From Erythrobacter sp. (GTDB taxonomy: Bacteria; Pseudomonadota; Alphaproteobacteria; Sphingomonadales; Sphingomonadaceae): 64,000 nt of DNA. Positions 1 to 64,000 of this stretch are shown here, piece after piece. A program made the position numbers and the translations under genes. Position 1 is the stretch's first letter, and the number at the start of each line of letters is the position of its first letter. The stretch lies in the NCBI GenBank assembly GCA_030148605.1, contig JASBTD010000047.1:1-64000 (forward strand). Reading direction: 5' to 3'. The notes under the pieces are model-generated. The model was not told the origin of the DNA. It did not search any database and was given only the letters and a program-made list of their open reading frames with translations.

Positions 1-4
1 TCTA

Positions 5-1049
5 GAGCGGTATGACGTTTGAGTGAATCGATTAGGGATTCACATTGACGCAAGATTCTGATTCAAGCTGCTGGCTGGGTTTGGAGGCCAGCAGCGATGA
101 CCAGACCTTATTCGATGGATTTGCGGGAACGCGCGATTGCGCGGGTTTTGGCGGGTGAGAGCGTCCGCGCGGTTGCCACGGCATTGAGCATCAGCGCGGC
201 AACGGTGGTGCGCTGGTCGCAGCGCTATCGTGCGTTGGGTAGCGCTGCTCCAGGCAAGGTAGGTGGCCACAAGCCACGGCTGCTCAGCGGCGAGTTGCGC
301 GACTGGCTGCTGGAGCGGACCAAGACCGACTTCACTCTGCGCGGGCTGGTGGCCGAGCTGGCCGAGCGCGGCGTGAAGGTCGATTATGTTCAGGTCTGGC
401 GCTTCGCCCATGCAGAAGGTCTGAGCTTCAAAAAAAAGCGTTCTTCCCGCCGAACAGTTGCGACCAAAGGTCGCTCGACGGCGCGAGCAATGGAAGAAAT
501 ATCAGGGGCGGCCTGATCCCGGTCGCCTCGTCTTCGTCGACGAGACCTGGGCCAAGACCAACATGGCTCCGCTGCGGGGCTGGGCGCCCAAAGGCGAGCG
601 GCTCCACGCCAAGGTGCCCTACGGCCACTGGAAGACAATGACCTTCATTGCCGCGCTGCGCTGCGACCGGATCGACGCGCCCTTCGTCTTCGATCAGCCG
701 ATCAACGCCGTCAGCTTTACCGCATGGGTCGAGGAGCAGCTCTGCCCGACGCTTGGCAAAGGCGACATCGTCGTCATGGACAATCTCTCCAGCCACAAGC
801 GACCGGCCGTCAGGCAGGCGATCCGGGCCAGAGGTGCGCGCCTCCTGTTCTTGCCACCATATAGCCCCGACCTCAATCCGATCGAGCAGGTCTTCGCCAA
901 GCTCAAACATCTGCTGCGCAAAGCCGCAGAGCGATCCGTCGAAGACACATGGCGGCGCATCGGCACACTGCTCGATGCCTTCCCCCCTCACGAATGCGCC
1001 AACTACCTCAGAAACTCAGGCTACGGTCCAGCGTAATGTCATCGGACTC
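5..1049 (+). mobile_element. IS630-family insertion sequence
   Basis: The element carries one transposase gene and ends in imperfect inverted repeats. Reading inwards, both ends start GAG and share ATGAC and TT at matching positions. TA dinucleotides at 3-4 and 1050-1051 flank it, and the outer bases read C-TA and TA-G. This fits the known IS630 habit of inserting at CTAG and duplicating TA. The transposase stop codon (1034-1036) lies inside the right inverted repeat. The right boundary falls within the stop codon of the adjacent aldo/keto reductase gene. Sequence left of base 1 is not visible, so the left flank rests on four bases. Confidence 0.85.
97..1036 (+). CDS. IS630-family transposase, reading frame split at an A8 run
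   Basis: The N-terminal part (97-about 435) is a helix-turn-helix region that opens MTRPYSMDLRERAIARV. The C-terminal part is a DDE catalytic domain with VFVDET, VVMDN and NPIEQVF supplying the two aspartates and the glutamate. The two halves are in different frames. The switch lies at eight consecutive A at 430-437. With seven A, the reading F-K-K-S-V-L-P-A-E-Q would run straight into the second half and give about 312 residues, normal for the family. The run may be a slippage site that allows some full-length protein, or a one-base insertion that inactivates the gene. The sequence alone cannot decide. Confidence 0.85.
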
Positions 1050-2035
1050 TAGACGTAGTCTTCGGTATCGATCGTGTTGCGCATAACTTCTGGGTAGCGA
1101 TGCCCGGAGACGGTGCGCTGGTTGATCAGCCCTGCGGCTTCAGCAAGCACTTCATCGCGTGCAACCACGTCGGATGCGGCGAAATTCTCTCGCATATGTT
1201 CAAGACTGGTCGTGCCGGGAATCGCGTGGACGTGGTCACCCTGTGCCAGAACCCATGACAAAGCGAGCTGGGCGGGTTCCAGGCCGGCTTGCGTCGCCAG
1301 TTCATCGAAGCGGGCAATGATTTCTAGATTCTTGGGCCAGTTCTCGGCGCTAAAACGAGGATGCGAACGGCGCAGGTCCTTTTCGCCAAGGACTGACAAA
1401 TCTTTGAGTTCTCCGCCCAGCGCCCCACGCGCTATCGGAGAGAAAGCGACCAAAGCAATCCCAAGCTCCCGCGTGGTTTCGAGCACGCCGAGTTCAGGGT
1501 TTCGGGTCCAGAGTGAATACTCGGTTTGAACCGCTGCCATCGGGTGCACTGCATGCGCTTCCCGGATATGGGCCGAGGACCACTCGGAAACGCCATAGGC
1601 ACCAATCTTGCCCGCCTCGATGGCGCGCGCCATCGCGCCTACGCTGTCGGCGATTGGCACTTTCGGATCGAACCTGTGCATATAGAAAAGATCAATGTGA
1701 TCGGTTTTGAGCCGATTGAGGCTTGCATCAAGGCTCTCGGAAATCGCTTCCGGTGAACAGTCGATTCCGCGTCGCGGCCCGTCGACTATGATCCCCGTCT
1801 TGGTGGCGAGCAGGAACTCATCGCGGCGGTGCATCACAGCTTCGGCCAGCAACTCCTCGTTCTTTCCAAAGCCGTAGATATTGGACGTATCGAGGTGATC
1901 GTAACCAAGATCGAGCGCCTCGTTGAGCAGCCGGATCCTGCCTTCATGAGGCGGTGGGTCGCCGTAGGCCCACGAAAGATTCATGCAGCCTAGGCCGACA
2001 GCATTTACGATACGTCCGCACAGGCTGCGCTGCAT
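1049..2035 (-). CDS. aldo/keto reductase
   Basis: About 328 residues with the aldo/keto reductase barrel pattern. The Asp and Tyr of the tetrad are in DTSNIYG, the Lys in ATKTG and the His in YMHRFD. Such enzymes reduce carbonyls with NADPH; the substrate is unknown. It is the last gene of the leftward lig operon. Its ATG at 2033-2035 overlaps the ligC stop in a TGATG arrangement, and a GTG 9 bases upstream is an alternative start. The stop codon (1049-1051) contains the TA target of the IS630 element, which rebuilt a TAG. A role in the aromatic pathway is inferred only from position. Confidence 0.85.
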   Translation of the reverse strand: MQRSLCGRIVNAVGLGCMNLSWAYGDPPPHEGRIRLLNEALDLGYDHLDTSNIYGFGKNEELLAEAVMHRRDEFLLATKTGIIVDGPRRGIDCSPEAISESLDASLNRLKTDHIDLFYMHRFDPKVPIADSVGAMARAIEAGKIGAYGVSEWSSAHIREAHAVHPMAAVQTEYSLWTRNPELGVLETTRELGIALVAFSPIARGALGGELKDLSVLGEKDLRRSHPRFSAENWPKNLEIIARFDELATQAGLEPAQLALSWVLAQGDHVHAIPGTTSLEHMRENFAASDVVARDEVLAEAAGLINQRTVSGHRYPEVMRNTIDTEDYV

Positions 2036-2997
2036 CAGGACCACCCGTCCTGCTGCTCAAGGCTTGCCGCGAGTTCGCCGATGACACGGTAGCAATCGAG
2101 CACTTGGCTGACGGAGCTGTTCGGTTCGCGGCCTTCATGGATAGCCGCGATGAACTCGCGGTCCTGCAATTCGATGCCATTGTTTGAGATTGCAACGCCG
2201 GAAAGGTCGATCGGCTCCTCGTGCCCGGTCACCAGATCATCATAACGCGCGATATAGGTCGCGCTGTCGCCGATGTAGCGGAAGAAGGTGCCAAGCGGCC
2301 CGTTGTTGTTGAAGCTGAGCGAGAGCGTGAGGATATGGCCTGCTTCGGTCTTCATCTGGATCGACATGTCCATCGCGATGCCGAGTTCGGGATGCCTGGG
2401 GCCTTGCAGCGCGTTGGCGGCAATCACCTTGCTGCCGGTCATGTACTGGAAGATGTCGATCGAGTGCGCGCTGTGGTGCCACAGCAGGTGGTCGGTCCAG
2501 CTGCGCGGCTGGCCCTTGGCGTTCATGTTTTTGCGGCGGAAGAAATAGGTTTCGATATCCATCGCCTGGATATTGAACTCACCCGCGTCGATCTGTTGCT
2601 TTACATACTGGTGGCTCGGATTGAAGCGGCGGGTGTGGCCAACCATGCAGGTGAGGCCGGTTTCCTTGGCCTTCGCCTCGACCGCAAGCGCGTCGGCCCA
2701 GCTGTCCGAAAGCGGAATTTCGACCTGCACGTGCTTGCCCGCGTCCATGCAGGCGATGGCCTGTTCGGCGTGCATTTGCGTCGGGGTACACAGGATCACG
2801 GCATCGACGTCGTCGAGCGCCAGCACTTCGGACAGTTCGGTGCCTGAGTGCGGCGCGCCATATTTGGCAGCGACTTCGGCAGCCTGATCGGCGCGGCGCG
2901 AGATGACTGAGACCATCTCGACCCCGTCGATGTTCCTGAGGCCGTCGAGGTGCTTCTCGCCAAAGGCTCCGGCGCCAACAAGCGCAATTCCAGTCAT
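2035..2997 (-). CDS. ligC: 4-carboxy-2-hydroxymuconate-6-semialdehyde dehydrogenase LigC
   Basis: A 320-residue Gfo/Idh/MocA-fold dehydrogenase. The NAD(P)-binding GAGAFGEKH motif is at the N-terminus, followed by CTPTQMHAEQA, EIPLSD and GHTRRFNPSH, which match LigC of Sphingobium closely as I recall that sequence. It oxidises the hemiacetal form of the LigAB ring-fission product to 2-pyrone-4,6-dicarboxylate. It lies 23 bases downstream of ligB and overlaps the aldo/keto reductase start by one base, so it belongs to the ligJABC-type operon. The start ATG (2995-2997) gives the usual family N-terminus. Confidence 0.93.
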   Translation of the reverse strand: MTGIALVGAGAFGEKHLDGLRNIDGVEMVSVISRRADQAAEVAAKYGAPHSGTELSEVLALDDVDAVILCTPTQMHAEQAIACMDAGKHVQVEIPLSDSWADALAVEAKAKETGLTCMVGHTRRFNPSHQYVKQQIDAGEFNIQAMDIETYFFRRKNMNAKGQPRSWTDHLLWHHSAHSIDIFQYMTGSKVIAANALQGPRHPELGIAMDMSIQMKTEAGHILTLSLSFNNNGPLGTFFRYIGDSATYIARYDDLVTGHEEPIDLSGVAISNNGIELQDREFIAAIHEGREPNSSVSQVLDCYRVIGELAASLEQQDGWS

Positions 2998-3020
2998 TCC
3001 TGCTTACTCCTGCAATTCGA

Positions 3021-4262
<1,242 letters not shown>

Positions 4263-4266
<4 letters not shown>

Positions 4267-5288
4267 AGTCCGCGCTCCTTGAGGATTGCGTCGAGGCGCG
4301 GGTAGACTGTCCGTGCATTGCCTTCGAAGATTGCGTGGCGTTCCTCGTCGCTGATATCGAGCGCGTCGATATAGCGCTTGGTGTCGTCGAAATAATGGCC
4401 GGTATGCGGGTCGATCCCGCGCACGGCACCGACCATTTCGCTGCCGAACAGGATGTTCTTGTTCTCGATCACGTCGGCGAGCAGGTCGATCCCAGGTTGG
4501 TGATAGACGCAGGTGTCGAAGAACACATTATGCATCAAGTGCTGTTCAATGTCAGGTTGCTTGAGCATGTCGGCGAGGCCGCGATAGCGACCCCAGTGAT
4601 AGGGCACCGCGCCGCCACCATGCGGGATGATCAGCTTGAGCTCGGGAAAGCGGCTAAACAAGTCGCCTTGCAGCAGCTGCATGAAGGCTACCGTGTCGGC
4701 GGCAAGGTAATATCCGCCGGTGGCGTGCATCGCCGGGTTGCAGCTGCCCGAAACGTGGATCATCGCGGGCACTTCAAGCTCGCACATCGCCTCGTAGATC
4801 GGGAACCAGTATTCGTCGGTCAAAGGCGGATGGGTGAAGTGCCCGCCGCCAGGATCGGGGTTGAGGTTGCAGACGACGAAGTTCAGTTCCTCGACGCAGC
4901 GACGCAGTTCCTTGACGCTTTCCGAAAGGTCTGACTTCGGGCTCTGCGGCAACATGCAGCCGCCGATAAAGGTATCGGGAAACAGCTGCGTGACGCGGTA
5001 GATCAAATCGTTGCAGCGCCGCGCCCATTCGCTCGCCACAGCCTGATCGCCGACATGAGGAGCCATCGCGCTGGCACGCGGCGAGAAAATCGTGAAGTCC
5101 GCGCCGCGTTCCTTTACCAGCTTGAGCTGATTGTCCTCGATCGTCTGGCGAATCTCATCGTCGGAAATTTCGGGGTAGGGCGGGCACGCGGTGCCATTCT
5201 TGTAGGCTGCCTTCTGCTCCTCACGCCATGCATCGTGGCCCTTGGGCAGCACGGTGTAGTGGCCGTGACAATCGATAATCAGGCTCAT
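4263..5288 (-). CDS. ligJ: 4-oxalomesaconate hydratase LigJ (amidohydrolase fold)
   Basis: A 341-residue amidohydrolase-superfamily protein that opens MSLIIDCHGHYT, with the first metal-binding HxH. Later motifs include MIHVSGS and IPHGGGAVPYHWGR. LigJ adds water to 4-oxalomesaconate to give 4-carboxy-4-hydroxy-2-oxoadipate, the substrate of LigK. Similarity to LigJ is strong across the whole length, including the ending GNARTVYPRLDA. It overlaps the upstream dehydrogenase-like gene by four bases and ligA by four bases, so the operon is tightly packed. Confidence 0.92.
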
Positions 5289-6094
5289 GCCGCATCCTTC
5301 TTCGAAGTTGGGCCGGAAGCAGCATCGCGTTGCCGCTTGACCGTGCCTTCTGTCATAACCGGCTCCACGCCGAACGAGCGCAAGGTCGCTGCGGACTCTT
5401 CCATTTCGGCGGCGCGGCGCAGGCCATGCGTCGTCATCCGCTCAAGATTGTAGGGAGCGCGCACCGTCCAGCTGTCATGACTTTCGCTGGCGTCGAGCGA
5501 GGCGAGCACCTCATCGACAATGCCGGCTGCTTGCGCGGCCGCCATCATCTCGTCGGTCAGCGCCTCGATCCCTTTGACCATCACCGAACGGATCATCTTG
5601 ATCGCCGATGCCTTGCCGACTTCGTTGCCGACGACGCGCTTGTTGGTGAAGCCGCAAGCGGCCAGTTCGGCCCGCGCAGCATGTGCTGCAGGTCCCGAGA
5701 GCAGCAGCGGAACCGCCATGCGGGCCGGATGCACCGGGGCAAGGACGGCCACGTCAACGTAGCGCCCGCCATTCTGCTCGACCACCTTCGCCGCGGCAGC
5801 CTTGGTATGCGGAGCGACCGAATTCATGTCGCACCAGATTGCGCCTTCAATCAGATAGGGCGCGTAGTCTTCAGCCACTGACAAGGCCTCTCCAGCGGTA
5901 ACCAGCGACAGCACGAGGCTGGCATCGGCGAGCGCGGTTTGCGCATCGCTGGCGGCGACGACCCCTGCTTCCTTCATCGCGAGTTTGCGGGCAGGATCAA
6001 TATCGAAGGCGCAGGCCGAACTGCGCCATTTTGCACTGGTCGCAAAGGTGCTGCCAGCTTCGCCAAATCCGATCAGGGCAATTTGATCACGCAT
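5285..6094 (-). CDS. NAD(P)-binding 6-phosphogluconate dehydrogenase-like protein (DUF1932 type)
   Basis: About 269 residues. An N-terminal Rossmann domain begins with ALIGFGEAG, and the C-terminal helical part resembles DUF1932 and beta-hydroxyacid dehydrogenases, with the catalytic-type lysine in GKASAIKMIRS. The substrate cannot be read from sequence. It is the first gene of the leftward operon and overlaps ligJ by four bases, so it is probably induced together with protocatechuate degradation. I chose the ATG at 6092-6094 because the nucleotide-binding strand starts right after it. An in-frame TTG at 6128-6130 would add 12 residues of low-complexity sequence. Confidence 0.75.
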   Translation of the reverse strand: MRDQIALIGFGEAGSTFATSAKWRSSACAFDIDPARKLAMKEAGVVAASDAQTALADASLVLSLVTAGEALSVAEDYAPYLIEGAIWCDMNSVAPHTKAAAAKVVEQNGGRYVDVAVLAPVHPARMAVPLLLSGPAAHAARAELAACGFTNKRVVGNEVGKASAIKMIRSVMVKGIEALTDEMMAAAQAAGIVDEVLASLDASESHDSWTVRAPYNLERMTTHGLRRAAEMEESAATLRSFGVEPVMTEGTVKRQRDAASGPTSKKDAA

Positions 6095-6157
6095 GGCAAA
6101 GCTATGGCGGTGGCCGGTAGAGTGCGCCAATGAATAGCAAGGTCGGTCGATAAATTT

Positions 6158-7306
6158 TTACGAAAGCTCCTGCGCAGCACCATGCAATATCGTGATCATG
6201 TCACGTTGTGGTGCGGTTGGGCGCCAGTCGCGCCGCGTTGTGATCCCGATGGTCCTTTCAATCGGCAGAGGCGGTGGCAGATTGAGGTGCAATCCCGCTT
6301 CGATCTCCACCCGAAGCTGGTCGCGGGAGAGAAGTGTGAGCATATCGGTCTCAAGTAACAGCTCGCGGATTGTCAGGACCGATCCGCATTCGATCGGGAC
6401 TTCTGGCAATTCACCACTGGCGTCCATCATCGTGCTCCAATAGCCTCGGAGCGGCGTTTCGACTCCCGGCAAGACCCAGGGATAGCGGCGCAATTCATCG
6501 GCGCTGAGGACACTCATGCTCGCCAGTGGGTGTCCTTGACGCATGGCGATTTGCGGACTGTCAACAAACGCCTTCGACTGCACCAGATCGTCAAATTCGC
6601 TATCGTCACGAAGAGCGCCGAGCAGGAAGTCGATCTCACCATTGCGCAAGGGCCCTGTCAGCTCGGTATGGCTTCCTTCGATCACCGCTAGCTGAGTATC
6701 GGGTCGGCGTTGACGAAAGGCGATGATAGCCTGCGGGAGCCAGCGTGCGCGTGACAGCGGCATGGCGCCGATCACAATGCGGCCGCCAGCTTTGCCAAGC
6801 CATTCGGATACCTCAGCAAGTCCGCTGCGCAATTCCGCCATGGCGAGGCCAAAGCTGCGCGCCCTGGCTTCGCCCTTGCGTGTCAGTGCCAGATGCCGGC
6901 CGCGCCTCTCGACCAGCCGCTCGCCCAGCGCGACCGAGAGATCGGCGACCGCGCGGTGGAGCGAGGCTGGAGCAACTTCGAGCTGCGAAGCGGCCTCGGT
7001 GTAGCTGGCCTTGCGTGCCAGCGCGAGGAAGGCGCGGACTTGCGTGGAGGTGACCCGCGGCGAGCCAATCAATGCGAGCGCCACCTCTGCGCGCGGGGCG
7101 AGCAACAACGCTGGTTCGGTTGGTCGCATGCCGCCGGGTTCGCGATCGAACAGGCGGCAATCGAGCGCGAGTTCGAGGCGCGCAATGGCCTGGGTAAGGG
7201 CAGGCTGGGTAAGCGCGATTTCGTCCGCTGCGGCGGTCACTGTTCCCAGACGCACGGTTGCTGCGAACGCGGCGAGATGCCGGATATTGGGAATATCGTC
7301 GATCAT
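6158..7306 (-). CDS. LysR-type regulator of the lig genes with two tandem DNA-binding domains
   Basis: A 382-residue protein, longer than the usual 300 or so. Residues 8-66 form a LysR winged helix (TVTAAADEIALTQPALTQAI). Residues 88-146 form a second, independent LysR-like winged helix (SYTEAASQLEVAPASLHRAV, then GERLVERRG). The effector-binding domain starts near 175. The gene sits between the two arms of the lig cluster with ligK divergent, the usual place for the activator of this pathway (LigR in SYK-6). Both helix-turn-helix cores keep the Ala-Ala and Pro-Ala-Leu/Ser features, so neither looks like debris. Inducer identity is inferred to be a pathway intermediate. Confidence 0.88.
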   Translation of the reverse strand: MIDDIPNIRHLAAFAATVRLGTVTAAADEIALTQPALTQAIARLELALDCRLFDREPGGMRPTEPALLLAPRAEVALALIGSPRVTSTQVRAFLALARKASYTEAASQLEVAPASLHRAVADLSVALGERLVERRGRHLALTRKGEARARSFGLAMAELRSGLAEVSEWLGKAGGRIVIGAMPLSRARWLPQAIIAFRQRRPDTQLAVIEGSHTELTGPLRNGEIDFLLGALRDDSEFDDLVQSKAFVDSPQIAMRQGHPLASMSVLSADELRRYPWVLPGVETPLRGYWSTMMDASGELPEVPIECGSVLTIRELLLETDMLTLLSRDQLRVEIEAGLHLNLPPPLPIERTIGITTRRDWRPTAPQRDMITILHGAAQELS

Positions 7307-7397
7307 GAAAGACGTTTAGCAAAATCTTATGATAAGGGATAGCTTCGCATTGGCGCCCGCCTGATGTCGCGTGCATGGCAAACGAAAGGAGATCAAT
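7307..7397. promoter_or_regulatory. divergent promoter region of the lig regulon with candidate LysR-type site
   Basis: The 91 bases between the regulator gene and ligK contain a dyad CTTAT-G-ATAAG at 7326-7336, which has the length and AT-rich arms of a LysR recognition core. The ligK ribosome-binding site AAAGGAG follows at 7385-7391. LysR regulators typically bind such divergent regions. The site assignment is inference from position and symmetry. Confidence 0.45.
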
Positions 7398-8061
7398 ATG
7401 GGCATCGTGCGCCAGAATATTGAACGTGCTGCCAGCGAAGTGATTGATGGGCTTGCCGCTTGCGGCGTCGCAACCGTGCACGAAGCGCAGGGGCGAAAAG
7501 GTCTTCTGGCGAGCTACATGCGCCCGATCTACGCAGGTGCCCGCATAGCAGGCAGTGCAGTCACGATCAGCGCGCCTCCGGGTGACAACTGGATGGTTCA
7601 CGTAGCGATCGAGCAATTGCAGCCGGGCGACGTCCTGTTGCTCGCTCCGACTTCACCTTGCGAAGACGGCTATTTTGGCGATCTGCTGGCAACCAGCGCG
7701 CAGGCCCGAGAATGCCGTGGGCTTATCATCGATGCCGGCGTGCGCGATGTGCGAGATCTGACCGAGATGGGTTTCCCCGTCTGGTCAAAAGCGATTTTTG
7801 CGCAAGGAACGGTCAAGAACACTCTCGGCAGCGTCAATGTGCCGGTGGTTTGCGCAGGTGCGCATGTAGAGCCGGGTGACGTGATCGTCGCCGATGACGA
7901 TGGTGTATGCGTAGTGAAGCGCGAAGAGGCTGCCGAAGTGCTTGAAAAGGCGCGCGCACGCGAGGCGAACGAAGGCGAGAAGCGCGAACGCCTGGCTTCG
8001 GGCGAACTCGGTCTCGATATGTACAAGATGCGTGAGCGGCTCGCTGCCGAGGGGCTTAAGT

Positions 8062-8069
<8 letters not shown>
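7398..8069 (+). CDS. ligK: 4-carboxy-4-hydroxy-2-oxoadipate aldolase LigK
   Basis: A 223-residue RraA-like class II aldolase. Motifs [37 protein letters not shown] and [16 protein letters not shown] match the LigK/HMG aldolase group; these divalent-metal enzymes split the C6 acid to pyruvate and oxaloacetate. This is the final step of the 4,5-cleavage route and feeds the TCA cycle. The ATG at 7398 follows AAAGGAG with 6-base spacing, so the in-frame start 27 bases upstream is unlikely. It is the first gene of the rightward ligK-ligU-ligI operon. Confidence 0.93.
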
Positions 8070-10000
<1,931 letters not shown>

Positions 10001-10301
10001 AGCCTCTCCTTCAACATGACGGCGGTTCATCCCACAATTCTCACATCCTGTCGTTTGTGGGGGTATCGTTGGGGGTATTTTCCAGAAAGCGTGATATTAT
10101 ACGTAATTAAAACAGTATGTTAGCGGGAGCATTGTTGTCCCTCCTCCGCTACCAGGTTTCCAACAGCCAGCTATATCCTTCCAGCAAGCTGCCCGCGCGA
10201 ACAAATGGCGTGTGCGCAGCCGCGTCAGATCAGCGATAATTTCAGGCGACGGGAGGATTGAATTGCCCGGCGAATCCGATGCGATCCGAATTCACCAATC
10301 A
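10001..10301. other. intergenic segment with GGGGGTAT pair and tRNA-3'-end-like sequence
   Basis: No gene is supported here. Two TGGGGGTAT units lie at about 10058-10078, followed by AT-rich DNA. A stretch ending in CTCCTCCGCTACCA near 10162 looks like the 3' end of a tRNA without the rest of the gene. Such fragments are common at old integrase attachment sites, but no integrase is present. Both flanking genes point toward this segment, so any transcription terminators should lie here; none stands out. Confidence 0.25.
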
Positions 10302-10949
10302 CTATGCCGCTTCACCAATCCAGTCTCCATTGGAGTTCGGCGACGGCGCAGCGTCATTGAAGCCGGCATCAAGCGCGATCTTTACCGCTGCCGCGGAGTT
10401 TTTCGCACCCAGCTTCTTGATCATGTTCGCCCGATGAATTTCGACGGTTCGGGCACTTATGCCGAGCGCTTCGCCAATTTGCTGGTTTGACAAGCCATGG
10501 ATTACACCGCTCAAGATCTCCCTCTCACGCGGAGTAAGCTGTTTGATCAGCTGTTTCGCCTCTGCCTCGATTCGCTCGTTACCAACAGTCATGGGTGTGT
10601 CGATTTCGATCTGATTGACAGCTTGCAGGAACTGCTCGGTCGTAAACGGCCAGACCAGATAGCTTTCCACGCCCGCCTTCACCGTGCGCACAACCCGATC
10701 AATCTCAGGTTCTGCCGAATAGGCGATGATCGAATTTCCAGCCAGATTTTCTACCAACAGCTTTACCGTTGAAAGGACAGACTGGCCCTGATCGAAAACG
10801 AGCAGGATCGCATCTTCGAGCCTTTCAGGATCGATTTCCCGGGCCCAGCTGAATTGTTCGACTTCAACTGAAGTCTCCCGCAGCCGTTGGCAAACCAGTT
10901 CGCGTCGGCGAGCGTCAGGATCGACAAGCACGCAGCGTTCAACGGTCAT
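10302..10949 (-). CDS. FixJ/NarL-type response regulator with degenerate receiver
   Basis: About 215 residues. An N-terminal receiver-like domain (about 1-120) keeps a candidate phospho-acceptor Asp in LLVFDQG. The conserved Lys of the receiver fold is replaced: the loop reads YLVWPFT where KPF is expected. A LuxR-type helix-turn-helix follows (LTPREREILSGVIHGLSNQQ, then ISARTVEIHRANMIKKLGA). The start at 10947-10949 follows AAGGGGG, and a GTG six bases upstream is an alternative. It overlaps the end of the PilZ gene, so the two are co-transcribed. Target genes are unknown. Confidence 0.85.
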   Translation of the reverse strand: MTVERCVLVDPDARRRELVCQRLRETSVEVEQFSWAREIDPERLEDAILLVFDQGQSVLSTVKLLVENLAGNSIIAYSAEPEIDRVVRTVKAGVESYLVWPFTTEQFLQAVNQIEIDTPMTVGNERIEAEAKQLIKQLTPREREILSGVIHGLSNQQIGEALGISARTVEIHRANMIKKLGAKNSAAAVKIALDAGFNDAAPSPNSNGDWIGEAA

Positions 10950-11598
10950 CTGCACCCCCTTTTGCTGCAGGCAGGCGAAGCAACGATCCAGAATCGTTAT
11001 CTTTGCGAAGCTGTTGCTCGATCACCCATTCAGCCAGCTGGGAAAAGTCGAGAGGGACATGGAATTTCAATCCGGCAATGCCGGTGTGCATCCAGCGCAC
11101 ATTGGCCTTCTTTATGCCTATCCCTTCAAGCTCGATCGTGACCTCGTCTTCCGGTTGCAGATAAGGCGCGGACAGCTTCAGGCCATTTTGCGAGATATCG
11201 ATCAGTTCGACCGGTACCCGCCGGCCATCCAGCGACACATGGGCCGAGGTTCGAATCTGAAGCCGTGGCGACCTTCGTTTCAAACCAGACGGCAATCCAA
11301 CCGACAATTGCTGGAGCAGCAGGGAAACATCGATCGATTCCTCGAACTGGATCCCCATCCGCCCGTCATTGCACCAGACGACCTGACCCTCGACGGCGAA
11401 ATCGCAACCGAATGTAACCTTGATTGCCGAGTTTTCTGCAAATTCGATATAGGTCTTTGCCATCATCCCGGAAGACGAGATGTCCCTGAGCAGACAGAAA
11501 GCCGCGACTTCAGAAGTTTCGACAAGAACCGGCTTGTAAACGGTGATGGTCCTCGCCTCGAGACGATGATCACCGGGCTGGCTAAAATTCGCGTTCAT
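10939..11598 (-). CDS. protein with two PilZ (c-di-GMP-binding) domains
   Basis: 219 residues. The first PilZ unit has the RxxxR arginines in HRLEAR and DISSSG. The second has RRSPRLQIR followed by DISQNG. Both therefore retain the c-di-GMP-binding signature RxxxR...[D/N]xSxxG. No membrane segment or enzymatic domain is visible, so it probably acts as a soluble adaptor. Its 3' end overlaps the response regulator gene, which suggests a joint signalling role, for example in motility or surface behaviour; that role is inference. Confidence 0.85.
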   Translation of the reverse strand: MNANFSQPGDHRLEARTITVYKPVLVETSEVAAFCLLRDISSSGMMAKTYIEFAENSAIKVTFGCDFAVEGQVVWCNDGRMGIQFEESIDVSLLLQQLSVGLPSGLKRRSPRLQIRTSAHVSLDGRRVPVELIDISQNGLKLSAPYLQPEDEVTIELEGIGIKKANVRWMHTGIAGLKFHVPLDFSQLAEWVIEQQLRKDNDSGSLLRLPAAKGGADDR

Positions 11599-12067
11599 CG
11601 CAAAGTAAAGCCGAAAAGTATTTTATCTTTGCGGAAATTAAATGATTGCACCTGGCAATCAGATGATTTCACTCCGTAAATTTCTATACTTTTGTCGTAC
11701 ATATTGACGCGACACCCGCTGTTACTTGACTAACAGTCTCATGAAACAAGGCGCTTTGGAAAGCTTGTCACGGTTTCATTTGAGTATCGAAGGCCGCTCA
11801 CAGGCATGATACGGTATCAGGTTGATGATATATAAAGGATCTATCTGTCGGAAAAATAATCGCTAATTGGAGATACGTACGCACGGCTTCTCACACCGCG
11901 CGGCTTTCCCTTGGACAGTTCCTGTCTGGTGTGTATCATTGTCTTGTATCAAATTTTCGCGGACTGGAGCCGCTGTGGTTCGGCCTGTGGTAACTGCGCG
12001 ATTTGCGGGGAATTAGCTCCCCTCGCATGCGCAGTCAGGAATTCTTGTGATTTTCAGGAGCTGACGC
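11599..12067. promoter_or_regulatory. divergent AT-rich regulatory region with dyad and leader hairpin
   Basis: These 469 bases separate the leftward PilZ/regulator pair from the rightward winged-helix gene, and no coding sequence is convincing. A dyad TGATAC-G-GTATCA lies at 11807-11819. Near the downstream gene an outer 7-bp stem (11993-11999 with 12029-12035) encloses a second 5-bp stem, GGGGA at 12007-12011 with TCCCC at 12018-12022. This hairpin ends about 21 bases before the AGGAG ribosome-binding site at 12057-12061. A short open frame at 11911-12102 overlaps the next gene's start and has no recognisable features. Confidence 0.4.
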
Positions 12068-13747
12068 TTGAAAACTTCGTCTTACGATTCAGAACTTCAT
12101 GAGATTGAGCGAGAGATTGAACGGCTCCTCAATGATGAAGTTTTTGAGCGTTCTCCGGTAATGGCCCGACTGCTGACATACCTCTTCGAAATGACCGAGA
12201 GGGGCATGCATATCAAATCATTTACCATCGCGACCGATGCGTTGGGTAAGGCCGGGGATGAAACAAGCGATGCAGATACCTATGCCCGCGTAGCAGTTGC
12301 TCGCCTCAGAAGGGTGCTTGCAAAATATTACGCAGCCCGGCCGGGGCAAGACTCGATCCAGATCGATGAAGGCTCATACCGGGTCAAGCTTGTAAGAACT
12401 CCGGAGTATGAGCGATCAGACATTGCCGAAGATGACAACTCGTTGGCTGCCGCCACACCTCGCCTGTGGAGTCTGATTGCGAATGGCTTCTGGATCTGGG
12501 CTCTGGCTGTCGCTTTGCTTGCTGCTGCTGCGGCTTATGTTTTTTTCGGCGCGGAGGAAGCTGCAGAAGATTGGACCACTTCGGACTTCCCCCGGCTCGC
12601 GATCGATTTCAGGCAAGAAGTTGCTTCACCCGATCAAAATAATCAGAGCCAAAGCGAATATCGGTCATATCTGACAGGTGTGCTGAGTGACTACATTGGC
12701 ATCCGGTTATTGGCGGAGGACGGCGGTGAAGCCGATTTCAGTCTGTACCTGGCGGTGAATGAGGAACAGTCCAACGGCTTTGTGCAGGCGCGGCTGGTTG
12801 ACGAAGGCTCCGGCCAGGTTGTCTGGTCCGAGCGCGTTCCAGTCACAAGCGACAATGACGCCCAAAGCGCAATGAAATTCATAGTAACCACAATCGCTTC
12901 GCCAGGTGGTGTCATCACAAGCCTGAACCGCGGGAGAGGGTTGAGCACTCGTTCGCCATATGGTTGCTGGCTACGTTTCACCGAAGGTTTGCAGACTTTC
13001 AATACTATTGGCGACGAAGAACTATCACGGTGCGCCAGCGACTGGCATGCGCAGTCCCCGGGCAATTCGATTGCCGCATTTCTCTACGGCTGGACGCTGG
13101 TCAATGAAGCGGCTTTGACGGCAAAGCCCGGCGAGCGGGAACCACTCCTGAGCGAGGCACTTCGGACTGCCAACAGAGCAGTTGCACTTCATCCGCAAGA
13201 GGCGAGCCTTCACGTGCTTCAATTGCGAGCGCATGTATTGCTTGGCAACCGTGATCTGGCCAGACAGGCTGCGGAGCTCGCTTTGACTTCCGCTCCGGAT
13301 AACCGCGTGATCGTTGGCATAACCGGCACATTGCTGACATCCTCCGGCAATCCCGAAGGCGAGAGGATTCTGCGCGAACTTGAAAGCGAAGAAGGCGCTG
13401 CATTGCCATGGGAACATGCCGGTCACTTTGTAGCGGCGATGATGCAGGATGATATTGCCGGGGCCAACGAGCATATGGTGCATCTTGAGCAATTCGCGCA
13501 GGGTCAGCCGCTTCTTCTTCTCTTCAAAGCTGCCGCTGCCAGCAGATCGGGCGACGTCGAAGAGGCACGATCCGCGATCGAACAATTGCGTGGCAATCCG
13601 CGCATGGTTGGGGGAGACATCGATGCCTTGATCGAAGGACTGTCCATGGCCCCGAATGTGAAAACGCGCGTTAAAGCGTGGCTGGCGTTCTCGATCCCGG
13701 AGGTTTTGTCTACCAACAGGGGTGAAGAGCAGTCCTTTTCGCGGTGA
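12068..13747 (+). CDS. membrane-anchored winged-helix protein with C-terminal helical repeats
   Basis: 559 residues. Residues about 28-108 form the winged-helix-like domain found at the N-terminus of many alphaproteobacterial regulators and cyclases: FERSPVMARLLTYLFEM, YARVAVARLRRVLAKYY, then IDEGSYRVKL. One membrane helix lies at about 137-160. The rest is predicted periplasmic, with TPR-like helices from about 340. This resembles the CadC/ToxR plan of a DNA-binding domain inside and a sensor outside. The start is TTG at 12068, set by AGGAG seven bases upstream. No cyclase domain is present, and the signal sensed is unknown. Confidence 0.75.
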   Translation: MKTSSYDSELHEIEREIERLLNDEVFERSPVMARLLTYLFEMTERGMHIKSFTIATDALGKAGDETSDADTYARVAVARLRRVLAKYYAARPGQDSIQIDEGSYRVKLVRTPEYERSDIAEDDNSLAAATPRLWSLIANGFWIWALAVALLAAAAAYVFFGAEEAAEDWTTSDFPRLAIDFRQEVASPDQNNQSQSEYRSYLTGVLSDYIGIRLLAEDGGEADFSLYLAVNEEQSNGFVQARLVDEGSGQVVWSERVPVTSDNDAQSAMKFIVTTIASPGGVITSLNRGRGLSTRSPYGCWLRFTEGLQTFNTIGDEELSRCASDWHAQSPGNSIAAFLYGWTLVNEAALTAKPGEREPLLSEALRTANRAVALHPQEASLHVLQLRAHVLLGNRDLARQAAELALTSAPDNRVIVGITGTLLTSSGNPEGERILRELESEEGAALPWEHAGHFVAAMMQDDIAGANEHMVHLEQFAQGQPLLLLFKAAAASRSGDVEEARSAIEQLRGNPRMVGGDIDALIEGLSMAPNVKTRVKAWLAFSIPEVLSTNRGEEQSFSR

Positions 13748-13924
13748 AAACGGGCTCGGGAGCTGCAATTCAAGGCCGGGATCTCGGGGTCGTCATCGGC
13801 ATGAAGGCATTCGCTTGCGCAGCGCGAGTTCCTCGCTTGCTGCCGTTTCCGGAATTCGGCGTCTTGCCCGGATTGGGCCAGGTGCGTGGAAAATGATCTC
13901 TATCGTTGCTCGACCGGCTGTCAT

Positions 13925-14263
13925 TCACTGACCCGCCTTCAGCGCCTCCAGATAAGCGAGCAGATTTGCGATATCGCCATCTTCGAACACGAATGCCGGC
14001 ATTTCCATCGAATGGCCAACCTGAACACCGCGTTCGAATGACGCCTCTACGGCCCACGCCGGCAGGCGGTTCGCCGCGCGGCGAAGGGTGGGGGCATTGG
14101 GATTGGGCGACACGCCGTCATCAAGCGCGTGACAACTGGCGCAATTCTCCTGCGCGAAGGCCCTGCCTTTGATCGCCTCTTCGGACAGTGTGTTCGCATT
14201 GCGATCGGTTGCGCATGCAGCGAGGATGAGTGGAGTTGCAAGGATGAGTAGGCGCTTGAGCAC
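13925..14263 (-). CDS. small lipoprotein c-type cytochrome
   Basis: 112 residues. The N-terminus MLKRLLILATPLILAAC is a lipoprotein signal with the lipobox Cys near residue 17. One haem-attachment motif CASCH follows, and a Met in HSMEMPAF could be the sixth ligand. It is a soluble-domain cytochrome tethered to a membrane, probably carrying electrons in the periplasm. The GTG start at 14261-14263 is preceded by AAAGGAG. It is the last gene of a possible leftward group with two small proteins and a DCC-family protein. Confidence 0.88.
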   Translation of the reverse strand: MLKRLLILATPLILAACATDRNANTLSEEAIKGRAFAQENCASCHALDDGVSPNPNAPTLRRAANRLPAWAVEASFERGVQVGHSMEMPAFVFEDGDIANLLAYLEALKAGQ

Positions 14264-14353
14264 GAAATGACTCCTTTCCCTTTGCTCTGGTGTAGCGCAG
14301 CGATGCCGCGCGATACAAGCGAGAGCGAAGAAAAGAAGATTGGCCGGGTAAAC

Positions 14354-14527
14354 TCAGCTTTGGCTGCAAGCGCCCTTGAACGGGGCAGGCAGGCCCGCCT
14401 TGCATGATGCGCGCAAGGCCAGCCGCCCGGCGAGCGCCATCAGCATACCTGTCACGCTTTGGCTGCGCGAATACACTTCCAGCGCGAAAGCTGTCTCGCC
14501 TCGGGTAAAGTCGACAAGGCGCGCCAT
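14354..14527 (-). CDS. uncharacterised 57-residue protein
   Basis: An open frame of 57 codons that starts MARLVDFTRGETAF and ends in KGACSQS. It starts directly after the stop of the next upstream small gene (TGAATG), a spacing typical of translational coupling. It has a moderately hydrophobic middle (GMLMALAGRLALRA), several arginines and two cysteines. I recognise no family. Evidence that it is real is the abutting arrangement and an amino-acid composition unlike random sequence. Confidence 0.5.
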   Translation of the reverse strand: MARLVDFTRGETAFALEVYSRSQSVTGMLMALAGRLALRASCKAGLPAPFKGACSQS

Positions 14528-14701
14528 TCACTCGTCTCCGCTCAGGGCAGGGGCTGGGCTGTTCCAGCTGGCGGATTGTTCATAGTCTGCGATGCGTTCA
14601 GCTTTTTCGATATGTTCGAGCACCAACACGGGTGCCCAAACCAGGGTGGTCAATGCAAAGCCGATTGCGCCGGAGACGAAGGCGTCACGATGGGGGGACA
14701 T
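14528..14701 (-). CDS. uncharacterised 57-residue single-pass membrane protein
   Basis: An open frame of 57 codons that starts MSPHRDAFVSGAIGFALTTL. Residues about 8-28 form one hydrophobic segment, followed by an acidic, helical tail (EHIEKAERIADYEQ). It lies 64 bases downstream of the DCC-family gene and abuts the next 57-codon gene. A weak ribosome-binding site, CGAGG, precedes the ATG. The family is not recognised. The combination of a clear membrane segment and operon-like packing makes it more likely real than chance. Confidence 0.55.
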   Translation of the reverse strand: MSPHRDAFVSGAIGFALTTLVWAPVLVLEHIEKAERIADYEQSASWNSPAPALSGDE

Positions 14702-14765
14702 AGGGGGCCTCGAATTTTATGCGGTCACACGGCTATTCGTGCGCCAGGTGATCGAGGTTACAGGA

Positions 14766-15119
14766 CTAGTCCGCGACCATGCGTTGCAATCGAGGGCGGA
14801 CTTTCAGGAACAGGATATAGAGTCGCTCAAGCATTCTCAGCATAATCGGATTACGTGCGAGGTATCCCAAGGGCTTCAGCACGGGAATTGCGCGCCACAT
14901 GGCAGCGAAGGCAGCTGCGCCGGAAACAATCCTGCCATCCTCGCGTGCATGAAAGCGCGCCAACAGATCCGATCGGTCAACCGGGCAATCTTCAGGCGCG
15001 CTATTACTGACATCCTCGAACCGGATCGCGCCGCGCCGGTCGAGCTTGCGCATCAAGGCAATTTCACGCTGGCACAGCGGGCATGCCCCGTCATACCAGA
15101 CTGTCAGCTTACTGCTCAT
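14766..15119 (-). CDS. DCC-family (DUF393) thiol-disulfide oxidoreductase-like protein
   Basis: About 117 residues. VWYDGACPLCQREI near the N-terminus is the DxxCxxC signature of the DCC family, and the end ERLYILFLKVRPRLQ also fits. The family is thioredoxin-like and presumed to act in redox chemistry; no precise substrate is established. I chose the ATG at 15117-15119; a GTG two codons upstream is possible. It is probably the first gene of the small leftward group that ends with cytochrome c. Confidence 0.85.
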   Translation of the reverse strand: MSSKLTVWYDGACPLCQREIALMRKLDRRGAIRFEDVSNSAPEDCPVDRSDLLARFHAREDGRIVSGAAAFAAMWRAIPVLKPLGYLARNPIMLRMLERLYILFLKVRPRLQRMVAD

Positions 15120-15248
15120 GGCCACTCAACGCACAAGCGTAAGCGAAGTTTCAGTAGGCACGAAAAGCCCGGCATGAAAAGCTATGCGCGATTGTGCATC
15201 TGCGAAATGAGGCTTTGACGCGGGCCCACCAGCCATTATGCCTTGTGC

Positions 15249-15989
15249 ATGGCTTCAAGTGACGCGCTCTCCTCTCCGCCGCCACTTGCCGCGCTGCTGG
15301 AAAGCGGTCGCGTGGCACTGTTCGTCGACTTTGACGGAACGCTGGTAGAGATCGCGAGCGGGCCCGATGCCATCGCAGTGCCGGAAAATCTGGGGCAGCG
15401 GCTGGAAGAACTGGCCCAAAGGCTGGGCGGCGCGCTGGCTCTGGTCAGCGGGCGCAGCATAGACAACATCACGCAGTTCATGGGCCCGGCAAACCTGCAT
15501 ATGGCAGGTTCGCACGGGGGGCACGTCCGGCATGCCAATGGTGACACGCTGCTGGAGGCCGAAGCATTGCCTGAAAGCGTGCGCGGCGCGCTCAGCGATT
15601 ATGCGCAGCGCGAAGGGCTGCTGTATGAGCGCAAATCGCATGGCGCGGCGCTGCATTACCGCGCGCGGCCCGAGCTGGAAGATCAAGCGCGCAGTTTTGC
15701 CATGGGGCTGGCAAATCAGCACAAGCTGGCGACCAAAAGCGGCAAATGCGTGATCGAGCTGGTCAAGCCCGGCATCGACAAGGGCGGTGCAGTGCGGATG
15801 CTGGCAGATGCAGAGCCTTTTTCCGGGGCAACGCCGATCTTTATCGGCGACGATGTGACCGATGAAGACGGGTTTGCCGCTTGCCGGGAGCTGGGCGGAT
15901 TTGGAATTGTCGTCGGGGAGCGTAGCGAAACAGCGGCGCGATACCGGCTTGATACTGTAGGGGACGTATATCGATGGCTGGATCTGTAA
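15249..15989 (+). CDS. otsB: trehalose-6-phosphate phosphatase OtsB
   Basis: 246 residues, HAD superfamily. The catalytic DFDGTL motif is near residue 28, a SGRS motif follows, and FIGDDVTDEDGF carries the metal-binding aspartates. It removes phosphate from trehalose-6-phosphate to give trehalose. The ATG at 15249 is preferred to a TTG two codons earlier. It is the first gene of the cluster otsB-GH15-otsA, and its TAA stop shares one base with the next ATG (TAATG). Confidence 0.92.
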   Translation: MASSDALSSPPPLAALLESGRVALFVDFDGTLVEIASGPDAIAVPENLGQRLEELAQRLGGALALVSGRSIDNITQFMGPANLHMAGSHGGHVRHANGDTLLEAEALPESVRGALSDYAQREGLLYERKSHGAALHYRARPELEDQARSFAMGLANQHKLATKSGKCVIELVKPGIDKGGAVRMLADAEPFSGATPIFIGDDVTDEDGFAACRELGGFGIVVGERSETAARYRLDTVGDVYRWLDL

Positions 15990-17776
15990 TGCCTGATCTG
16001 GAGCTATGGCCGATCGGCAATTGCCAGGTATCGGGCCTGATCGACCGGACGGGCGCGCTGGTATGGGGCTGTGTGCCCCGCGTCGATGGCGATCCGGTGT
16101 TCTGTTCGCTGCTCAATGGCGAGCAGCGCGACGCAGGCGTGTGGCGTTTCGAGCTGGAGGGGCAGGTCAGCGCCTCGCAAAGCTATATCCGCAACACGCC
16201 GATCCTGGTCACACGTCTGGAAGCAGAGGACGGCAGCGCGGTTGAAGTGCTCGACTTTGCGCCGCGTTACGAAGGCAAGGGGCGCATGTATCGCCCTGTC
16301 GCATTCGGCCGGATCGTGCGCCCGATTGCCGGGCATCCGCGCATCAAGGTGGTGCTGAAGCCATTGAAGAATTACGGCGCGCAAGTCGCCGATACCACCA
16401 ATGGCACCAATCACGTCCGCTATCTGGTCGGCCCGCAAGCCTTGCGGCTCAGCACCGATGCCCCGGTCGGCTATGTGCTGGAGCAGCGCAGCTTCCGGAT
16501 CGAGGAAGACACGCATTTCTTCCTGGGGCCTGACGAACCTTTCGTCGGCAACTTGCGCGAGGAAATCCGCCGGATGGAACAATCGACGCGCAAATACTGG
16601 CAGCAATGGGTAAGGGGGCTCGCGACGCCATTCGAGTGGCAGGATGAAGTGATCCGCTGTGCGATCACGCTCAAACTGTGCCAGCATGAGGAAACCGGCG
16701 CGATTGTAGCCGCGCTGACCACATCGATCCCCGAAGCCGCCCATTCAGAGCGGAACTGGGACTATCGTTACTGCTGGATCCGCGATTCCTATTACACGGT
16801 GCAGGCGCTCAACCGCTTGGGTGCGCTTGATGTGCTGGAGAAATACCTCGGTTATCTCAGGAACATTATCGACAGCGCGAAGGGCGGACAGATCCAGCCG
16901 CTTTATTCGGTGATGGGCGAAAGCGAGCTTGACGAAACGACTGCCTCTTACCTCGCGGGCTATCGCGGCATGGGGCCGGTGCGGCGCGGCAATGCCGCCT
17001 ACCGGCAGGTGCAGCATGATTGCTACGGCCAGATCGTGCTGCCGACGGTGCAGGGCTTCTTCGACAAGCGCTTGCTGCGGCTCGCGGATGATCGCGACTT
17101 TGAAAGCCTTGAGCACGTCGGCGAAATGGCGTGGAAGATGCACGACCAGCCTGATGCGGGCCTGTGGGAATTCCGCACTCGGCAGGAAGTGCACACCTAT
17201 TCTGCGGTGATGAGCTGGGCGGCGTGCGACCGGCTGGCCAAAGCAGCCGAATGGCTGGGCAAGGATGACCGCGCGAAGCTGTGGAGTGATCGCGCCGATG
17301 CGATCCGCGCCAAGATCGAAGCCGAGGCCTGGAAGGAAAACGGGCAAGGGGGGCATTACGGCGCGAGCTTTGAAAGCGATTACCTTGATGCCAGCCTGTT
17401 GCAAATGGTGGAGCTGCGGTTCCTTTCGCCTGACAATGCGCGTTTTCAGCAGACCTTTGCCGCAGTCGAGAAAGAGTTGCGCCGCGGCGATCATATGCTG
17501 CGCTATGCGGCAGAGGATGATTTCGGCGCGCCGGAAACCGCGTTCAACGTCTGCACATTCTGGCTGATCGAAGCGCTGCATCTGGCCGGGCGCGACGATG
17601 AAGCGCGAGTGCTGTTCGAGACCATGCTAAGCCACACGACGCAATCGGGCCTGCTCAGCGAAGACCTTGATTATGAAACCGGCGAGCTTTGGGGTAACTT
17701 CCCGCAGACTTACTCGCTGGTCGGTGTGATCAATTGTGCTGGCTTGCTGTCAAAACCATGGAGTGAAGTGCGATAA
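15989..17776 (+). CDS. glycoside hydrolase family 15 enzyme (glucoamylase/trehalase type)
   Basis: 595 residues. The GH15 signature NWDYRYCWIRDS lies at about residues 257-267, with LSEDLDYETGELWGNFPQTY near the C-terminus. Members hydrolyse terminal alpha-glucosidic bonds by inversion; several bacterial members act on trehalose or on glucan ends. Placement between otsB and otsA makes trehalose or a related glucan the likely substrate, but sequence alone does not settle this. The start is the ATG that overlaps the otsB stop. Its own stop is the TAA of ATAA at 17773-17776, which also bears the presumed otsA start. Confidence 0.88.
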   Translation: MPDLELWPIGNCQVSGLIDRTGALVWGCVPRVDGDPVFCSLLNGEQRDAGVWRFELEGQVSASQSYIRNTPILVTRLEAEDGSAVEVLDFAPRYEGKGRMYRPVAFGRIVRPIAGHPRIKVVLKPLKNYGAQVADTTNGTNHVRYLVGPQALRLSTDAPVGYVLEQRSFRIEEDTHFFLGPDEPFVGNLREEIRRMEQSTRKYWQQWVRGLATPFEWQDEVIRCAITLKLCQHEETGAIVAALTTSIPEAAHSERNWDYRYCWIRDSYYTVQALNRLGALDVLEKYLGYLRNIIDSAKGGQIQPLYSVMGESELDETTASYLAGYRGMGPVRRGNAAYRQVQHDCYGQIVLPTVQGFFDKRLLRLADDRDFESLEHVGEMAWKMHDQPDAGLWEFRTRQEVHTYSAVMSWAACDRLAKAAEWLGKDDRAKLWSDRADAIRAKIEAEAWKENGQGGHYGASFESDYLDASLLQMVELRFLSPDNARFQQTFAAVEKELRRGDHMLRYAAEDDFGAPETAFNVCTFWLIEALHLAGRDDEARVLFETMLSHTTQSGLLSEDLDYETGELWGNFPQTYSLVGVINCAGLLSKPWSEVR

Positions 17777-19152
17777 CCCGTCTTGTTGTGATCTCGAACC
17801 GTGTCGCGGTGCCCAAGGCACGCGGCGTTGCCGGCGCGCAAGGCGGCCTTGCCGGAGCGCTCAATTCAGCACTCAAGGATTACGGCGGGATCTGGTTTGG
17901 TTGGTCAGGTGAAGAAAGCGAAGATCGCACTGGCAATATCAATCTTCAGCGCAATGATGGCGTGACCACCGCCACAATCGATCTCTCCACCCGCGATATC
18001 GATGAATATTACAACGGTTATGCCAACTCCACGCTGTGGCCGCTGTTCCACTATCGGCTCGACCTGACCGAATATGAGCGCGAGACGGGCAAAGGGTATG
18101 AGCGCGTCAACGAGCGTTTCGCCGAATGCGTTACCCCGCTGATCGAGGAAGACGATCTGGTCTGGGTGCATGATTACCATCTGCTCCCGCTGGGCGAGCG
18201 GCTGCGTTCGCGCGGACTCAAGAACCGGATCGGGTTCTTCCTTCATATCCCGTGGCCCCCGGCGCGCCTGTTTGTCTCGCTGCCCTATCACGAGCGGCTG
18301 GTGCGCACGATGCTGGAATATGATTTGATCGGCTTCCAGACGGAGGAATGGCTGGAAAGCTTCCTCCACTATTGCCGCAAGGAACTGGGCGCAGAGGTAG
18401 ACGAGGAAAGCGGGCAGATCAGTTTCGAAGGCCGCACGACCATAGCGCGGGCATATCCCATCGGGATAGATTGGGAGCATTTCCAGGCGCAAGGAATGAA
18501 GGAAGAAGCGTCGACCGCCGAACAGAGATTGCGCCAGTCCACCCGCAACCGCGTTGCCATGATCGGGGTTGACCGGCTCGACTATTCCAAGGGCCTGCCA
18601 GAGCGGATCGACGGCATCGGCCGCTTCTTTGATCAGCACCCGGAGCGTGTGCGGGATTTGGTCTTCATCCAGATTGCCCCGCCAAGCCGCGAAGATGTAG
18701 AAAGCTACCAGAAGATCCGCACGGAGCTGGAACAGAAGACCGGCCAGATCAATGGCGCGCGCAGCGAGGTTGACCTGGTGCCGATCCGCTACGTCAATCA
18801 TGGCTATAGCCATGCGGAGCTATATGGCTTTTTCCGCGCTTCGAAGATCGGGTTGGTGACCCCGCTGCGTGACGGAATGAATCTGGTCGCGAAGGAATAT
18901 GTCGCGGCGCAAGACCCGGAGGATCCCGGCGTGCTGATCCTCTCGCGCTTTGCCGGGGCCGCGCATCAGTTGAAGGATGCCGTGTTGGTCAATCCGCACA
19001 GTCCGGACGACCTCAGCCATGCGATCCGCATCGCGCTCGATATGCCGCTGGAAGAACGCAAGGCGCGCTATCAGGCGATGATCGGAACGATCCGCGATGA
19101 CAATGTGCAGGATTGGACCAAGCGTTTCTGTGACGACCTCGCCTCTGCCTGA
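17773..19152 (+). CDS. otsA: alpha,alpha-trehalose-phosphate synthase OtsA, apparent ATA start
   Basis: 459 residues if read from 17773. GT20 motifs include VISNRVAVP, GGLAGAL, WVHDYHLLPL, FLHIPWPP, VDRLDYSKGLPER and TPLRDGMNLVAKEY. It couples UDP-glucose (or another NDP-glucose) to glucose-6-phosphate. Homologues begin M-T/S-R-L-V-V-I-S-N-R. Here the codons for T-R-L-V-V follow ATA, and ATA overlaps the upstream stop as ATAA. A GTG at 17788 would start at I-S-N-R and lose the first beta strand residues. The ATA start is inference from alignment memory and gene overlap. Confidence 0.92.
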   Translation: MTRLVVISNRVAVPKARGVAGAQGGLAGALNSALKDYGGIWFGWSGEESEDRTGNINLQRNDGVTTATIDLSTRDIDEYYNGYANSTLWPLFHYRLDLTEYERETGKGYERVNERFAECVTPLIEEDDLVWVHDYHLLPLGERLRSRGLKNRIGFFLHIPWPPARLFVSLPYHERLVRTMLEYDLIGFQTEEWLESFLHYCRKELGAEVDEESGQISFEGRTTIARAYPIGIDWEHFQAQGMKEEASTAEQRLRQSTRNRVAMIGVDRLDYSKGLPERIDGIGRFFDQHPERVRDLVFIQIAPPSREDVESYQKIRTELEQKTGQINGARSEVDLVPIRYVNHGYSHAELYGFFRASKIGLVTPLRDGMNLVAKEYVAAQDPEDPGVLILSRFAGAAHQLKDAVLVNPHSPDDLSHAIRIALDMPLEERKARYQAMIGTIRDDNVQDWTKRFCDDLASA

Positions 19153-19160
19153 ATGAGTGA

Positions 19161-19177
19161 CCGCTTGCAGCAAGCGG
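19161..19177 (+). terminator. hairpin between otsA and the phosphatase gene
   Basis: A perfect 7-bp stem CCGCTTG/CAAGCGG with a three-base loop follows the otsA stop by eight bases. No T-run follows, so it is a weak candidate for a terminator or processing site. Confidence 0.3.
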
Positions 19178-19200
19178 ATTGCGCTGCCACCTGACGTGAC

Positions 19201-19980
19201 ATGATTCGCGATCGCTTTCTTACCACCACTGCCATCCACAATCTGCGCGACTATGGCGGCTATGCCGTTTCCGGCGGCGGGAAGGTCAAGACCGGGCTGC
19301 TGTTCCGTTCGGGACACCACGCGGAAGCCGGTGAGGATGATCTGGCGACAGTGGCAGAGCTTGACCTCAGGCATGTGATAGACTTGCGTGGCGAGAGCGA
19401 GCGGGACCGGCATATGTGTCGCCGTCCGGCGGGCTTTTCCGGCGAGGTCATCTATTTCGAAGGCGAAACCGCAGGGCTCGCGCCGCACCTCGAGGCTGCC
19501 CAAGGCAATGTCGATGCGAAGAGTGCGCATCAGGCGATGGTTGACCTCTATGGCGCGCTGCCAGACCGCGAAGGTGTAAACTGGGTGCTGAAACGCTATT
19601 TCACGTCGCTGGCGCGCGGGGAGGGGGCCAGCCTTGTTCACTGCGCGGCGGGCAAGGACCGCACAGGTATCGCGGTTGACCTTCTCCATCATGTGCTTGG
19701 TGTGCATCCTGATGATGCGATGGAGGACTACCTGCTCACCAATCACAGCCCGCGCAATGAAGAGCGTATCCGCCACGGGATGGAGTTGATGGGTGACAAA
19801 TATGGCGGGATCGACGAGGCGACCGTGCGCGTGCTCATGGGGGTCGATGCGGAGTTCCTCGAAGCCGCGCGGCGATCGGTGAAACAGCGCTTTGGCTCGA
19901 CCGATGCCTATCTCGAGCAGGTCCTTGATGTTGACGCGGCCAAGCGCGAGGCGTTGAAAGCCGCGCTTGTGGATGTGTAA
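19201..19980 (+). CDS. tyrosine-protein phosphatase family protein
   Basis: 259 residues. LVHCAAGKDRTGIAVDLLH holds the C-x5-R phosphatase loop with Cys148. The N-terminal NLRDYGGY and FRSGHHAEAGEDD segments are typical of the Y_phosphatase3/atypical DSP group. Substrates of such bacterial enzymes include phosphotyrosine proteins and phosphoinositides; none is indicated here. The ATG at 19201 lies 48 bases after otsA. A 7-bp hairpin (CCGCTTG/CAAGCGG, 19161-19177) sits between the two genes, so it may not be in the trehalose operon. Confidence 0.85.
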   Translation: MIRDRFLTTTAIHNLRDYGGYAVSGGGKVKTGLLFRSGHHAEAGEDDLATVAELDLRHVIDLRGESERDRHMCRRPAGFSGEVIYFEGETAGLAPHLEAAQGNVDAKSAHQAMVDLYGALPDREGVNWVLKRYFTSLARGEGASLVHCAAGKDRTGIAVDLLHHVLGVHPDDAMEDYLLTNHSPRNEERIRHGMELMGDKYGGIDEATVRVLMGVDAEFLEAARRSVKQRFGSTDAYLEQVLDVDAAKREALKAALVDV

Positions 19981-20056
19981 CGCTTTCCTTGCGCGCACGA
20001 ATTGAAGCCGGGCCGCCGAAGCCCTAGATCATTCGGCAAGACAGACAGGAATCATC

Positions 20057-21031
20057 ATGGCAACGCACCGCACGAAAATGCTCATCATCGGCTCTGGCCC
20101 GGCGGGATATTCCGCCGCGATTTATGGCGCGCGCGCCATGCTTGAACCGATCGTGGTGCAAGGCATCCAGCCCGGCGGCCAGCTGACCATCACCACCGAT
20201 GTCGAGAATTATCCCGGCTTCGAGGATGTGATCCAGGGGCCATGGCTGATGGAACAGATGCAGAAACAGGCCGAGCATGTTGGCACGCGCATGATGTGGG
20301 ACACGATTGTCGAGGTCGATTTCGACAATGGCTCTCCGTTCCGCGCAGTCGGCGACAGCGGCGATGAATATATTGCAGACACAGTCGTGATCGCGACCGG
20401 TGCGCAGGCCAAATGGCTGGGCGTGCCGGGCGAGCAGGAGCTGGGCGGCAAGGGTGTGAGCGCTTGCGCGACTTGCGACGGGTTCTTCTTCCGCGGCAAG
20501 AAAGTTGCGGTGATCGGCGGCGGCAATACCGCGGTTGAGGAAGCGCTCTATCTTACCAATCATTCTGACGATGTGACGCTGATCCACCGCCGCGATGAAC
20601 TGCGTTCCGAGAAGATACTGCAGGAACGGCTGTTCGCGTCAGACAAGATCACGCCGCTGTGGAACAAGACAGTCGAGCGCTTCGTCGCAGGCGACGATGG
20701 CGCGCTGCATCATCTGGTGCTGAAAGACACGCAAACCGGCGAAGAGTCGACGCTGGAAGTCGATGGCGCATTCGTGGCGATCGGCCATGCCCCCGCGACA
20801 GAGCTGTTCAAAGGCAAGCTGGCGATGGACGACAGCGGCTATCTCGACGTGAAGCCCGGCACGCCCAAGACTGCGATCCCCGGTGTGTTCGCGGCGGGCG
20901 ATGTGACCGATCATGTCTATCGCCAGGCGGTGACCGCAGCGGGCATGGGCTGCATGGCCGCGCTCGATGCCGAGAAGTTCCTCGCGACGCTGGAGTTCGA
21001 GAAGGAACCGGCGACCGAAGCAGCCGAGTAA
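20057..21031 (+). CDS. trxB: thioredoxin-disulfide reductase
   Basis: 324 residues. The FAD-binding motif GSGPAGYSAAIYGAR is near the N-terminus, the redox pair Cys137/Cys140 lies in ACATCDG, the NADPH motif is GGGNTAVEEA, and the second FAD motif is GVFAAGDVTD. It reduces thioredoxin with NADPH in the cytoplasm. Length and order are standard for low-molecular-weight TrxB. It stands alone, followed by a palindromic repeat that separates it from two convergent MAPEG genes. Confidence 0.96.
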   Translation: MATHRTKMLIIGSGPAGYSAAIYGARAMLEPIVVQGIQPGGQLTITTDVENYPGFEDVIQGPWLMEQMQKQAEHVGTRMMWDTIVEVDFDNGSPFRAVGDSGDEYIADTVVIATGAQAKWLGVPGEQELGGKGVSACATCDGFFFRGKKVAVIGGGNTAVEEALYLTNHSDDVTLIHRRDELRSEKILQERLFASDKITPLWNKTVERFVAGDDGALHHLVLKDTQTGEESTLEVDGAFVAIGHAPATELFKGKLAMDDSGYLDVKPGTPKTAIPGVFAAGDVTDHVYRQAVTAAGMGCMAALDAEKFLATLEFEKEPATEAAE

Positions 21032-21041
21032 CTGCTCATCC

Positions 21042-21102
21042 GTGATCTCCTGCGAAGGCAGGAGTCAATGGCAGCCGGGTTCCTGCTTGCGCAGGAACTC
21101 AC
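21042..21102. repeat. dispersed palindromic repeat, CTCCTGCGAAGGCAGGAG type
   Basis: It contains a left hairpin (CTCCTGCGAAGGCAGGAG) and a right hairpin (TTCCTGCTTGCGCAGGAA) separated by about 16 bases. The plan matches the copies at 23241, 25956 and 32171, where a GC-rich hairpin, a spacer and a second hairpin also occur. It lies between convergent trxB and a MAPEG gene and could also act in transcription termination. Confidence 0.7.
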
Positions 21103-21118
21103 AAGGCTGAGACAGACA

Positions 21119-21553
21119 TCACAAATGAATGTCGAACACGCTGATCGACGCGTGGAAGATCAGCGCGATCAGCACCAGGCTGGACAGGAAGAACAGCACG
21201 AACCGCACCAGCACCATGTTGGCGGTCGCCTGAACCAGCGAGTGCACCACGCGCAGCCCGACATAAATCCACGCCAGCAGAGCGTTCATCCCGTCACCCT
21301 GGCCGATGATCGCCAGCACGATCGCCACCGCGTAAAACACGGTTGGCGCTTCATGCAAGTGATTGTAATTATGCGCCTTCCACTGCACGCTCGCCGGAAG
21401 TCTTTCGTCAAGGATACCCGTTTTCTGCGCATCATCCGGGCCGACCCGTGCCTTGCTCATTGCCGGGATTCGCGTTGCATACATCCAGGCCCACATCACC
21501 ATGGTCCAGATGGCGAGTGCCACAACAGGTTGCAGGATATCCATTCCGATCAT
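21119..21553 (-). CDS. MAPEG-family membrane protein
   Basis: 144 residues with four hydrophobic segments. The central motif WKAHNYNHLHEAPTVFY and later AWIYVGLRVVHSL mark the MAPEG family, whose members include glutathione-dependent membrane enzymes. Bacterial members of this type have no fixed substrate. The ATG at 21551-21553 overlaps the stop of the upstream paralogue by one base (TGATG) and has GGAG eight bases before it. The two form a tandem pair. Confidence 0.82.
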   Translation of the reverse strand: MIGMDILQPVVALAIWTMVMWAWMYATRIPAMSKARVGPDDAQKTGILDERLPASVQWKAHNYNHLHEAPTVFYAVAIVLAIIGQGDGMNALLAWIYVGLRVVHSLVQATANMVLVRFVLFFLSSLVLIALIFHASISVFDIHL

Positions 21554-21999
21554 CAAAGTGCTCCAGGGTCAGCAAAAAGAGTGAGCGCCACAGCGCGGTA
21601 TGCAAGATAAGCGAGGGCTAGAGTGGACGCGATAAACAGCATGAACCGGATCGCGACGACATTGACGAGTGCCTGCCACAGTGAATGCACGATCCTGAGG
21701 CCGACATAGATCCACGCTGCCAACACGTCTCCGGCGGCAGCTCCCATCATCGCGATGATGATCACAGTCGGGTAGAAGATGGTCGGCTGTTCCATCAAAT
21801 GAGCGTAGTTGTGAGACTTCCAGTTGACCTTGTCTGGAAGGACACCCTCCAGATCCTGACCACGACCACCGGGCGCCGCATTCTTCAGATCCATCCCTGA
21901 CTTGGCCATCGCCGGAAACCGTGTTCCTGCAGTCCACATCAGCATGACCAGTGACCAAGCGACGAGCACCGCTGCGGGTGCGAGCATTTGAGCTAGCAT
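21553..21999 (-). CDS. MAPEG-family membrane protein, tandem paralogue
   Basis: 148 residues, four membrane segments. WKSHNYAHLMEQPTIFYPTV and AWIYVGLRIVHSLWQALVN parallel the neighbouring gene almost motif for motif. A central loop unique to this copy reads GGRGQDLEGVLPD. The start ATG at 21997-21999 is preceded by GAGGGGAGAATT. The open frame extends upstream, but that part overlaps the region upstream of the dehydratase gene and is not family sequence. Confidence 0.82.
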   Translation of the reverse strand: MLAQMLAPAAVLVAWSLVMLMWTAGTRFPAMAKSGMDLKNAAPGGRGQDLEGVLPDKVNWKSHNYAHLMEQPTIFYPTVIIIAMMGAAAGDVLAAWIYVGLRIVHSLWQALVNVVAIRFMLFIASTLALAYLAYRAVALTLFADPGAL

Positions 22000-22066
22000 A
22001 TCAATTCTCCCCTCGAAGCGCGGAGACTGCGCAGCCGGAGATGGATTGTCAATTGCAACTGAAAGT

Positions 22067-23032
22067 TCAATTGCGACTGCCTGTGGAGATTGTTTGCGCG
22101 AACTGGTGCGGATCGACATTGCCACCGGTGATCATGATCACTGTGTTCTCATCCAGCGTGACCTTGCCCGCAAGCGCGGCAGCAAGTGCTGCGGCACCCC
22201 CGGGTTCGACCACCAGATGCAATGTGGTGAACGCAAAGCGCTGCGCCGCGCGCACTTCGTCATCGGTTACCGCCACGCCCGGATCGCTGCGCCCGGTCAG
22301 CACATCGAGGTTGAGCTGCGTCGTCGCCAGCGGTTGCAAGGCGTCGCAAATGGTGGTGGGTGCGTTGTCAGCAGCACGCACGATCTCGCCCGCGGCGAGC
22401 GCTTGCCCGACCATGTCCCAGCCTTCAGGCTCGACTGGAACGATTGCCGCCTCAGGGCAGGCGAGGGCGAGGCCCGCTGTCAGCCCGCCGCCACCACAGC
22501 ATGCCACGATCCGGCTTGGCTCGCGGCCCAATTGTTGCGCGATTTCTATCCCCGCGCTGCCTTGCCCTTCGATCACCCACGGATCGCCAAAGGCATGCAC
22601 CAGCGTGCCGCCGCGCTCCGCGATCAGCTCTGCTGCAACCTCGTCGCGATCTTCGCCTGGTCGTTGGTAGAGCACGACTTCGGCACCCAGCGCGCGGGTC
22701 GCGTCAAGCTTCACCTGCGGCGCGTCATGCGGCATCACGATGGTCGTTGCGATCCCCAATCGCTTGCCCGCCCATGCAACCCCTTGGGCGTGGTTGCCGC
22801 TGGAGACCGCCACCACGCCGGCCGCACGCTCTGCATCAGTCAGCGAAGACAGCCTGTGCCACGCCCCGCGGATCTTGAACGCCCCGATAGGCTGCAGGTT
22901 CTCCGCTTTCACCCAGCAGCGTGTACCATTGATCTCGACCGGCAGCAGCGGCGTGGGCGGCAGGATCGCGGCGAGCTTCCCCGCAGCTTCGATCACCCCG
23001 TCGCGGGTCGGCATCTTGATGCTGTGATTCAT
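22067..23032 (-). CDS. threonine/serine dehydratase (PLP, type II fold)
   Basis: 321 residues. The PLP-binding Lys sits in IGAFKIRGAWH. SSGNHAQGVAWAG and the phosphate-binding loop CCGGGGLTAG follow. No C-terminal ACT regulatory domain is present, so it is the short catabolic or racemase-like form rather than biosynthetic IlvA. It probably deaminates L-threonine or serine to 2-oxoacids. The ATG at 23030-23032 begins MNHSIKMPTRDGV; upstream codons look non-coding. Confidence 0.85.
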   Translation of the reverse strand: MNHSIKMPTRDGVIEAAGKLAAILPPTPLLPVEINGTRCWVKAENLQPIGAFKIRGAWHRLSSLTDAERAAGVVAVSSGNHAQGVAWAGKRLGIATTIVMPHDAPQVKLDATRALGAEVVLYQRPGEDRDEVAAELIAERGGTLVHAFGDPWVIEGQGSAGIEIAQQLGREPSRIVACCGGGGLTAGLALACPEAAIVPVEPEGWDMVGQALAAGEIVRAADNAPTTICDALQPLATTQLNLDVLTGRSDPGVAVTDDEVRAAQRFAFTTLHLVVEPGGAAALAAALAGKVTLDENTVIMITGGNVDPHQFAQTISTGSRN

Positions 23033-23240
23033 GCGCGGAATCCTACAGGATGGAACACATGGAACACAGTCCATGGGCAAGAATCTTGCCCCGAATTCTC
23101 AAGCACAAAATCTGCAGCTTTCTCGATGCTTAAAGAGGAAAATGGCGACATTTCGCGATCATGCATCCAATCGGCGATGTAGGAAAGTTCCGGATCAATT
23201 TACGGCGCTCGAGCATTGCATTATGTGAGCGCCCAAATCC

Positions 23241-23303
23241 GAGTCCCCGTGCAGGCGGGGCCTCCCATAAAATTGCACAAGGATCCCCGCTTGCGCAGGG
23301 AAT
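23241..23303. repeat. dispersed palindromic repeat upstream of the carboxyspermidine dehydrogenase gene
   Basis: Hairpin one is TCCCCGTGCAGGCGGGG and hairpin two is TCCCCGCTTGCGCAGGGA, with an AT-rich spacer. It has the same two-hairpin plan as the repeats at 21042, 25956 and 32171. It ends 14 bases before the start codon at 23318. The rest of the 285-base space after the dehydratase gene holds no further gene. Confidence 0.7.
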
Positions 23304-23317
23304 CAGGAAGGTTTGAA

Positions 23318-24529
23318 ATGAGTACAGTCCTCGTAATCGGTGCTGGCGGCGTCAGCTCGGTCTGTGTCCACAAGATGGCCATGAACGCAGAGATCTTCTC
23401 GTCGATCCATCTCGCCAGCCGCACCAAGCGCAAGTGCGATGCGATTGCGGAATCGGTGAAGGAACGCACCGGGCAGGACGTGGCGACCTACGAAATCGAC
23501 GCGGAAGAAGTGCCCGCGATGGTCAATCTGATCAGGAAGATCGAGCCTTCGCTGGTCGTCAATCTGGCGCTGCCATATCAGGATTTGCCGATCATGGATG
23601 CTTGCCTGGAAGCGGGCGTGTCATACCTCGATACAGCGAATTACGAACCCAAGGATGAAGCCAAGTTCGAATACAAGTGGCAGTGGGCCTATCATGACAA
23701 GTTCAGGGAAGCCGGGCTGATGGCGCTGCTGGGTTCGGGTTTCGATCCCGGTGTGACCAGCGTGTTCACCATGTGGCTGAAGAAGCACAAGCTGAAATCG
23801 ATCCGCCAGCTTGATATTCTGGACTGCAATGGCGGCGACCACGGGCAGGCTTTCGCGACCAATTTCAACCCGGAAATCAATATCCGCGAAGTGACCGCGC
23901 CAGCGCGGCATTGGGAAAAGGGCGAATGGGTCGAAACACCGGCGATGAGCGTGCACCACCGCTTTGATTTCGAAGCTGTGGGTGAGCGCAACGCCTATCT
24001 GATGTATCACGAAGAGCTGGAAAGCCTCGCGAAATTCGTGCCTGAACTTGAGCGTGCGCGCTTCTGGATGACTTTCGGCGACGAGTATATCAAGCACCTC
24101 ACCGTGCTGCAGAATGTCGGCATGACATCGATCGAACCGGTCAAGTATCAGGGGAAGGAAATCATCCCGTTGCAGTTCCTGGCTGCTGTTCTGCCCAAGC
24201 CCGAGACGCTGGGCGAAACGACCAAGGGCAACACCAATATCGGCTGTATTGCGACCGGCGAAGCGCTCGACGGATCAGGCGAGAAGACGTTCTACATCAA
24301 GAACATCTGCAGCCATGAGGCAGCCTATGAGGAAACTGGCAATCAGGCCGTAAGCTACACCACCGGCGTGCCTGCGATGATCGGCAGTGCGATGATGGTG
24401 CAGAAGATCTGGACCGGTGCCGGCGTGTTCAACATGGAAGAGATGGACCCCGATCCCTTCATGGAAATGCTCAACGAGCATGGCCTGCCTTGGAGCGTTG
24501 AAGAGCTGGACGGGCCGGTAGAGTTCTAA
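23318..24529 (+). CDS. carboxy(nor)spermidine dehydrogenase (saccharopine dehydrogenase-like)
   Basis: 403 residues. VLVIGAGGVSSVCVHK is the NAD(P)-binding motif. NLALPYQDLPIMDACLEAGV, LLGSGFDPGVTSVFTMW and DCNGGDHGQAFATNFNPE are typical of the Lys1-like CANSDH/CASDH group. It joins aspartate semialdehyde to a diamine by reductive condensation to give carboxynorspermidine or carboxyspermidine. The ATG at 23318 starts directly at the conserved strand. The decarboxylase for its product lies downstream, separated only by the GxxExxY unit. Confidence 0.9.
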   Translation: MSTVLVIGAGGVSSVCVHKMAMNAEIFSSIHLASRTKRKCDAIAESVKERTGQDVATYEIDAEEVPAMVNLIRKIEPSLVVNLALPYQDLPIMDACLEAGVSYLDTANYEPKDEAKFEYKWQWAYHDKFREAGLMALLGSGFDPGVTSVFTMWLKKHKLKSIRQLDILDCNGGDHGQAFATNFNPEINIREVTAPARHWEKGEWVETPAMSVHHRFDFEAVGERNAYLMYHEELESLAKFVPELERARFWMTFGDEYIKHLTVLQNVGMTSIEPVKYQGKEIIPLQFLAAVLPKPETLGETTKGNTNIGCIATGEALDGSGEKTFYIKNICSHEAAYEETGNQAVSYTTGVPAMIGSAMMVQKIWTGAGVFNMEEMDPDPFMEMLNEHGLPWSVEELDGPVEF

Positions 24530-24535
24530 ATTTTG

Positions 24536-25011
24536 TTTCGCGCAGAGGACGCGAAGGAAAGAGAGACTCAGAGAAAGGACAGGGGTGGAGATTGACGAGA
24601 TTTCAGGGATAGTGGTCGACGAATGCATTGCCATCCATCGGGAGCTTGGCCCGGGCTTGTTCGAAAACGTGTATGAAGCTGTCCTTGCAGGACGTCTTGA
24701 GAAACGAGGATTGAGCGTGGCTCGCCAGATGCCTGTGCCGGTCGAGTTCGACGGACAATTGTTCGATCCGGCCTTTCGCGTGGATATTCTGGTGGAAGAC
24801 AGGCTGATACTGGAAATCAAGGCGGTGGAACGATTGACCCAAACGCACATCCGCCAACTGCTCACCTATCTTCGTCTTCTCAAACAGCCCGTAGGGCTGC
24901 TTCTCAATTTCTCGCACGCGACCATGAAGGATGGTATCCGCCGTGTCGCGAATGGCTACAATTCGCACTAGTTCCTCTGTGCCTCCCTTCTCTCCGCGTC
25001 TCTGCGAGAAA
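24536..25011. mobile_element. putative mobile unit: GxxExxY gene between 40-bp inverted repeats
   Basis: The left arm (24536-24576) and the reverse complement of the right arm (24973-25011) align over about 40 bases: TTTC, CGCAGAG, ACGCG, AG, CAGAG and others are shared in the same order with few gaps. One gene fills the interior. The unit sits between two genes of one pathway that are otherwise expected to adjoin. No transposase and no obvious target duplication are seen. The mobile interpretation is inference. Confidence 0.6.
24585..24971 (+). CDS. GxxExxY protein (PD-(D/E)XK nuclease-like)
   Basis: 128 residues. ELGPGLFENVYE holds the family motif G24-x-x-E27-x-x-Y30. Asp67 in RVDILVED and the pair Glu77-x-Lys79 in LILEIKAVE complete a PD-(D/E)XK-like active site. 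AIHRELG and QLLTYLRLL are also typical. The biological role of the family is not established. A GTG at 24585 is the start chosen, eight bases after the left inverted repeat, with AAAGGA upstream. The stop is one base before the right inverted repeat, so gene and repeats form one compact unit. Confidence 0.85.
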   Translation: MEIDEISGIVVDECIAIHRELGPGLFENVYEAVLAGRLEKRGLSVARQMPVPVEFDGQLFDPAFRVDILVEDRLILEIKAVERLTQTHIRQLLTYLRLLKQPVGLLLNFSHATMKDGIRRVANGYNSH

Positions 25012-25030
25012 CCAACAGGACCATTCAAGC

Positions 25031-26284
25031 ATGGAAACAAAAGCCGGTGATCCGGGCGCCTTTGCCCAATTTGACTTGAACCGCGTCAATAGCCCCGCAT
25101 TCGTCGTGGATGCGGCGAAGCTGCGCGCCAATTGTCAGGTGCTGGCTGACATCCGCGATGCGGCAGAGATCAAGGTGCTCGCCGCCTTGAAAGCGTTCTC
25201 CATGTGGTCAACCGCCCACATCATCGGCGAATATTTGGACGGCGTCTGCACATCGGGCCTTTGGGAAGCGCGGTTGGCAAGCGAGTTCTACGATGGCGAA
25301 ATCGCGACCTATTCGGCCGCCTACAAGCCCGAAGAGCTGGAAGAGATTTGCCGCCTGTCAGACCATGTGATCTTCAATTCGCCTGACCAGTTGCACCGGG
25401 CTTCGCTGATCCTCGAGAACGCGCGGGCAGGGGGGCAGGACTTTGATGTCGGCCTACGCATCAACCCGCAGGTGCCAACCGGCGAAGTAGCGAAATACGA
25501 TCCCTCCTCGCCCGGCTCGCGGCTCGGCTTTCCGCTCGACCAGCTGACCGAAGAGCATCTGGAGGGAGTGGACGGGATCCACTTCCACAATCTGTGCGAG
25601 CAGAACCTTGAGCCATTGAAGCGCACTTGGGATGCGGTGTTCGATGCGCTCGAGCCATATTTCGGCCAGCTCAAATGGATCAATATGGGCGGCGGACACC
25701 ACATCACCCGTGCCGATTACCAGCGCGAAGAGCTGATCGAATTCCTGCGCGATGCGAAGGCTGATACCGGCGCAGAGATCATTATCGAACCGGGTGAAGC
25801 GGTGGCGCTCGACGCGGGCATCCTCGTAGGCACGCTGCTCGATGTGCAGTGGAACGGCATGCCGGTCGGGATCACAGACATTTCTGCAACCTGCCACATG
25901 CCCGATGTGATCGAGGCGCCCTATCGCCCTGCCATGCTGGGCGAGTTGACGGATGTGAGCTCCCGCGAAGGTGGGAGCCTCCTGCAAACTGGCGATACAC
26001 CGATGGAGGTCCCCGCCGTTGCGGGGACTCAGGACATCATTCCTATCCGTCTTGGTGGTCCCTCTTGCCTCGCAGGCGATGTGATCGGCGATTACCGATT
26101 GCCGGTTCCTGCCGAGCCCGGTGCGCGCTTCGCCTTCCTTGACCAGGCGCATTATTCGATGGTGAAGACCAACACTTTCAACGGGGTGCAATTGCCCTCG
26201 ATCTATCTGTGGGACAGCGAGACGGACCAGCTGGAGATGGTCAAGTCGTTCGATTACGAAGATTTTCGGAACCGATTGAGCTGA
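25031..26284 (+). CDS. nspC: carboxy(nor)spermidine decarboxylase NspC with an in-frame repeat insertion
   Basis: 417 residues, PLP alanine-racemase fold (group IV decarboxylases). LAALKAFSMW carries the PLP lysine, HFHNLCEQN and INMGGGHHI line the active site, and GPSCLAGD contains the catalytic Cys. It decarboxylates carboxyspermidine to spermidine. Residues about 310-334 are encoded by a copy of a palindromic DNA repeat (25956-26030). They give a low-complexity SREGGSLLQTGD-type segment inserted before the conserved LGGPSCLAGD. The frame stays open, so the enzyme may still work with a surface loop. Confidence 0.92.
   Translation: METKAGDPGAFAQFDLNRVNSPAFVVDAAKLRANCQVLADIRDAAEIKVLAALKAFSMWSTAHIIGEYLDGVCTSGLWEARLASEFYDGEIATYSAAYKPEELEEICRLSDHVIFNSPDQLHRASLILENARAGGQDFDVGLRINPQVPTGEVAKYDPSSPGSRLGFPLDQLTEEHLEGVDGIHFHNLCEQNLEPLKRTWDAVFDALEPYFGQLKWINMGGGHHITRADYQREELIEFLRDAKADTGAEIIIEPGEAVALDAGILVGTLLDVQWNGMPVGITDISATCHMPDVIEAPYRPAMLGELTDVSSREGGSLLQTGDTPMEVPAVAGTQDIIPIRLGGPSCLAGDVIGDYRLPVPAEPGARFAFLDQAHYSMVKTNTFNGVQLPSIYLWDSETDQLEMVKSFDYEDFRNRLS
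25956..26030. repeat. palindromic repeat inside nspC
   Basis: It starts TGAGCTCCCGCGAAGG and ends GTCCCCGCCGTTGCGGGGAC. It matches the intergenic repeat at 32171-32244 in both hairpins, with the same 73-base spacing from the first T to the last GGGAC; only the spacer differs. Here the reading frame passes through it without a stop. Confidence 0.85.
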
Positions 26285-26461
26285 GCGCGTTGGTTTAGAA
26301 ACGGCCAGGCACACGAGTTGTTGCAGCGCCCGGACATGCGCGTTTTTGCTTGCGAATCCGCGCGCTTCCCCTATATGCGCGCTTCTTCTGCCCCAAGGGA
26401 CTACCGCAAGGCAGGCTCGTAACCGTTTGGTCGAACACTGAACCTTAGGGGGTCCCTTGAG

Positions 26462-27667
26462 TTGCACATCTATCCCAACGCCCAGGCTGTAGTCCGCGAT
26501 CTTTCGCCGGACGAACCCGTTATCCTCAATCGCCCGCATGCGGCGCAGCGCGCGGCCCGCTTCTTCATAGAGAAGTTTCCGGGCAAACCGCTCTATGCGG
26601 TGAAGGCCAATCCTTCGCCTGAACTGGTGCAGGTGCTGTGGGATGCGGGCATCACCCATTTCGATGTCGCGTCGATCGCTGAAGTGCGCCTGGTGCGCGC
26701 CGCGCTGCCAGAGGCTGTGCTGTGCTTCATGCATCCGATCAAGACGCCCAGTGCCATTCGCGAAGCCTATTTCCAGCACGGGGTGAAGACTTTCAGCCTT
26801 GATAGTGCGGAAGAGCTTGAGAAGATCGTCAAGGCGTGCAGCAATCCCGAAACCGGTGAACCGGCCAAGGATTTGCGCCTGTGCGTGCGATTGCGCGTTT
26901 CCAGCGAGTTTTCCGAGCTGTCACTCGCCAGCAAATTCGGTTGCGACCTGATCGAAGCGCCTGAATTGCTCCAGCAGACCCGCCAGCATTGTGACTGGCT
27001 GGGCGTGTGCTTCCATGTCGGCAGCCAGGCGATGAACCCGTTTGCCTTCGTGCAGGCGCTGGACCGTACCCGTGCGGCGATTGCAGAGGCATCTGTCGTG
27101 ATCGACATGATCGATGTGGGGGGAGGGTTCCCGAGTGCCTATCCCGGGCTCGAACCACCACCGCTGGAAGATTACTTCGCGATGATCGCCAAGCATTTCG
27201 AAGCGCTGCCGATTGCTTACAACGCAGAGCTGTGGTGCGAGCCGGGGCGCGCGCTGTGCGCCGAATATTCCAGCATGATCGTGAAGGTGGAAAAGCGCCG
27301 CGGCGAAGAGCTCTACATCAATGATGGCGCCTATGGCGCGCTGTATGACGCCGCGCATGTCGACTGGCGCTTCCCGGTGGCGGCGCTGGAAGATGATCTG
27401 CGCGATCCGGTCCAGGATTTCGCCTTCTACGGCCCGACCTGCGACGATGCGGATTACATGCAAGGTCCCTTCGCGCTACCTGGCGACATGCAGGCTGGCG
27501 ACTATATCGAAATCGGCATGCTGGGCGCCTATGGCGCAGCGATGAAGACCGGATTCAACGGCTTCGGCAATGCGGAGCAGGTGATCGTGGCGGACGAGCC
27601 GATGATGAGCCTCTACCGCGGCGACCGCATGCGGCCTGAAGTCGATAATGTCGTGAACCTGCGCTAA
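26462..27667 (+). CDS. ornithine/lysine decarboxylase, group IV
   Basis: 401 residues. YAVKANP carries the PLP lysine (Lys48), CFHVGSQAMNP and DVGGGFPSAYPG are the barrel motifs, and GPTCDDADYMQGPFALP holds the catalytic Cys and substrate-binding Asp. It makes putrescine from ornithine, and putrescine is the diamine used by the carboxyspermidine pathway just upstream. The start is TTG at 26462, with TAGGGGG nine bases before it. The 177-base leader upstream has small inverted repeats but no structure I can name. Confidence 0.9.
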   Translation: MHIYPNAQAVVRDLSPDEPVILNRPHAAQRAARFFIEKFPGKPLYAVKANPSPELVQVLWDAGITHFDVASIAEVRLVRAALPEAVLCFMHPIKTPSAIREAYFQHGVKTFSLDSAEELEKIVKACSNPETGEPAKDLRLCVRLRVSSEFSELSLASKFGCDLIEAPELLQQTRQHCDWLGVCFHVGSQAMNPFAFVQALDRTRAAIAEASVVIDMIDVGGGFPSAYPGLEPPPLEDYFAMIAKHFEALPIAYNAELWCEPGRALCAEYSSMIVKVEKRRGEELYINDGAYGALYDAAHVDWRFPVAALEDDLRDPVQDFAFYGPTCDDADYMQGPFALPGDMQAGDYIEIGMLGAYGAAMKTGFNGFGNAEQVIVADEPMMSLYRGDRMRPEVDNVVNLR

Positions 27668-27682
27668 GCGCAAGCTCCTCGC

Positions 27683-28384
27683 TTATTCAAACCCCACGAA
27701 GCGCGCGGCCTCTGACACTTCGCGGCGCGTGATGTAGACCGAATTGGCGGGGAAATCCGGGTCTGGCCAGCCCAGCGCGACAGCTTTCATGATCACCTGA
27801 TCATCCGGAATTCCGGCATGCTCGCGCACCACGGGGGATTGCATGATGCCTTGCGAATTGATCACGCAGCCTAGCCCGCGTGACCATGCAGCATTGACCA
27901 GGGCGGTGGTGACAGCACCGCAATCGAAAGCGGTGTCGTCGCTGTCAGACAGTTCCTTGTCATAGGTCACGATCACGCACACCGGCGCATCGAACTGGCG
28001 AAAGCCGCGCAACACCCAGTCCTGCCTCTTGTCCTTGTCATCTCGGGCGATCTCCATCGCTTCGAACAGTTGGATCGCGCAGCCTACCTGCCGGTCGCGG
28101 TGGACGCCTTCAAACGCATGCCCGCGGCGGAATTCGCGGCTGTCAGGCACGCCGGCCAGAATATTTTCAGTGTTGCCCTTGCGGATCCGGTCAAGCGGTT
28201 CGCCGGTGATCACATGGAAGTGATAGGGCTGGGTGTTCATCGAGGATGGCGAGCGCATCGCCAGCGAAATGATCTCTTCGATCAGCGCGCGTGGAACGCG
28301 CTTGTCGAGATAGCCACGGATTGATCGCCGCCCCAGCACGACTTCATCATAGGTCTGGTCCGGATTGCCGCTTTCAAAGCCCAC
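27683..28384 (-). CDS. nitroreductase-family protein
   Basis: 233 residues. RRSIRGYLDKRVPRALIEE and APSSMNTQPYHF-like sequence (MRSPSSMNTQP) bind FMN. GLGCVINSQG and AVALGWPDPDFPAN are C-terminal family motifs. Such enzymes reduce nitro groups, quinones or enones with NAD(P)H; the physiological substrate is unknown. It points toward ornithine decarboxylase and shares no operon with it. Confidence 0.85.
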   Translation of the reverse strand: MGFESGNPDQTYDEVVLGRRSIRGYLDKRVPRALIEEIISLAMRSPSSMNTQPYHFHVITGEPLDRIRKGNTENILAGVPDSREFRRGHAFEGVHRDRQVGCAIQLFEAMEIARDDKDKRQDWVLRGFRQFDAPVCVIVTYDKELSDSDDTAFDCGAVTTALVNAAWSRGLGCVINSQGIMQSPVVREHAGIPDDQVIMKAVALGWPDPDFPANSVYITRREVSEAARFVGFE

Positions 28385-28467
28385 GCGTTATTCCCCCAAT
28401 TCATGTTTCGAGGCGAGTGCTAGCGCAGGATTTGGTGAACGCAAAATCCGTTACGGAACGTGGGCGC

Positions 28468-29325
28468 TCAAGGTGTGAAAAACGGCTTGTCACCGGCGAT
28501 TGTCACCCGCTCCATCACGCGGCGTGCGGGGAAATAGTCGGACACCGCCAGATGCTGGCACACCCGGTTATCCCAGAATGCGACAGAGTCCGGCTGCCAG
28601 CGAAAACGGCACTGGATCTCTACATCCCATGCAGTCTTGTAGAGATGATCCAGCAGCCACGCGCTTTCATCCTTGGACAGCCCTTCGATATGCGAAGTGA
28701 AGCCATTGTTGACGTATACCGCGCGCTCTCCCGTCTCGGGGTGAGTCCGGATCACCGGATGGCGCATCGGCGGATACTTCTCGTGCAATTCCTCAGGCGA
28801 TTTGTTGAGCCGCTTGGCAAACACGCGGCTGATATCGTGGACCGCCGTCAGCCCTTCGCAGAGCCGCTTCATCTGTTCGCTCAGCCGCTCGTAAGCGAGA
28901 TGCATATTGGCGAACAGCGTGTCACCGCCGCAATCCGGCACTTGGCGCGCAAGCAGGATCGATCCCAGCGATGGGCATTCGCGCCAGGTCACATCGGAAT
29001 GCCAATTATTCTCTGAACCGCGGCTGTTGGGGCCATGCGCGATGCGAAGCACTTCGGGATTGCGCTGATCCCTGGGTGTCGCAGGATGCACTTCCAGCTC
29101 GCCGAATTGGCGCGCAAAGGCGATGTGCTGCTCTTGCGTCAGATCCTGATCGCGAAAGAAGATCACCCCATGCTTGAGCAGCGCCGCGCGAATTTCCGGA
29201 ACACGCCCGGCAATGTCCGGTGCACCAAGATCGACACCAAATATTTCCGCGCCAATTGCAGGCGTCATCGGTCGGATATCAAGCGATCCGGTGTCCAGCT
29301 GAGTTTTGTTTGCGATAGTGGCCAT
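28468..29325 (-). CDS. TauD/TfdA-family 2-oxoglutarate-dependent dioxygenase
   Basis: 285 residues. His109-x-Asp111 in NWHSDVTW and the distal His258 in VCQHLAVSDY are the Fe(II) ligands, and Arg in YFPARRVMERV would bind 2-oxoglutarate. GVIFFRDQDLT and GGDTLFANMHLAYE are typical of taurine-type oxygenases. The specific substrate (taurine, a sulfonate or an aryloxyalkanoate) cannot be told. No transporter or sulfur gene accompanies it. It lies directly downstream of hemA with a 29-base gap, on the same strand. Confidence 0.85.
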   Translation of the reverse strand: MATIANKTQLDTGSLDIRPMTPAIGAEIFGVDLGAPDIAGRVPEIRAALLKHGVIFFRDQDLTQEQHIAFARQFGELEVHPATPRDQRNPEVLRIAHGPNSRGSENNWHSDVTWRECPSLGSILLARQVPDCGGDTLFANMHLAYERLSEQMKRLCEGLTAVHDISRVFAKRLNKSPEELHEKYPPMRHPVIRTHPETGERAVYVNNGFTSHIEGLSKDESAWLLDHLYKTAWDVEIQCRFRWQPDSVAFWDNRVCQHLAVSDYFPARRVMERVTIAGDKPFFTP

Positions 29326-29354
29326 GTCTCTCCCCTATGGGAAAGAATGCGCTT

Positions 29355-30575
29355 TTACGCGGCTTTGCGCAACTCCAGTTCCAGCCGGTCCCAGATTTCC
29401 ACCAGCGCCGCGGTCAGCTCGTCCATCATCGCTTCGGTATGGGCAGGGCCGGGGGTAAAGCGCAGCCGCTCCGTTCCGCGCGGCACAGTCGGGAAATTGA
29501 TCGGCTGCACATAGGCGCCGTATTCCGCCAGCAGAATGTCGCTGATCTTCTTCGCGCGCACCGGATCGCCCACCATCAGCGGCACGATATGCGTCACGCT
29601 GTCCATCACCGGCAGGCCCGCATCGCGGAATTTCGCTTTGAGCAGGGCAGCATTGGCTTGCTGCGCGTCACGCTCTTCGCTCGATTCTTTCAAGTGCTTC
29701 ACTGCCGCGAGAACGCCAGCGGCAAGAACCGGCGACAGCGAAGTGGTGAAGATAAAGCCCGGCGCATAACTGCGGATGCAGTCGATAATCTTGCGGTCAG
29801 CCGCGATATAGCCGCCCATCACGCCGAATGCCTTACCAAGCGTGCCTTCGATAATGTCGATCCGGTGCGCAGCCTCGTCACGCTCCGAAATCCCGCCGCC
29901 ATGATCGCCATACATGCCCACTGCGTGGACTTCATCGATATAGGTGAGCGCGTTGTATTTCTCAGCCAGGTCGCAGATCGCGTGGATCGGGGCGACATCG
30001 CCATCCATCGAATAGACGCTTTCAAACGCGATCAGCTTCGGCGTGTCGATGTCTTCGGCAGCCAGAAGCTCTTCCAGATGTTCCAGATCATTGTGCCGGA
30101 ACACGCGCTTTTCGCAGCCCGAATTGCGGATGCCCGCGATCATGCTGGCGTGGTTCAATTCGTCCGAAAAGATCACGCAGCCGGGCAGCAGCTTGCCCAG
30201 GGTCGAGAGCGTGGCATCGTTCGAGACATAGCCCGAAGTGAACAGTAGCGCGCCTTCCTTGCCATGCAGGCTGGCGAGCTCGCCTTCCAGCTCGACATGC
30301 ATATGCGTGTTGCCGCCGATATTGCGTGTGCCGCCCGAACCTGCACCCACATCATGCAGCGCGTCTTCCATCGCTGAAATCACCTTCGGATGCTGGCCCA
30401 TCGCAAGGTAATCGTTGGAGCACCACACAGTGATCGGCTTGGGGCCGTTGTGCCCGTGGAAGCAGCGCGCGTTGGGGAACGCGCCTTTGTTGCGCATGAT
30501 GTCGATGAAGACGCGATAGCGGCCTTCCTCGTGCAGACGGTCGATCGCCTTGTCGAAAATCTGGTCGTAGTTCAC
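29355..30575 (-). CDS. hemA: 5-aminolevulinate synthase
   Basis: About 406 residues. The ALAS signatures are present: [41 protein letters not shown] and the PLP lysine in GTLGKAFG. It condenses glycine with succinyl-CoA, the Shemin route of alphaproteobacteria. I chose a GTG at 30573-30575 because homologues begin with NYDQIFD. An ATG nine codons upstream is an alternative. A GCGGAAAACCGC inverted repeat lies directly before the GTG. Confidence 0.95.
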
Positions 30576-30680
30576 GCGGTTTTCCGCTTTGCTGCGCCGC
30601 ATATCCGGCTTCGATTGGACAGGCGATTTAGTGGCAAACGCGCGAATTTTCTACTGTGATCTTTGCGAACGACTCGCAGC

Positions 30681-31478
30681 TTAGAATGGTTCGATGCTTG
30701 AGAATCCGTGGTTTTCCAGCGCAGGCAACAGTGCTTGCGCAGATTGCAAGTCTCCGGTGACCACGAACCGGCTTGACGGATCGGGCGCAAATGGCTGCCC
30801 TTCAGTCAAGTGGGCGATGCGGCGCGCGATGCCCGCCGCCCCGTCAATCAGCCGCACGCCATCGCCGAACGCAGCCTGCAATTCCGCGCAGAGCAGCGGG
30901 AAGTGCGTGCAGGCAAGCACCACGGTGTCGATGTTTTGCCCGTCCGGCATTGCTCGCAAGGCGTCTGCGGCTGCTTTGATGACTGCCATGTCCACCGGCT
31001 CGCCGCGCAGCTTGGCTTCAGCCGCTTCGACCAGCCCGGGTGCAGCATGGCGCAGCAGGGCCTTGTCGTGTGCGAATTCGGCCTCGAGCTTGTCGACATA
31101 GGCCTGGCGAATGGTTGCAGCAGTGCCCAGTAATCCGATCACGCCGGTTTCAGTCATCTCTGCGGCAGGCTTGATCGCCGGGACGGTGCCGACGATCGGC
31201 ATCTCCAGCACTTCGCGCACCATGCCCAGTGCGATGGTGCTGGCGGTGTTGCAGGCAATGCAGGCAAGCCGCGGCTTGTAGCGCTCGCTCATCCGGCCCA
31301 GCAGCCCGGCAACACGCGCGGCGATTTGCGCCTCTGATTTCTCGCCATAGGGCAGGCCGGCCAAGTCTGCCGCGTAGATCACCGGGGTTTGCGGCAACAG
31401 CCTGCGCAGCTCGGCCAGCACGGTCAGCCCGCCGACACCGGAATCGAACAGTAGAATGGGGGCAGATGCGTCGGTAAT
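30681..31478 (-). CDS. murI: glutamate racemase, apparent ATT start
   Basis: 265 residues if started at ATT 31476-31478. The catalytic cysteines lie in ACNTAS (Cys76) and VLACTHFP (Cys190), and DSGVGGLTVL at the N-terminus holds the catalytic Asp-Ser. It makes D-glutamate for peptidoglycan. A start at the first conventional codon (GTG, 31421) would remove DSGVGG and so the active-site aspartate. The upstream codons read ATT-ACC-GAC-GCA, with AGGA eight bases before ATT, exactly where a start is expected. Confidence 0.92.
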   Translation of the reverse strand: MTDASAPILLFDSGVGGLTVLAELRRLLPQTPVIYAADLAGLPYGEKSEAQIAARVAGLLGRMSERYKPRLACIACNTASTIALGMVREVLEMPIVGTVPAIKPAAEMTETGVIGLLGTAATIRQAYVDKLEAEFAHDKALLRHAAPGLVEAAEAKLRGEPVDMAVIKAAADALRAMPDGQNIDTVVLACTHFPLLCAELQAAFGDGVRLIDGAAGIARRIAHLTEGQPFAPDPSSRFVVTGDLQSAQALLPALENHGFSSIEPF

Positions 31479-31582
31479 GGTGCTATTCCTGCGCAGGATT
31501 ACTTGTGGAACCTCGGCCTTTTACCTAGGCTTGCGCGAAATGAAAGCGGGGCGGACAGTTCCGGCATCTACGGGGTCATTTG

Positions 31583-32173
31583 ATGGAAACGCTATACGCT
31601 GCACTGCTTGGATATTTGCTGGGCTCCGTTCCATTCGGTCTGCTCCTCACCAAGGCAGCCGGCATGGGCGATGTCCGCAGCATCGGCAGCGGCAATATCG
31701 GCGCGACCAATGTGCTGCGCACCGGCAACAAGGGGCTGGCGGCGGCGACATTGTTGCTTGATCTGGTGAAGGGATTTGCGCCTGTCTTCATCGCGCAGCA
31801 GCTATGGGGCGGCCCTGCAGTGGCCTTTGCCGCGGGTGCGGCAGTGATCGGGCATTGCTTCCCTGTCTGGCTCAAGTTCAAGGGTGGCAAGGGCGTAGCA
31901 ACAAATGCCGGGGTCAGCTTCGGGCTCGCATGGCCGATTGGCCTTGCCTATGCGCTGGTGTGGCTCAGCATCCTGGCGATTTTCCGCATCTCCAGCCTAG
32001 CCGGAATGAGCGCGGTTGTGGCTGCGGCGGCTGCCGCGCCGCTGTTCGGCTTTCCCGAATATTTCCCGGTGCTGGCGGCGATTGCGGGCCTGATCATCTA
32101 TCTTCACCGCGAGAATATCGCGCGGCTGATGAAAGGCGAGGAGCCGAAGCTGGGCGGCAAGAAACAGTCGTGA
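31583..32173 (+). CDS. plsY: glycerol-3-phosphate acyltransferase PlsY
   Basis: 196 residues, about five membrane segments. LGSVPFG, IGSGNIGATNVLR, GHCFPVWLKFKGGKGVAT and the C-terminal HRENIARL are the three PlsY motifs and tail. It transfers acyl groups from acyl-phosphate to glycerol-3-phosphate, the first step in phospholipid synthesis. The ATG at 31583 is preferred over a TTG one codon upstream. Its stop codon TGA is the first three bases of a palindromic repeat. Confidence 0.95.
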   Translation: METLYAALLGYLLGSVPFGLLLTKAAGMGDVRSIGSGNIGATNVLRTGNKGLAAATLLLDLVKGFAPVFIAQQLWGGPAVAFAAGAAVIGHCFPVWLKFKGGKGVATNAGVSFGLAWPIGLAYALVWLSILAIFRISSLAGMSAVVAAAAAAPLFGFPEYFPVLAAIAGLIIYLHRENIARLMKGEEPKLGGKKQS

Positions 32174-32244
32174 GCTCCCGCGAAGGCGGGAGCCTCCCTC
32201 CTTTCTGCACTGCTTTGCAAGAGGTCCCCGCCTGTGCGGGGACG
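32171..32244. repeat. palindromic repeat between plsY and dprA
   Basis: The left hairpin is GCTCCCGCGAAGGCGGGAGC and the right is GTCCCCGCCTGTGCGGGGAC. Length and both hairpins match the copy inside nspC (25956-26030). It supplies the plsY stop and ends six bases before the dprA start. Confidence 0.85.
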
Positions 32245-32249
32245 CGCTG

Positions 32250-33344
32250 ATGGTGGAACTCTCCCAGTCCGAAGCCTTCGCCCGTATCCGCTTGTTGCGG
32301 AGCCCCAATATTGGCCCGATCACTTACCGCCAGCTGCTGGCGCGGTTCGGCGATGCGCAGGCAGCGTTGGAGGCGTTGCCCGATCTGGGCAAGCGTGGCG
32401 GGCGGCAGTATCGCGCAATCGCCGCTGAAATGATCGAGCGCGAGGTCGACGGCGTGCGGCGGGCGGGCGCGAAATACCTGTTCCACGATCAGCCGGACTA
32501 TCCGCCGCTCTTGGCTCAGCTGGACAGTGCGCCGCCAATCGTCACCTATCGTGGCGATGCGACGCTGGCGGCCATGCCCTGCGTGGCGATGGTGGGCGCG
32601 CGCAATGCTTCCGCTGCTGCGGTGAAACTGGCGCGCGAATTCGCCTCCAAGCTTTCGAGCGCCGGCTTCACCGTGGTCTCAGGTCTTGCTCGCGGGATCG
32701 ACGGAGCGGCGCATGAAGGTGCGTTTCCGCGAACCATTGGCGTGATCGCGAGCGGGATCGATATTGCCTACCCGCCGCAGCATGCGGAACTGCAGAAGCG
32801 GATTGCGAGCGATGGCCTGATCATCGCAGAGCAACCACCCGGCACCGAGCCCAAGGGCAGCCATTTCCCGAGCCGCAACCGCATCATCGCAGGGCTCGCG
32901 GCGGGTACGCTGGTGGTCGAGGCTGCGCCCAAGTCCGGCTCGCTGATCACCGCAAGGCTGGCGGGCGAAGCGGGCAGGGAAGTGATGGCAATCCCCGGCT
33001 CACCACTCGATGCACGCTCGCAAGGCTGCAACCACCTGATCCGCGAAGGCGCGGTACTGGTGCAATCGCCCGAGGATGTGGTTGAGCTGCTCAGCGGCTT
33101 CGACGGCACGCCGCGCTCCACCTTCCGCGAAGCCGTTTCCACTTTCGACTATGAGCCGGAGGAAATGGCTGAAGCCGAGCCTGCCGATATCGGTTCGCTG
33201 CTCACGACCGCACCTGTCGCGGTGGACGAGCTGATCCGCCAATCGGGCACCAGCGCGGCCTCGGTGCATATGGCGCTGCTTGAAATGGAGATCGGCGGCC
33301 AGCTGCAAAGGCATGCGGGAGGAAGGGTGAGTTTAGCCTCTTGA
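32250..33344 (+). CDS. dprA: DNA-processing protein DprA
   Basis: 364 residues. VGARNASAAAVKLARE and SGLARGIDGAAHEGA form the Rossmann-like DprA core. SRNRIIAGLA and EAAPKSGSLITARLA follow, and a C-terminal winged-helix part ends the protein (IGSLLTTAPVAVDELIRQSG). DprA loads RecA on incoming single strands in transformation. No other competence gene is in the window. It directly precedes topA, an arrangement common in bacteria. Confidence 0.93.
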   Translation: MVELSQSEAFARIRLLRSPNIGPITYRQLLARFGDAQAALEALPDLGKRGGRQYRAIAAEMIEREVDGVRRAGAKYLFHDQPDYPPLLAQLDSAPPIVTYRGDATLAAMPCVAMVGARNASAAAVKLAREFASKLSSAGFTVVSGLARGIDGAAHEGAFPRTIGVIASGIDIAYPPQHAELQKRIASDGLIIAEQPPGTEPKGSHFPSRNRIIAGLAAGTLVVEAAPKSGSLITARLAGEAGREVMAIPGSPLDARSQGCNHLIREGAVLVQSPEDVVELLSGFDGTPRSTFREAVSTFDYEPEEMAEAEPADIGSLLTTAPVAVDELIRQSGTSAASVHMALLEMEIGGQLQRHAGGRVSLAS

Positions 33345-33370
33345 CGAATCCGCAGAACCGATCCCACCCT

Positions 33371-33396
33371 CGCGCGTACGTACACGTATACGCGTA
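33371..33396. promoter_or_regulatory. 26-nt alternating pyrimidine-purine tract upstream of topA
   Basis: From 33371 to 33396 every base alternates pyrimidine and purine; it opens CGCGCGTACG and closes ACGCGTA. It contains the palindromes GTACGTAC and CGTATACG. Such tracts can adopt left-handed DNA under negative supercoiling. It lies 19 bases before the topA ATG, so it may overlap the promoter or leader. The function is inference. Confidence 0.4.
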
Positions 33397-33415
33397 AGGG
33401 GCACCCGAAACCGCA

Positions 33416-35941
33416 ATGCAGCTTGTTATCGTTGAATCGCCGGCCAAGGCGAAGACAATCGAAAAGTATCTCGGATCAGACTTCAAGGTTCTGGCCAGCT
33501 ACGGCCATGTCCGCGACCTGCCGCCCAAGGATGGCAGCGTGCGCCCGGACGAGGATTTCGCGATGGACTGGGAGCTCTATCGTGACAAGCAGAAACGCTT
33601 CAAGGAAATCGCCGATGCGGCGAAGGATGCTTCGCGGCTAGTGCTGGCGACTGACCCTGATCGCGAGGGCGAGGCGATCAGCTGGCACGTTCAGGAGCTG
33701 CTGAAGAAGCGCAAGGCGCTGCCCGCCAAGGTCGACCGGGTCACTTTCAACGCGATCACCAAGAATGCGGTGACAGAGGCGATGAAGAGCCCGCGCGAGC
33801 TCGACCAGCCGCTGATCGATGCCTATCTGGCGCGGCGCGCGCTCGATTACCTGTTCGGTTTCACGCTGTCGCCCGTGCTGTGGCGCAAGCTGCCCGGCGC
33901 GAAGAGTGCAGGGCGCGTGCAATCGGTTGCGCTCCGGCTGATCGTTGATCGCGAGCGCGAGATCGAGGCGTTCAAGGCGGACGAATACTGGTCCATCGTC
34001 GCTAAACTCGAGCAAGACGGGACCGAGTTCGACGCGCGGCTGGTCAAGTTCGAAGGCAAGAAGCTCGACAAGCTGACGCTGGGCAATGAAGGCAGCGCAC
34101 TGGCTGCGAAGGCCGCGGTCGAAGGCGCGCGCTTTACGGTCGAAGATATCGAAACCAAGCCGCTCAAGCGCAATCCATCGCCGCCATTCACTACGTCTAC
34201 CTTGCAGCAGGAGGCCGCGCGCAAGCTGGGCTTTTCCGCCAGCCACACGATGCGCTGTGCGCAGTCGCTTTATGAGGCAGGCGCCATCACTTACATGCGT
34301 ACTGACGGGGTGCAGATGGATGCAGGCGCGATCAACGCGCTGCGCGACGCGATCGGTGATCGCTATGACAAGGCCTATCTGCCCGAAAAGCCGCGTTTCT
34401 ATGCGACCAAGGCGAAGAACGCTCAGGAAGCGCACGAAGCGATCCGCCCAACCGATTTCCGCCGCGATCACGCCGGATCAGGCGATGAAGCGAAGCTCTA
34501 TGACCTGATCTTCAAGCGCGCGATGGCGAGCCAGATGGCGGCTGCGCAGCTGGAACGCACGACGGTGACCTTGCGCGATCCCAGCGGTCAGCATGAACTG
34601 CGCGCGACAGGGCAGGTGGTGAAATTCCCCGGTTTCTTTGCGGTCTATCAGGAAGGGTTCGACGATAAGTCGGAAGACGATGAAGAGGGCCTGCTGCCAG
34701 TCATCCGCAAAGGCGATTCACCGCTGAAGAAGGGTGTCGAAGCCAATCAGCATTTCACGCAGCCGCCGCCGCGCTTTTCCGAAGCTTCGCTGGTCAAGCG
34801 GCTGGAAGAGCTCGGCATCGGTCGCCCGTCAACCTATGCCTCGACGATCCAGACGCTGCGCGATCGTGATTATGTGCGGATGGAGAAAAACCGTTTCTTT
34901 GCAGAGGAATCGGGGCGGTTGCTGACAGCATTTCTCGAGCGGTTTTTTCCCAATTATGTCGCTTACGAATTCACCGCCGGAATGGAGGAAGAACTCGATA
35001 CCGTTTCCGACGGGCGCGAGGCGTATAAGGAACTGCTTTCGAAGTTTTGGGCCGACTTCAAGCCCAAGGCGGATGAAGTGATGGAGAAGCTGCCTTCGGA
35101 AGTTACCGAAGTGCTCGACGATTATCTTTCCGACTATCTTTTTCCGCCGCGCGAGGATGGTGCGGACCCGCGCATGTGCCCGATGTGCCGCGATGAAGGG
35201 CGCGAAGGCGGGCGGCTGGCGCTTCGCGGCGGCCGCTTTGGTGCCTTTGTGGCGTGCAACAACTATCCCGAGTGCAAATACACCCGCCGTTTCGCGCAGC
35301 CTGGCGGCGGCGGCGATGGCGGCGCTGAAGACGGCGTGATGGGCACCGATCCGGAAACAGGCGCAGAGGTTCACCGCAAGACCGGCCGCTTTGGCCCCTA
35401 TGTCGAAATGGAAGTCGACGGTGCGAAGAAGCGTGCATCGATCCCCAAGGATCTGGACGATTTCGATCTGGAGTGGGCGATCAAGCTGCTCGGGTTGCCG
35501 CGGATTGTCGGCGCGCATCCGGAAACCGGCAAGGAAATCGAAGCCGCGATCGGTCGCTACGGTCCCTATCTTCGCCACGATGGCAAATACGGCAAGCTGC
35601 AAAGCACGCGCGATGTATTCGAAGTGGGCATGAACGCGGCGGTCTCTATCCTGGCAGAAGCCGCCAATCGCAAGGGCGGCGGCGGGCGCGGCAAGGCAGA
35701 GCCGATCAAGGTGCTGGGTGCGCATCCCACCAGCGGGGGCGAGATCAAGGTAATGCCGGGCCGCTACGGCCCCTATGTCACCGATGGCAATGTCAACGCG
35801 ACCATCCCCAAGGATGTGAAGCCCGAAGATGTTACCGAAGCGCAGGCGATCGAGCTGATCGATGCGCGCGCGGCGAAAGGTCCAGCGAAGAAAAAGCGCA
35901 AGAAATCAACCGCGAAGAAGAAACCGGCAAGCGCAAAGTAA
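33416..35941 (+). CDS. topA: DNA topoisomerase I
   Basis: 841 residues. The Toprim domain starts with VIVESPAKAKTIEKYLG and holds DPDREGEAI. The active-site Tyr is Tyr293 in TYMRTDGV. One recognisable zinc-ribbon module is present (CPMCRDEG...CNNYPECKYTRRF), followed by three repeated GRFGPYVE/GRYGPYL/GRYGPYVT units and a Lys-rich end. It relaxes negative supercoils. Length and layout are those of alphaproteobacterial TopA. The ATG at 33416 begins MQLVIVESP as usual. Confidence 0.96.
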   Translation: MQLVIVESPAKAKTIEKYLGSDFKVLASYGHVRDLPPKDGSVRPDEDFAMDWELYRDKQKRFKEIADAAKDASRLVLATDPDREGEAISWHVQELLKKRKALPAKVDRVTFNAITKNAVTEAMKSPRELDQPLIDAYLARRALDYLFGFTLSPVLWRKLPGAKSAGRVQSVALRLIVDREREIEAFKADEYWSIVAKLEQDGTEFDARLVKFEGKKLDKLTLGNEGSALAAKAAVEGARFTVEDIETKPLKRNPSPPFTTSTLQQEAARKLGFSASHTMRCAQSLYEAGAITYMRTDGVQMDAGAINALRDAIGDRYDKAYLPEKPRFYATKAKNAQEAHEAIRPTDFRRDHAGSGDEAKLYDLIFKRAMASQMAAAQLERTTVTLRDPSGQHELRATGQVVKFPGFFAVYQEGFDDKSEDDEEGLLPVIRKGDSPLKKGVEANQHFTQPPPRFSEASLVKRLEELGIGRPSTYASTIQTLRDRDYVRMEKNRFFAEESGRLLTAFLERFFPNYVAYEFTAGMEEELDTVSDGREAYKELLSKFWADFKPKADEVMEKLPSEVTEVLDDYLSDYLFPPREDGADPRMCPMCRDEGREGGRLALRGGRFGAFVACNNYPECKYTRRFAQPGGGGDGGAEDGVMGTDPETGAEVHRKTGRFGPYVEMEVDGAKKRASIPKDLDDFDLEWAIKLLGLPRIVGAHPETGKEIEAAIGRYGPYLRHDGKYGKLQSTRDVFEVGMNAAVSILAEAANRKGGGGRGKAEPIKVLGAHPTSGGEIKVMPGRYGPYVTDGNVNATIPKDVKPEDVTEAQAIELIDARAAKGPAKKKRKKSTAKKKPASAK

Positions 35942-36033
35942 CCAATTCGCGCTGCGCTTTGTTCACTGCAGCTCGTTCGTAAATCATCAAGACTTGCACG
36001 TTAGGTGTTGGCCCTCAACCAGGGTTTGCACGC

Positions 36034-36306
36034 GTGATCGAGATCGAAGTCCAGAACGAAACGCATCAGACGCAGTCGCGGCTGCGCTTTGCCGCTGTGC
36101 CGCGCATCGGCGAGGGCTTGCGTCTGCGCGAGCCGGACGGAATCTGGGCCAGCTATGACGTGCTGGATGTGTGGTATCAGAAGGCCGAATATGGCGATGT
36201 CTGGATCCCGTATCTGCATGTGCGCATGACACCCGGCGAAGTTACTTCGAACCATCCCAAGCATGGTTACGACGCAGAAGGGGAGTTCGCGCCATTCAAA
36301 ATCTGA
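36034..36306 (+). CDS. conserved small hypothetical protein, 90 residues
   Basis: 90 residues starting at GTG (36034), with AGGG upstream. It is rich in charged and aromatic residues (LDVWYQKAEYGDVWIPYLHV) with no signal or membrane segment. I do not recognise a named domain. The predicted strand pattern suggests a small beta-rich fold. It ends at 36306 and overlaps the probable start of the following receiver gene, so the two may be translated together. Confidence 0.65.
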   Translation: MIEIEVQNETHQTQSRLRFAAVPRIGEGLRLREPDGIWASYDVLDVWYQKAEYGDVWIPYLHVRMTPGEVTSNHPKHGYDAEGEFAPFKI

Positions 36307-36875
36307 TCAAGCGAACCACCGGCCCGCAAGCCGCGAAGGGAGAGCAGCTTCTCGATGGCCAGACCATGGCAGAGAAGCTTGCTGCAGCACGCGAAGGTGA
36401 AACTGCGCGCGCACCGGCGGAACAGACGGAAGACCGCGAGCTTGATACTGACGCGATCGTACGCGCGGCAAAGGCCATGCGCGATGTGCATGAAACGCGC
36501 GCCGCAAAGCCTCGCATCTGCCTGGTGGTTGATGACAGCCGCGTGATCCGCAAGGTTGCCAGCAAGATCGCGGCGAAGATGGGTTATCAGGTTATCGAAG
36601 CCGAGAATGGCGAAGAGGCTTTGGCGCAGTGCAAGCGGGCGATGCCTGATCTGGTGCTGACTGACTGGCAAATGCCGGAAATGGACGGGCCTGAATTCGT
36701 CAACGCCTTGCGTGCCATTCCCACTCCGCATCCGCCGAAGGTGGTGTTCTGCACCTCGAAAGGCGCAGCGACGGATATTCATGAGGCGATTGCGGCGGGT
36801 GCCGATGACTATATCGTCAAACCGTTTGACGAGATGGCGCTGGCTGGAAAGCTGAAATCGATCGGCGCGAGCTAG
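36294..36875 (+). CDS. CheY-like single-domain response regulator with N-terminal extension
   Basis: Up to 193 residues. Residues about 75-193 are a receiver: VVDDSRVIRK with the acidic pair, LVLTDWQMPEMDG with the phospho-acceptor Asp, CTSKGA with the Ser, and IVKPFDE with the Lys. No output domain follows, so it acts by protein contact, as CheY-type proteins do. The start is unclear. The first ATG (36366) has no clear ribosome-binding site. ATT at 36294 has AAGGGGAG eight bases before it and continues in coding-like sequence (QNLIKRTTGPQAAKG). Confidence 0.8.
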   Translation: MQNLIKRTTGPQAAKGEQLLDGQTMAEKLAAAREGETARAPAEQTEDRELDTDAIVRAAKAMRDVHETRAAKPRICLVVDDSRVIRKVASKIAAKMGYQVIEAENGEEALAQCKRAMPDLVLTDWQMPEMDGPEFVNALRAIPTPHPPKVVFCTSKGAATDIHEAIAAGADDYIVKPFDEMALAGKLKSIGAS

Positions 36876-36887
36876 CCAGCGGCGGCA

Positions 36888-38141
36888 TCACACCCGCAAA
36901 TATCCGATCACTAGGCTGGCTGTGAGCGCAACCATGCTTGCCGCAAGTGCGATCGCTGCCTGTTTCGCGGCTGTTCGCCCGTAGGTGATCGTCACCCCCA
37001 GCTTCACCGCCATATTGGCAAGGATCGTGCCCGCGATTGCCAGCGCCGCAAGCTCGGGCGCGATTATGCCAGGCTCCAGCCCACCTGCCGTCACAATCGA
37101 CGCGTCGACATCCATGCTGCCCATCAGGAACAGCAACACGGCAATGCCTTGCTCGCCAAAGCTGTCTTGTGCCCAGCGCGCGGCGACCGCTGCAATCGCG
37201 ACAAAGGCGACGAAGCCGAAGGCAGGAAGCAAGGCAATCGGGTTGCCGGGCGGAGCAGGGCCGGTGCTGTGTTCCGACTTGCGATAGAGCCAGTAGCTCA
37301 CAGCAAACCCCACGATCAGTGCCGGCGCAACCAGCACCACGAAGGGCGCCAGCAGCGGCGTCGCGATCAGCGCGACCAGCACGATCACCCGCAAATACAT
37401 CACCGCTGTGGCGAGCGCGATCCCGGCATTTTCCGCTCCGCCGCCCTGGCCCGAACCAAGCCGTTGGGAGAGTGATTGCGTCACCGCAGTCGAGCTGTAA
37501 GCGCCGCCGATGATTGCCGTCGCGATGGTGCCGCGTTTAGCGCCGAAAATCCGGTTGGCGACATAGCCGAGGAAGGAAAAGCCGGTAACGATCACCACCA
37601 CGAACCATAGCGTCTGCGGCTCCCACGCATCGTATGGCCCGAACCGGCCTTCCGGCAGGAAAGGGAACACCGCCAGCGCGATCACGGCATAGCGCGCGAA
37701 GGCCTTTACATCGGCTTCATCAAGCGCGCTGATCAGGCTGTGCAGCTCGGCCCGCAAGGCCAGGATCAGCGTGACCACCGCACCACCGGCCACAGCCAGC
37801 GCGGGCTCTCCGCTGCCACCCAGAAAACCCAGTGCGAGTGTGACGATGGCGGCGATTGGCGAAGTCGCGTCAACCAGCCCGTCTGCCTTCATGGTCTGCC
37901 AATAGCCAAGCCCGATAATTGCAGCCGCGCCGATCACGACAGCGCTGGCGATAATCTGGTATTCCATCGCGCCGAGCAGGCCGGCAAGCCCTGCAACAAA
38001 GCCCAGCAGGCTGAAGGTCCGCACACCCGCGACCCGCATGCCTTCGCGCGCACCGCGCAATTGCCATCCGCGCTCGACACCTACCAAGAGGCCGACCGCA
38101 AGCGCGGATCCAAGCTGCAGGAGAAGGTCGGTCGAGGGCAT
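36888..38141 (-). CDS. MgtC/SapB-type and DUF4010 membrane protein
   Basis: 417 residues with about 11 hydrophobic segments. The N-terminal part has GLLVGVERGWQLR and GVRTFSLLGFVAGL, typical of MgtC/SapB proteins. The C-terminal half has GGAYSSTAVTQSLSQR and LFLMGSMDVDASIVTAGG, typical of DUF4010. MgtC relatives have been tied to growth at low magnesium, but the function of this fused class is not established. It stands alone between the receiver gene and era. Confidence 0.8.
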   Translation of the reverse strand: MPSTDLLLQLGSALAVGLLVGVERGWQLRGAREGMRVAGVRTFSLLGFVAGLAGLLGAMEYQIIASAVVIGAAAIIGLGYWQTMKADGLVDATSPIAAIVTLALGFLGGSGEPALAVAGGAVVTLILALRAELHSLISALDEADVKAFARYAVIALAVFPFLPEGRFGPYDAWEPQTLWFVVVIVTGFSFLGYVANRIFGAKRGTIATAIIGGAYSSTAVTQSLSQRLGSGQGGGAENAGIALATAVMYLRVIVLVALIATPLLAPFVVLVAPALIVGFAVSYWLYRKSEHSTGPAPPGNPIALLPAFGFVAFVAIAAVAARWAQDSFGEQGIAVLLFLMGSMDVDASIVTAGGLEPGIIAPELAALAIAGTILANMAVKLGVTITYGRTAAKQAAIALAASMVALTASLVIGYLRV

Positions 38142-38167
38142 ATGCGAACTATCTCACATGTTTGCCT

Positions 38168-39070
38168 TCACCGCACCCAATCGAGCCCGATTTCTTCGAA
38201 AATTTCCTTGTCCTCGTCCCATTTCTCGCTGACTTTCACGTGCAGGAACAAGTGGACTTTCACGCCCAGCATTTCGGACAGTTCCTTGCGGGCGGCCTCG
38301 CCAATCGCCTTGATCTTGGACCCTCCTTTGCCGAGCACGATGGGGCGCTGTGTCTCGCGCCCGACAACGATCTGCTGGTGGATTTCCACGCTGCCATCCG
38401 GGCGATGTTGATAGCTTTCAGGGCGCACGGCGGAATCATAGGGAAGCTCCTCGTGCAATTGGCGGTATAGCTGTTCGCGAGTGACTTCGGCGGCGAGCAG
38501 GCGCTCGCTTGCGTCAGACACCTGATCTTCGGGATAATGCCATGGTCCTTCGGGCATGAGCGCGGCCAGCGCGGCCTTCATTTCCGGCACGCCGTCGCCC
38601 GTCAGTGCAGAGACGAAGAACACGTCAGCAAAATCGACCTTGGCTGACAATTCCTGCGCCAGCGCCAGCAGTGGTTCCTTTTTCGCCACATCAACCTTGT
38701 TGAGCACCAGTATCTTGCGCTCAGGCCGCTTTTCCAACGCTTCCAGCAGCGGTTCAAGCTCATGCCGGCGCTGCTTGACCGGATCGACCAACAGCAGCAC
38801 CGCATCGGCCGCCTCGGCACCTTCCCATGCTGCGCTCACCATCGCGCGATCGAGCTTGCGGCGCGGCGCGAAAATGCCCGGCGTATCGACCAGGATCATC
38901 TGCACATTATCATGCAGCGCGATACCCAGCATGCGCGCGCGGGTGGTCTGCGCCTTGGGGCTGGTGATCGCGACCTTTTGCCCCACCAGCTGGTTCACCA
39001 GCGTGCTTTTGCCGGCATTGGGCGCGCCGATGACAGCGACGACACCACATCTTTGAGAATCGTCAGACAT
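38168..39070 (-). CDS. era: GTPase Era
   Basis: 300 residues. G1 is GAPNAGKST, G2 lies near TSPKAQTTRARMLG, G3 is DTPGIF and G4 is NKVD. The KH domain with KGGSKIKAIGEAARKEL ends the protein. Era binds 16S rRNA late in 30S assembly. The ATG at 39068-39070 starts MSDDSQRCGVVAV. A longer frame to 39133 exists, but its extra residues (FDRLRMNG) are the translation of a dispersed repeat and should not be annotated. Confidence 0.95.
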   Translation of the reverse strand: MSDDSQRCGVVAVIGAPNAGKSTLVNQLVGQKVAITSPKAQTTRARMLGIALHDNVQMILVDTPGIFAPRRKLDRAMVSAAWEGAEAADAVLLLVDPVKQRRHELEPLLEALEKRPERKILVLNKVDVAKKEPLLALAQELSAKVDFADVFFVSALTGDGVPEMKAALAALMPEGPWHYPEDQVSDASERLLAAEVTREQLYRQLHEELPYDSAVRPESYQHRPDGSVEIHQQIVVGRETQRPIVLGKGGSKIKAIGEAARKELSEMLGVKVHLFLHVKVSEKWDEDKEIFEEIGLDWVR

Positions 39071-39078
39071 AAAATCCC

Positions 39079-39146
39079 CGTTCATCCTGAGCCTGTCGAA
39101 GGATGTGGTTTCTGGTTGCACGTACTTCGACAAGCTCAGTACGAAC
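39079..39146. repeat. dispersed inverted repeat between rnc and era
   Basis: The left arm is CGTTCATCCTGAGCCTGTCG and the right arm is TTCGACAAGCTCAGTACGAAC; they pair to form a long imperfect stem. The same family occurs at 53781-53853, and part of it lies inside mce at 53462-53506. Confidence 0.75.
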
Positions 39147-39166
39147 TGTGTTGATTGATACTCGTG

Positions 39167-39838
39167 TCACGCAAATTGCTCCATAAAGGCGGCGGCGGCG
39201 AGCCGTTCTGCCTCTTGCTTGCTGGTGGCGGTGGCTTCTGCCTCGCCGACATTCTTCACAGTTACGCGCACGGTAAAGCGTGCCGCATGGTCCGGCCCTT
39301 CGCGATTGACCAGCTCGTATTCGGGCGGCTTGCGCTGGTTGCCTGCGGCCCATTCCTGCAGCGCGCTCTTGGGATGTTTCACCTTGCCGACTCCGCCCGC
39401 AAACTCGCGCTCCCACCAGGTCCGGATCAGGTCGCGCGTTGCAGCAAAGCCGAAGTCGAGGAAATGCGCGCCGAGCAGCGCCTCCATCACATCGCCCAGA
39501 ATATTGGTGTTTTCGCGCGCGCCATCATCGCGGGCCTGTTTGCCGAGCAGGATGTGTTCCGGCAGGCCGATCTGCGTGGCGACGCGGGCGCAGGTCTGGC
39601 GGCTGACCAGCGCATTGAGGCGCTGCGACAGCTTGCCTTCAGCCGCTTCGCTGGTTTCGAACAGCCAGTCTGCCATGGCGAGGCCAAGCACGCGGTCGCC
39701 AAGGAACTCGAGCCGCTCGTAATTCACATCGGCCGCCATGCTGCCGTGCGTTAGCGCGGCGAGCCAGCGATGCTCGTCATCCGGTGCAATGCCCAGCGTG
39801 CCGAGCCATTCGCGGGTATCGGGGGCCAGCTCGCTCAC
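39167..39838 (-). CDS. rnc: ribonuclease III
   Basis: 223 residues. The RNase III signature ERLEFLGDRVLGL is followed by a second acidic cluster, GDVMEALLGAHFLD. A C-terminal double-stranded-RNA-binding domain has PKSALQEWA and TSKQEAERLAAAAFM. It processes rRNA precursors and mRNAs. The GTG at 39836-39838 overlaps the lepB stop as GTGA. Upstream open sequence belongs to lepB in another frame. The order lepB-rnc-era is a classic operon. Confidence 0.95.
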   Translation of the reverse strand: MSELAPDTREWLGTLGIAPDDEHRWLAALTHGSMAADVNYERLEFLGDRVLGLAMADWLFETSEAAEGKLSQRLNALVSRQTCARVATQIGLPEHILLGKQARDDGARENTNILGDVMEALLGAHFLDFGFAATRDLIRTWWEREFAGGVGKVKHPKSALQEWAAGNQRKPPEYELVNREGPDHAARFTVRVTVKNVGEAEATATSKQEAERLAAAAFMEQFA

Positions 39839-40662
39839 AGCAGATTTCCCATGCGGCCCCAGCGCGCGGCGGTGAACCATGTCCACGGCTTGATCCATTC
39901 CGCGCTGCCATCGGTCGACCACATGATCACTGTAGCCCGGCCTACCAGCAGCTCTTGCGGAACCAGGCCCACGCCGCCCCCCGGGCGCGCTTCAAAGCGG
40001 CTGTCTTGCGAATTGTCGCGATTGTCACCCATCACGAACAGCCGCCCCTCCGGCACAATAACCGCGCGGCGATTGTCCGCTTGCGTCAGGCCCAGATCGA
40101 TCACCGGATAGCTTTTGCCCGATGGCAGCACCTCCAGCGAGACATTGTAAGCGCAGGCGCGCCCTTCGTGGCTGTCAATCAGGCGCGCCTTGCTGTGGCA
40201 CGGCGTGTTGGGCGAAGGCGGGATCAGGGCAGGCGGTGCAGCGCGATATTCCAGCTCGCGCCCGTTCAATACCACGCGGCCGCCGCGCACTTCGATTGTG
40301 TCTCCCGGCAGGCCGATGACGCGCTTGATATAGTCCGTGCCATCGACCGGATGCTTGAAGATCACCACATCGCCGCGTTCTGGCTGGCCAGCGAGGACAC
40401 GCCCCGGGATCAGCGGCAATTCGAACGGCAGCGAGTATTTGGAGAAGCCATAGGGCCATTTGGCGGCGAGCAGGTAATCGCCATTCCACAGCCGCGGCAG
40501 CATGCTTTCCGACGGAATCGAGAACGGCGAGAACACAAAACTGCGGAACACCAGCACCACCAGCGCCAGCTTCAGCACGAAACCGGCAAAGCTGCCCCAG
40601 CTTTCGCCTTCGCTATCCACCTCTGCCGGCAGCGCATTCGTATCTACGGGGTTCCCATCCAT
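39835..40662 (-). CDS. lepB: signal peptidase I
   Basis: 275 residues. One N-terminal membrane helix lies at about 25-45. The catalytic Ser53 is in IPSESMLP, and the general base Lys113 is in DYIKRVIG. The C-terminal boxes GDTIEVRGG and VMGDNRDNSQDSR are complete. It cleaves signal peptides at the periplasmic face of the inner membrane. It is the first gene of lepB-rnc-era and is divergent from pgi. Confidence 0.95.
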   Translation of the reverse strand: MDGNPVDTNALPAEVDSEGESWGSFAGFVLKLALVVLVFRSFVFSPFSIPSESMLPRLWNGDYLLAAKWPYGFSKYSLPFELPLIPGRVLAGQPERGDVVIFKHPVDGTDYIKRVIGLPGDTIEVRGGRVVLNGRELEYRAAPPALIPPSPNTPCHSKARLIDSHEGRACAYNVSLEVLPSGKSYPVIDLGLTQADNRRAVIVPEGRLFVMGDNRDNSQDSRFEARPGGGVGLVPQELLVGRATVIMWSTDGSAEWIKPWTWFTAARWGRMGNLL

Positions 40663-40711
40663 TGCTCACGTCCCTAATCCCGCGAAACGAAGTTGTGAAA
40701 GGCTTTTCGTA

Positions 40712-42253
40712 ATGTCTGACAAGATTGCCGATGCGTGGAACCACCTGAATTCGCTGCCTCAGCGCAGCCTGGCAGAGCTGTTTGCCAGCGATGACGCGCG
40801 GGTCGAGAGCTTGGCCGGGCGGATCGAATGGCCGGCGGAAGGCGGATCGAGCGGGATCCTGTTTGACTGGTCGAAAACGCATCTTGATGGCGATCTGGTC
40901 GCGGGATTCGAAGCCTTGGCAGAAGCTTGCGGCTTCGCTGAAGCGCGCGCGAAATTGCTGGGCGGCGAAGTCGTGAATGTGACGGAAGGCCGCGCCGCCA
41001 CGCACAGCGCCATGCGCGGTGTCGGGTCAGACGCTGATGTCGAAGAAGGCGAAGCGCTGCTCGCACGGATGGGCATGCTGGTGGAGGCGATCCACGGCGG
41101 AGCTTTCGGCGAAGTCAATCACCTCATTCATATCGGCATTGGCGGCAGCGCGCTGGGCCCGGCACTGGCGGTTGACGCGCTGACCCGCGATCTGTCGCTG
41201 GTGGATGTGCATGTCGTTTCGAACATAGATGGCGTGGCGCTGGAGGCGGCGTTTGAGGCCTGCGATCCCGCGACGACGATGATCGCGGTCGCCTCGAAAA
41301 CTTTCACTACGATCGAAACCATGACCAACGCAAACTCGGCGTTGAAGTGGCTGAGCGAGAATGGCGTCTCCGATTCCTCGGGCCGCGTGGTGGCGCTCAC
41401 AGCTTCGCCAGAAAAAGCGGTCGAATGGGGTGTCGACGAAACCCGTGTGCTGCCGTTCCCCGAAAGCGTGGGCGGGCGCTATTCGCTGTGGTCTTCGATC
41501 GGTTTTCCGGTCGCGCTGGCGGTGGGGATGGAGGATTTCGCCGCCATGCTATCGGGTGCGCATGCGGTGGACGCGCATTTCCGCGACAATGATGGCGCAG
41601 CCAACCTGTGCCTGCGCGCCGCCTTTGCTGACCAGTATTACACGCGGCTGCGCGGGTGCCAGACGCGCGCGTGCTTTGCCTATGACGAGCGGCTGGGTCT
41701 GCTGCCAGACTATCTTCAGCAGCTGGAGATGGAGAGCAATGGCAAGCGGGTGAAGGCGGATGGCTCGCCGGTCGGCGGGCCGACTGCGCCGATCACCTGG
41801 GGCGGGGTGGGCACCGATGCGCAGCACGCGGTGTTCCAGCTGCTGCACCAGGGCACGCATCTGGTGCCGGTGGACTTCATCGCCAGCATTGCGCCGGGCG
41901 ATGCGCTCGATCCCGCACATCACGCGATCCTGCTGACGAATTGCTTCGCGCAAGGTGCCGCGCTGATGGCGGGTGGCAATATGGCAGCAGACGGGAAAGA
42001 TCCCGCGCGCGCTTTCCCGGGGGATCGCCCGTCAGCGACCCTGCTGTGCGATGACCTCGACGCGGCGACGCTAGGCGCGCTGATCGCCTTTCACGAACAC
42101 CGCGTGTTTGCGAATGCCGTGCTGATGCAGATCAACCCGTTCGACCAGTTCGGCGTCGAGCTGGGCAAGAAAATGGCGAAAGATATCGAGGCCGGCGGCG
42201 GCACTTTCGACGCGAGCACGCAGGCGCTGCTGAAGAAGGCGGGGTTGGGGTAG
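40712..42253 (+). CDS. pgi: glucose-6-phosphate isomerase
   Basis: 513 residues. HIGIGGSALGPALAVDAL, the signature GGRYSLWSSIGFPVAL and the C-terminal NPFDQFGVELGKKMA mark Pgi. It interconverts glucose-6-phosphate and fructose-6-phosphate. The ATG at 40712 starts MSDKIADAWNHL; the frame is open for 70 codons upstream, but that overlaps lepB antisense and is not family sequence. The glucose-6-phosphate pool also feeds OtsA elsewhere in the window. Confidence 0.95.
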   Translation: MSDKIADAWNHLNSLPQRSLAELFASDDARVESLAGRIEWPAEGGSSGILFDWSKTHLDGDLVAGFEALAEACGFAEARAKLLGGEVVNVTEGRAATHSAMRGVGSDADVEEGEALLARMGMLVEAIHGGAFGEVNHLIHIGIGGSALGPALAVDALTRDLSLVDVHVVSNIDGVALEAAFEACDPATTMIAVASKTFTTIETMTNANSALKWLSENGVSDSSGRVVALTASPEKAVEWGVDETRVLPFPESVGGRYSLWSSIGFPVALAVGMEDFAAMLSGAHAVDAHFRDNDGAANLCLRAAFADQYYTRLRGCQTRACFAYDERLGLLPDYLQQLEMESNGKRVKADGSPVGGPTAPITWGGVGTDAQHAVFQLLHQGTHLVPVDFIASIAPGDALDPAHHAILLTNCFAQGAALMAGGNMAADGKDPARAFPGDRPSATLLCDDLDAATLGALIAFHEHRVFANAVLMQINPFDQFGVELGKKMAKDIEAGGGTFDASTQALLKKAGLG

Positions 42254-42413
42254 GTCTGCTTACGACCCAATTGCGGACTTTGACGCACTCACTGAGATCA
42301 GGCGGTATGGAGCCACTCGCAATCGACCAATAGAGGCATTCTCAAGTCGAATGGCCACAAGCCTTTAGGCCGTCTTAACCTGTTAAAGGTCGAATGATGC
42401 ATGGAGATTGCCC

Positions 42414-42899
42414 ATGCTTCCCAAGATCGCCCAGATTTCTTCGCCATCAGATTCTGCCGAAAGGCGCGGTGCTGAACGACGCGTCATAAGCTTTGGATTC
42501 AATGCCTACGACAGTCAAAGCAATGCGCGCATTGTCATTCTGAACCTGTCCCGAACAGGTATGCTCCTGCAAACAGTCGCGCAACTTGAAGTCGGCGAGA
42601 AGGTTCAGATCGATATTCCCGAAGCGGGCTTGGTCGAAGCCAAGATCATGAGACGGAATGGCGATCAATTCGGCGCCATGTTCGACAGTCCTATCACCCA
42701 GGCTGCATTGAGTGCAGTGCTATTGGCATCTCCTGCAACTCCGCCGAGTTTAGACGAGGAAGAGATCAAAACCGTTCGTCGGAGTTATCCCGGCTACGAC
42801 CCTGTCCCGGAATGGCTGATGTGGAGTGTCTTGACTGTCACGACCCTGGTAACGATGCTCTTCCTTTACGCGCTCGCCTTTTTGCCAATTATCGGTTGA
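42414..42899 (+). CDS. PilZ-domain protein with a C-terminal membrane helix
   Basis: 161 residues. RRGAERR followed by LNLSRTGM provides the RxxxR and xSxxG parts of a c-di-GMP-binding PilZ domain (about 20-105). A single membrane helix lies near the C-terminus (WSVLTVTTLVTMLFLYALAF). This tail-anchored layout suggests it reports c-di-GMP at the inner membrane. The ATG at 42414 has GGAG upstream. It is not visibly linked to its neighbours. Confidence 0.8.
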   Translation: MLPKIAQISSPSDSAERRGAERRVISFGFNAYDSQSNARIVILNLSRTGMLLQTVAQLEVGEKVQIDIPEAGLVEAKIMRRNGDQFGAMFDSPITQAALSAVLLASPATPPSLDEEEIKTVRRSYPGYDPVPEWLMWSVLTVTTLVTMLFLYALAFLPIIG

Positions 42900-43011
42900 G
42901 ATATTGGAAGCTTCGCGTTGAGCGTTGTTCCGCTTTCCACCCACTTTCGCACCTAGGGCGCACCAGGTTTATGCATTTGTGTAACGCTGCCTTCGCGCTT
43001 ACACGGACCTG

Positions 43012-43485
43012 ATGACCTTCCCCATCATCTTCGCAGTCGCATGGGCGCTGATCCTCGCGGTTGGCGGCGGGCTGCTGACCACCATCGGCACATGGTACTA
43101 CGAGCTGAAAAAGCCGACGTGGCAGCCGCCCGATTGGTTGTTCGGCCCCGCGTGGACAGTGATTCTGGGACTTGCGGCTTATGCGTTCTGGCTGAGCTGG
43201 GATGCGGCGGCGGCGCGGGGCGAGGCAAACTTCCTCATCGCGCTCTATGTGATCAACGGCCTCTTCCATTTTGCATGGTCGCCGCTGTTCTTCACCGCCA
43301 AACGGCCCGATTGGGCGCTCGCTGAAGTGCCGTTCCTGTGGGGCAGCGTGCTCGCGCTGACGATATTCCTGCGCGAATATTCGGTGCTCGCGAGCTGGTT
43401 GATCGTGCCGTATCTGGTGTGGGTAAGCTTCGCGGCGTGTCTCAACTGGAAAATTGTGCAGCTCAACAAGCCTTTTGGTCGCTGA
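43012..43485 (+). CDS. tspO: TspO/MBR family protein
   Basis: 157 residues, five membrane segments. LKKPTWQPPDWLFGPAWTV is the conserved loop of TspO, followed by ALYVINGLFHFAWSPLFF. In alphaproteobacteria, TspO binds tetrapyrroles and modulates their use in response to oxygen. The ATG at 43012 is supported by the family N-terminus. No pigment genes except hemA lie in this window. Confidence 0.9.
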   Translation: MTFPIIFAVAWALILAVGGGLLTTIGTWYYELKKPTWQPPDWLFGPAWTVILGLAAYAFWLSWDAAAARGEANFLIALYVINGLFHFAWSPLFFTAKRPDWALAEVPFLWGSVLALTIFLREYSVLASWLIVPYLVWVSFAACLNWKIVQLNKPFGR

Positions 43486-43495
43486 GCTGCACGTA

Positions 43496-43705
43496 TCACA
43501 TGCTGCCAATCACCTCGTTCTGGTCGAAGACTTCTTCGACCGTGCGGTCAAAGACATGCGCAATCCGGAAAGCGAGTGGGAGGGAGGGGTCAAACTTCCC
43601 GTTCTCGACCGAGTTGATGGAGTTACGGGAAACTCCGACCATTTCGGCAAGATCAGCCTGACTCCAACGCTTCTCGGCGCGCAGCATGCGAATTTTGTTC
43701 TTCAT
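43496..43705 (-). CDS. XRE-family helix-turn-helix regulator
   Basis: 69 residues. MKNKIRMLRAEKRWSQADLA, then VSRNSINSVENGKFDPSLPL, is a compact Cro/C1-type domain with nothing else. Similar small regulators are often paired with a gene for a multi-pass membrane protein, as here: the pair is separated by 19 bases on the same strand. It probably represses its own operon. The ATG at 43703-43705 was chosen; upstream codons overlap the neighbour. Confidence 0.88.
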   Translation of the reverse strand: MKNKIRMLRAEKRWSQADLAEMVGVSRNSINSVENGKFDPSLPLAFRIAHVFDRTVEEVFDQNEVIGSM

Positions 43706-43724
43706 GGTTCTGCTCCGCGATGTT

Positions 43725-44165
43725 TCAACGCTTGTTCCAAAGCCAGATGCGCGTGAGCACAAATTTTGACGCCAGCAGCACGACCAATGCTGATAGCAAT
43801 CCGCTGATAAAGATCAGCACAGTCCCGGGGATCGGACCATTTCGCGCCCCTGCAACGGCTCCGAAGATACTGTCGATTCCATCCTGCAGCGGGCCGAAGA
43901 AGCACAGCATCAACATGAAGCTGACCACCGCGGTGATACTCCAGCGCGAGCCGAAATTGACGGCCGCGAGTTCAACCTCGTCCATTCTCTTGTTCTCTCG
44001 CCGTACCCCGATTGCGGTTATCAGGACTGTGAGGACGATCAGAATAGCTGCCGTCACGACGGACGGCAGGTCGGGACGGTTGATCAGGATTGCCCCGAAG
44101 GCGAGAAGCAAGGCGACCAGCGCAATATCGAATGCCGGCCTTGAGTCCGTGAGTTTCGTCAACAT
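43725..44165 (-). CDS. four-helix membrane protein paired with the XRE regulator
   Basis: About 146 residues with four hydrophobic segments in two pairs (FDIALVALLLAFGAILI and VVTAAILIVLTVLITAIG; then VVSFMLMLCFFGPL and PGTVLIFISGLLSALVVLLA). A charged loop, RRENKRMDEVELAA, lies between the pairs. It resembles the DUF2178-like proteins found beside XRE regulators, but I cannot name it firmly. The start at 44163-44165 gives MLTKLTDSRPAFD. Confidence 0.7.
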   Translation of the reverse strand: MLTKLTDSRPAFDIALVALLLAFGAILINRPDLPSVVTAAILIVLTVLITAIGVRRENKRMDEVELAAVNFGSRWSITAVVSFMLMLCFFGPLQDGIDSIFGAVAGARNGPIPGTVLIFISGLLSALVVLLASKFVLTRIWLWNKR

Positions 44166-44497
44166 AAATTTCGTTCCACAAATTGCTTGTCCTGCGGTGA
44201 CAATTAAACTTGTCATTTAGAAAAGTAAACTGTGAAAAATGAAAAGTGGAATTTCCCTCATTTATGTTGCGCTGCAGCGAATTCCTTTGACTTTTCCGGT
44301 GTTCGGCCCCACATGCCCGCTCAACGAGGCGCCAGAGCCAGCGTGAAGCAGCGGAACTATTGAAAACATCCGCTCCGGCCGCACCTCGGTTTTCCCCAAG
44401 GACTTCCCTTTTCACGCGGGTCGTTTGAGACACCCGCGCCGCGCGATGATTCCGCCCGGAATCCATCTGCGCGCCGCAAATATTGCGAGTACTACAT
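44166..44497. promoter_or_regulatory. divergent intergenic region between the XRE/membrane pair and the helicase gene
   Basis: 332 bases without a gene. The left part is AT-rich and holds two copies of GAAAAGT about 18 bases apart near 44220-44246, possible operator half-sites for the XRE regulator. The rest is the leader of the helicase gene; long untranslated leaders are common for cold-responsive helicases. No clear hairpin was found. Confidence 0.3.
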
Positions 44498-45907
44498 ATG
44501 AAATTCGAACAACTCGGGCTGTCACAGCCCGTTCTCCAGGCCCTCGACATGAAGGGCTATGACACGCCAACCCCGATTCAGGCGCAGGCGATCCCGCCCG
44601 TGCTGGAAGGGCGCGACCTTTTGGGTATCGCGCAGACCGGTACCGGCAAGACAGCGGCTTTCATGCTGCCCAGCATCGACCGGCTGCGCGAAGCCGACAA
44701 CCGCATCCCGTTCAAAAGCTGCCGCATGCTGGTGCTTGCGCCCACGCGCGAGCTCGCCGGGCAGATCGCGCAAAGCGCCAAGGATTATGGCGCGATGGCG
44801 GGCCTCAAAGTTCAGAGCATCGTTGGTGGCACATCGGTCAACAAGGATCGTAACAAGCTGCACCGCGGCACCGATATCCTTGTAGCGACACCGGGCCGCT
44901 TGCTCGACCTCGTCGATCAGAAGGCGTTCAACCTTTCCGGCGTTGAAATCCTCGTGCTCGATGAAGCTGACCAGATGCTCGATTTGGGCTTTATCCACGC
45001 GCTGCGCCGCATTCACCAGCTTGCCCCGGCAGAGCGGCAGACGCTGTTCTTCAGCGCAACCATGCCCAAGGCGATCAAGGAACTGGTCGGCCAATACTGC
45101 AACAATCCGGCGCAGGTTTCCGTAACGCCGGCGGCGACAACTGCCGAGCGCGTGGACCAGTATCTGTTCATGGTGCAGCAGGACGAGAAGCAGACCCTGC
45201 TCGAAATGATGCTGCAGGAGCGCCATCCGGTGCCCGGCAAATTCGAACGCGTGCTGATCTTCACGCGTACGAAGCATGGTGCAGACCGTGTGGTGAAGCG
45301 ACTCACGCAGATCGGCATCCCGGCCAATGCGATTCATGGCAACAAGAGCCAGCCGCAGCGCGAACGCGCATTGTCGGAATTCAAGTCTGCGCGCACACCG
45401 ATCCTTGTCGCCACCGATGTGGCAGCACGCGGGATCGATATTCCGGGCGTGAGCCATGTGATCAACTACGAACTGCCCAATGTGCCCGAGCAATATGTCC
45501 ACCGCATCGGCCGCACCGCGCGTGCGGGCAAGGACGGGATCGCGATTGCTTTCTGCGCCGAGGATGAGCGCGATTATCTGAAGGATATCCGCAAGAACAC
45601 CGATGCGGAGTTCGAACGCCTGCCTTTGCCGGACAACTTCCGTGCTGTGGTCGAAGGTGTTGGCCCGACCAAGCGTGCCGCGCCGGGCCAGCGCACGCGC
45701 GTGAAGCCCAAGCCCAAGGGCGGTGCGCGTGGAGCGGCACCACGGGGCGATGGCCCAGCCAGCCCTCAAGGCAAGCCAAAGCCAAAGCATCCTGCGCGCA
45801 AGGGCAAGCCCAGCCGCCCAGGCGGCTTTCGCGGCAAGCCAGGCGGTGGAAACCGCAGGCGTCGTGGTGGCGGTGGTGGGCGCGGCCCGCGCGCAGCGCA
45901 GGGCTAA
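44498..45907 (+). CDS. DEAD-box RNA helicase (RhlE type)
   Basis: 469 residues. The Q motif is near TPTPIQAQAIP, motif I is AQTGTGKT, motif II is LDEADQM, motif III is FFSATMP, and motif VI is HRIGRTARAG. From about 395 the chain is basic and Gly/Arg/Pro-rich, a disordered RNA-binding tail. It unwinds RNA in ribosome assembly or mRNA decay. The ATG at 44498 starts MKFEQLGLS, as in the family. Confidence 0.93.
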   Translation: MKFEQLGLSQPVLQALDMKGYDTPTPIQAQAIPPVLEGRDLLGIAQTGTGKTAAFMLPSIDRLREADNRIPFKSCRMLVLAPTRELAGQIAQSAKDYGAMAGLKVQSIVGGTSVNKDRNKLHRGTDILVATPGRLLDLVDQKAFNLSGVEILVLDEADQMLDLGFIHALRRIHQLAPAERQTLFFSATMPKAIKELVGQYCNNPAQVSVTPAATTAERVDQYLFMVQQDEKQTLLEMMLQERHPVPGKFERVLIFTRTKHGADRVVKRLTQIGIPANAIHGNKSQPQRERALSEFKSARTPILVATDVAARGIDIPGVSHVINYELPNVPEQYVHRIGRTARAGKDGIAIAFCAEDERDYLKDIRKNTDAEFERLPLPDNFRAVVEGVGPTKRAAPGQRTRVKPKPKGGARGAAPRGDGPASPQGKPKPKHPARKGKPSRPGGFRGKPGGGNRRRRGGGGGRGPRAAQG

Positions 45908-45916
45908 GCCCGCAGG

Positions 45917-46459
45917 CTAGTCACGACTGCGCGGATTGGGCAGCGCTTGCTCTTCCGCGCTCATCCGGCCGCGCGGCACGACGAACTCGAGCCGCAGGCC
46001 GGACGGGTCACGGATCATCATATGCGTGGTCGGGCCATTGCCCAGAAATTCAGGGCCGAATTCGATCTCGACCCCGGGATAGGTCTTTAGCGTTTCATGC
46101 AATGCGTGCAGCGCCGTCAGGTCACGCATGGTGATCGCCATGTGATGCAGGCCGACATTGTTCTTGCGGTTGAACGCGATTGCCGATTCAGCATCGGTCA
46201 CCTGCCACAGCGTGACGAAAATCTCGCCATTGAACACGAAATTGGCGGGATAATCGGGATCGCCACCTGCGCGGCGAAATCCCAGCACATCGACGAAGAG
46301 CGCCGTTGAAGCGTCAAGATCGCTTACCGTCAGGCCGATATGGTTGAGGCCGAGCACTGCCGCTTCTTCCTGCGGCGCGGCATCATCCTGCGCGGCGGCG
46401 GGCACGGTGATCCCCATTGCTGCTGCGGCAAGTGGCAGAATAAGTCCGATTGGTCGCAT
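45917..46459 (-). CDS. exported VOC-family (glyoxalase-like) protein
   Basis: 180 residues. MRPIGLILPLAAAAMG... ending in VPAAAQ is a signal peptide of about 24 residues. A single VOC domain follows (LNHIGLTVSDLDASTALFVD, HHMAITMRDL, IRDPSGLRLEFV), with candidate metal ligands His, His and Glu. VOC enzymes are usually cytoplasmic, so export is notable. The start has AAAGGAAA upstream. It converges on the helicase gene and is divergent from gor. Confidence 0.82.
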   Translation of the reverse strand: MRPIGLILPLAAAAMGITVPAAAQDDAAPQEEAAVLGLNHIGLTVSDLDASTALFVDVLGFRRAGGDPDYPANFVFNGEIFVTLWQVTDAESAIAFNRKNNVGLHHMAITMRDLTALHALHETLKTYPGVEIEFGPEFLGNGPTTHMMIRDPSGLRLEFVVPRGRMSAEEQALPNPRSRD

Positions 46460-46673
46460 TTCGGGTTTCCTTTCGTGTTTGAGAGACGCTCCGCGCAACG
46501 CACGGCTTGTGCAACTGCAACTCGACCAACCGCTGACGGAAACGTATTGAAGTTTTCGGCCATGCGCGCCGCTGGGTAACCTCTGTCGCACGCGATGCGA
46601 ACAGGGTGAAGCTGCACGGTTGGCAATCCTTGCGCCAGTCGCCATATGCCGCCAACGCAACAGGAGCTTCTCA

Positions 46674-48020
46674 ATGGCCGAATACGACTATGACCTTTTC
46701 ACCATCGGGGCCGGTTCAGGCGGCGTGCGCGCCAGCCGGGTCGCCGCAGCCCATGGAGCCAAGGTTGCAGTCGCAGAGGAATACCGGGTTGGTGGCACCT
46801 GCGTGATCCGCGGCTGCGTGCCCAAGAAGATGCTGGTCTATGGTTCCATGTTCGCGGAAGAGCTGGGCCATGCCGAAACGCTGGGCTGGACAATCGAAGG
46901 CAAGCGCTTCGACTGGGCTACTCTGCGCGATTTCGTGAACGCCGATGTTGACCGGCTGGAAGGGCTCTATGGCCAGACCTTGGCCAGCCATGAAGTCGAA
47001 ACCATTGCAGAACGGGCCACCATCACCGGCCCGCATTCGGTGCGGCTCGCGAGCGGGCGCGAAGTGACCGCGAAGTACATTCTCGTCGCTACGGGCGCTT
47101 GGCCGGCGATGCCCGATTTTCCTGGTGTCGAGCACTGCATCAGTTCGAACGAAGTGTTCCACCTTGAACAGCAACCCAAATGCCTGATGGTCGTAGGCGG
47201 CGGTTACATCGCGATGGAATTCGCTGGTATCTTCAACGCGCTTGGCAGCGAAGTGACTGTCGTCAACCGCACCGATCGCATCCTGCGCAGCTATGACGAG
47301 CAGATAGTCGACCGCATGCTGCACATCGCAATGGGTCGCGGGATCGATTTCCGGATGCACAGCCAGATCCAGTCGGTCGAGAAGACCGAAGATGGCTGTC
47401 TGTTGGTCGATCTGGGGGACAGCAATCCGGTCAAGGTGGACCAGGTGCTGATTGCCACGGGTCGCAGCCCCAACAGCAAGGGGCTGGGGCTGGAAGATGC
47501 GGGCGTAGAGCTGGCTGATAACGGCGCGATTCTGGTCGACGAATATAATCGCACCAGTTGCGACAGCATCTATGCCGTGGGCGATGTGACAGACCGTGTG
47601 CAGCTGACCCCGGTTGCGATCCGCGAAGGCCATGCCTTTGCCGACACGGTGTTTGGCGGCAATCCGCGCACGATCGACTATTCAGCGATCCCCAGCGCGG
47701 TGTTCAGCCAGCCGCCGCTCGCGGGCGTAGGCCTGACGGAAAGCGAAGCGCGCCGGAAATATGGCGATGTGAAGGTCTACACTTCGGATTTCCGCCCGAT
47801 GAAGAACATTTTTGCACCGCATGCCGAGCGCGGGCTTTACAAGATGATTGTCGAGGCAACGTCGGAGAAAGTGCTGGGCATTCACATGATCGGCCCCGAA
47901 TCGCCTGAAATCCTTCAGGCTGCGGCTGTGGCGGTGAAGGCTGGCCTCACCAAACAGGCGTTTGATGACACAGTCGCACTGCATCCCTCGATGGCAGAAG
48001 AGCTTGTCCTGCTGAAGTGA
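46674..48020 (+). CDS. gor: glutathione-disulfide reductase
   Basis: 448 residues. GAGSGGVRASRVAA binds FAD. The redox-active Cys43 and Cys48 lie in GGTCVIRGCVPKK. GGGYIAMEFAGIF with NRTDRILRSYD binds NADPH, and HPSMAEEL carries the C-terminal catalytic His-Glu. It keeps glutathione reduced. The ATG at 46674 has CAGGAG at good spacing. The stop is one base from the stop of the convergent FAD oxidoreductase gene. Confidence 0.94.
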   Translation: MAEYDYDLFTIGAGSGGVRASRVAAAHGAKVAVAEEYRVGGTCVIRGCVPKKMLVYGSMFAEELGHAETLGWTIEGKRFDWATLRDFVNADVDRLEGLYGQTLASHEVETIAERATITGPHSVRLASGREVTAKYILVATGAWPAMPDFPGVEHCISSNEVFHLEQQPKCLMVVGGGYIAMEFAGIFNALGSEVTVVNRTDRILRSYDEQIVDRMLHIAMGRGIDFRMHSQIQSVEKTEDGCLLVDLGDSNPVKVDQVLIATGRSPNSKGLGLEDAGVELADNGAILVDEYNRTSCDSIYAVGDVTDRVQLTPVAIREGHAFADTVFGGNPRTIDYSAIPSAVFSQPPLAGVGLTESEARRKYGDVKVYTSDFRPMKNIFAPHAERGLYKMIVEATSEKVLGIHMIGPESPEILQAAAVAVKAGLTKQAFDDTVALHPSMAEELVLLK

Positions 48021-48021
48021 G

Positions 48022-49128
48022 CTAGCGGCGAAGTCGCGCGGGCGAGAGCTGTTCGGTCGCCACACCAACAGCGCGCAATTCTTCGGGCCATCCGAGCCCG
48101 CAGGCGAGCGCTTCTGCGGCCAGCGCCATCGCGGGCGAGGTCTGCAAGCCAAAGCCGCCTTGCCCGGCCAGCCAGAAGAAACCAGCTGCGTCAGGATCAA
48201 ATCCGACAACCGGGTCTCTGTCAGGCGCGAAACTCCTCAGGCCTGCCCATTTGCTCGCGATACGTCTGATTTCGAGGGAAGTCGCCTGTTCAACCCGCCA
48301 CGCGGCGAGCGCGACATCCTCTTCCTCCGGCTGTGCGTCGCAGGGGTCGCTGGGGTGTTCGTCCATCGGGCAGGCAAGCAACCTGCCGCGTCCCTCGGGC
48401 TCGATGTAGAAGCCCGGCCCAACTGTCTTGGTGAACGGCCAGCCGGTCACATCAAGATCCGCAGCAACGTCGAATGTGATAACCGTGCGGCGTAGCGGCT
48501 GGACACCGATTGGCGTAACACCAGCCAATGCAGCGATCCGGTCAACCCAGGCACCCGCTGCATTGACCACCACTTTGGCGCAATAGCTTGCACCCGGCGT
48601 ATCGACGGTCCAGCGTCCGCCTTGCTTTCGTATGGCTTGCACCGCTGCGTTGAGCGCCAATCCTCCGCTTGCATCGCGCAAGCCCTTCCGATGCCCTTCC
48701 AGCATGGCGTGCGCGTCAAGTTTGCGGCCATTTGGGTCAAGCAGCGCTCCGACAATGCTGTCTTCCTTGAGGGCAGGAACGAGACCGCAGGCCTGCGCTG
48801 GATCGAGCCGCACAACCTCGGGTGCCCATTGGCGGTAATTGGCTTCGAGCTGGTCAAGCTTGTCGAGCTGGCCTTCCAGCGCAATGAACAGCGCGGGGGG
48901 AACGCGTGCGACTGGCTCATCAAGCAAGGGCAGGCTTGCGGCAGTGAGCGCGCGGACGAGGGCGGAGTCCATATCGAAATGGGCAAAGGCTGCGCTGCGA
49001 CCCGAGGCGTGAACGCCCGGTGCATTTTCCGCCTCGCACACCACAACCGAACCATTGCGCGCCAGCCGCGCAGCGGCGGAAAGGCCGGCGATACCGGCTC
49101 CAACCACCAGGAAATCGACTTGCTGCAT
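48022..49128 (-). CDS. FAD-dependent oxidoreductase (DAO/glycine oxidase type)
   Basis: 368 residues. FLVVGAGIAGLSAAARLA binds FAD, NAAGAWVDRIAALAGV and the C-terminal GLRSFAPDRDPVVGFDP and GQGGFGLQTSPAMA are DAO-family motifs. Members oxidise amino acids or N-methylated amines; the substrate is unknown. The ATG at 49126-49128 starts MQQVDFLVVGAG; codons upstream do not look coding. It ends next to the end of gor. Confidence 0.85.
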   Translation of the reverse strand: MQQVDFLVVGAGIAGLSAAARLARNGSVVVCEAENAPGVHASGRSAAFAHFDMDSALVRALTAASLPLLDEPVARVPPALFIALEGQLDKLDQLEANYRQWAPEVVRLDPAQACGLVPALKEDSIVGALLDPNGRKLDAHAMLEGHRKGLRDASGGLALNAAVQAIRKQGGRWTVDTPGASYCAKVVVNAAGAWVDRIAALAGVTPIGVQPLRRTVITFDVAADLDVTGWPFTKTVGPGFYIEPEGRGRLLACPMDEHPSDPCDAQPEEEDVALAAWRVEQATSLEIRRIASKWAGLRSFAPDRDPVVGFDPDAAGFFWLAGQGGFGLQTSPAMALAAEALACGLGWPEELRAVGVATEQLSPARLRR

Positions 49129-49198
49129 CAGAACACAATCAATCCCGTTGTCTTTCGAAACCTTGCGGCATAGTCTCCCGGCGAAGGGGAGAGCAAAG

Positions 49199-50218
49199 AT
49201 GGCAGGCACAATACTCGTAACCGGCGGCACCGGCTATATTGGCGGTGAGGTAATCGACCAGCTTCTGGCCAAGGGCTACGCAGTCCACACCACGGTGCGC
49301 AACAAGGCCAAGAGCGAGCCGCGTTTGCGCGAACGCTGGCCCGATGCCGGGGACAGGCTCAAGGTGTTCCAGGCCGATCTGATGAGCGATGAGGGCTGGG
49401 CCGAAGCCAATGCCGGTTGTGATGCGGTGGCGCATGTCGCCTCGCCATTCCCGCTTGGCGTTCCCAAGGACAAGGACGAACTGGTTGTGCCTGCACGCGA
49501 AGGAACCTTGCGTGCGTTGCGTTTCGCGCAGGCCGCCGGGATCACGCGGTTCGTCCAGACCAGTTCCGCCGCTGCAATCGCCTATGGCCATCCGGAAAAG
49601 GATCACTTCGATCACACTGACTGGACCAATCTGGACGCAGGTGTTCCGCCCTATATCGAGTCCAAGACGGTCGCAGAGCGCGCCGCGCGTGATTGGGTCG
49701 CGGATAATGCGCCGGACATGGTATTTTGCTCGGTCAATCCTGTCGCGGTGTTCGGGCCGGTTTATAATGATGACCTGTCGACCAGTATCGAGCTGGTAAA
49801 GAAGATCATCGACGGTTCGATTCCGCTGATCCCCAATATGGGAATCAGTGTTACCGATGTGCGCGATGTCGCCAAAACGCATGTGCTCGCGATCGAAGCC
49901 CCGGCAGAGAAAATACGCGGCGAACGCTTGCCAACTGCGGTCAAGTTCCTGTGGATCCGCGAGATGGCGGAAGTCATCCGCCAGCGCGCGCCTGATCTTG
50001 CGGGCAAGGTGCCCAAAAAGCCTATGCCGGACTGGCTGGTCGGCATCCTTGCGCTGTTCATGCCGGAAATGAAGCAGATCAAGCCCGAACTGGGCAATGT
50101 GCGCGATGTATCGGGCAAGCACACCGAGGAAGTGCTGGGTTTTCAGTTCATTTCTGCTGAACAGACGCTGGAAGAGACGGCGCGCAGCCTGGTCGAGCGC
50201 GGGATTGTGAAGATCTGA
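49199..50218 (+). CDS. NAD(P)-dependent epimerase/dihydroflavonol reductase-like protein
   Basis: 339 residues, extended SDR. GGTGYIGGEVIDQLLAKGY is the nucleotide-binding loop, ASPFPLGVPKDKDELV and the active-site YIESKTVAERAA follow, the latter with the Tyr-x3-Lys pair. This group reduces diverse carbonyl compounds; the natural substrate is not evident. GAAGGGGAG precedes the ATG at 49199. It shares one base with the next gene (TGATG), forming a two-gene reductase operon. Confidence 0.85.
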   Translation: MAGTILVTGGTGYIGGEVIDQLLAKGYAVHTTVRNKAKSEPRLRERWPDAGDRLKVFQADLMSDEGWAEANAGCDAVAHVASPFPLGVPKDKDELVVPAREGTLRALRFAQAAGITRFVQTSSAAAIAYGHPEKDHFDHTDWTNLDAGVPPYIESKTVAERAARDWVADNAPDMVFCSVNPVAVFGPVYNDDLSTSIELVKKIIDGSIPLIPNMGISVTDVRDVAKTHVLAIEAPAEKIRGERLPTAVKFLWIREMAEVIRQRAPDLAGKVPKKPMPDWLVGILALFMPEMKQIKPELGNVRDVSGKHTEEVLGFQFISAEQTLEETARSLVERGIVKI

Positions 50219-50940
50219 TGGAACTTAACGGCAAATCAGTCCTGCTCACCGGGGGCAGCGCGGGGATCGGGCGTGAGCTCGCGCATTTGCTCAAGGCCAA
50301 GGATGCGCGCGTCACGCTGACAGGCCGCAACAAGGATCGGCTGGCGGAAATGCAGGCAGAGGGTTTCGAAGTGATCGAAGCCAATCTGTCCAACGCCAAG
50401 GGGGTCGATGCGCTGATCGCCGATCTGGGGACGCGCGAGTTTGACATACTGATCAACAACGCGGGTCAACTGGTAGATCATGATTTCCGCAAAGCACTGC
50501 CAGACAGTGATGCAGCGGACGATTGCATCTACGCCAATCTTAGCGCGCCGATCAGGCTTACGACGGCGCTGGTTCCGATGCTGGGGCGGCGGCCCGAAGC
50601 GGCGATCGTCAATGTCACCAGCGGGCTGGCGATTGCACCTGCTGCGCGGCAGCCGGTCTATTGCGCCACCAAATCGGGCCTGCGGGCCTATTCGCTGACT
50701 TTGCGCGAGCAACTGAAGGATACCAGCATCCGCGTGATCGAAGCGCTGCCGCCGGTGGTCGACACGCAGATGAATGCGAATAATCCGATGTCGAAAATGC
50801 CCGCGGTAGAATGCGCTGCGCAGATCCTTGATGCGATTGAGAGCGATATGGACGAAGCGAATATCGGCCAGGTTCGGCTGCTACGCTGGGCTTATTCGAT
50901 CTCGCCAGCGCTCGCGCGCAGGATCACACTGCGTTTTTGA
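50218..50940 (+). CDS. short-chain dehydrogenase/reductase
   Basis: 240 residues, classical SDR. TGGSAGIGREL binds the cofactor, NNAGQ is present, and the active-site YCATKSG holds the Tyr-x3-Lys. It is close to the DltE-like oxidoreductase group by general form. The substrate is unknown. It is coupled to the preceding epimerase-like gene by a one-base overlap. Confidence 0.87.
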   Translation: MELNGKSVLLTGGSAGIGRELAHLLKAKDARVTLTGRNKDRLAEMQAEGFEVIEANLSNAKGVDALIADLGTREFDILINNAGQLVDHDFRKALPDSDAADDCIYANLSAPIRLTTALVPMLGRRPEAAIVNVTSGLAIAPAARQPVYCATKSGLRAYSLTLREQLKDTSIRVIEALPPVVDTQMNANNPMSKMPAVECAAQILDAIESDMDEANIGQVRLLRWAYSISPALARRITLRF

Positions 50941-51008
50941 TACGTTGACGCTGCGGGCATAGCCTGTCTAGGCGATGTCACGCATTCGTAGTCATCACAG
51001 GGGTTTTG

Positions 51009-52541
51009 ATGTCCGCCAATATCGCCGAAATGGAACGCCGCCGTGCATCTGCCAAGCTGGGTGGAGGGCAAAAGCGCATCGATGCGCAGCATGCCAAGGG
51101 CAAGCTGACCGCGCGCGAGCGGCTGGATGTGCTGCTTGACGAAGGTAGCTTCGAAGAACTCGATGCCTATGTCGAGCATGATTGCGTCGATTTCGGGATG
51201 CAGGACCAGAAGATCCCGGGTGACGGTGTGGTCACTGGCAGCGGGACGATCAATGGGCGGCTGGTCTATGTCTTCAGTCAGGACTTCACGGTTTTTGGCG
51301 GCAGTCTGTCGAAACGCCATGCGGAAAAGATCTGCAAGGTGATGGAAAGCGCGATGAAATATGGCGCGCCGGTGATCGGCCTGAATGACTCTGGCGGTGC
51401 GCGCATTCAGGAAGGCGTGGCGTCACTGGGCGGCTATGCCGATGTGTTCCAGCGCAATGTGCTCGCCAGCGGCGTCGTGCCGCAGATTTCGCTGATCATG
51501 GGGCCGTGTGCGGGCGGGGCGGTTTACAGCCCTGCGATGACGGATTTCATCTTCATGGTGAAAGACAGCTCCTACATGTTCGTGACCGGGCCGGATGTGG
51601 TGAAAACCGTCACCAATGAAGTCGTCACGCAGGAAGAACTGGGCGGAGCGGTAACGCACACCACCAAGACTTCGGTCGCCGATATCGCTTTCGAGAACGA
51701 CATTGAAGCGCTGCTGGCGACGCGTAACTTTTTCGATTACCTGCCACTGTCGAACCGCGAGGAAGTGCCTGAACGGCCCACCAGCGACCCGTTTGACCGC
51801 GAGGAAGCCTCGCTCGATACGCTGATCCCTGACAATCCCAACCAGCCTTACGATATGCACGAAGTGATCCGTAAGACGCTGGATGAAGGCGATTTCTTCG
51901 AGGTTCAGCCTGCGCATGCCGGCAATATCATCATCGGTTTTGGCCGGGTCGAAGGGCGCACTGTGGGTGTGGTTGCGAACCAGCCCATGGTGCTTGCGGG
52001 CGTGCTCGACATCAACTCGTCAAAGAAAGCCGCGCGTTTCGTGCGCTTCTGCGATGCGTTCGAGATTCCGATCCTCACCTTCGTCGACGTGCCTGGCTTC
52101 CTGCCCGGCACGAGCCAGGAGCATAACGGCATTATCAAGCACGGCGCGAAGCTGCTGTTCGCTTATGCCGAAGCGACGGTGCCCAAGATCACTGTGATCA
52201 CCCGCAAGGCCTATGGCGGGGCCTATGACGTGATGGCGTCAAAGCACCTGCGCGGCGACTTGAACTACGCCTGGCCGACCGCGGAAATCGCAGTGATGGG
52301 CGCGAAGGGCGCGGTGGAGATCATCTTCCGCCAGGATCGCGATGATCCGGACAAGATCGCGGAGAAAACGAAGGAGTATGAAGACCGGTTTGCGAACCCC
52401 TTTGTCGCCGCCCAGCGCGGCTATATCGACGAAGTGATCTACCCGCACGCAACACGGCGGCGCATCGCGCTGGGGCTTAGGAAGCTGCGCAACAAGCAGC
52501 TCGAGAACCCGTGGAAGAAGCACGATAATATTCCGCTGTGA
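51009..52541 (+). CDS. pccB: propionyl-CoA carboxylase beta chain
   Basis: 510 residues, carboxyltransferase. [46 protein letters not shown] and [15 protein letters not shown] are PccB motifs, including both oxyanion-hole glycine pairs. With biotinylated PccA it makes methylmalonyl-CoA. It heads the group pccB, an 82-residue protein, mce, enoyl-CoA hydratase and the mutase. The ATG at 51009 is preferred over a TTG one codon earlier. Confidence 0.95.
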
Positions 52542-52549
52542 GGTGACTG

Positions 52550-52798
52550 ATGGATAGTTTTGATGCCTTCGGATTGTTTTGGTCTGGCGGTGTGCTGCTG
52601 ATGATGGTTGTCTCTACCGCTTGGGCGATCAACGACCTTAAGTCAGGAAGCGCCCGAATGAATTGGATGGGATTCGGCGACCGCGTTCATCGTTATGAGG
52701 AACCGTTTGAATTTTGGCTTGCCGTAGGGTCGAAATTTCTGGTGCTTCCAGTTGGCGCCTTCATGCTCTGGTTCGCGTCGGACATCTACTGGAGATGA
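52550..52798 (+). CDS. small two-helix membrane protein
   Basis: 82 residues with two hydrophobic helices (FGLFWSGGVLLMMVVSTAW and FWLAVGSKFLVLPVGAFMLW) and a charged loop between them. No family is recognised. It starts eight bases after pccB, so it is in the propionyl-CoA operon. The GGAG in its last codons (52791-52794) lies eight bases before ATGAAACTCGGC at 52803, the duplicated copy of the mce start. Confidence 0.7.
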   Translation: MDSFDAFGLFWSGGVLLMMVVSTAWAINDLKSGSARMNWMGFGDRVHRYEEPFEFWLAVGSKFLVLPVGAFMLWFASDIYWR

Positions 52799-52823
52799 GA
52801 GTATGAAACTCGGCCTTCCTGAT

Positions 52824-52909
52824 CGTCATTGCGAGCGTAGCGAAGCAATCCAGCGCGATTCGCGTGACATTCTGGATTGGCACGGCGACTGCGTCGTCTC
52901 GCAATGACG
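52824..52909. repeat. palindromic repeat, left of the GIY-YIG gene
   Basis: It opens CGTCATTGCGAGCGTAGCGA and closes CGCAATGACG. Inner arms CAATCCAG and CTGGATTG also pair, so it folds into a long imperfect stem. Its last bases supply the ATG of the GIY-YIG gene. Confidence 0.85.
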
Positions 52910-53206
52910 TGGCAAAAGCGGCCTTGCGTTTACATGATGGCCAATAAGCGCAACGCCACAATCTACACCGGCGTCACGTCGGACTTGCCCAAGCGGGTTT
53001 GGCAGCACCGCGAAGAAACTTTCGATGGTTTCACAAAGCGCTATGGTTGCAAGATGCTGGTATGGTTCGAACTGCACGAAACAATGGAAAACGCCATCCT
53101 GAGGGAGAAGCAGATCAAAGCTGGAAGCAGGAAATCGAAGCTCGCCTTGATAGAGGTACAGAATCCGGCTTGGCGTGATCTGTTCGACGATATCGCCCAA
53201 GGATAG
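52904..53206 (+). CDS. GIY-YIG nuclease-family protein
   Basis: 100 residues, a single GIY-YIG domain. CVYMMAN and IYTGVTSD correspond to the GIY and YIG strands, KRVWQHR provides the catalytic Arg region, and ILREKQIKAGSRKSKLALIE holds the catalytic Glu (about 68). No DNA-binding domain is attached, as in the short UvrC/URI-like group. The ATG at 52904 lies inside the end of the left repeat, and the stop is six bases before the right repeat. The gene is on the strand of the propionyl-CoA genes but unrelated to them in function. Confidence 0.9.
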   Translation: MTWQKRPCVYMMANKRNATIYTGVTSDLPKRVWQHREETFDGFTKRYGCKMLVWFELHETMENAILREKQIKAGSRKSKLALIEVQNPAWRDLFDDIAQG

Positions 53207-53212
53207 ATTTTG

Positions 53213-53289
53213 CGTCATTGCGAGCGTAGCGAGGCAATCCAGTCCTGCATTATCTGGATCGCCACGGCCCTTCGGGCCTCGCGATGACG
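53213..53289. repeat. palindromic repeat, right of the GIY-YIG gene
   Basis: It opens CGTCATTGCGAGCGTAGCGA, as the left copy does, and closes CTCGCGATGACG. It carries an inner GGCCCTTCGGGCC hairpin that the left copy lacks. It is in the same orientation as the left copy. Confidence 0.85.
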
Positions 53290-53307
53290 ATGAAGAAAGA
53301 AGGAATG

Positions 53308-53769
53308 ATGAAACTCGGCAGACTTAATCACATCGGCGTCGCAACGCCCTCGATCGCGGATTCCATCGCGCATTACCGCGACACGATGGGCGCGACGCAT
53401 ATTCACGAGCCGTTCGACCTGCCAGAACAGGGCGTGAAGGTCTGCTTCGTCGATACGCCGACCCATTCGACAGGCTCAGGGCAGGCCGATTCAGGTATGA
53501 ACGGAACGCAGATCGAACTGATCGAGCCACTCGGCCCCGACAGCGCGATCAACAATTTCCTCGAGAAGAACCCGCTCGGCGGGCAACATCATGTCTGTTT
53601 CGAAGTGCCCGATATTGCCGAGGCGCGCGCGGAATTCGAAGGCATGGGCAAGCGCATCCTTGGCCCCACGCGCATCGGTGCGCATGGCACGCCTATCTTT
53701 TTCGTCCATCCCAAAGACATGCAGGGCATGCTTACCGAGATTATGGAAACGCCGAAAGGCAATCATTGA
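53308..53769 (+). CDS. mce: methylmalonyl-CoA epimerase with an in-frame repeat-derived insert
   Basis: 153 residues, VOC superfamily. LGRLNHIGVATPSIADSI at the start, QIELIEPLG and GQHHVCFEVPDI with the metal-binding His, and the C-terminal MLTEIMETPKG are epimerase features. It interconverts the 2R and 2S forms of methylmalonyl-CoA between PccAB and the mutase. Residues about 52-66 (THSTGSGQADSGMNG) interrupt the usual short loop before TQIEL. Their DNA contains the dispersed repeat core TTCGACAGGCTCAGG. The start was rebuilt by the adjacent cassette. Confidence 0.92.
   Translation: MKLGRLNHIGVATPSIADSIAHYRDTMGATHIHEPFDLPEQGVKVCFVDTPTHSTGSGQADSGMNGTQIELIEPLGPDSAINNFLEKNPLGGQHHVCFEVPDIAEARAEFEGMGKRILGPTRIGAHGTPIFFVHPKDMQGMLTEIMETPKGNH
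53462..53506. repeat. repeat-derived 45-base insert inside mce
   Basis: It holds ATTCGACAGGCTCAGGGC and, near its end, TATGAACGGA, both recognisable from the repeat family at 39079 and 53781. The length of about 45 bases keeps the frame. Exact edges are uncertain without an aligned homologue. Confidence 0.6.
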
Positions 53770-53780
53770 GCCAACAAGGC

Positions 53781-53853
53781 CCGTTCGCCCTGAGCTAGTC
53801 GAAGGGTCTTATCGAACGGGCCGCTCATACTTCGACAGGCTCAGCACGAACGG
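53781..53853. repeat. dispersed inverted repeat between mce and the enoyl-CoA hydratase gene
   Basis: The left arm is CCGTTCGCCCTGAGCTAGTC and the right arm is CTTCGACAGGCTCAGCACG, with GAACGG at the end. It is an imperfect stem of the family also seen at 39079-39146. Confidence 0.75.
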
Positions 53854-53864
53854 AGTTGTTTTAG

Positions 53865-54650
53865 ATGTCCTACGAAACCATCAAAGTCGATCGCGACGGT
53901 CCGTTGATGACCATCACTTTGAACCGTCCTGACCGGCTGAACGCCATGCCGCCTGCCATGGCAGACGAGATCGGCGCGGCATTCTATGATCTGGGTGATG
54001 CGCGCGCAGTGCTGATCACGGGCGAAGGCAAGGGCTTCTGTTCTGGTGCCGATCTTGCCGCGCGGGGGGAGGCCTCTGCGTTGGCGCTGAAAGGTGGTAG
54101 CCACCGCGCGCTGCAGAACCACTATAACCCCGCGATCAACCAGGTGCTGCGTGCACCAGTCCCGGTTGTGTGCGCGGTCAATGGTCCGGCGGCAGGGGTA
54201 GGTTGCTCGCTTGCATTGGCAGGCGATTTCACGCTTGCTGGCAAAAGCGCCTATTTCCTTCAGGCGTTCGTGAATATCGGCCTGGTGCCCGATGGCGGTT
54301 CAACCTGGCTGCTGACCCGCGCGATCGGGCGTGCCCGCGCAACCCGCATGATGATGCTGGGCGAGAAGATCGGAGCGGAACAGGCAGAGGAATGGGGCCT
54401 GATCTACAAGGCGTGCGATGATGAAACGCTGCTGGATGAAGCGCGCGCGCTCGCAACCAAGCTTGCCAATGGCCCCACGCTTGCGCTGAAGACGATGAAG
54501 CAGAACATCGCCTTGGCAGCAGACGGCTCGCTGCAGCAGGTGTTTGTTGCTGAAGCCGAAGGGCAGCGGATTGCGGGTGCAAGCGATGATGCGAAGGAAG
54601 GCGGCATGGCATTCCTTCAGAAGCGCAAGGCCGAATTCAAGGGGCGTTGA
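53865..54650 (+). CDS. enoyl-CoA hydratase/isomerase family protein
   Basis: 261 residues, crotonase fold. GKGFCSGADLAARG and VCAVNGPAAGVGCSLALAGD form the CoA and oxyanion-hole region. VNIGLVPDGGSTWLLTRAIG places an Asp where one catalytic Glu usually sits, typical of the PaaG/isomerase-like subgroup. It lies between mce and the mutase, so it probably feeds acyl-CoA breakdown into propionyl-CoA. The precise substrate is unknown. Confidence 0.88.
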   Translation: MSYETIKVDRDGPLMTITLNRPDRLNAMPPAMADEIGAAFYDLGDARAVLITGEGKGFCSGADLAARGEASALALKGGSHRALQNHYNPAINQVLRAPVPVVCAVNGPAAGVGCSLALAGDFTLAGKSAYFLQAFVNIGLVPDGGSTWLLTRAIGRARATRMMMLGEKIGAEQAEEWGLIYKACDDETLLDEARALATKLANGPTLALKTMKQNIALAADGSLQQVFVAEAEGQRIAGASDDAKEGGMAFLQKRKAEFKGR

Positions 54651-54659
54651 TTCAACTTT

Positions 54660-54739
54660 CGTCATTCCCGCGAAAGCGGGAATCCAGCTTGCTGCTCAAG
54701 TGGCTCCGAACTGGATCCCCGCTTTCGCGGGGATGACGA
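54660..54739. repeat. long near-perfect inverted repeat upstream of the mutase gene
   Basis: The left arm opens CGTCATTCCCGCGAAAGCGG and ends ATCCAG. The right arm opens CTGGATCCCCGC and ends GGGGATGACGA. The arms pair over about 28 bases with one or two mismatches. Each arm also forms its own CCCGCGAAAGCGGG-type hairpin. It fills most of the gap between the hydratase and mutase genes. Confidence 0.85.
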
Positions 54740-54757
54740 ATTATGTAGAGAATTCTC

Positions 54758-56995
54758 ATGAGCGAGACCGACAAACCGACAATTTCCGACTGGGAATCCC
54801 TTGCTGACAAGGAAGTGAAGGGTCGCGACCTGACATGGGAAACGCCCGAAGGCTTCGACATCAAGCCGCTCTATACGGCGGATGATGCTGGCGATCCTGG
54901 CCTGCCCGGTTTCGCGCCGTTCACGCGCGGGGTGAAGGCCAGCATGTATGCGGGCCGCCCGTGGACGATCCGGCAATATGCGGGTTTCTCGACCGCCGAG
55001 GAATCGAACGCGTTCTATCGCCGCAATCTGGCGATGGGGCAAAAGGGCCTGTCGGTCGCTTTCGACCTTGCCACCCACCGCGGCTATGATTCTGACCATC
55101 CGCGCGTGGTTGGCGATGTCGGCAAGGCAGGTGTCGCGATTGACACCGTGCGTGATATGGAAATCCTGTTCGATCAGATCCCGCTCGACACGATGAGTGT
55201 CAGCATGACGATGAACGGCGCGGTAATCCCCGTGCTGGCGTTCTTTATCGTCGCAGGCGAACGGCAGGGCGTTTCTGCGGATCAGCTTTCAGGCACGATC
55301 CAGAACGACATCCTGAAAGAGTTCATGGTCCGCAACACCTATATCTATCCGCCTGAGCCGAGCATGCGGATCGTTTCAGACATTATCGCATACACCTCAG
55401 CCAACATGCCGAAATTCAACAGCATTTCGATCTCTGGCTATCATATGCATGAAGCTGGGGCGACAGCGGTGCAAGAGCTTGCCTTCACCATCGCTGATGG
55501 AAAGGAATATGTTCAGCGCGCGATGGCCGCCGGGCTCGATATCGATGCCTTCGCGGGTCGCCTCAGCTTCTTCTTCGGCATCGGCATGAACTTTTTCATG
55601 GAAGTGGCGAAGCTGCGCGCCGCGCGCACGCTGTGGTACCGCGTGATGGACGGGCTGGGCGCAAAGCAGGAACGCAGCAAGATGTTGCGCACCCACTGCC
55701 AGACATCCGGTGTCAGCTTGCAAGAGCAGGACCCCTATAACAACGTTATCCGCACCACGATTGAAGCCATGGCCGCGACATTGGGCGGGACGCAATCGCT
55801 CCACACCAATGCGCTGGACGAGGCGATCGCGCTGCCGACCGATTTCAGCGCCCGCATCGCACGCAACACCCAGCTGGTGCTGCAGGAAGAAAGCGGTATC
55901 ACCAATGTCGTCGATCCGCTGGGCGGCAGCTATTATGTCGAGGCGCTGACCGCCAAGCTGGTCGAGGAAGCTGAAAAGCTGATGGCAGACGTCGATGCGG
56001 CGGGCGGAATGACCGCTTATGTCGACACCGGAGCGCCCAAGGCCGCGATCGAGGAAGCCGCCGCGCAGAAGCAGACAGCGATCGACAAGGGCGACACAGT
56101 GATCGTCGGGGTCAACAAGTACCGTAAGGACAAGGAAGACCCGATCGAAACGCTCGATATCGATAATCACGCAGTGCGGCAGGGCCAGATTGCGCGGCTT
56201 GAGCGTGTGCGGGCCGAGCGTGACGAGGCGGCATGCCAGGCGGCGCTCAGGGCGCTCACGCAAGCAGCCGAAGCCGATCCCACGGTGAGCAATGAAGCGC
56301 TGCGCACGGGCCGCGATGAAAAGGGCATTCCGTTGCCACCGTCCGTGCTCGAAGAGATGGAGCGCAAGGGCGATGTGAACCTGCTCGCGCGCGCCGTCGA
56401 AGCCGCGCGGCATGACGCGACGCTGGGTGAAATCTCCGCTGCGATGGAAGCGGCTTTCGGGCGCTACAACACCCGGCCAAAGCCGGTGAAGGGTGTCTAT
56501 TCAGCCGCCTATTCCGAAGATGACCGCTACCAGCAGGTTACTGCAGGCGTTGCGGCGGTCGAGAACCGCCTGGGCCGCAAGCCGCGCATTCTGGTCGCCA
56601 AGATGGGGCAGGACGGGCACGATCGCGGGGCGAATGTGATCGCCAGCGCCTTTGCCGATATGGGATTTGACGTGGTATCCGGCCCGCTGTTCCAGACGCC
56701 CAAGGAAACCGCTGCGCTGGCCTTGCAAAAGGATGTTGATGTTGTGGGTGCCAGCTCGCTTGCGGCAGGTCACAAGACGCTGATCCCCGAGCTGATCGAG
56801 CTGCTGCGCGAAGCAGGGCGGCCTGATATCAAGGTGACGGCGGGCGGGGTGATCCCGCCGCAAGATTATGATTTCCTGCGCGAGAAGGGTGTGCAGGGGA
56901 TTTACGGTCCGGGCTCTAACGTGGTTGAATGCGCGGCAGATATCCTGACGCTGCTCGGGCACAACATGCCTCCGCTGGATGAGGCTGCGGAATAG
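54758..56995 (+). CDS. scpA: methylmalonyl-CoA mutase
   Basis: 745 residues as a single chain. The substrate-binding barrel has [40 protein letters not shown] and [13 protein letters not shown]. The C-terminal cobalamin domain has the D-x-H-x-x-G motif at Asp619-His621-Gly624 ([12 protein letters not shown]). It converts (R)-methylmalonyl-CoA to succinyl-CoA with adenosylcobalamin. Length is that of the catalytic chain, and no small subunit gene is adjacent. Confidence 0.95.
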
Positions 56996-57104
56996 GTTCA
57001 AGCCTCGCTGAGCAGTCAGCCAATCGCGGGAATTTTACAAACGCTGTGATTTCTGTTTAGAACGTTCCCATCGGGTCGCGTTCCCAACAGGGGGGGACTG
57101 ACCT

Positions 57105-57566
57105 ATGCGTAAAATACTTCTCACAGCAGCTGCTTTTGGCCTTGCAACCACTATGGGTGCTGCACCCGCGGTTGCCGACGGACACGAAGAAGCCAAGCCC
57201 GAAATGCTCAAACAGGATTGGGTGCGCGTCAACCTGATCAAGTTCAAGGGCGGCAATCGGCAACGGATCGGCGAGATCATCGATATGTTCGACGCGGCCG
57301 ACAAGGCCGCCGGTGTCGATGGTCCGATCGTCATGCACATGAACACGGGGCATTGGGACATGGCTGTGTTTTTCCGCATGAAGCACGGCATCGCTCAAAT
57401 GGGGTGGAGAAGCACGCCCGAAGGCGATGCGTGGGACAAGGCCTTCGAAGAGATGGTGGGCGGCGAAGAGGAAGCTCGCAAGATCTTCGAGGAATTCCAG
57501 TCCTACATAGCCGATGAGGAAACCCAGATCGGCCATATTCATCCCGACGAGGAGGATGAGGGCTGA
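57105..57566 (+). CDS. secreted protein of unknown function
   Basis: 153 residues. MRKILLTAAAFGLATTMGAA ending in PAVADG is a signal peptide of about 24 residues. The mature part is acidic, with WVRVNLIKFKGGNRQRIGEI and a His/Asp/Glu-rich end (HIHPDEEDEG). I recognise no domain; a small alpha/beta-barrel-like fold is possible. It sits between the mutase and pccA genes on the same strand, but secretion makes a direct part in propionyl-CoA metabolism unlikely. Confidence 0.75.
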   Translation: MRKILLTAAAFGLATTMGAAPAVADGHEEAKPEMLKQDWVRVNLIKFKGGNRQRIGEIIDMFDAADKAAGVDGPIVMHMNTGHWDMAVFFRMKHGIAQMGWRSTPEGDAWDKAFEEMVGGEEEARKIFEEFQSYIADEETQIGHIHPDEEDEG

Positions 57567-57601
57567 GTGCTGTTGCGATAGCTGAAATTCGCTAGCTTGA
57601 T

Positions 57602-57658
57602 ACGGGCCTTCGAGGTGGGCATAGGCGTGTTACGTCTATGTGACTTTCGGAGGCCCGT
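57602..57658 (+). promoter_or_regulatory. structured leader overlapping the pccA ribosome-binding site
   Basis: ACGGGCCT at 57602-57609 pairs with AGGCCCGT at 57651-57658. Inside, CATAGGCGT (57620-57628) pairs with ACGTCTATG (57632-57640) apart from one mismatch. The outer stem covers part of the GGAGG ribosome-binding site at 57649-57653 and ends right before the TTG start. Such folding could limit translation or form a terminator-like structure; a regulatory role is inference. Confidence 0.45.
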
Positions 57659-59680
57659 TTGTTTTCCAAGATACTGATTGCCAATCGCGGTGAAATTGCT
57701 TGCCGCGTGATCAAGACCGCTCGCCGGATGGGAATCCAGACCGTGGCGGTCTACTCGGATGCCGATGCGCGCGCGCCTTTCGTCAAGATGGCGGATGAGG
57801 CGGTGCATATCGGCCCGCCGCCCGCAGCCGAAAGCTATCTGATCGCGGACAAGATCATCGAGGCGTGCAAGCAAACCGGCGCAGAAGCTGTGCACCCTGG
57901 CTATGGCTTCCTGTCAGAGCGCGCGAGCTTTGTCGAAGCGCTGGAGAAGGAAGGCATCGCCTTTATCGGCCCGCCTGCCAATGCCATCGCGGCGATGGGT
58001 GACAAGATCGAGTCCAAGAAATTGGCGAAGGAAGCCGGTGTCAATGTCGTTCCCGGTTTTGTCGGTGAAATCCGCGATACCGATCACGCGGTCGAGATCA
58101 GCAATGACATCGGCTATCCGGTGATGATGAAGGCCAGCGCTGGCGGCGGGGGCAAGGGCATGCGGCTCGCCTATTCCGAGAAGGACGTACGCGAAGGCTT
58201 TGAAGCGACCAAACGCGAAGGGCTCAATTCCTTCGGCGACGACCGCGTGTTCATCGAGAAATTCATCGAGGACCCTCGCCATATCGAGATCCAGATCCTG
58301 GGCGATAAGCACGGCAATGTGCTCTATCTCAACGAGCGCGAATGCAGCATCCAGCGCCGCCACCAGAAAGTGGTTGAAGAAGCGCCTTCGCCCTTCGTCA
58401 CCCCCGCGATGCGCAAGGCGATGGGCGAGCAATGCGTCGCGCTGTCCAAGGCGGTCGATTATCATTCCGCGGGTACTGTCGAGCTGATCGTATCGGGCGC
58501 GGACAAGACCGGTGAGAGTTTCTACTTCCTCGAAATGAACACCCGGCTTCAGGTGGAGCATCCGGTCACTGAAGCGATCACCGGGATCGATCTGGTCGAA
58601 CAGATGATCCGCGTCGCCGCAGGTGAGAAGCTGGAGATGACGCAGGACGACATCGGCATCGATGGCTGGGCGATCGAGAACCGTGTCTATGCCGAAGATC
58701 CCTATCGCGGGTTCCTGCCGTCAACAGGCAGACTGGTCGAATACAAGCCGCCGCTCGATGGCTGGACTGATGATGGCGCGGCCAATGGTCGCCGCGGGGT
58801 GAACGGCGTACGCGTGGATGACGGCGTCTATGAAGGCGGCGAAGTCAGCATGTTCTACGACCCGATGATCGCCAAGCTGATCACCTGGGGTGAGACCCGC
58901 GATGAAGCGGCAGACTTGCAGATCCAGGCGCTCGATGCGTTCCGCCTCAAGGGGCTGGGGCACAATGTCGATTTCCTGAGCGCGATCATGCAGCACCCGC
59001 GTTTCCGCTCGGGCGAACTGACAACCGGCTTTATCGCCGAGGAATTCCCTGACGGCTTCGAAGGTGCGGCGGCTTCTGACAAGCTTCTACGCGGCCTCGC
59101 GGCGATCGGCGGCGTGATCGCAACAGCCGATGCGGATCGCGCGCGCCGGATGGACCAGCAGCTCGACGGGCCGCTTTATGCACCGGGCGAATGGGCGGTG
59201 AAGATAGGGGATCGCGAACATGCCGTCGTGCTGGAAGAGGATTCGATCACCGTCGACGGCGACGCGGTCGATATCAGCTTCGATTACACGCCGGGTGACC
59301 GCATGGTCGATGTCGAACTGAGCGATCAAGCCATGACGATCCAGCTCGCGCCAACCCGCACGGGCTATGACATCACCACGCGCGGCGCGACGCATTCGCT
59401 GCGTATCCTGCCTGCGCGGATCGCGCATCTGGCCGGGCACATGATCGAGAAAGAACCGCCAGACCTTTCCAAGCTGCTGATCTGCCCGATGCCGGGCTTG
59501 TTGGTGAAGCTGCATGTTGCCGAAGGCGAGGAAGTGCAGCCCGGCCAGCCGCTGGCGACCGTCGAAGCGATGAAGATGGAAAACATCCTGCGCGCGGAGA
59601 AACAGGCGGTTGTTTCAAAGATCAATGCTGGTGAGGGCGAGAGCCTGGCGGTTGATGCGGTGATTTTGGAGCTGGAGTAG
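57659..59680 (+). CDS. pccA: propionyl-CoA carboxylase alpha chain (biotin carboxylase and biotin carrier)
   Basis: 673 residues. ILIANRGEIACRVIKTAR starts the biotin carboxylase domain; KASAGGGGKGMRLAYSE is the ATP-grasp loop, and ECSIQRRHQKVVEEAPSP and EMNTRLQVEHPVTE are the catalytic motifs. The C-terminal biotinyl domain has VEAMKMEN with biotin Lys639. It carboxylates biotin and passes it to PccB. The start is TTG at 57659, after GGAGG; MFSKILIANRGE is the usual N-terminus. It is separated from pccB by about 5 kb. Confidence 0.95.
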   Translation: MFSKILIANRGEIACRVIKTARRMGIQTVAVYSDADARAPFVKMADEAVHIGPPPAAESYLIADKIIEACKQTGAEAVHPGYGFLSERASFVEALEKEGIAFIGPPANAIAAMGDKIESKKLAKEAGVNVVPGFVGEIRDTDHAVEISNDIGYPVMMKASAGGGGKGMRLAYSEKDVREGFEATKREGLNSFGDDRVFIEKFIEDPRHIEIQILGDKHGNVLYLNERECSIQRRHQKVVEEAPSPFVTPAMRKAMGEQCVALSKAVDYHSAGTVELIVSGADKTGESFYFLEMNTRLQVEHPVTEAITGIDLVEQMIRVAAGEKLEMTQDDIGIDGWAIENRVYAEDPYRGFLPSTGRLVEYKPPLDGWTDDGAANGRRGVNGVRVDDGVYEGGEVSMFYDPMIAKLITWGETRDEAADLQIQALDAFRLKGLGHNVDFLSAIMQHPRFRSGELTTGFIAEEFPDGFEGAAASDKLLRGLAAIGGVIATADADRARRMDQQLDGPLYAPGEWAVKIGDREHAVVLEEDSITVDGDAVDISFDYTPGDRMVDVELSDQAMTIQLAPTRTGYDITTRGATHSLRILPARIAHLAGHMIEKEPPDLSKLLICPMPGLLVKLHVAEGEEVQPGQPLATVEAMKMENILRAEKQAVVSKINAGEGESLAVDAVILELE

Positions 59681-59700
59681 GGTTCAGCCCACTCCTCTGT

Positions 59701-59793
59701 TCGTCACCCTGAACTTGTTTCAGGTTCCATCGTGCGTCACACGCGGTAGATTGAGGTCGCGGGATGGATGCTGAAACGAGTTCAGCATGACGA
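59701..59793. repeat. inverted repeat between convergent pccA and cyclase genes
   Basis: The left arm opens TCGTCACCCTGAACTTGTTT and the right arm closes CGAGTTCAGCATGACGA. The arms share CGTCA, CTGAAC and GTTTCAG in pairing positions. It is a fourth repeat family, and its position between convergent genes suits a bidirectional terminator. Confidence 0.75.
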
Positions 59794-59811
59794 GAGTAGG
59801 GCCTGTTTTAC

Positions 59812-60582
59812 CTAGTCCTCCACCATCGCCACGGCTCTGATCCAGCCCGCGCTGGCGCGCTCGATCTTCACGGGAAAACAGCTGAACATGAAGCCGTGGC
59901 TGGGCAGCTCGGCGAGGTTGGTCAGCTTCTCAATCTGGTAATAGGGGCGGATGCGGCCCGCCTTGTGCCCTTCCCAGATGATCGACGGGTCTTTGGTCTC
60001 CGCCCAGCGCTTGGCGGTGTGGCTGAACGGCGCGTCCCAGCTCCACGCATCGGTGCCGACCACTTCCACGCCGCGTTCAGTCAGCCATAGCGTCGCTTCC
60101 GCGCCGAGCCCCACGCCCTGATCAGTGAAGTTCTCCGTGCCGTAGACCGCGCCCGACTGGATCAGCACGATATCGAGCGGCTGCAAATCGTAGCCGATCT
60201 TGTCGAAGGCTTCCTCCAGTTCCGCCGCGCTCACCACATGCCCATGCGGCAGATGGGAGAAATCCAGCTTCACGCCCGGGCGGAAGAACCGGTCAAGCGG
60301 GGCTTCGTCGATGCTGGGGGCAGGGGAGGCACCGCTATCCGTGGTGGAATGGTAATGCCACGGCGCATCCATATGCGTGCCATTGTGCGTGCTGAGCTCG
60401 AGGAATTCGACCGCCCAGCCTTCGCCATCGGGCAGATCATCCTTCTGCAAACCGGGGAAGAACATCGCGATCTGCTCCCACGTGTTTTCGTGGGTCATGT
60501 AGGTGACCGTGGGCCGCATCACCTCGGGATCGGAGATCACGTCATTGGTGATCGGGATCGAGAGATCAATGAACCGGGTCAT
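59812..60582 (-). CDS. cyclase family protein (kynurenine formamidase-like)
   Basis: 256 residues. STHNGTHMDAPWHYH is the metal-binding HxGTHxDxPxH motif of the family, and FIDLSIPITNDV is the usual N-terminus. Members hydrolyse formamides such as N-formylkynurenine or cyclic imides. No tryptophan catabolism genes are nearby, so the substrate is open. The ATG overlaps the stop of the upstream 90-codon gene by four bases. Confidence 0.85.
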   Translation of the reverse strand: MTRFIDLSIPITNDVISDPEVMRPTVTYMTHENTWEQIAMFFPGLQKDDLPDGEGWAVEFLELSTHNGTHMDAPWHYHSTTDSGASPAPSIDEAPLDRFFRPGVKLDFSHLPHGHVVSAAELEEAFDKIGYDLQPLDIVLIQSGAVYGTENFTDQGVGLGAEATLWLTERGVEVVGTDAWSWDAPFSHTAKRWAETKDPSIIWEGHKAGRIRPYYQIEKLTNLAELPSHGFMFSCFPVKIERASAGWIRAVAMVED

Positions 60583-60851
60583 GCGAATCGTTCATCAAGA
60601 ACGCTAAGCAAGGCATTCAAGCTCTCGGGATCGTCGCTCACAGAGATTAGGCTTATTGCGGCCTCCCGAACGCTTCCATATGAATCCGAGAAACTGTCAT
60701 CAAATGCCGTGCCTTCTTTCATATGGCCAAGGAGCGCCAGTATGACATGTGTCTGTAGAGCATTGAATGCTTGAAGCCGGGCGATAGCTTTCGTGTTCGC
60801 CGAGTTCATATCTAGAAGCTTTTGAAGAATTGAACGGGTCTGATCATCCAT
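60579..60851 (-). CDS. hypothetical protein, 90 residues
   Basis: 90 residues, predicted mostly helical (RSILQKLLDMNSANTKAIAR, then NALQTHVILALLGHM) with an acidic middle (FDDSFSDSYG). No membrane segment or known domain. It is translationally coupled to the cyclase gene by the ATGA at 60579-60582, which is the best evidence that it is real. Confidence 0.6.
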   Translation of the reverse strand: MDDQTRSILQKLLDMNSANTKAIARLQAFNALQTHVILALLGHMKEGTAFDDSFSDSYGSVREAAISLISVSDDPESLNALLSVLDERFA

Positions 60852-60883
60852 ATCCGAAAACTCCTAACTCTCGACCAATCGGG

Positions 60884-62296
60884 TCATGCGAGCGCGACAT
60901 CCTCTGGCTCTGCGCTATGCATAAGGCGCGGCGCGAGCAGCAGCTTGAACAGCAGGAATACTGCGCCCGCCGCCGCCGCGAAGCCCATGTGGATCAGCCA
61001 GAATTGCGTTACCGGCATGGTCTCGAACAAGCCGCCAATATAGCCGACCATCGAATTGCCGGCGAAGAATGCGAGGAAGTACAGCCCGATAACTGTGCCC
61101 GCGATCTGTTTGGGCGCAAGGCGCGCAAACAGCGCGAGGCTGACAGGCAGCATATGTGCAAAGCCGATCGAGTTCACGACATGGAACATCACCGGCCAGA
61201 ACAGGCCGATTTTCTCGCCCGGCGGTGTGGTAGCAGCGGCCATGTATAGGCAGGCCATCCCGCCGATCGAGAAGAGCGAGCCGATTATGATCTTGCTCAA
61301 CTCGTCGGGTTCTTGCCATTTGGTCTTCCACCAGCGGTAGAAGGCAGCAACGCCTGCCAGAAAGCTGACTGACACAACCGCATCGAGTGTGATCAGCCAC
61401 GTCGTCGGCAGCTTCTCTTCACCCCAATAGAGCGCGAATTGCTGGTCACCCCAAACAAGATACGCGTTGAAGATCTGGTTATTGGGCATGATCGCTACGG
61501 CGAGCACCGGGATCAGCAGCAACAGCGCGATGGTAGCCAGCCAGTCCTGTCGCGACATCGGGTCCTGCTTGGGCTTGTCCGCCTTTGCCGCCGATTTGCC
61601 GGGCACATCGAAATGTTCCTTCGGCAGGTATTTCTGGCCTGCAATGTAGATCACCAGCCCGATCAGCATGCCGACACCTGCGGCGCCGAAGCCATAATGC
61701 CAGCCCACCTTCTCGCCCAGCGTGCCAACGATAAAGGGCGATGCGATCACACCGGCATTGATGCCGAGGTAGAATATCTGGAAAGCATCGGCACGGCGCA
61801 GGTCCTCTGGCTTGTAAAGGCTGCCGACCTGGCTCGAAATATTGCCTTTGAACATGCCGGAACCAAGGATCAGGCACAGCAGCGCGGCAAGGAAAGTGAC
61901 GTTGAACGCCATCAGGAAATGGCCCAGCGCCATGGTGATCGCGCCCAGCAGCACTGTGCGCCTCTTGCCGAGCAATCGGTCAGCCAGCAATCCGCCCAGG
62001 ATCGGTGTCAGATAAACGCTGGCGGCATAGGTGCCGAATATCGCGCTGGCGAAGGCTTGCCCCTCCAATCCGCCGTAGATCGAGCGCAATTGCTCGATAC
62101 CGGCTACCTGCTCGACATTTCCCGGAAGCAGCAGGAAGTTGACCATGTAGAGCACCAGCAGTGCCTGCATGCCGTAGAAGCTGAAACGCTCCCATGCTTC
62201 AGTGAAGGCCAGATATCCCAGCCCCTTGGGATGGCCCAGAAAGCTCTTGTCTTCCCAATCAAAATCGAGATCGGGTGTTGCTTCGGCAACGCTCAT
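60884..62296 (-). CDS. POT-family proton-dependent oligopeptide transporter
   Basis: 470 residues, about 12-14 membrane helices. TEAWERFSFYGMQALLVLYM contains the ExxERFxYY-type proton-coupling motif in the form EAWERFSFYG. YLTPILGGLLADRLLGKRRT and FQIFYLGINAGVIASPFI are further POT motifs. It imports di- and tripeptides with protons. The ATG at 62294-62296 starts MSVAEATPD; upstream codons are not typical. It stands downstream of aroB on the same strand with a 34-base gap. Confidence 0.92.
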   Translation of the reverse strand: MSVAEATPDLDFDWEDKSFLGHPKGLGYLAFTEAWERFSFYGMQALLVLYMVNFLLLPGNVEQVAGIEQLRSIYGGLEGQAFASAIFGTYAASVYLTPILGGLLADRLLGKRRTVLLGAITMALGHFLMAFNVTFLAALLCLILGSGMFKGNISSQVGSLYKPEDLRRADAFQIFYLGINAGVIASPFIVGTLGEKVGWHYGFGAAGVGMLIGLVIYIAGQKYLPKEHFDVPGKSAAKADKPKQDPMSRQDWLATIALLLLIPVLAVAIMPNNQIFNAYLVWGDQQFALYWGEEKLPTTWLITLDAVVSVSFLAGVAAFYRWWKTKWQEPDELSKIIIGSLFSIGGMACLYMAAATTPPGEKIGLFWPVMFHVVNSIGFAHMLPVSLALFARLAPKQIAGTVIGLYFLAFFAGNSMVGYIGGLFETMPVTQFWLIHMGFAAAAGAVFLLFKLLLAPRLMHSAEPEDVALA

Positions 62297-62330
62297 GCAG
62301 AACTCCCCTCCTGTCTGCGGTAATCGTGAT

Positions 62331-63440
62331 CTAGCGGTGTTGCAGCTGCTCGTCGAGGAAGCTCGCAACATCATCCAGAGCTACGTCTTTGGCCAGAAAT
62401 GCTGCACCTATGCTGCGCAGCAAAAGGAATGGCAAAGTGCCTGCATCCATCTTCTTGTCATGCAGCATATGGTCCGCGAGCTTGCGTCCATCGCAGGCGA
62501 GCTGGAGCGCGGAGATTTCTGACGGCAATCCAACATCGGCGATGGCTTGTGCGACCAGTTCGGCCTCGCTTTCGCTGATCATCCCGCGCCGCGCGGAATA
62601 ACGCGCCGCCAACACCATGCCCAGGGCCACGCCTTCGCCATGCAGCAGGCGGTCCGAGAAACCGGTCTCTGCCTCGAGCGCGTGCCCGAAAGTATGGCCA
62701 AGGTTGAGGAGCGCGCGCGTGCCGCTCAACTCGCGTTCGTCCTCTGCCACGATCCGCGCCTTGGCGGCAACGCTTGTGGCTACCGCGTGTTCGAGCGCTG
62801 CGGGTTCGCGCGCGACCACCTTCGCGCCATTTTCCACCAGCCATTCAAAAAAATCGCGATCGCCCAGGATCCCGTATTTGATCACTTCGGCATAGCCTGC
62901 GCGCATCTCGCGATCGGGCAGTGTGTCGAGCGCGGTCAGGTCAGCCAGCACCAGCGATGGCTGGTGGAATGCGCCGATCAAATTTTTGCCCGCGGCGGTG
63001 TTGATCGCGGTTTTCCCGCCCACGGAACTATCGACCTGAGCCAGCAGTGTGGTGGGGATCTGGACGAAACCGCAGCCGCGCTTCAGGATCGAGCAGGCAA
63101 AGCCGGTGAGGTCTCCCACCACGCCCCCGCCCAGTGCGAACACATGATCGCCGCGCTCGACGCCTTGCGCGAGCATCCAGTCGGTGAGCGACTGCAGGCC
63201 TTGCCAACTTTTGGAGCTTTCGCCCGATGGCACTTCGTACCACGCGACTTGCCGGCCTTCGGCAGTGAGTGCTTTCTCCAGCCGCGGACCATGATGTGCC
63301 TTGGCATTTGCGTCAGCCACCACAGGAACCACCGGCTTGCGGATGAAGGCGGCGGCGAGCTCTGCAACCTCGTCAAGCAAGTCGCGCGCGACGTGCACAT
63401 TATAGCTGCGGCCGGCCAGGGCCACGTCAATCACAGCCAT
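62331..63440 (-). CDS. aroB: 3-dehydroquinate synthase
   Basis: 369 residues. GGGVVGDLTGFACSILKRG binds NAD, TTLLAQVDSSVGGKTAIN is the signature, and LLNLGHTFGHALEAETGF holds zinc-ligand histidines. It makes 3-dehydroquinate from DAHP in the shikimate pathway. Its ATG overlaps the end of aroK by ten bases, so aroK-aroB is one operon. Confidence 0.95.
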   Translation of the reverse strand: MAVIDVALAGRSYNVHVARDLLDEVAELAAAFIRKPVVPVVADANAKAHHGPRLEKALTAEGRQVAWYEVPSGESSKSWQGLQSLTDWMLAQGVERGDHVFALGGGVVGDLTGFACSILKRGCGFVQIPTTLLAQVDSSVGGKTAINTAAGKNLIGAFHQPSLVLADLTALDTLPDREMRAGYAEVIKYGILGDRDFFEWLVENGAKVVAREPAALEHAVATSVAAKARIVAEDERELSGTRALLNLGHTFGHALEAETGFSDRLLHGEGVALGMVLAARYSARRGMISESEAELVAQAIADVGLPSEISALQLACDGRKLADHMLHDKKMDAGTLPFLLLRSIGAAFLAKDVALDDVASFLDEQLQHR

Positions 63441-64000
63441 GTGTCGAGCGCCTCCAATATCTTCGTCGCAGTGGCTTCATGCGGGCCTGTATCGCTCATG
63501 ACATGGATTTGCGCCTGCGCATAGAACGGCTTTCGCTGGCTATAGAGCCGGGTGAGGATTTCACGCGGATCGCCCGTTTTCAGCAACGGGCGCGTGCTCT
63601 TGCGCGATGTGCGCTCTACCAGCAGATCGATATCGCTATCGATCCAGACGGCGACAGCTTGATCAAGGATCAGTGCGCGCGTCTCGTCATTGACAAAGGC
63701 TCCGCCGCCGGTGGCGATCACTCCGGCCCGCTCCTCTATCAGCCGCGCGATCACGCGCCGCTCGCCGTCGCGGAAATAGCTTTCGCCAAACTCTTCGAAG
63801 ATCTCGCTGATGCTGCGCTGAGCAGCCGATTCAATTTCTTCATCAGCGTCGACGAATTTGCGCTGCAGCATGTTTGCCAGGCGGCGACCTACGGTGGATT
63901 TGCCAACTCCCATCAACCCGACCAGCACCAGCGGCCGATCCAGCCGCCGGGCAATCTCGGCGAGCTGTTCTGAGTTTAAGGAAAGGCTTTCGTCAGTCAT
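63431..64000 (-). CDS. aroK: shikimate kinase
   Basis: 189 residues. VLVGLMGVGKSTVGRRLA is the P-loop, DADEEIE follows, RVIARLIEE and GVIATGGGAFV form the shikimate-binding part, and RKSTRPLLKTGDP is the lid. It phosphorylates shikimate. The ATG is the last codon position visible in the window (63998-64000), so the gene looks complete but a start further upstream cannot be excluded. Confidence 0.93.
   Translation of the reverse strand: MTDESLSLNSEQLAEIARRLDRPLVLVGLMGVGKSTVGRRLANMLQRKFVDADEEIESAAQRSISEIFEEFGESYFRDGERRVIARLIEERAGVIATGGGAFVNDETRALILDQAVAVWIDSDIDLLVERTSRKSTRPLLKTGDPREILTRLYSQRKPFYAQAQIHVMSDTGPHEATATKILEALDTWL

Follow-up and report, generated by a model that had tools for sequence, protein, structure and literature searches.

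Small nuclease genes flanked by palindromic REPs are known from the RAYT (TnpA-REP) systems, in which an HUH (Y1) transposase goes with GTAG-tagged REPs (REPtron, REPIN), REP dimers are dispersed and the REP type tracks the enzyme type. In E. coli, the presence of the RAYT gene is reported to go with higher numbers of REPs (PMC8049555). A second superfamily, the CGTC-tagged REPs, is characterized by a CGTC head, a stem beginning with AT, a CCA tail and HH dimers; its members are spread over the alphaproteobacteria and occur also in Neisseria, Rickettsia and Wolbachia; they include Neisseria dRS3, with which the CGTC-1 repeats are equated, and Rickettsia RPE-4 and RPE-6 (Di Nocera, 2013; PMC3733652). 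The same paper describes these repeats as having no associated transposase genes and apparently no dedicated transposase, and leaves open what moves them (PMC3733652). Among the matches listed in PubMed Central, a source that leaves preprints and most subscription papers outside, no paper joined GIY-YIG genes to REPs, nor are the two joined in the accessible parts of PMC8049555, PMC1564403 and PMC6006769. Single-domain GIY-YIG proteins of the UPF0213 type (1zg2, 1ywl) were deposited as hypothetical proteins. The free-standing GIY-YIG homing endonucleases, selfish and intronless, are of the phage Seg type. GIY-YIG homing endonucleases are described as carrying extra DNA-binding modules such as NUMODs, apart from a subgroup that lacks them.

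The locus considered here lies in a 64,000-nucleotide stretch of an Erythrobacter sp. contig (JASBTD010000047.1; "the window"). Its GIY-YIG gene (52904..53206, + strand; 100 aa from the ATG at 52904) stands in the spacer (52542-53307) between a presumed pccB-like carboxyltransferase gene (51006..52541, +), which served as the upstream anchor for locus comparisons, and the methylmalonyl-CoA epimerase gene mce (53308..53769, +; TIGR03081 above cut-off). An 82-aa ORF (52550..52798, +) has no family match and no relative in the 58 loci searched; a weak one (31%) is present in L068. The mce start sequence ATGAAACTCGGC occurs exactly at 52803-52814 and 53308-53319 and at no other mismatch-free site in the window; the right copy is the working start, and the left one (+) is a remnant that begins 4 bases past the stop of the 82-aa ORF, with GGAG 8 bases ahead of it. 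A pair of REPs flanks the gene on either side. The left dimer has a CGTC-tagged REP as its outward end (52824..52852, +; pattern and hairpin detector) and an inverted second REP (52872..52909, -; sequence and folding) that contains the nuclease ATG within CTCGCAATGACG (52898-52909). The right dimer begins with a CGTC-tagged REP (53213..53241, +; pattern and hairpin detector), 6 bases after the end of the nuclease stop (53204-53206), and has an inverted REP as its outward end (53255..53289, -; pattern, detector and folding). The original prediction had placed the gene between two repeats of the same orientation; + repeats do stand on both sides, and each turns out to belong to an inverted REP pair with CGTC at the outer ends. 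Rfam gave no match at the gathering threshold over 52500-53800.

The assignment of the protein rests on family match, alignment and structure model. PF01541 is its sole Pfam match (E 5.3e-14, residues 16-88 of 109), with no NUMOD-like extra DNA-binding modules among the Pfam matches. The match lies above the cut-off and the AlphaFold model has a mean pLDDT of 86.9, in agreement with a GIY-YIG fold. Across 27 aligned sequences Y30, G32 and R40, at catalytic positions of the fold, are invariant and E77, likewise catalytic, nearly so. A fold search gave UPF0213, the UvrC N-domain and Slx1 as top matches, all weak (best E 2e-3, TM 0.4-0.5, none at E 1e-3), and a profile search placed the nearest solved relatives among UPF0213-type proteins (1zg2, E 2e-8; 1ywl, E 2e-5). 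The catalytic fold, the selfish spread and the lack of an intron are shared with free-standing homing endonucleases. However, no second domain is seen here, the bounds are inverted REPs and many different sites are occupied. Phages contained no homologue at E 1e-5; viral contigs contained one locus with a homologue. Among C11-type copies (C11 is another unit of the same genome, see below), four intact ones differ by dN 0.07-0.10 versus dS 0.9-1.9, and the nuclease gene is under purifying selection; two of seven C11-type sequences have no long ORF.

The repeats fit the published description of CGTC-tagged REPs. Those in the window have the CGTC head, the stem beginning with AT and the CCA tail, and in the window's genome they are dispersed, mostly as HH dimers; the REP of the C11 unit has the 8-bp stem and 4-base loop of family 1 (PMC3733652). 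Folded as single DNA strands, the left pair (86 bases) and the right pair (77 bases) reach z scores of -5.1 and -4.0 relative to shuffles, while the left REP by itself is not outstanding (z -0.3). With up to one mismatch, the repeat pattern occurs at 4 sites in the window versus 0.94 expected. The genome contains 28 exact CGTCATTGCGAG sites versus one for the reversed pattern, and 22 of these form 11 pairs, always + then -, within 140 bp. The window repeat is thus in excess of chance. Elsewhere in the window, an HH dimer of the CGTC-1 type (CGTCATTCCCGCGAAAGCGGGAATCCA and an inverted partner; 54660-54738) precedes the next large gene and forms part of ORFs there, and a further CGTC hairpin is found at 59765-59792.

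The combination of gene and repeats is not confined to this spacer. The window's own genome has five PF01541 genes. One is uvrC, with no hairpin repeat in 3.2 kb; all four others (C34, C11, C24 and C21) have hairpin repeats on both sides, of differing kinds. The C11 gene lies between inverted copies of another CGTC repeat, the C24 gene between two hairpins of a third kind, and the C21 gene between inverted 30-bp repeats (CGTCTGCCC...) that together span 355 bp and were overlooked by the detectors. Homologues were gathered by protein similarity from 149 genomes of the family, from one genome per species of a large collection (56 loci), and from plasmids (8 of 33 records taken in), viral contigs and the extra copies of multi-copy genomes, giving 115 distinct units. 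Of these, named contigs contributed 54, family loci 29, multi-copy genomes 19, plasmids 8, the own genome 4 and viral contigs 1. With REP types set after inspection of the first loci, and a stem-backed typed detector written after the misses of the first detector, a typed REP hairpin lies within 190 bp in 104 of the 115 units and on both sides in 85, compared with 7/107 (either side) and 0/107 (both) for control segments 700-890 bp off. Control ORFs of at least 100 aa at the same loci gave 18/143 and 3/143, and shuffled flanks 9/575 and 0/575. REPs occur at 6.2 per kb within 190 bp, and their density drops to 0.25 per kb in the range of 760-1140 bp. Reduction to one unit per 80% protein cluster leaves 85/95 with a REP on either side and 70/95 on both.

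Other detectors were also applied. A strict version scored 32 of 57 named or viral loci as having a hairpin on either side, a relaxed one 58/115 within 200 bp, and a regex version was given up on account of an excessive control rate (40/107); the type-free detector found only 62/115 (either) and 36/115 (both), against controls of 5/107 and 0/107. In a phylum sample of high-scoring matches, with weak ones (other GIY-YIG families) as well as L267, L280 and L282 left out, the typed detector gave 38/66 and 22/66 (controls 3/58 and 1/58) and the type-free detector 46/66 and 27/66 (controls 2/58 and 0/58). There, 28 of 66 loci are untyped, many of them with GTCAT-headed hairpins of other stems (by eye, uncounted). 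The homologue of N. gonorrhoeae sits in an array of CGTC-1-like repeats. The arrangement is also stereotyped: the commonest form has one REP per side, + then - (33 units), the outermost REP faces outward in 80/95 left and 75/94 right flanks, and units with one REP per end measure 351-510 bp (26 measured). The association of the GIY-YIG gene with CGTC-REPs is therefore general and its geometry stereotyped. Homologues without any tie to the repeats would have counted against the original prediction; instead, its idea of a single-domain GIY-YIG gene that travels with REPs in the manner of RAYTs is borne out and widened by the association itself, by the matching of types and by dispersed copies.

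The type of REP follows the clade of the nuclease. A tree was built from 108 proteins, with 7 of the 115 units omitted because of low identity or stops; it has few columns and many weak forks. The three REP types can be placed on it with 10 changes, whereas 500 shuffles required 43.2 on average and never fewer than 35. The ATTGCGAG type is confined to units whose protein is at least 60% identical to that of the window (35/45, versus 0/70 below). A KxG motif between model helices 70-82 and 85-95 is present in 33 of 35 ATTGCGAG-type units and in one two-type unit, and the remaining typed units have a Trp or Tyr segment at this position, a pattern that rests on few evolutionary switches. The segment is a candidate for recognition, as one residue pattern switches along with the repeat type.

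Copy numbers follow the same matching. In comparisons that ignore kinship, the 14 of 149 family genomes with the closest homologues have a median of 28 CGTCATTGCGAG sites versus 0 (p 5e-9), and the same 14 show no excess of the non-cognate CGTCATTCCCGCG (1 versus 1, p 0.70). Conversely, six genomes with a CGTCATTCCCGCG-flanked nuclease, picked from the fetched loci rather than from all such genomes, have 4-33 CGTCATTCCCGCG sites versus a median of 1 (p 8e-4, kinship ignored). For REPs of two types together, the 104 homologue-positive genomes have a median of 8.5 and the 45 negative ones a median of 1 (p 6e-8), and the 24 Y1-positive genomes a median of 10.5 versus 3 (p 0.04), again with kinship ignored. 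A GIY-YIG homologue is found in 27 of 29 REP-rich genomes and a Y1 transposase in 9 of 29; 40 of 78 REP-poor genomes still have a GIY-YIG homologue. REPs without a homologue occur in G128 (45 copies), G018 (22), G032 (14) and G136 (10). The system thus resembles RAYT/REP in that a REP-flanked nuclease has a REP type that follows the enzyme type. However, the enzyme is GIY-YIG and not HUH/Y1 (PF01541 only, and no PF01797 match in the genome), the tag is CGTC and not GTAG, and the unit is ~350-500 bp long and often present in several copies per genome. It is RAYT/REP-like in its working, yet not a member, as both enzyme and tag differ. A RAYT was also considered as the mover of the window's repeats and rejected on the same lack of a Y1 (PF01797) match in the own genome.

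That such units move is best seen in the C11 unit, which was compared with its flanks (2.6-kb query) with 61 genomes of the genus. Six full copies stand elsewhere in congeners (two each in G256 and G278, one each in G259 and G275), and one further copy is cut off by a contig end. Each of the six aligns with the query up to points 1-6 bp outside CGTC on one side and 1-2 bp outside GACG on the other, and terminal inverted repeats form the ends of the dispersed copies, as in insertion sequences. G670 retains both C11 flanks (81% and 83% identity), separated by 18 bp where the window's genome (G000) has 484; at this site without the unit about 96 bases are unalignable. The two copies of G278 lie on different contigs and are 95.6% alike, with the ORF intact in one and not in the other; their right flanks share 47 bp, and the left flanks in G256 share 209 bp at 74% (offset 66 bp). 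Among other groups, the G111 copies are 96% and 85% alike and the four of G135 89-94% alike; here homology extends ~25-45 bp past the left REP and, in G111, past the right one too (by eye). At L167 (G111), 7 of 12 relatives with both flanks have unalignable spacers of 27-114 bp versus ~1,090 bp, and Sinorhizobium and Rhizobium plasmids yielded no clean empty site. The C11-type unit is well supported as a discrete mobile segment with REP ends, and the ends are not equally sharp in all groups.

No exact flank repeat was seen by eye at the six C11-type copies (L359-L364). With identical units merged, direct repeats around 113 units exceed those of random left/right pairings (31 above the 95% level of the null, 16 above the 99% level). 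The idea that target duplication generally marks these units was rejected, as many of the strongest direct repeats are copies of REPs or other repeats and not duplicated targets. All six C11-type units have a dispersed GTCCGCTTNCGACCC...GCGGACA motif (up to 6 mismatches) nearby, three of them on both sides, where the unit stands between direct, non-identical GTCCGC...GCGGAC copies. This may reflect a target preference of the C11-type copies; the motif lies within 300 bp of only 9 of the 115 main-set units. A copy with 2 mismatches is present in the window at 42254-42279.

Our preferred reading, with a probability of roughly 0.7, is that the window holds one of a large class of minimal mobile units in which the GIY-YIG nuclease is the cognate enzyme of its CGTC-REP family. 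In each unit, one single-domain GIY-YIG gene would be framed by two CGTC-tagged REPs (or REP dimers) that are inverted relative to each other. The nuclease would recognize its own REP as a hairpin or cruciform, nick or cut at the CGTC ends, and copy or move its own unit. It would also move, in trans, the gene-less HH dimers, which have the same outward CGTC...GACG ends as the unit and would represent its non-autonomous (MITE- or REPIN-like) form; units and dimers alike would spread by joining or repair copying. Recognition and cutting of the REP, catalysis by the nuclease and movement of dimers in trans are the predicted parts of this scheme. In contrast to the CGTC-REP account, which reports no associated transposase gene (PMC3733652), the GIY-YIG gene would here encode the associated enzyme, and its product may well be the mover that this widespread class of bacterial repeats had seemed to lack.

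The rival that survives best, though we consider it unlikely, makes the gene a late arrival. A free-standing homing-type GIY-YIG endonuclease would cut REP dimers made by something else, and its gene would be copied in as the double-strand break is repaired by way of REP homology. Each unit would then be a dimer that has received a gene in its middle. This is consistent with HH dimers that already carry the ends of the unit, with the 8 units that have a whole dimer at either flank (+- / +-), with the REP-rich genomes that lack the gene, and with the sequence shared outside the left REP by the G135 and G111 copies, which is compatible with homology-driven copying. However, the C11-type copies stand at different sites and end at the outermost CGTC, which fits movement of the whole unit better, and REP numbers track the matching gene type.

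A second rival is the original prediction's account of the window itself, in which insertion at the mce start produced a target duplication of 12 bp or longer. The exact 12-mer on either side of the unit suggests it, and so do the left copy in G014 (54 bp, 3 mismatches), which stops 5 bases before CGTC, and that in L018, which includes the region upstream of the start and stops one base before a CGTC repeat. The comparison covered 102 mce loci, with pccB upstream in the stretch for 82. A GIY-YIG gene stands between pccB and mce at ten loci, and a clear left copy is found at two of these, the window (12 bp) and G014; the other eight have none. L226 has a 7-base copy (by eye), L066, L218, L230, L246 and L257 have a unit within ~40 bp of pccB and no left copy, and the unit directly follows pccB, also with no copy, in G262, L246 and L257, which belong to the same genus. 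Conversely, eight loci carry left copies with no GIY-YIG gene (L017, L018, L022 by eye only, L216, L224, L232, L241 and L242). Loci of this kind, with both direct copies but lacking the nuclease, are what the original prediction had named as evidence against itself, and they count against its duplication. Overall, five of ten left copies precede CGTC repeats (L006, L035, L017, L018, L224), and the other five precede inserts without them (L022, L216, L232, L241, L242). Right copies do not adjoin the repeat, and at two loci, L017 and L216, most differences between the copies fall on third codon positions (8/9 and 5/6), like those of diverged alleles, a pattern other loci do not have. A target duplication is accordingly unlikely: as truncated mce starts also precede unrelated inserts and units occur without them, the 12-mer is better read as an mce start stranded by turnover of the spacer than as the footprint of an insertion.

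Alignments with G262, L246, L257, L237 and G014 are continuous through unit and mce, and give no evidence that the window's own unit has insertion-sequence-type ends. Compared with G262, nuclease and mce are 74% and 92% identical and pccB has a nucleotide identity of ~85%; compared with G014, the values are 77% and 73%. The unlike identities of nuclease and mce favour some exchange, and from the alignments the unit looks to have been inherited or exchanged together with the locus; it has probably long resided in the pccB-mce spacer. This spacer is itself a hotspot of turnover, with unrelated small ORFs and repeats, several of them behind a truncated mce start; that of L241 and L242 may, as a guess, hold a toxin-antitoxin-like pair.

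The last alternative, that REPs and GIY-YIG genes have no functional link and simply meet in permissive spacers, or that the nuclease is a housekeeping resolver of cruciforms whose position close to them is under selection, draws on the intergenic position of REPs and on the weakly scoring similarity to UvrC N-domain and to Slx1, a branched-DNA nuclease, and is very improbable given the same-locus controls, the matching of types on the tree, the copy numbers with their non-cognate control and the ends of the units.

Returning to the cognate-enzyme reading, a broader form of it, which we hold at even odds, is that GIY-YIG/REP units constitute a separate enzymatic class of bacterial transposable element, from which the CGTC REPs of Proteobacteria, Neisseria dRS3 among them, would derive. 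They would measure ~350-500 bp, encode one hydrolytic nuclease of ~90-110 aa and end in hairpins (CGTC-REPs), which would rank them with the smallest self-sufficient DNA elements. Each nuclease clade would read the REP that belongs to it, possibly by means of the helix-turn segment (KAGSRxxK versus KxWxRxWK). A cognate nuclease makes the question of the CGTC-REP mover testable with one small protein and a 30-base hairpin. If the reading is right, the REP life style has a second enzymatic solution, unrelated to the first, and mechanistic work gains a very small mobile unit.

Two further observations concern other repeats. In the pSymB record of Sinorhizobium meliloti (L143), a GIY-YIG gene is flanked by CTCATCCCTGTGCTCGTCACAGGGATCC repeats, possibly RIME-type repeats of rhizobia, and this stretch matches up to 27 places in single Sinorhizobium records. 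In the window, mce contains an in-frame insert of 8 residues (53463-53481, HSTGSGQA region) that is absent from the four congeners compared; its DNA corresponds, with at most 2 mismatches, to the CCCTGAGCTTGTCGAAGGG repeat that bounds the C21 GIY-YIG unit, and a second copy starts at 53788.
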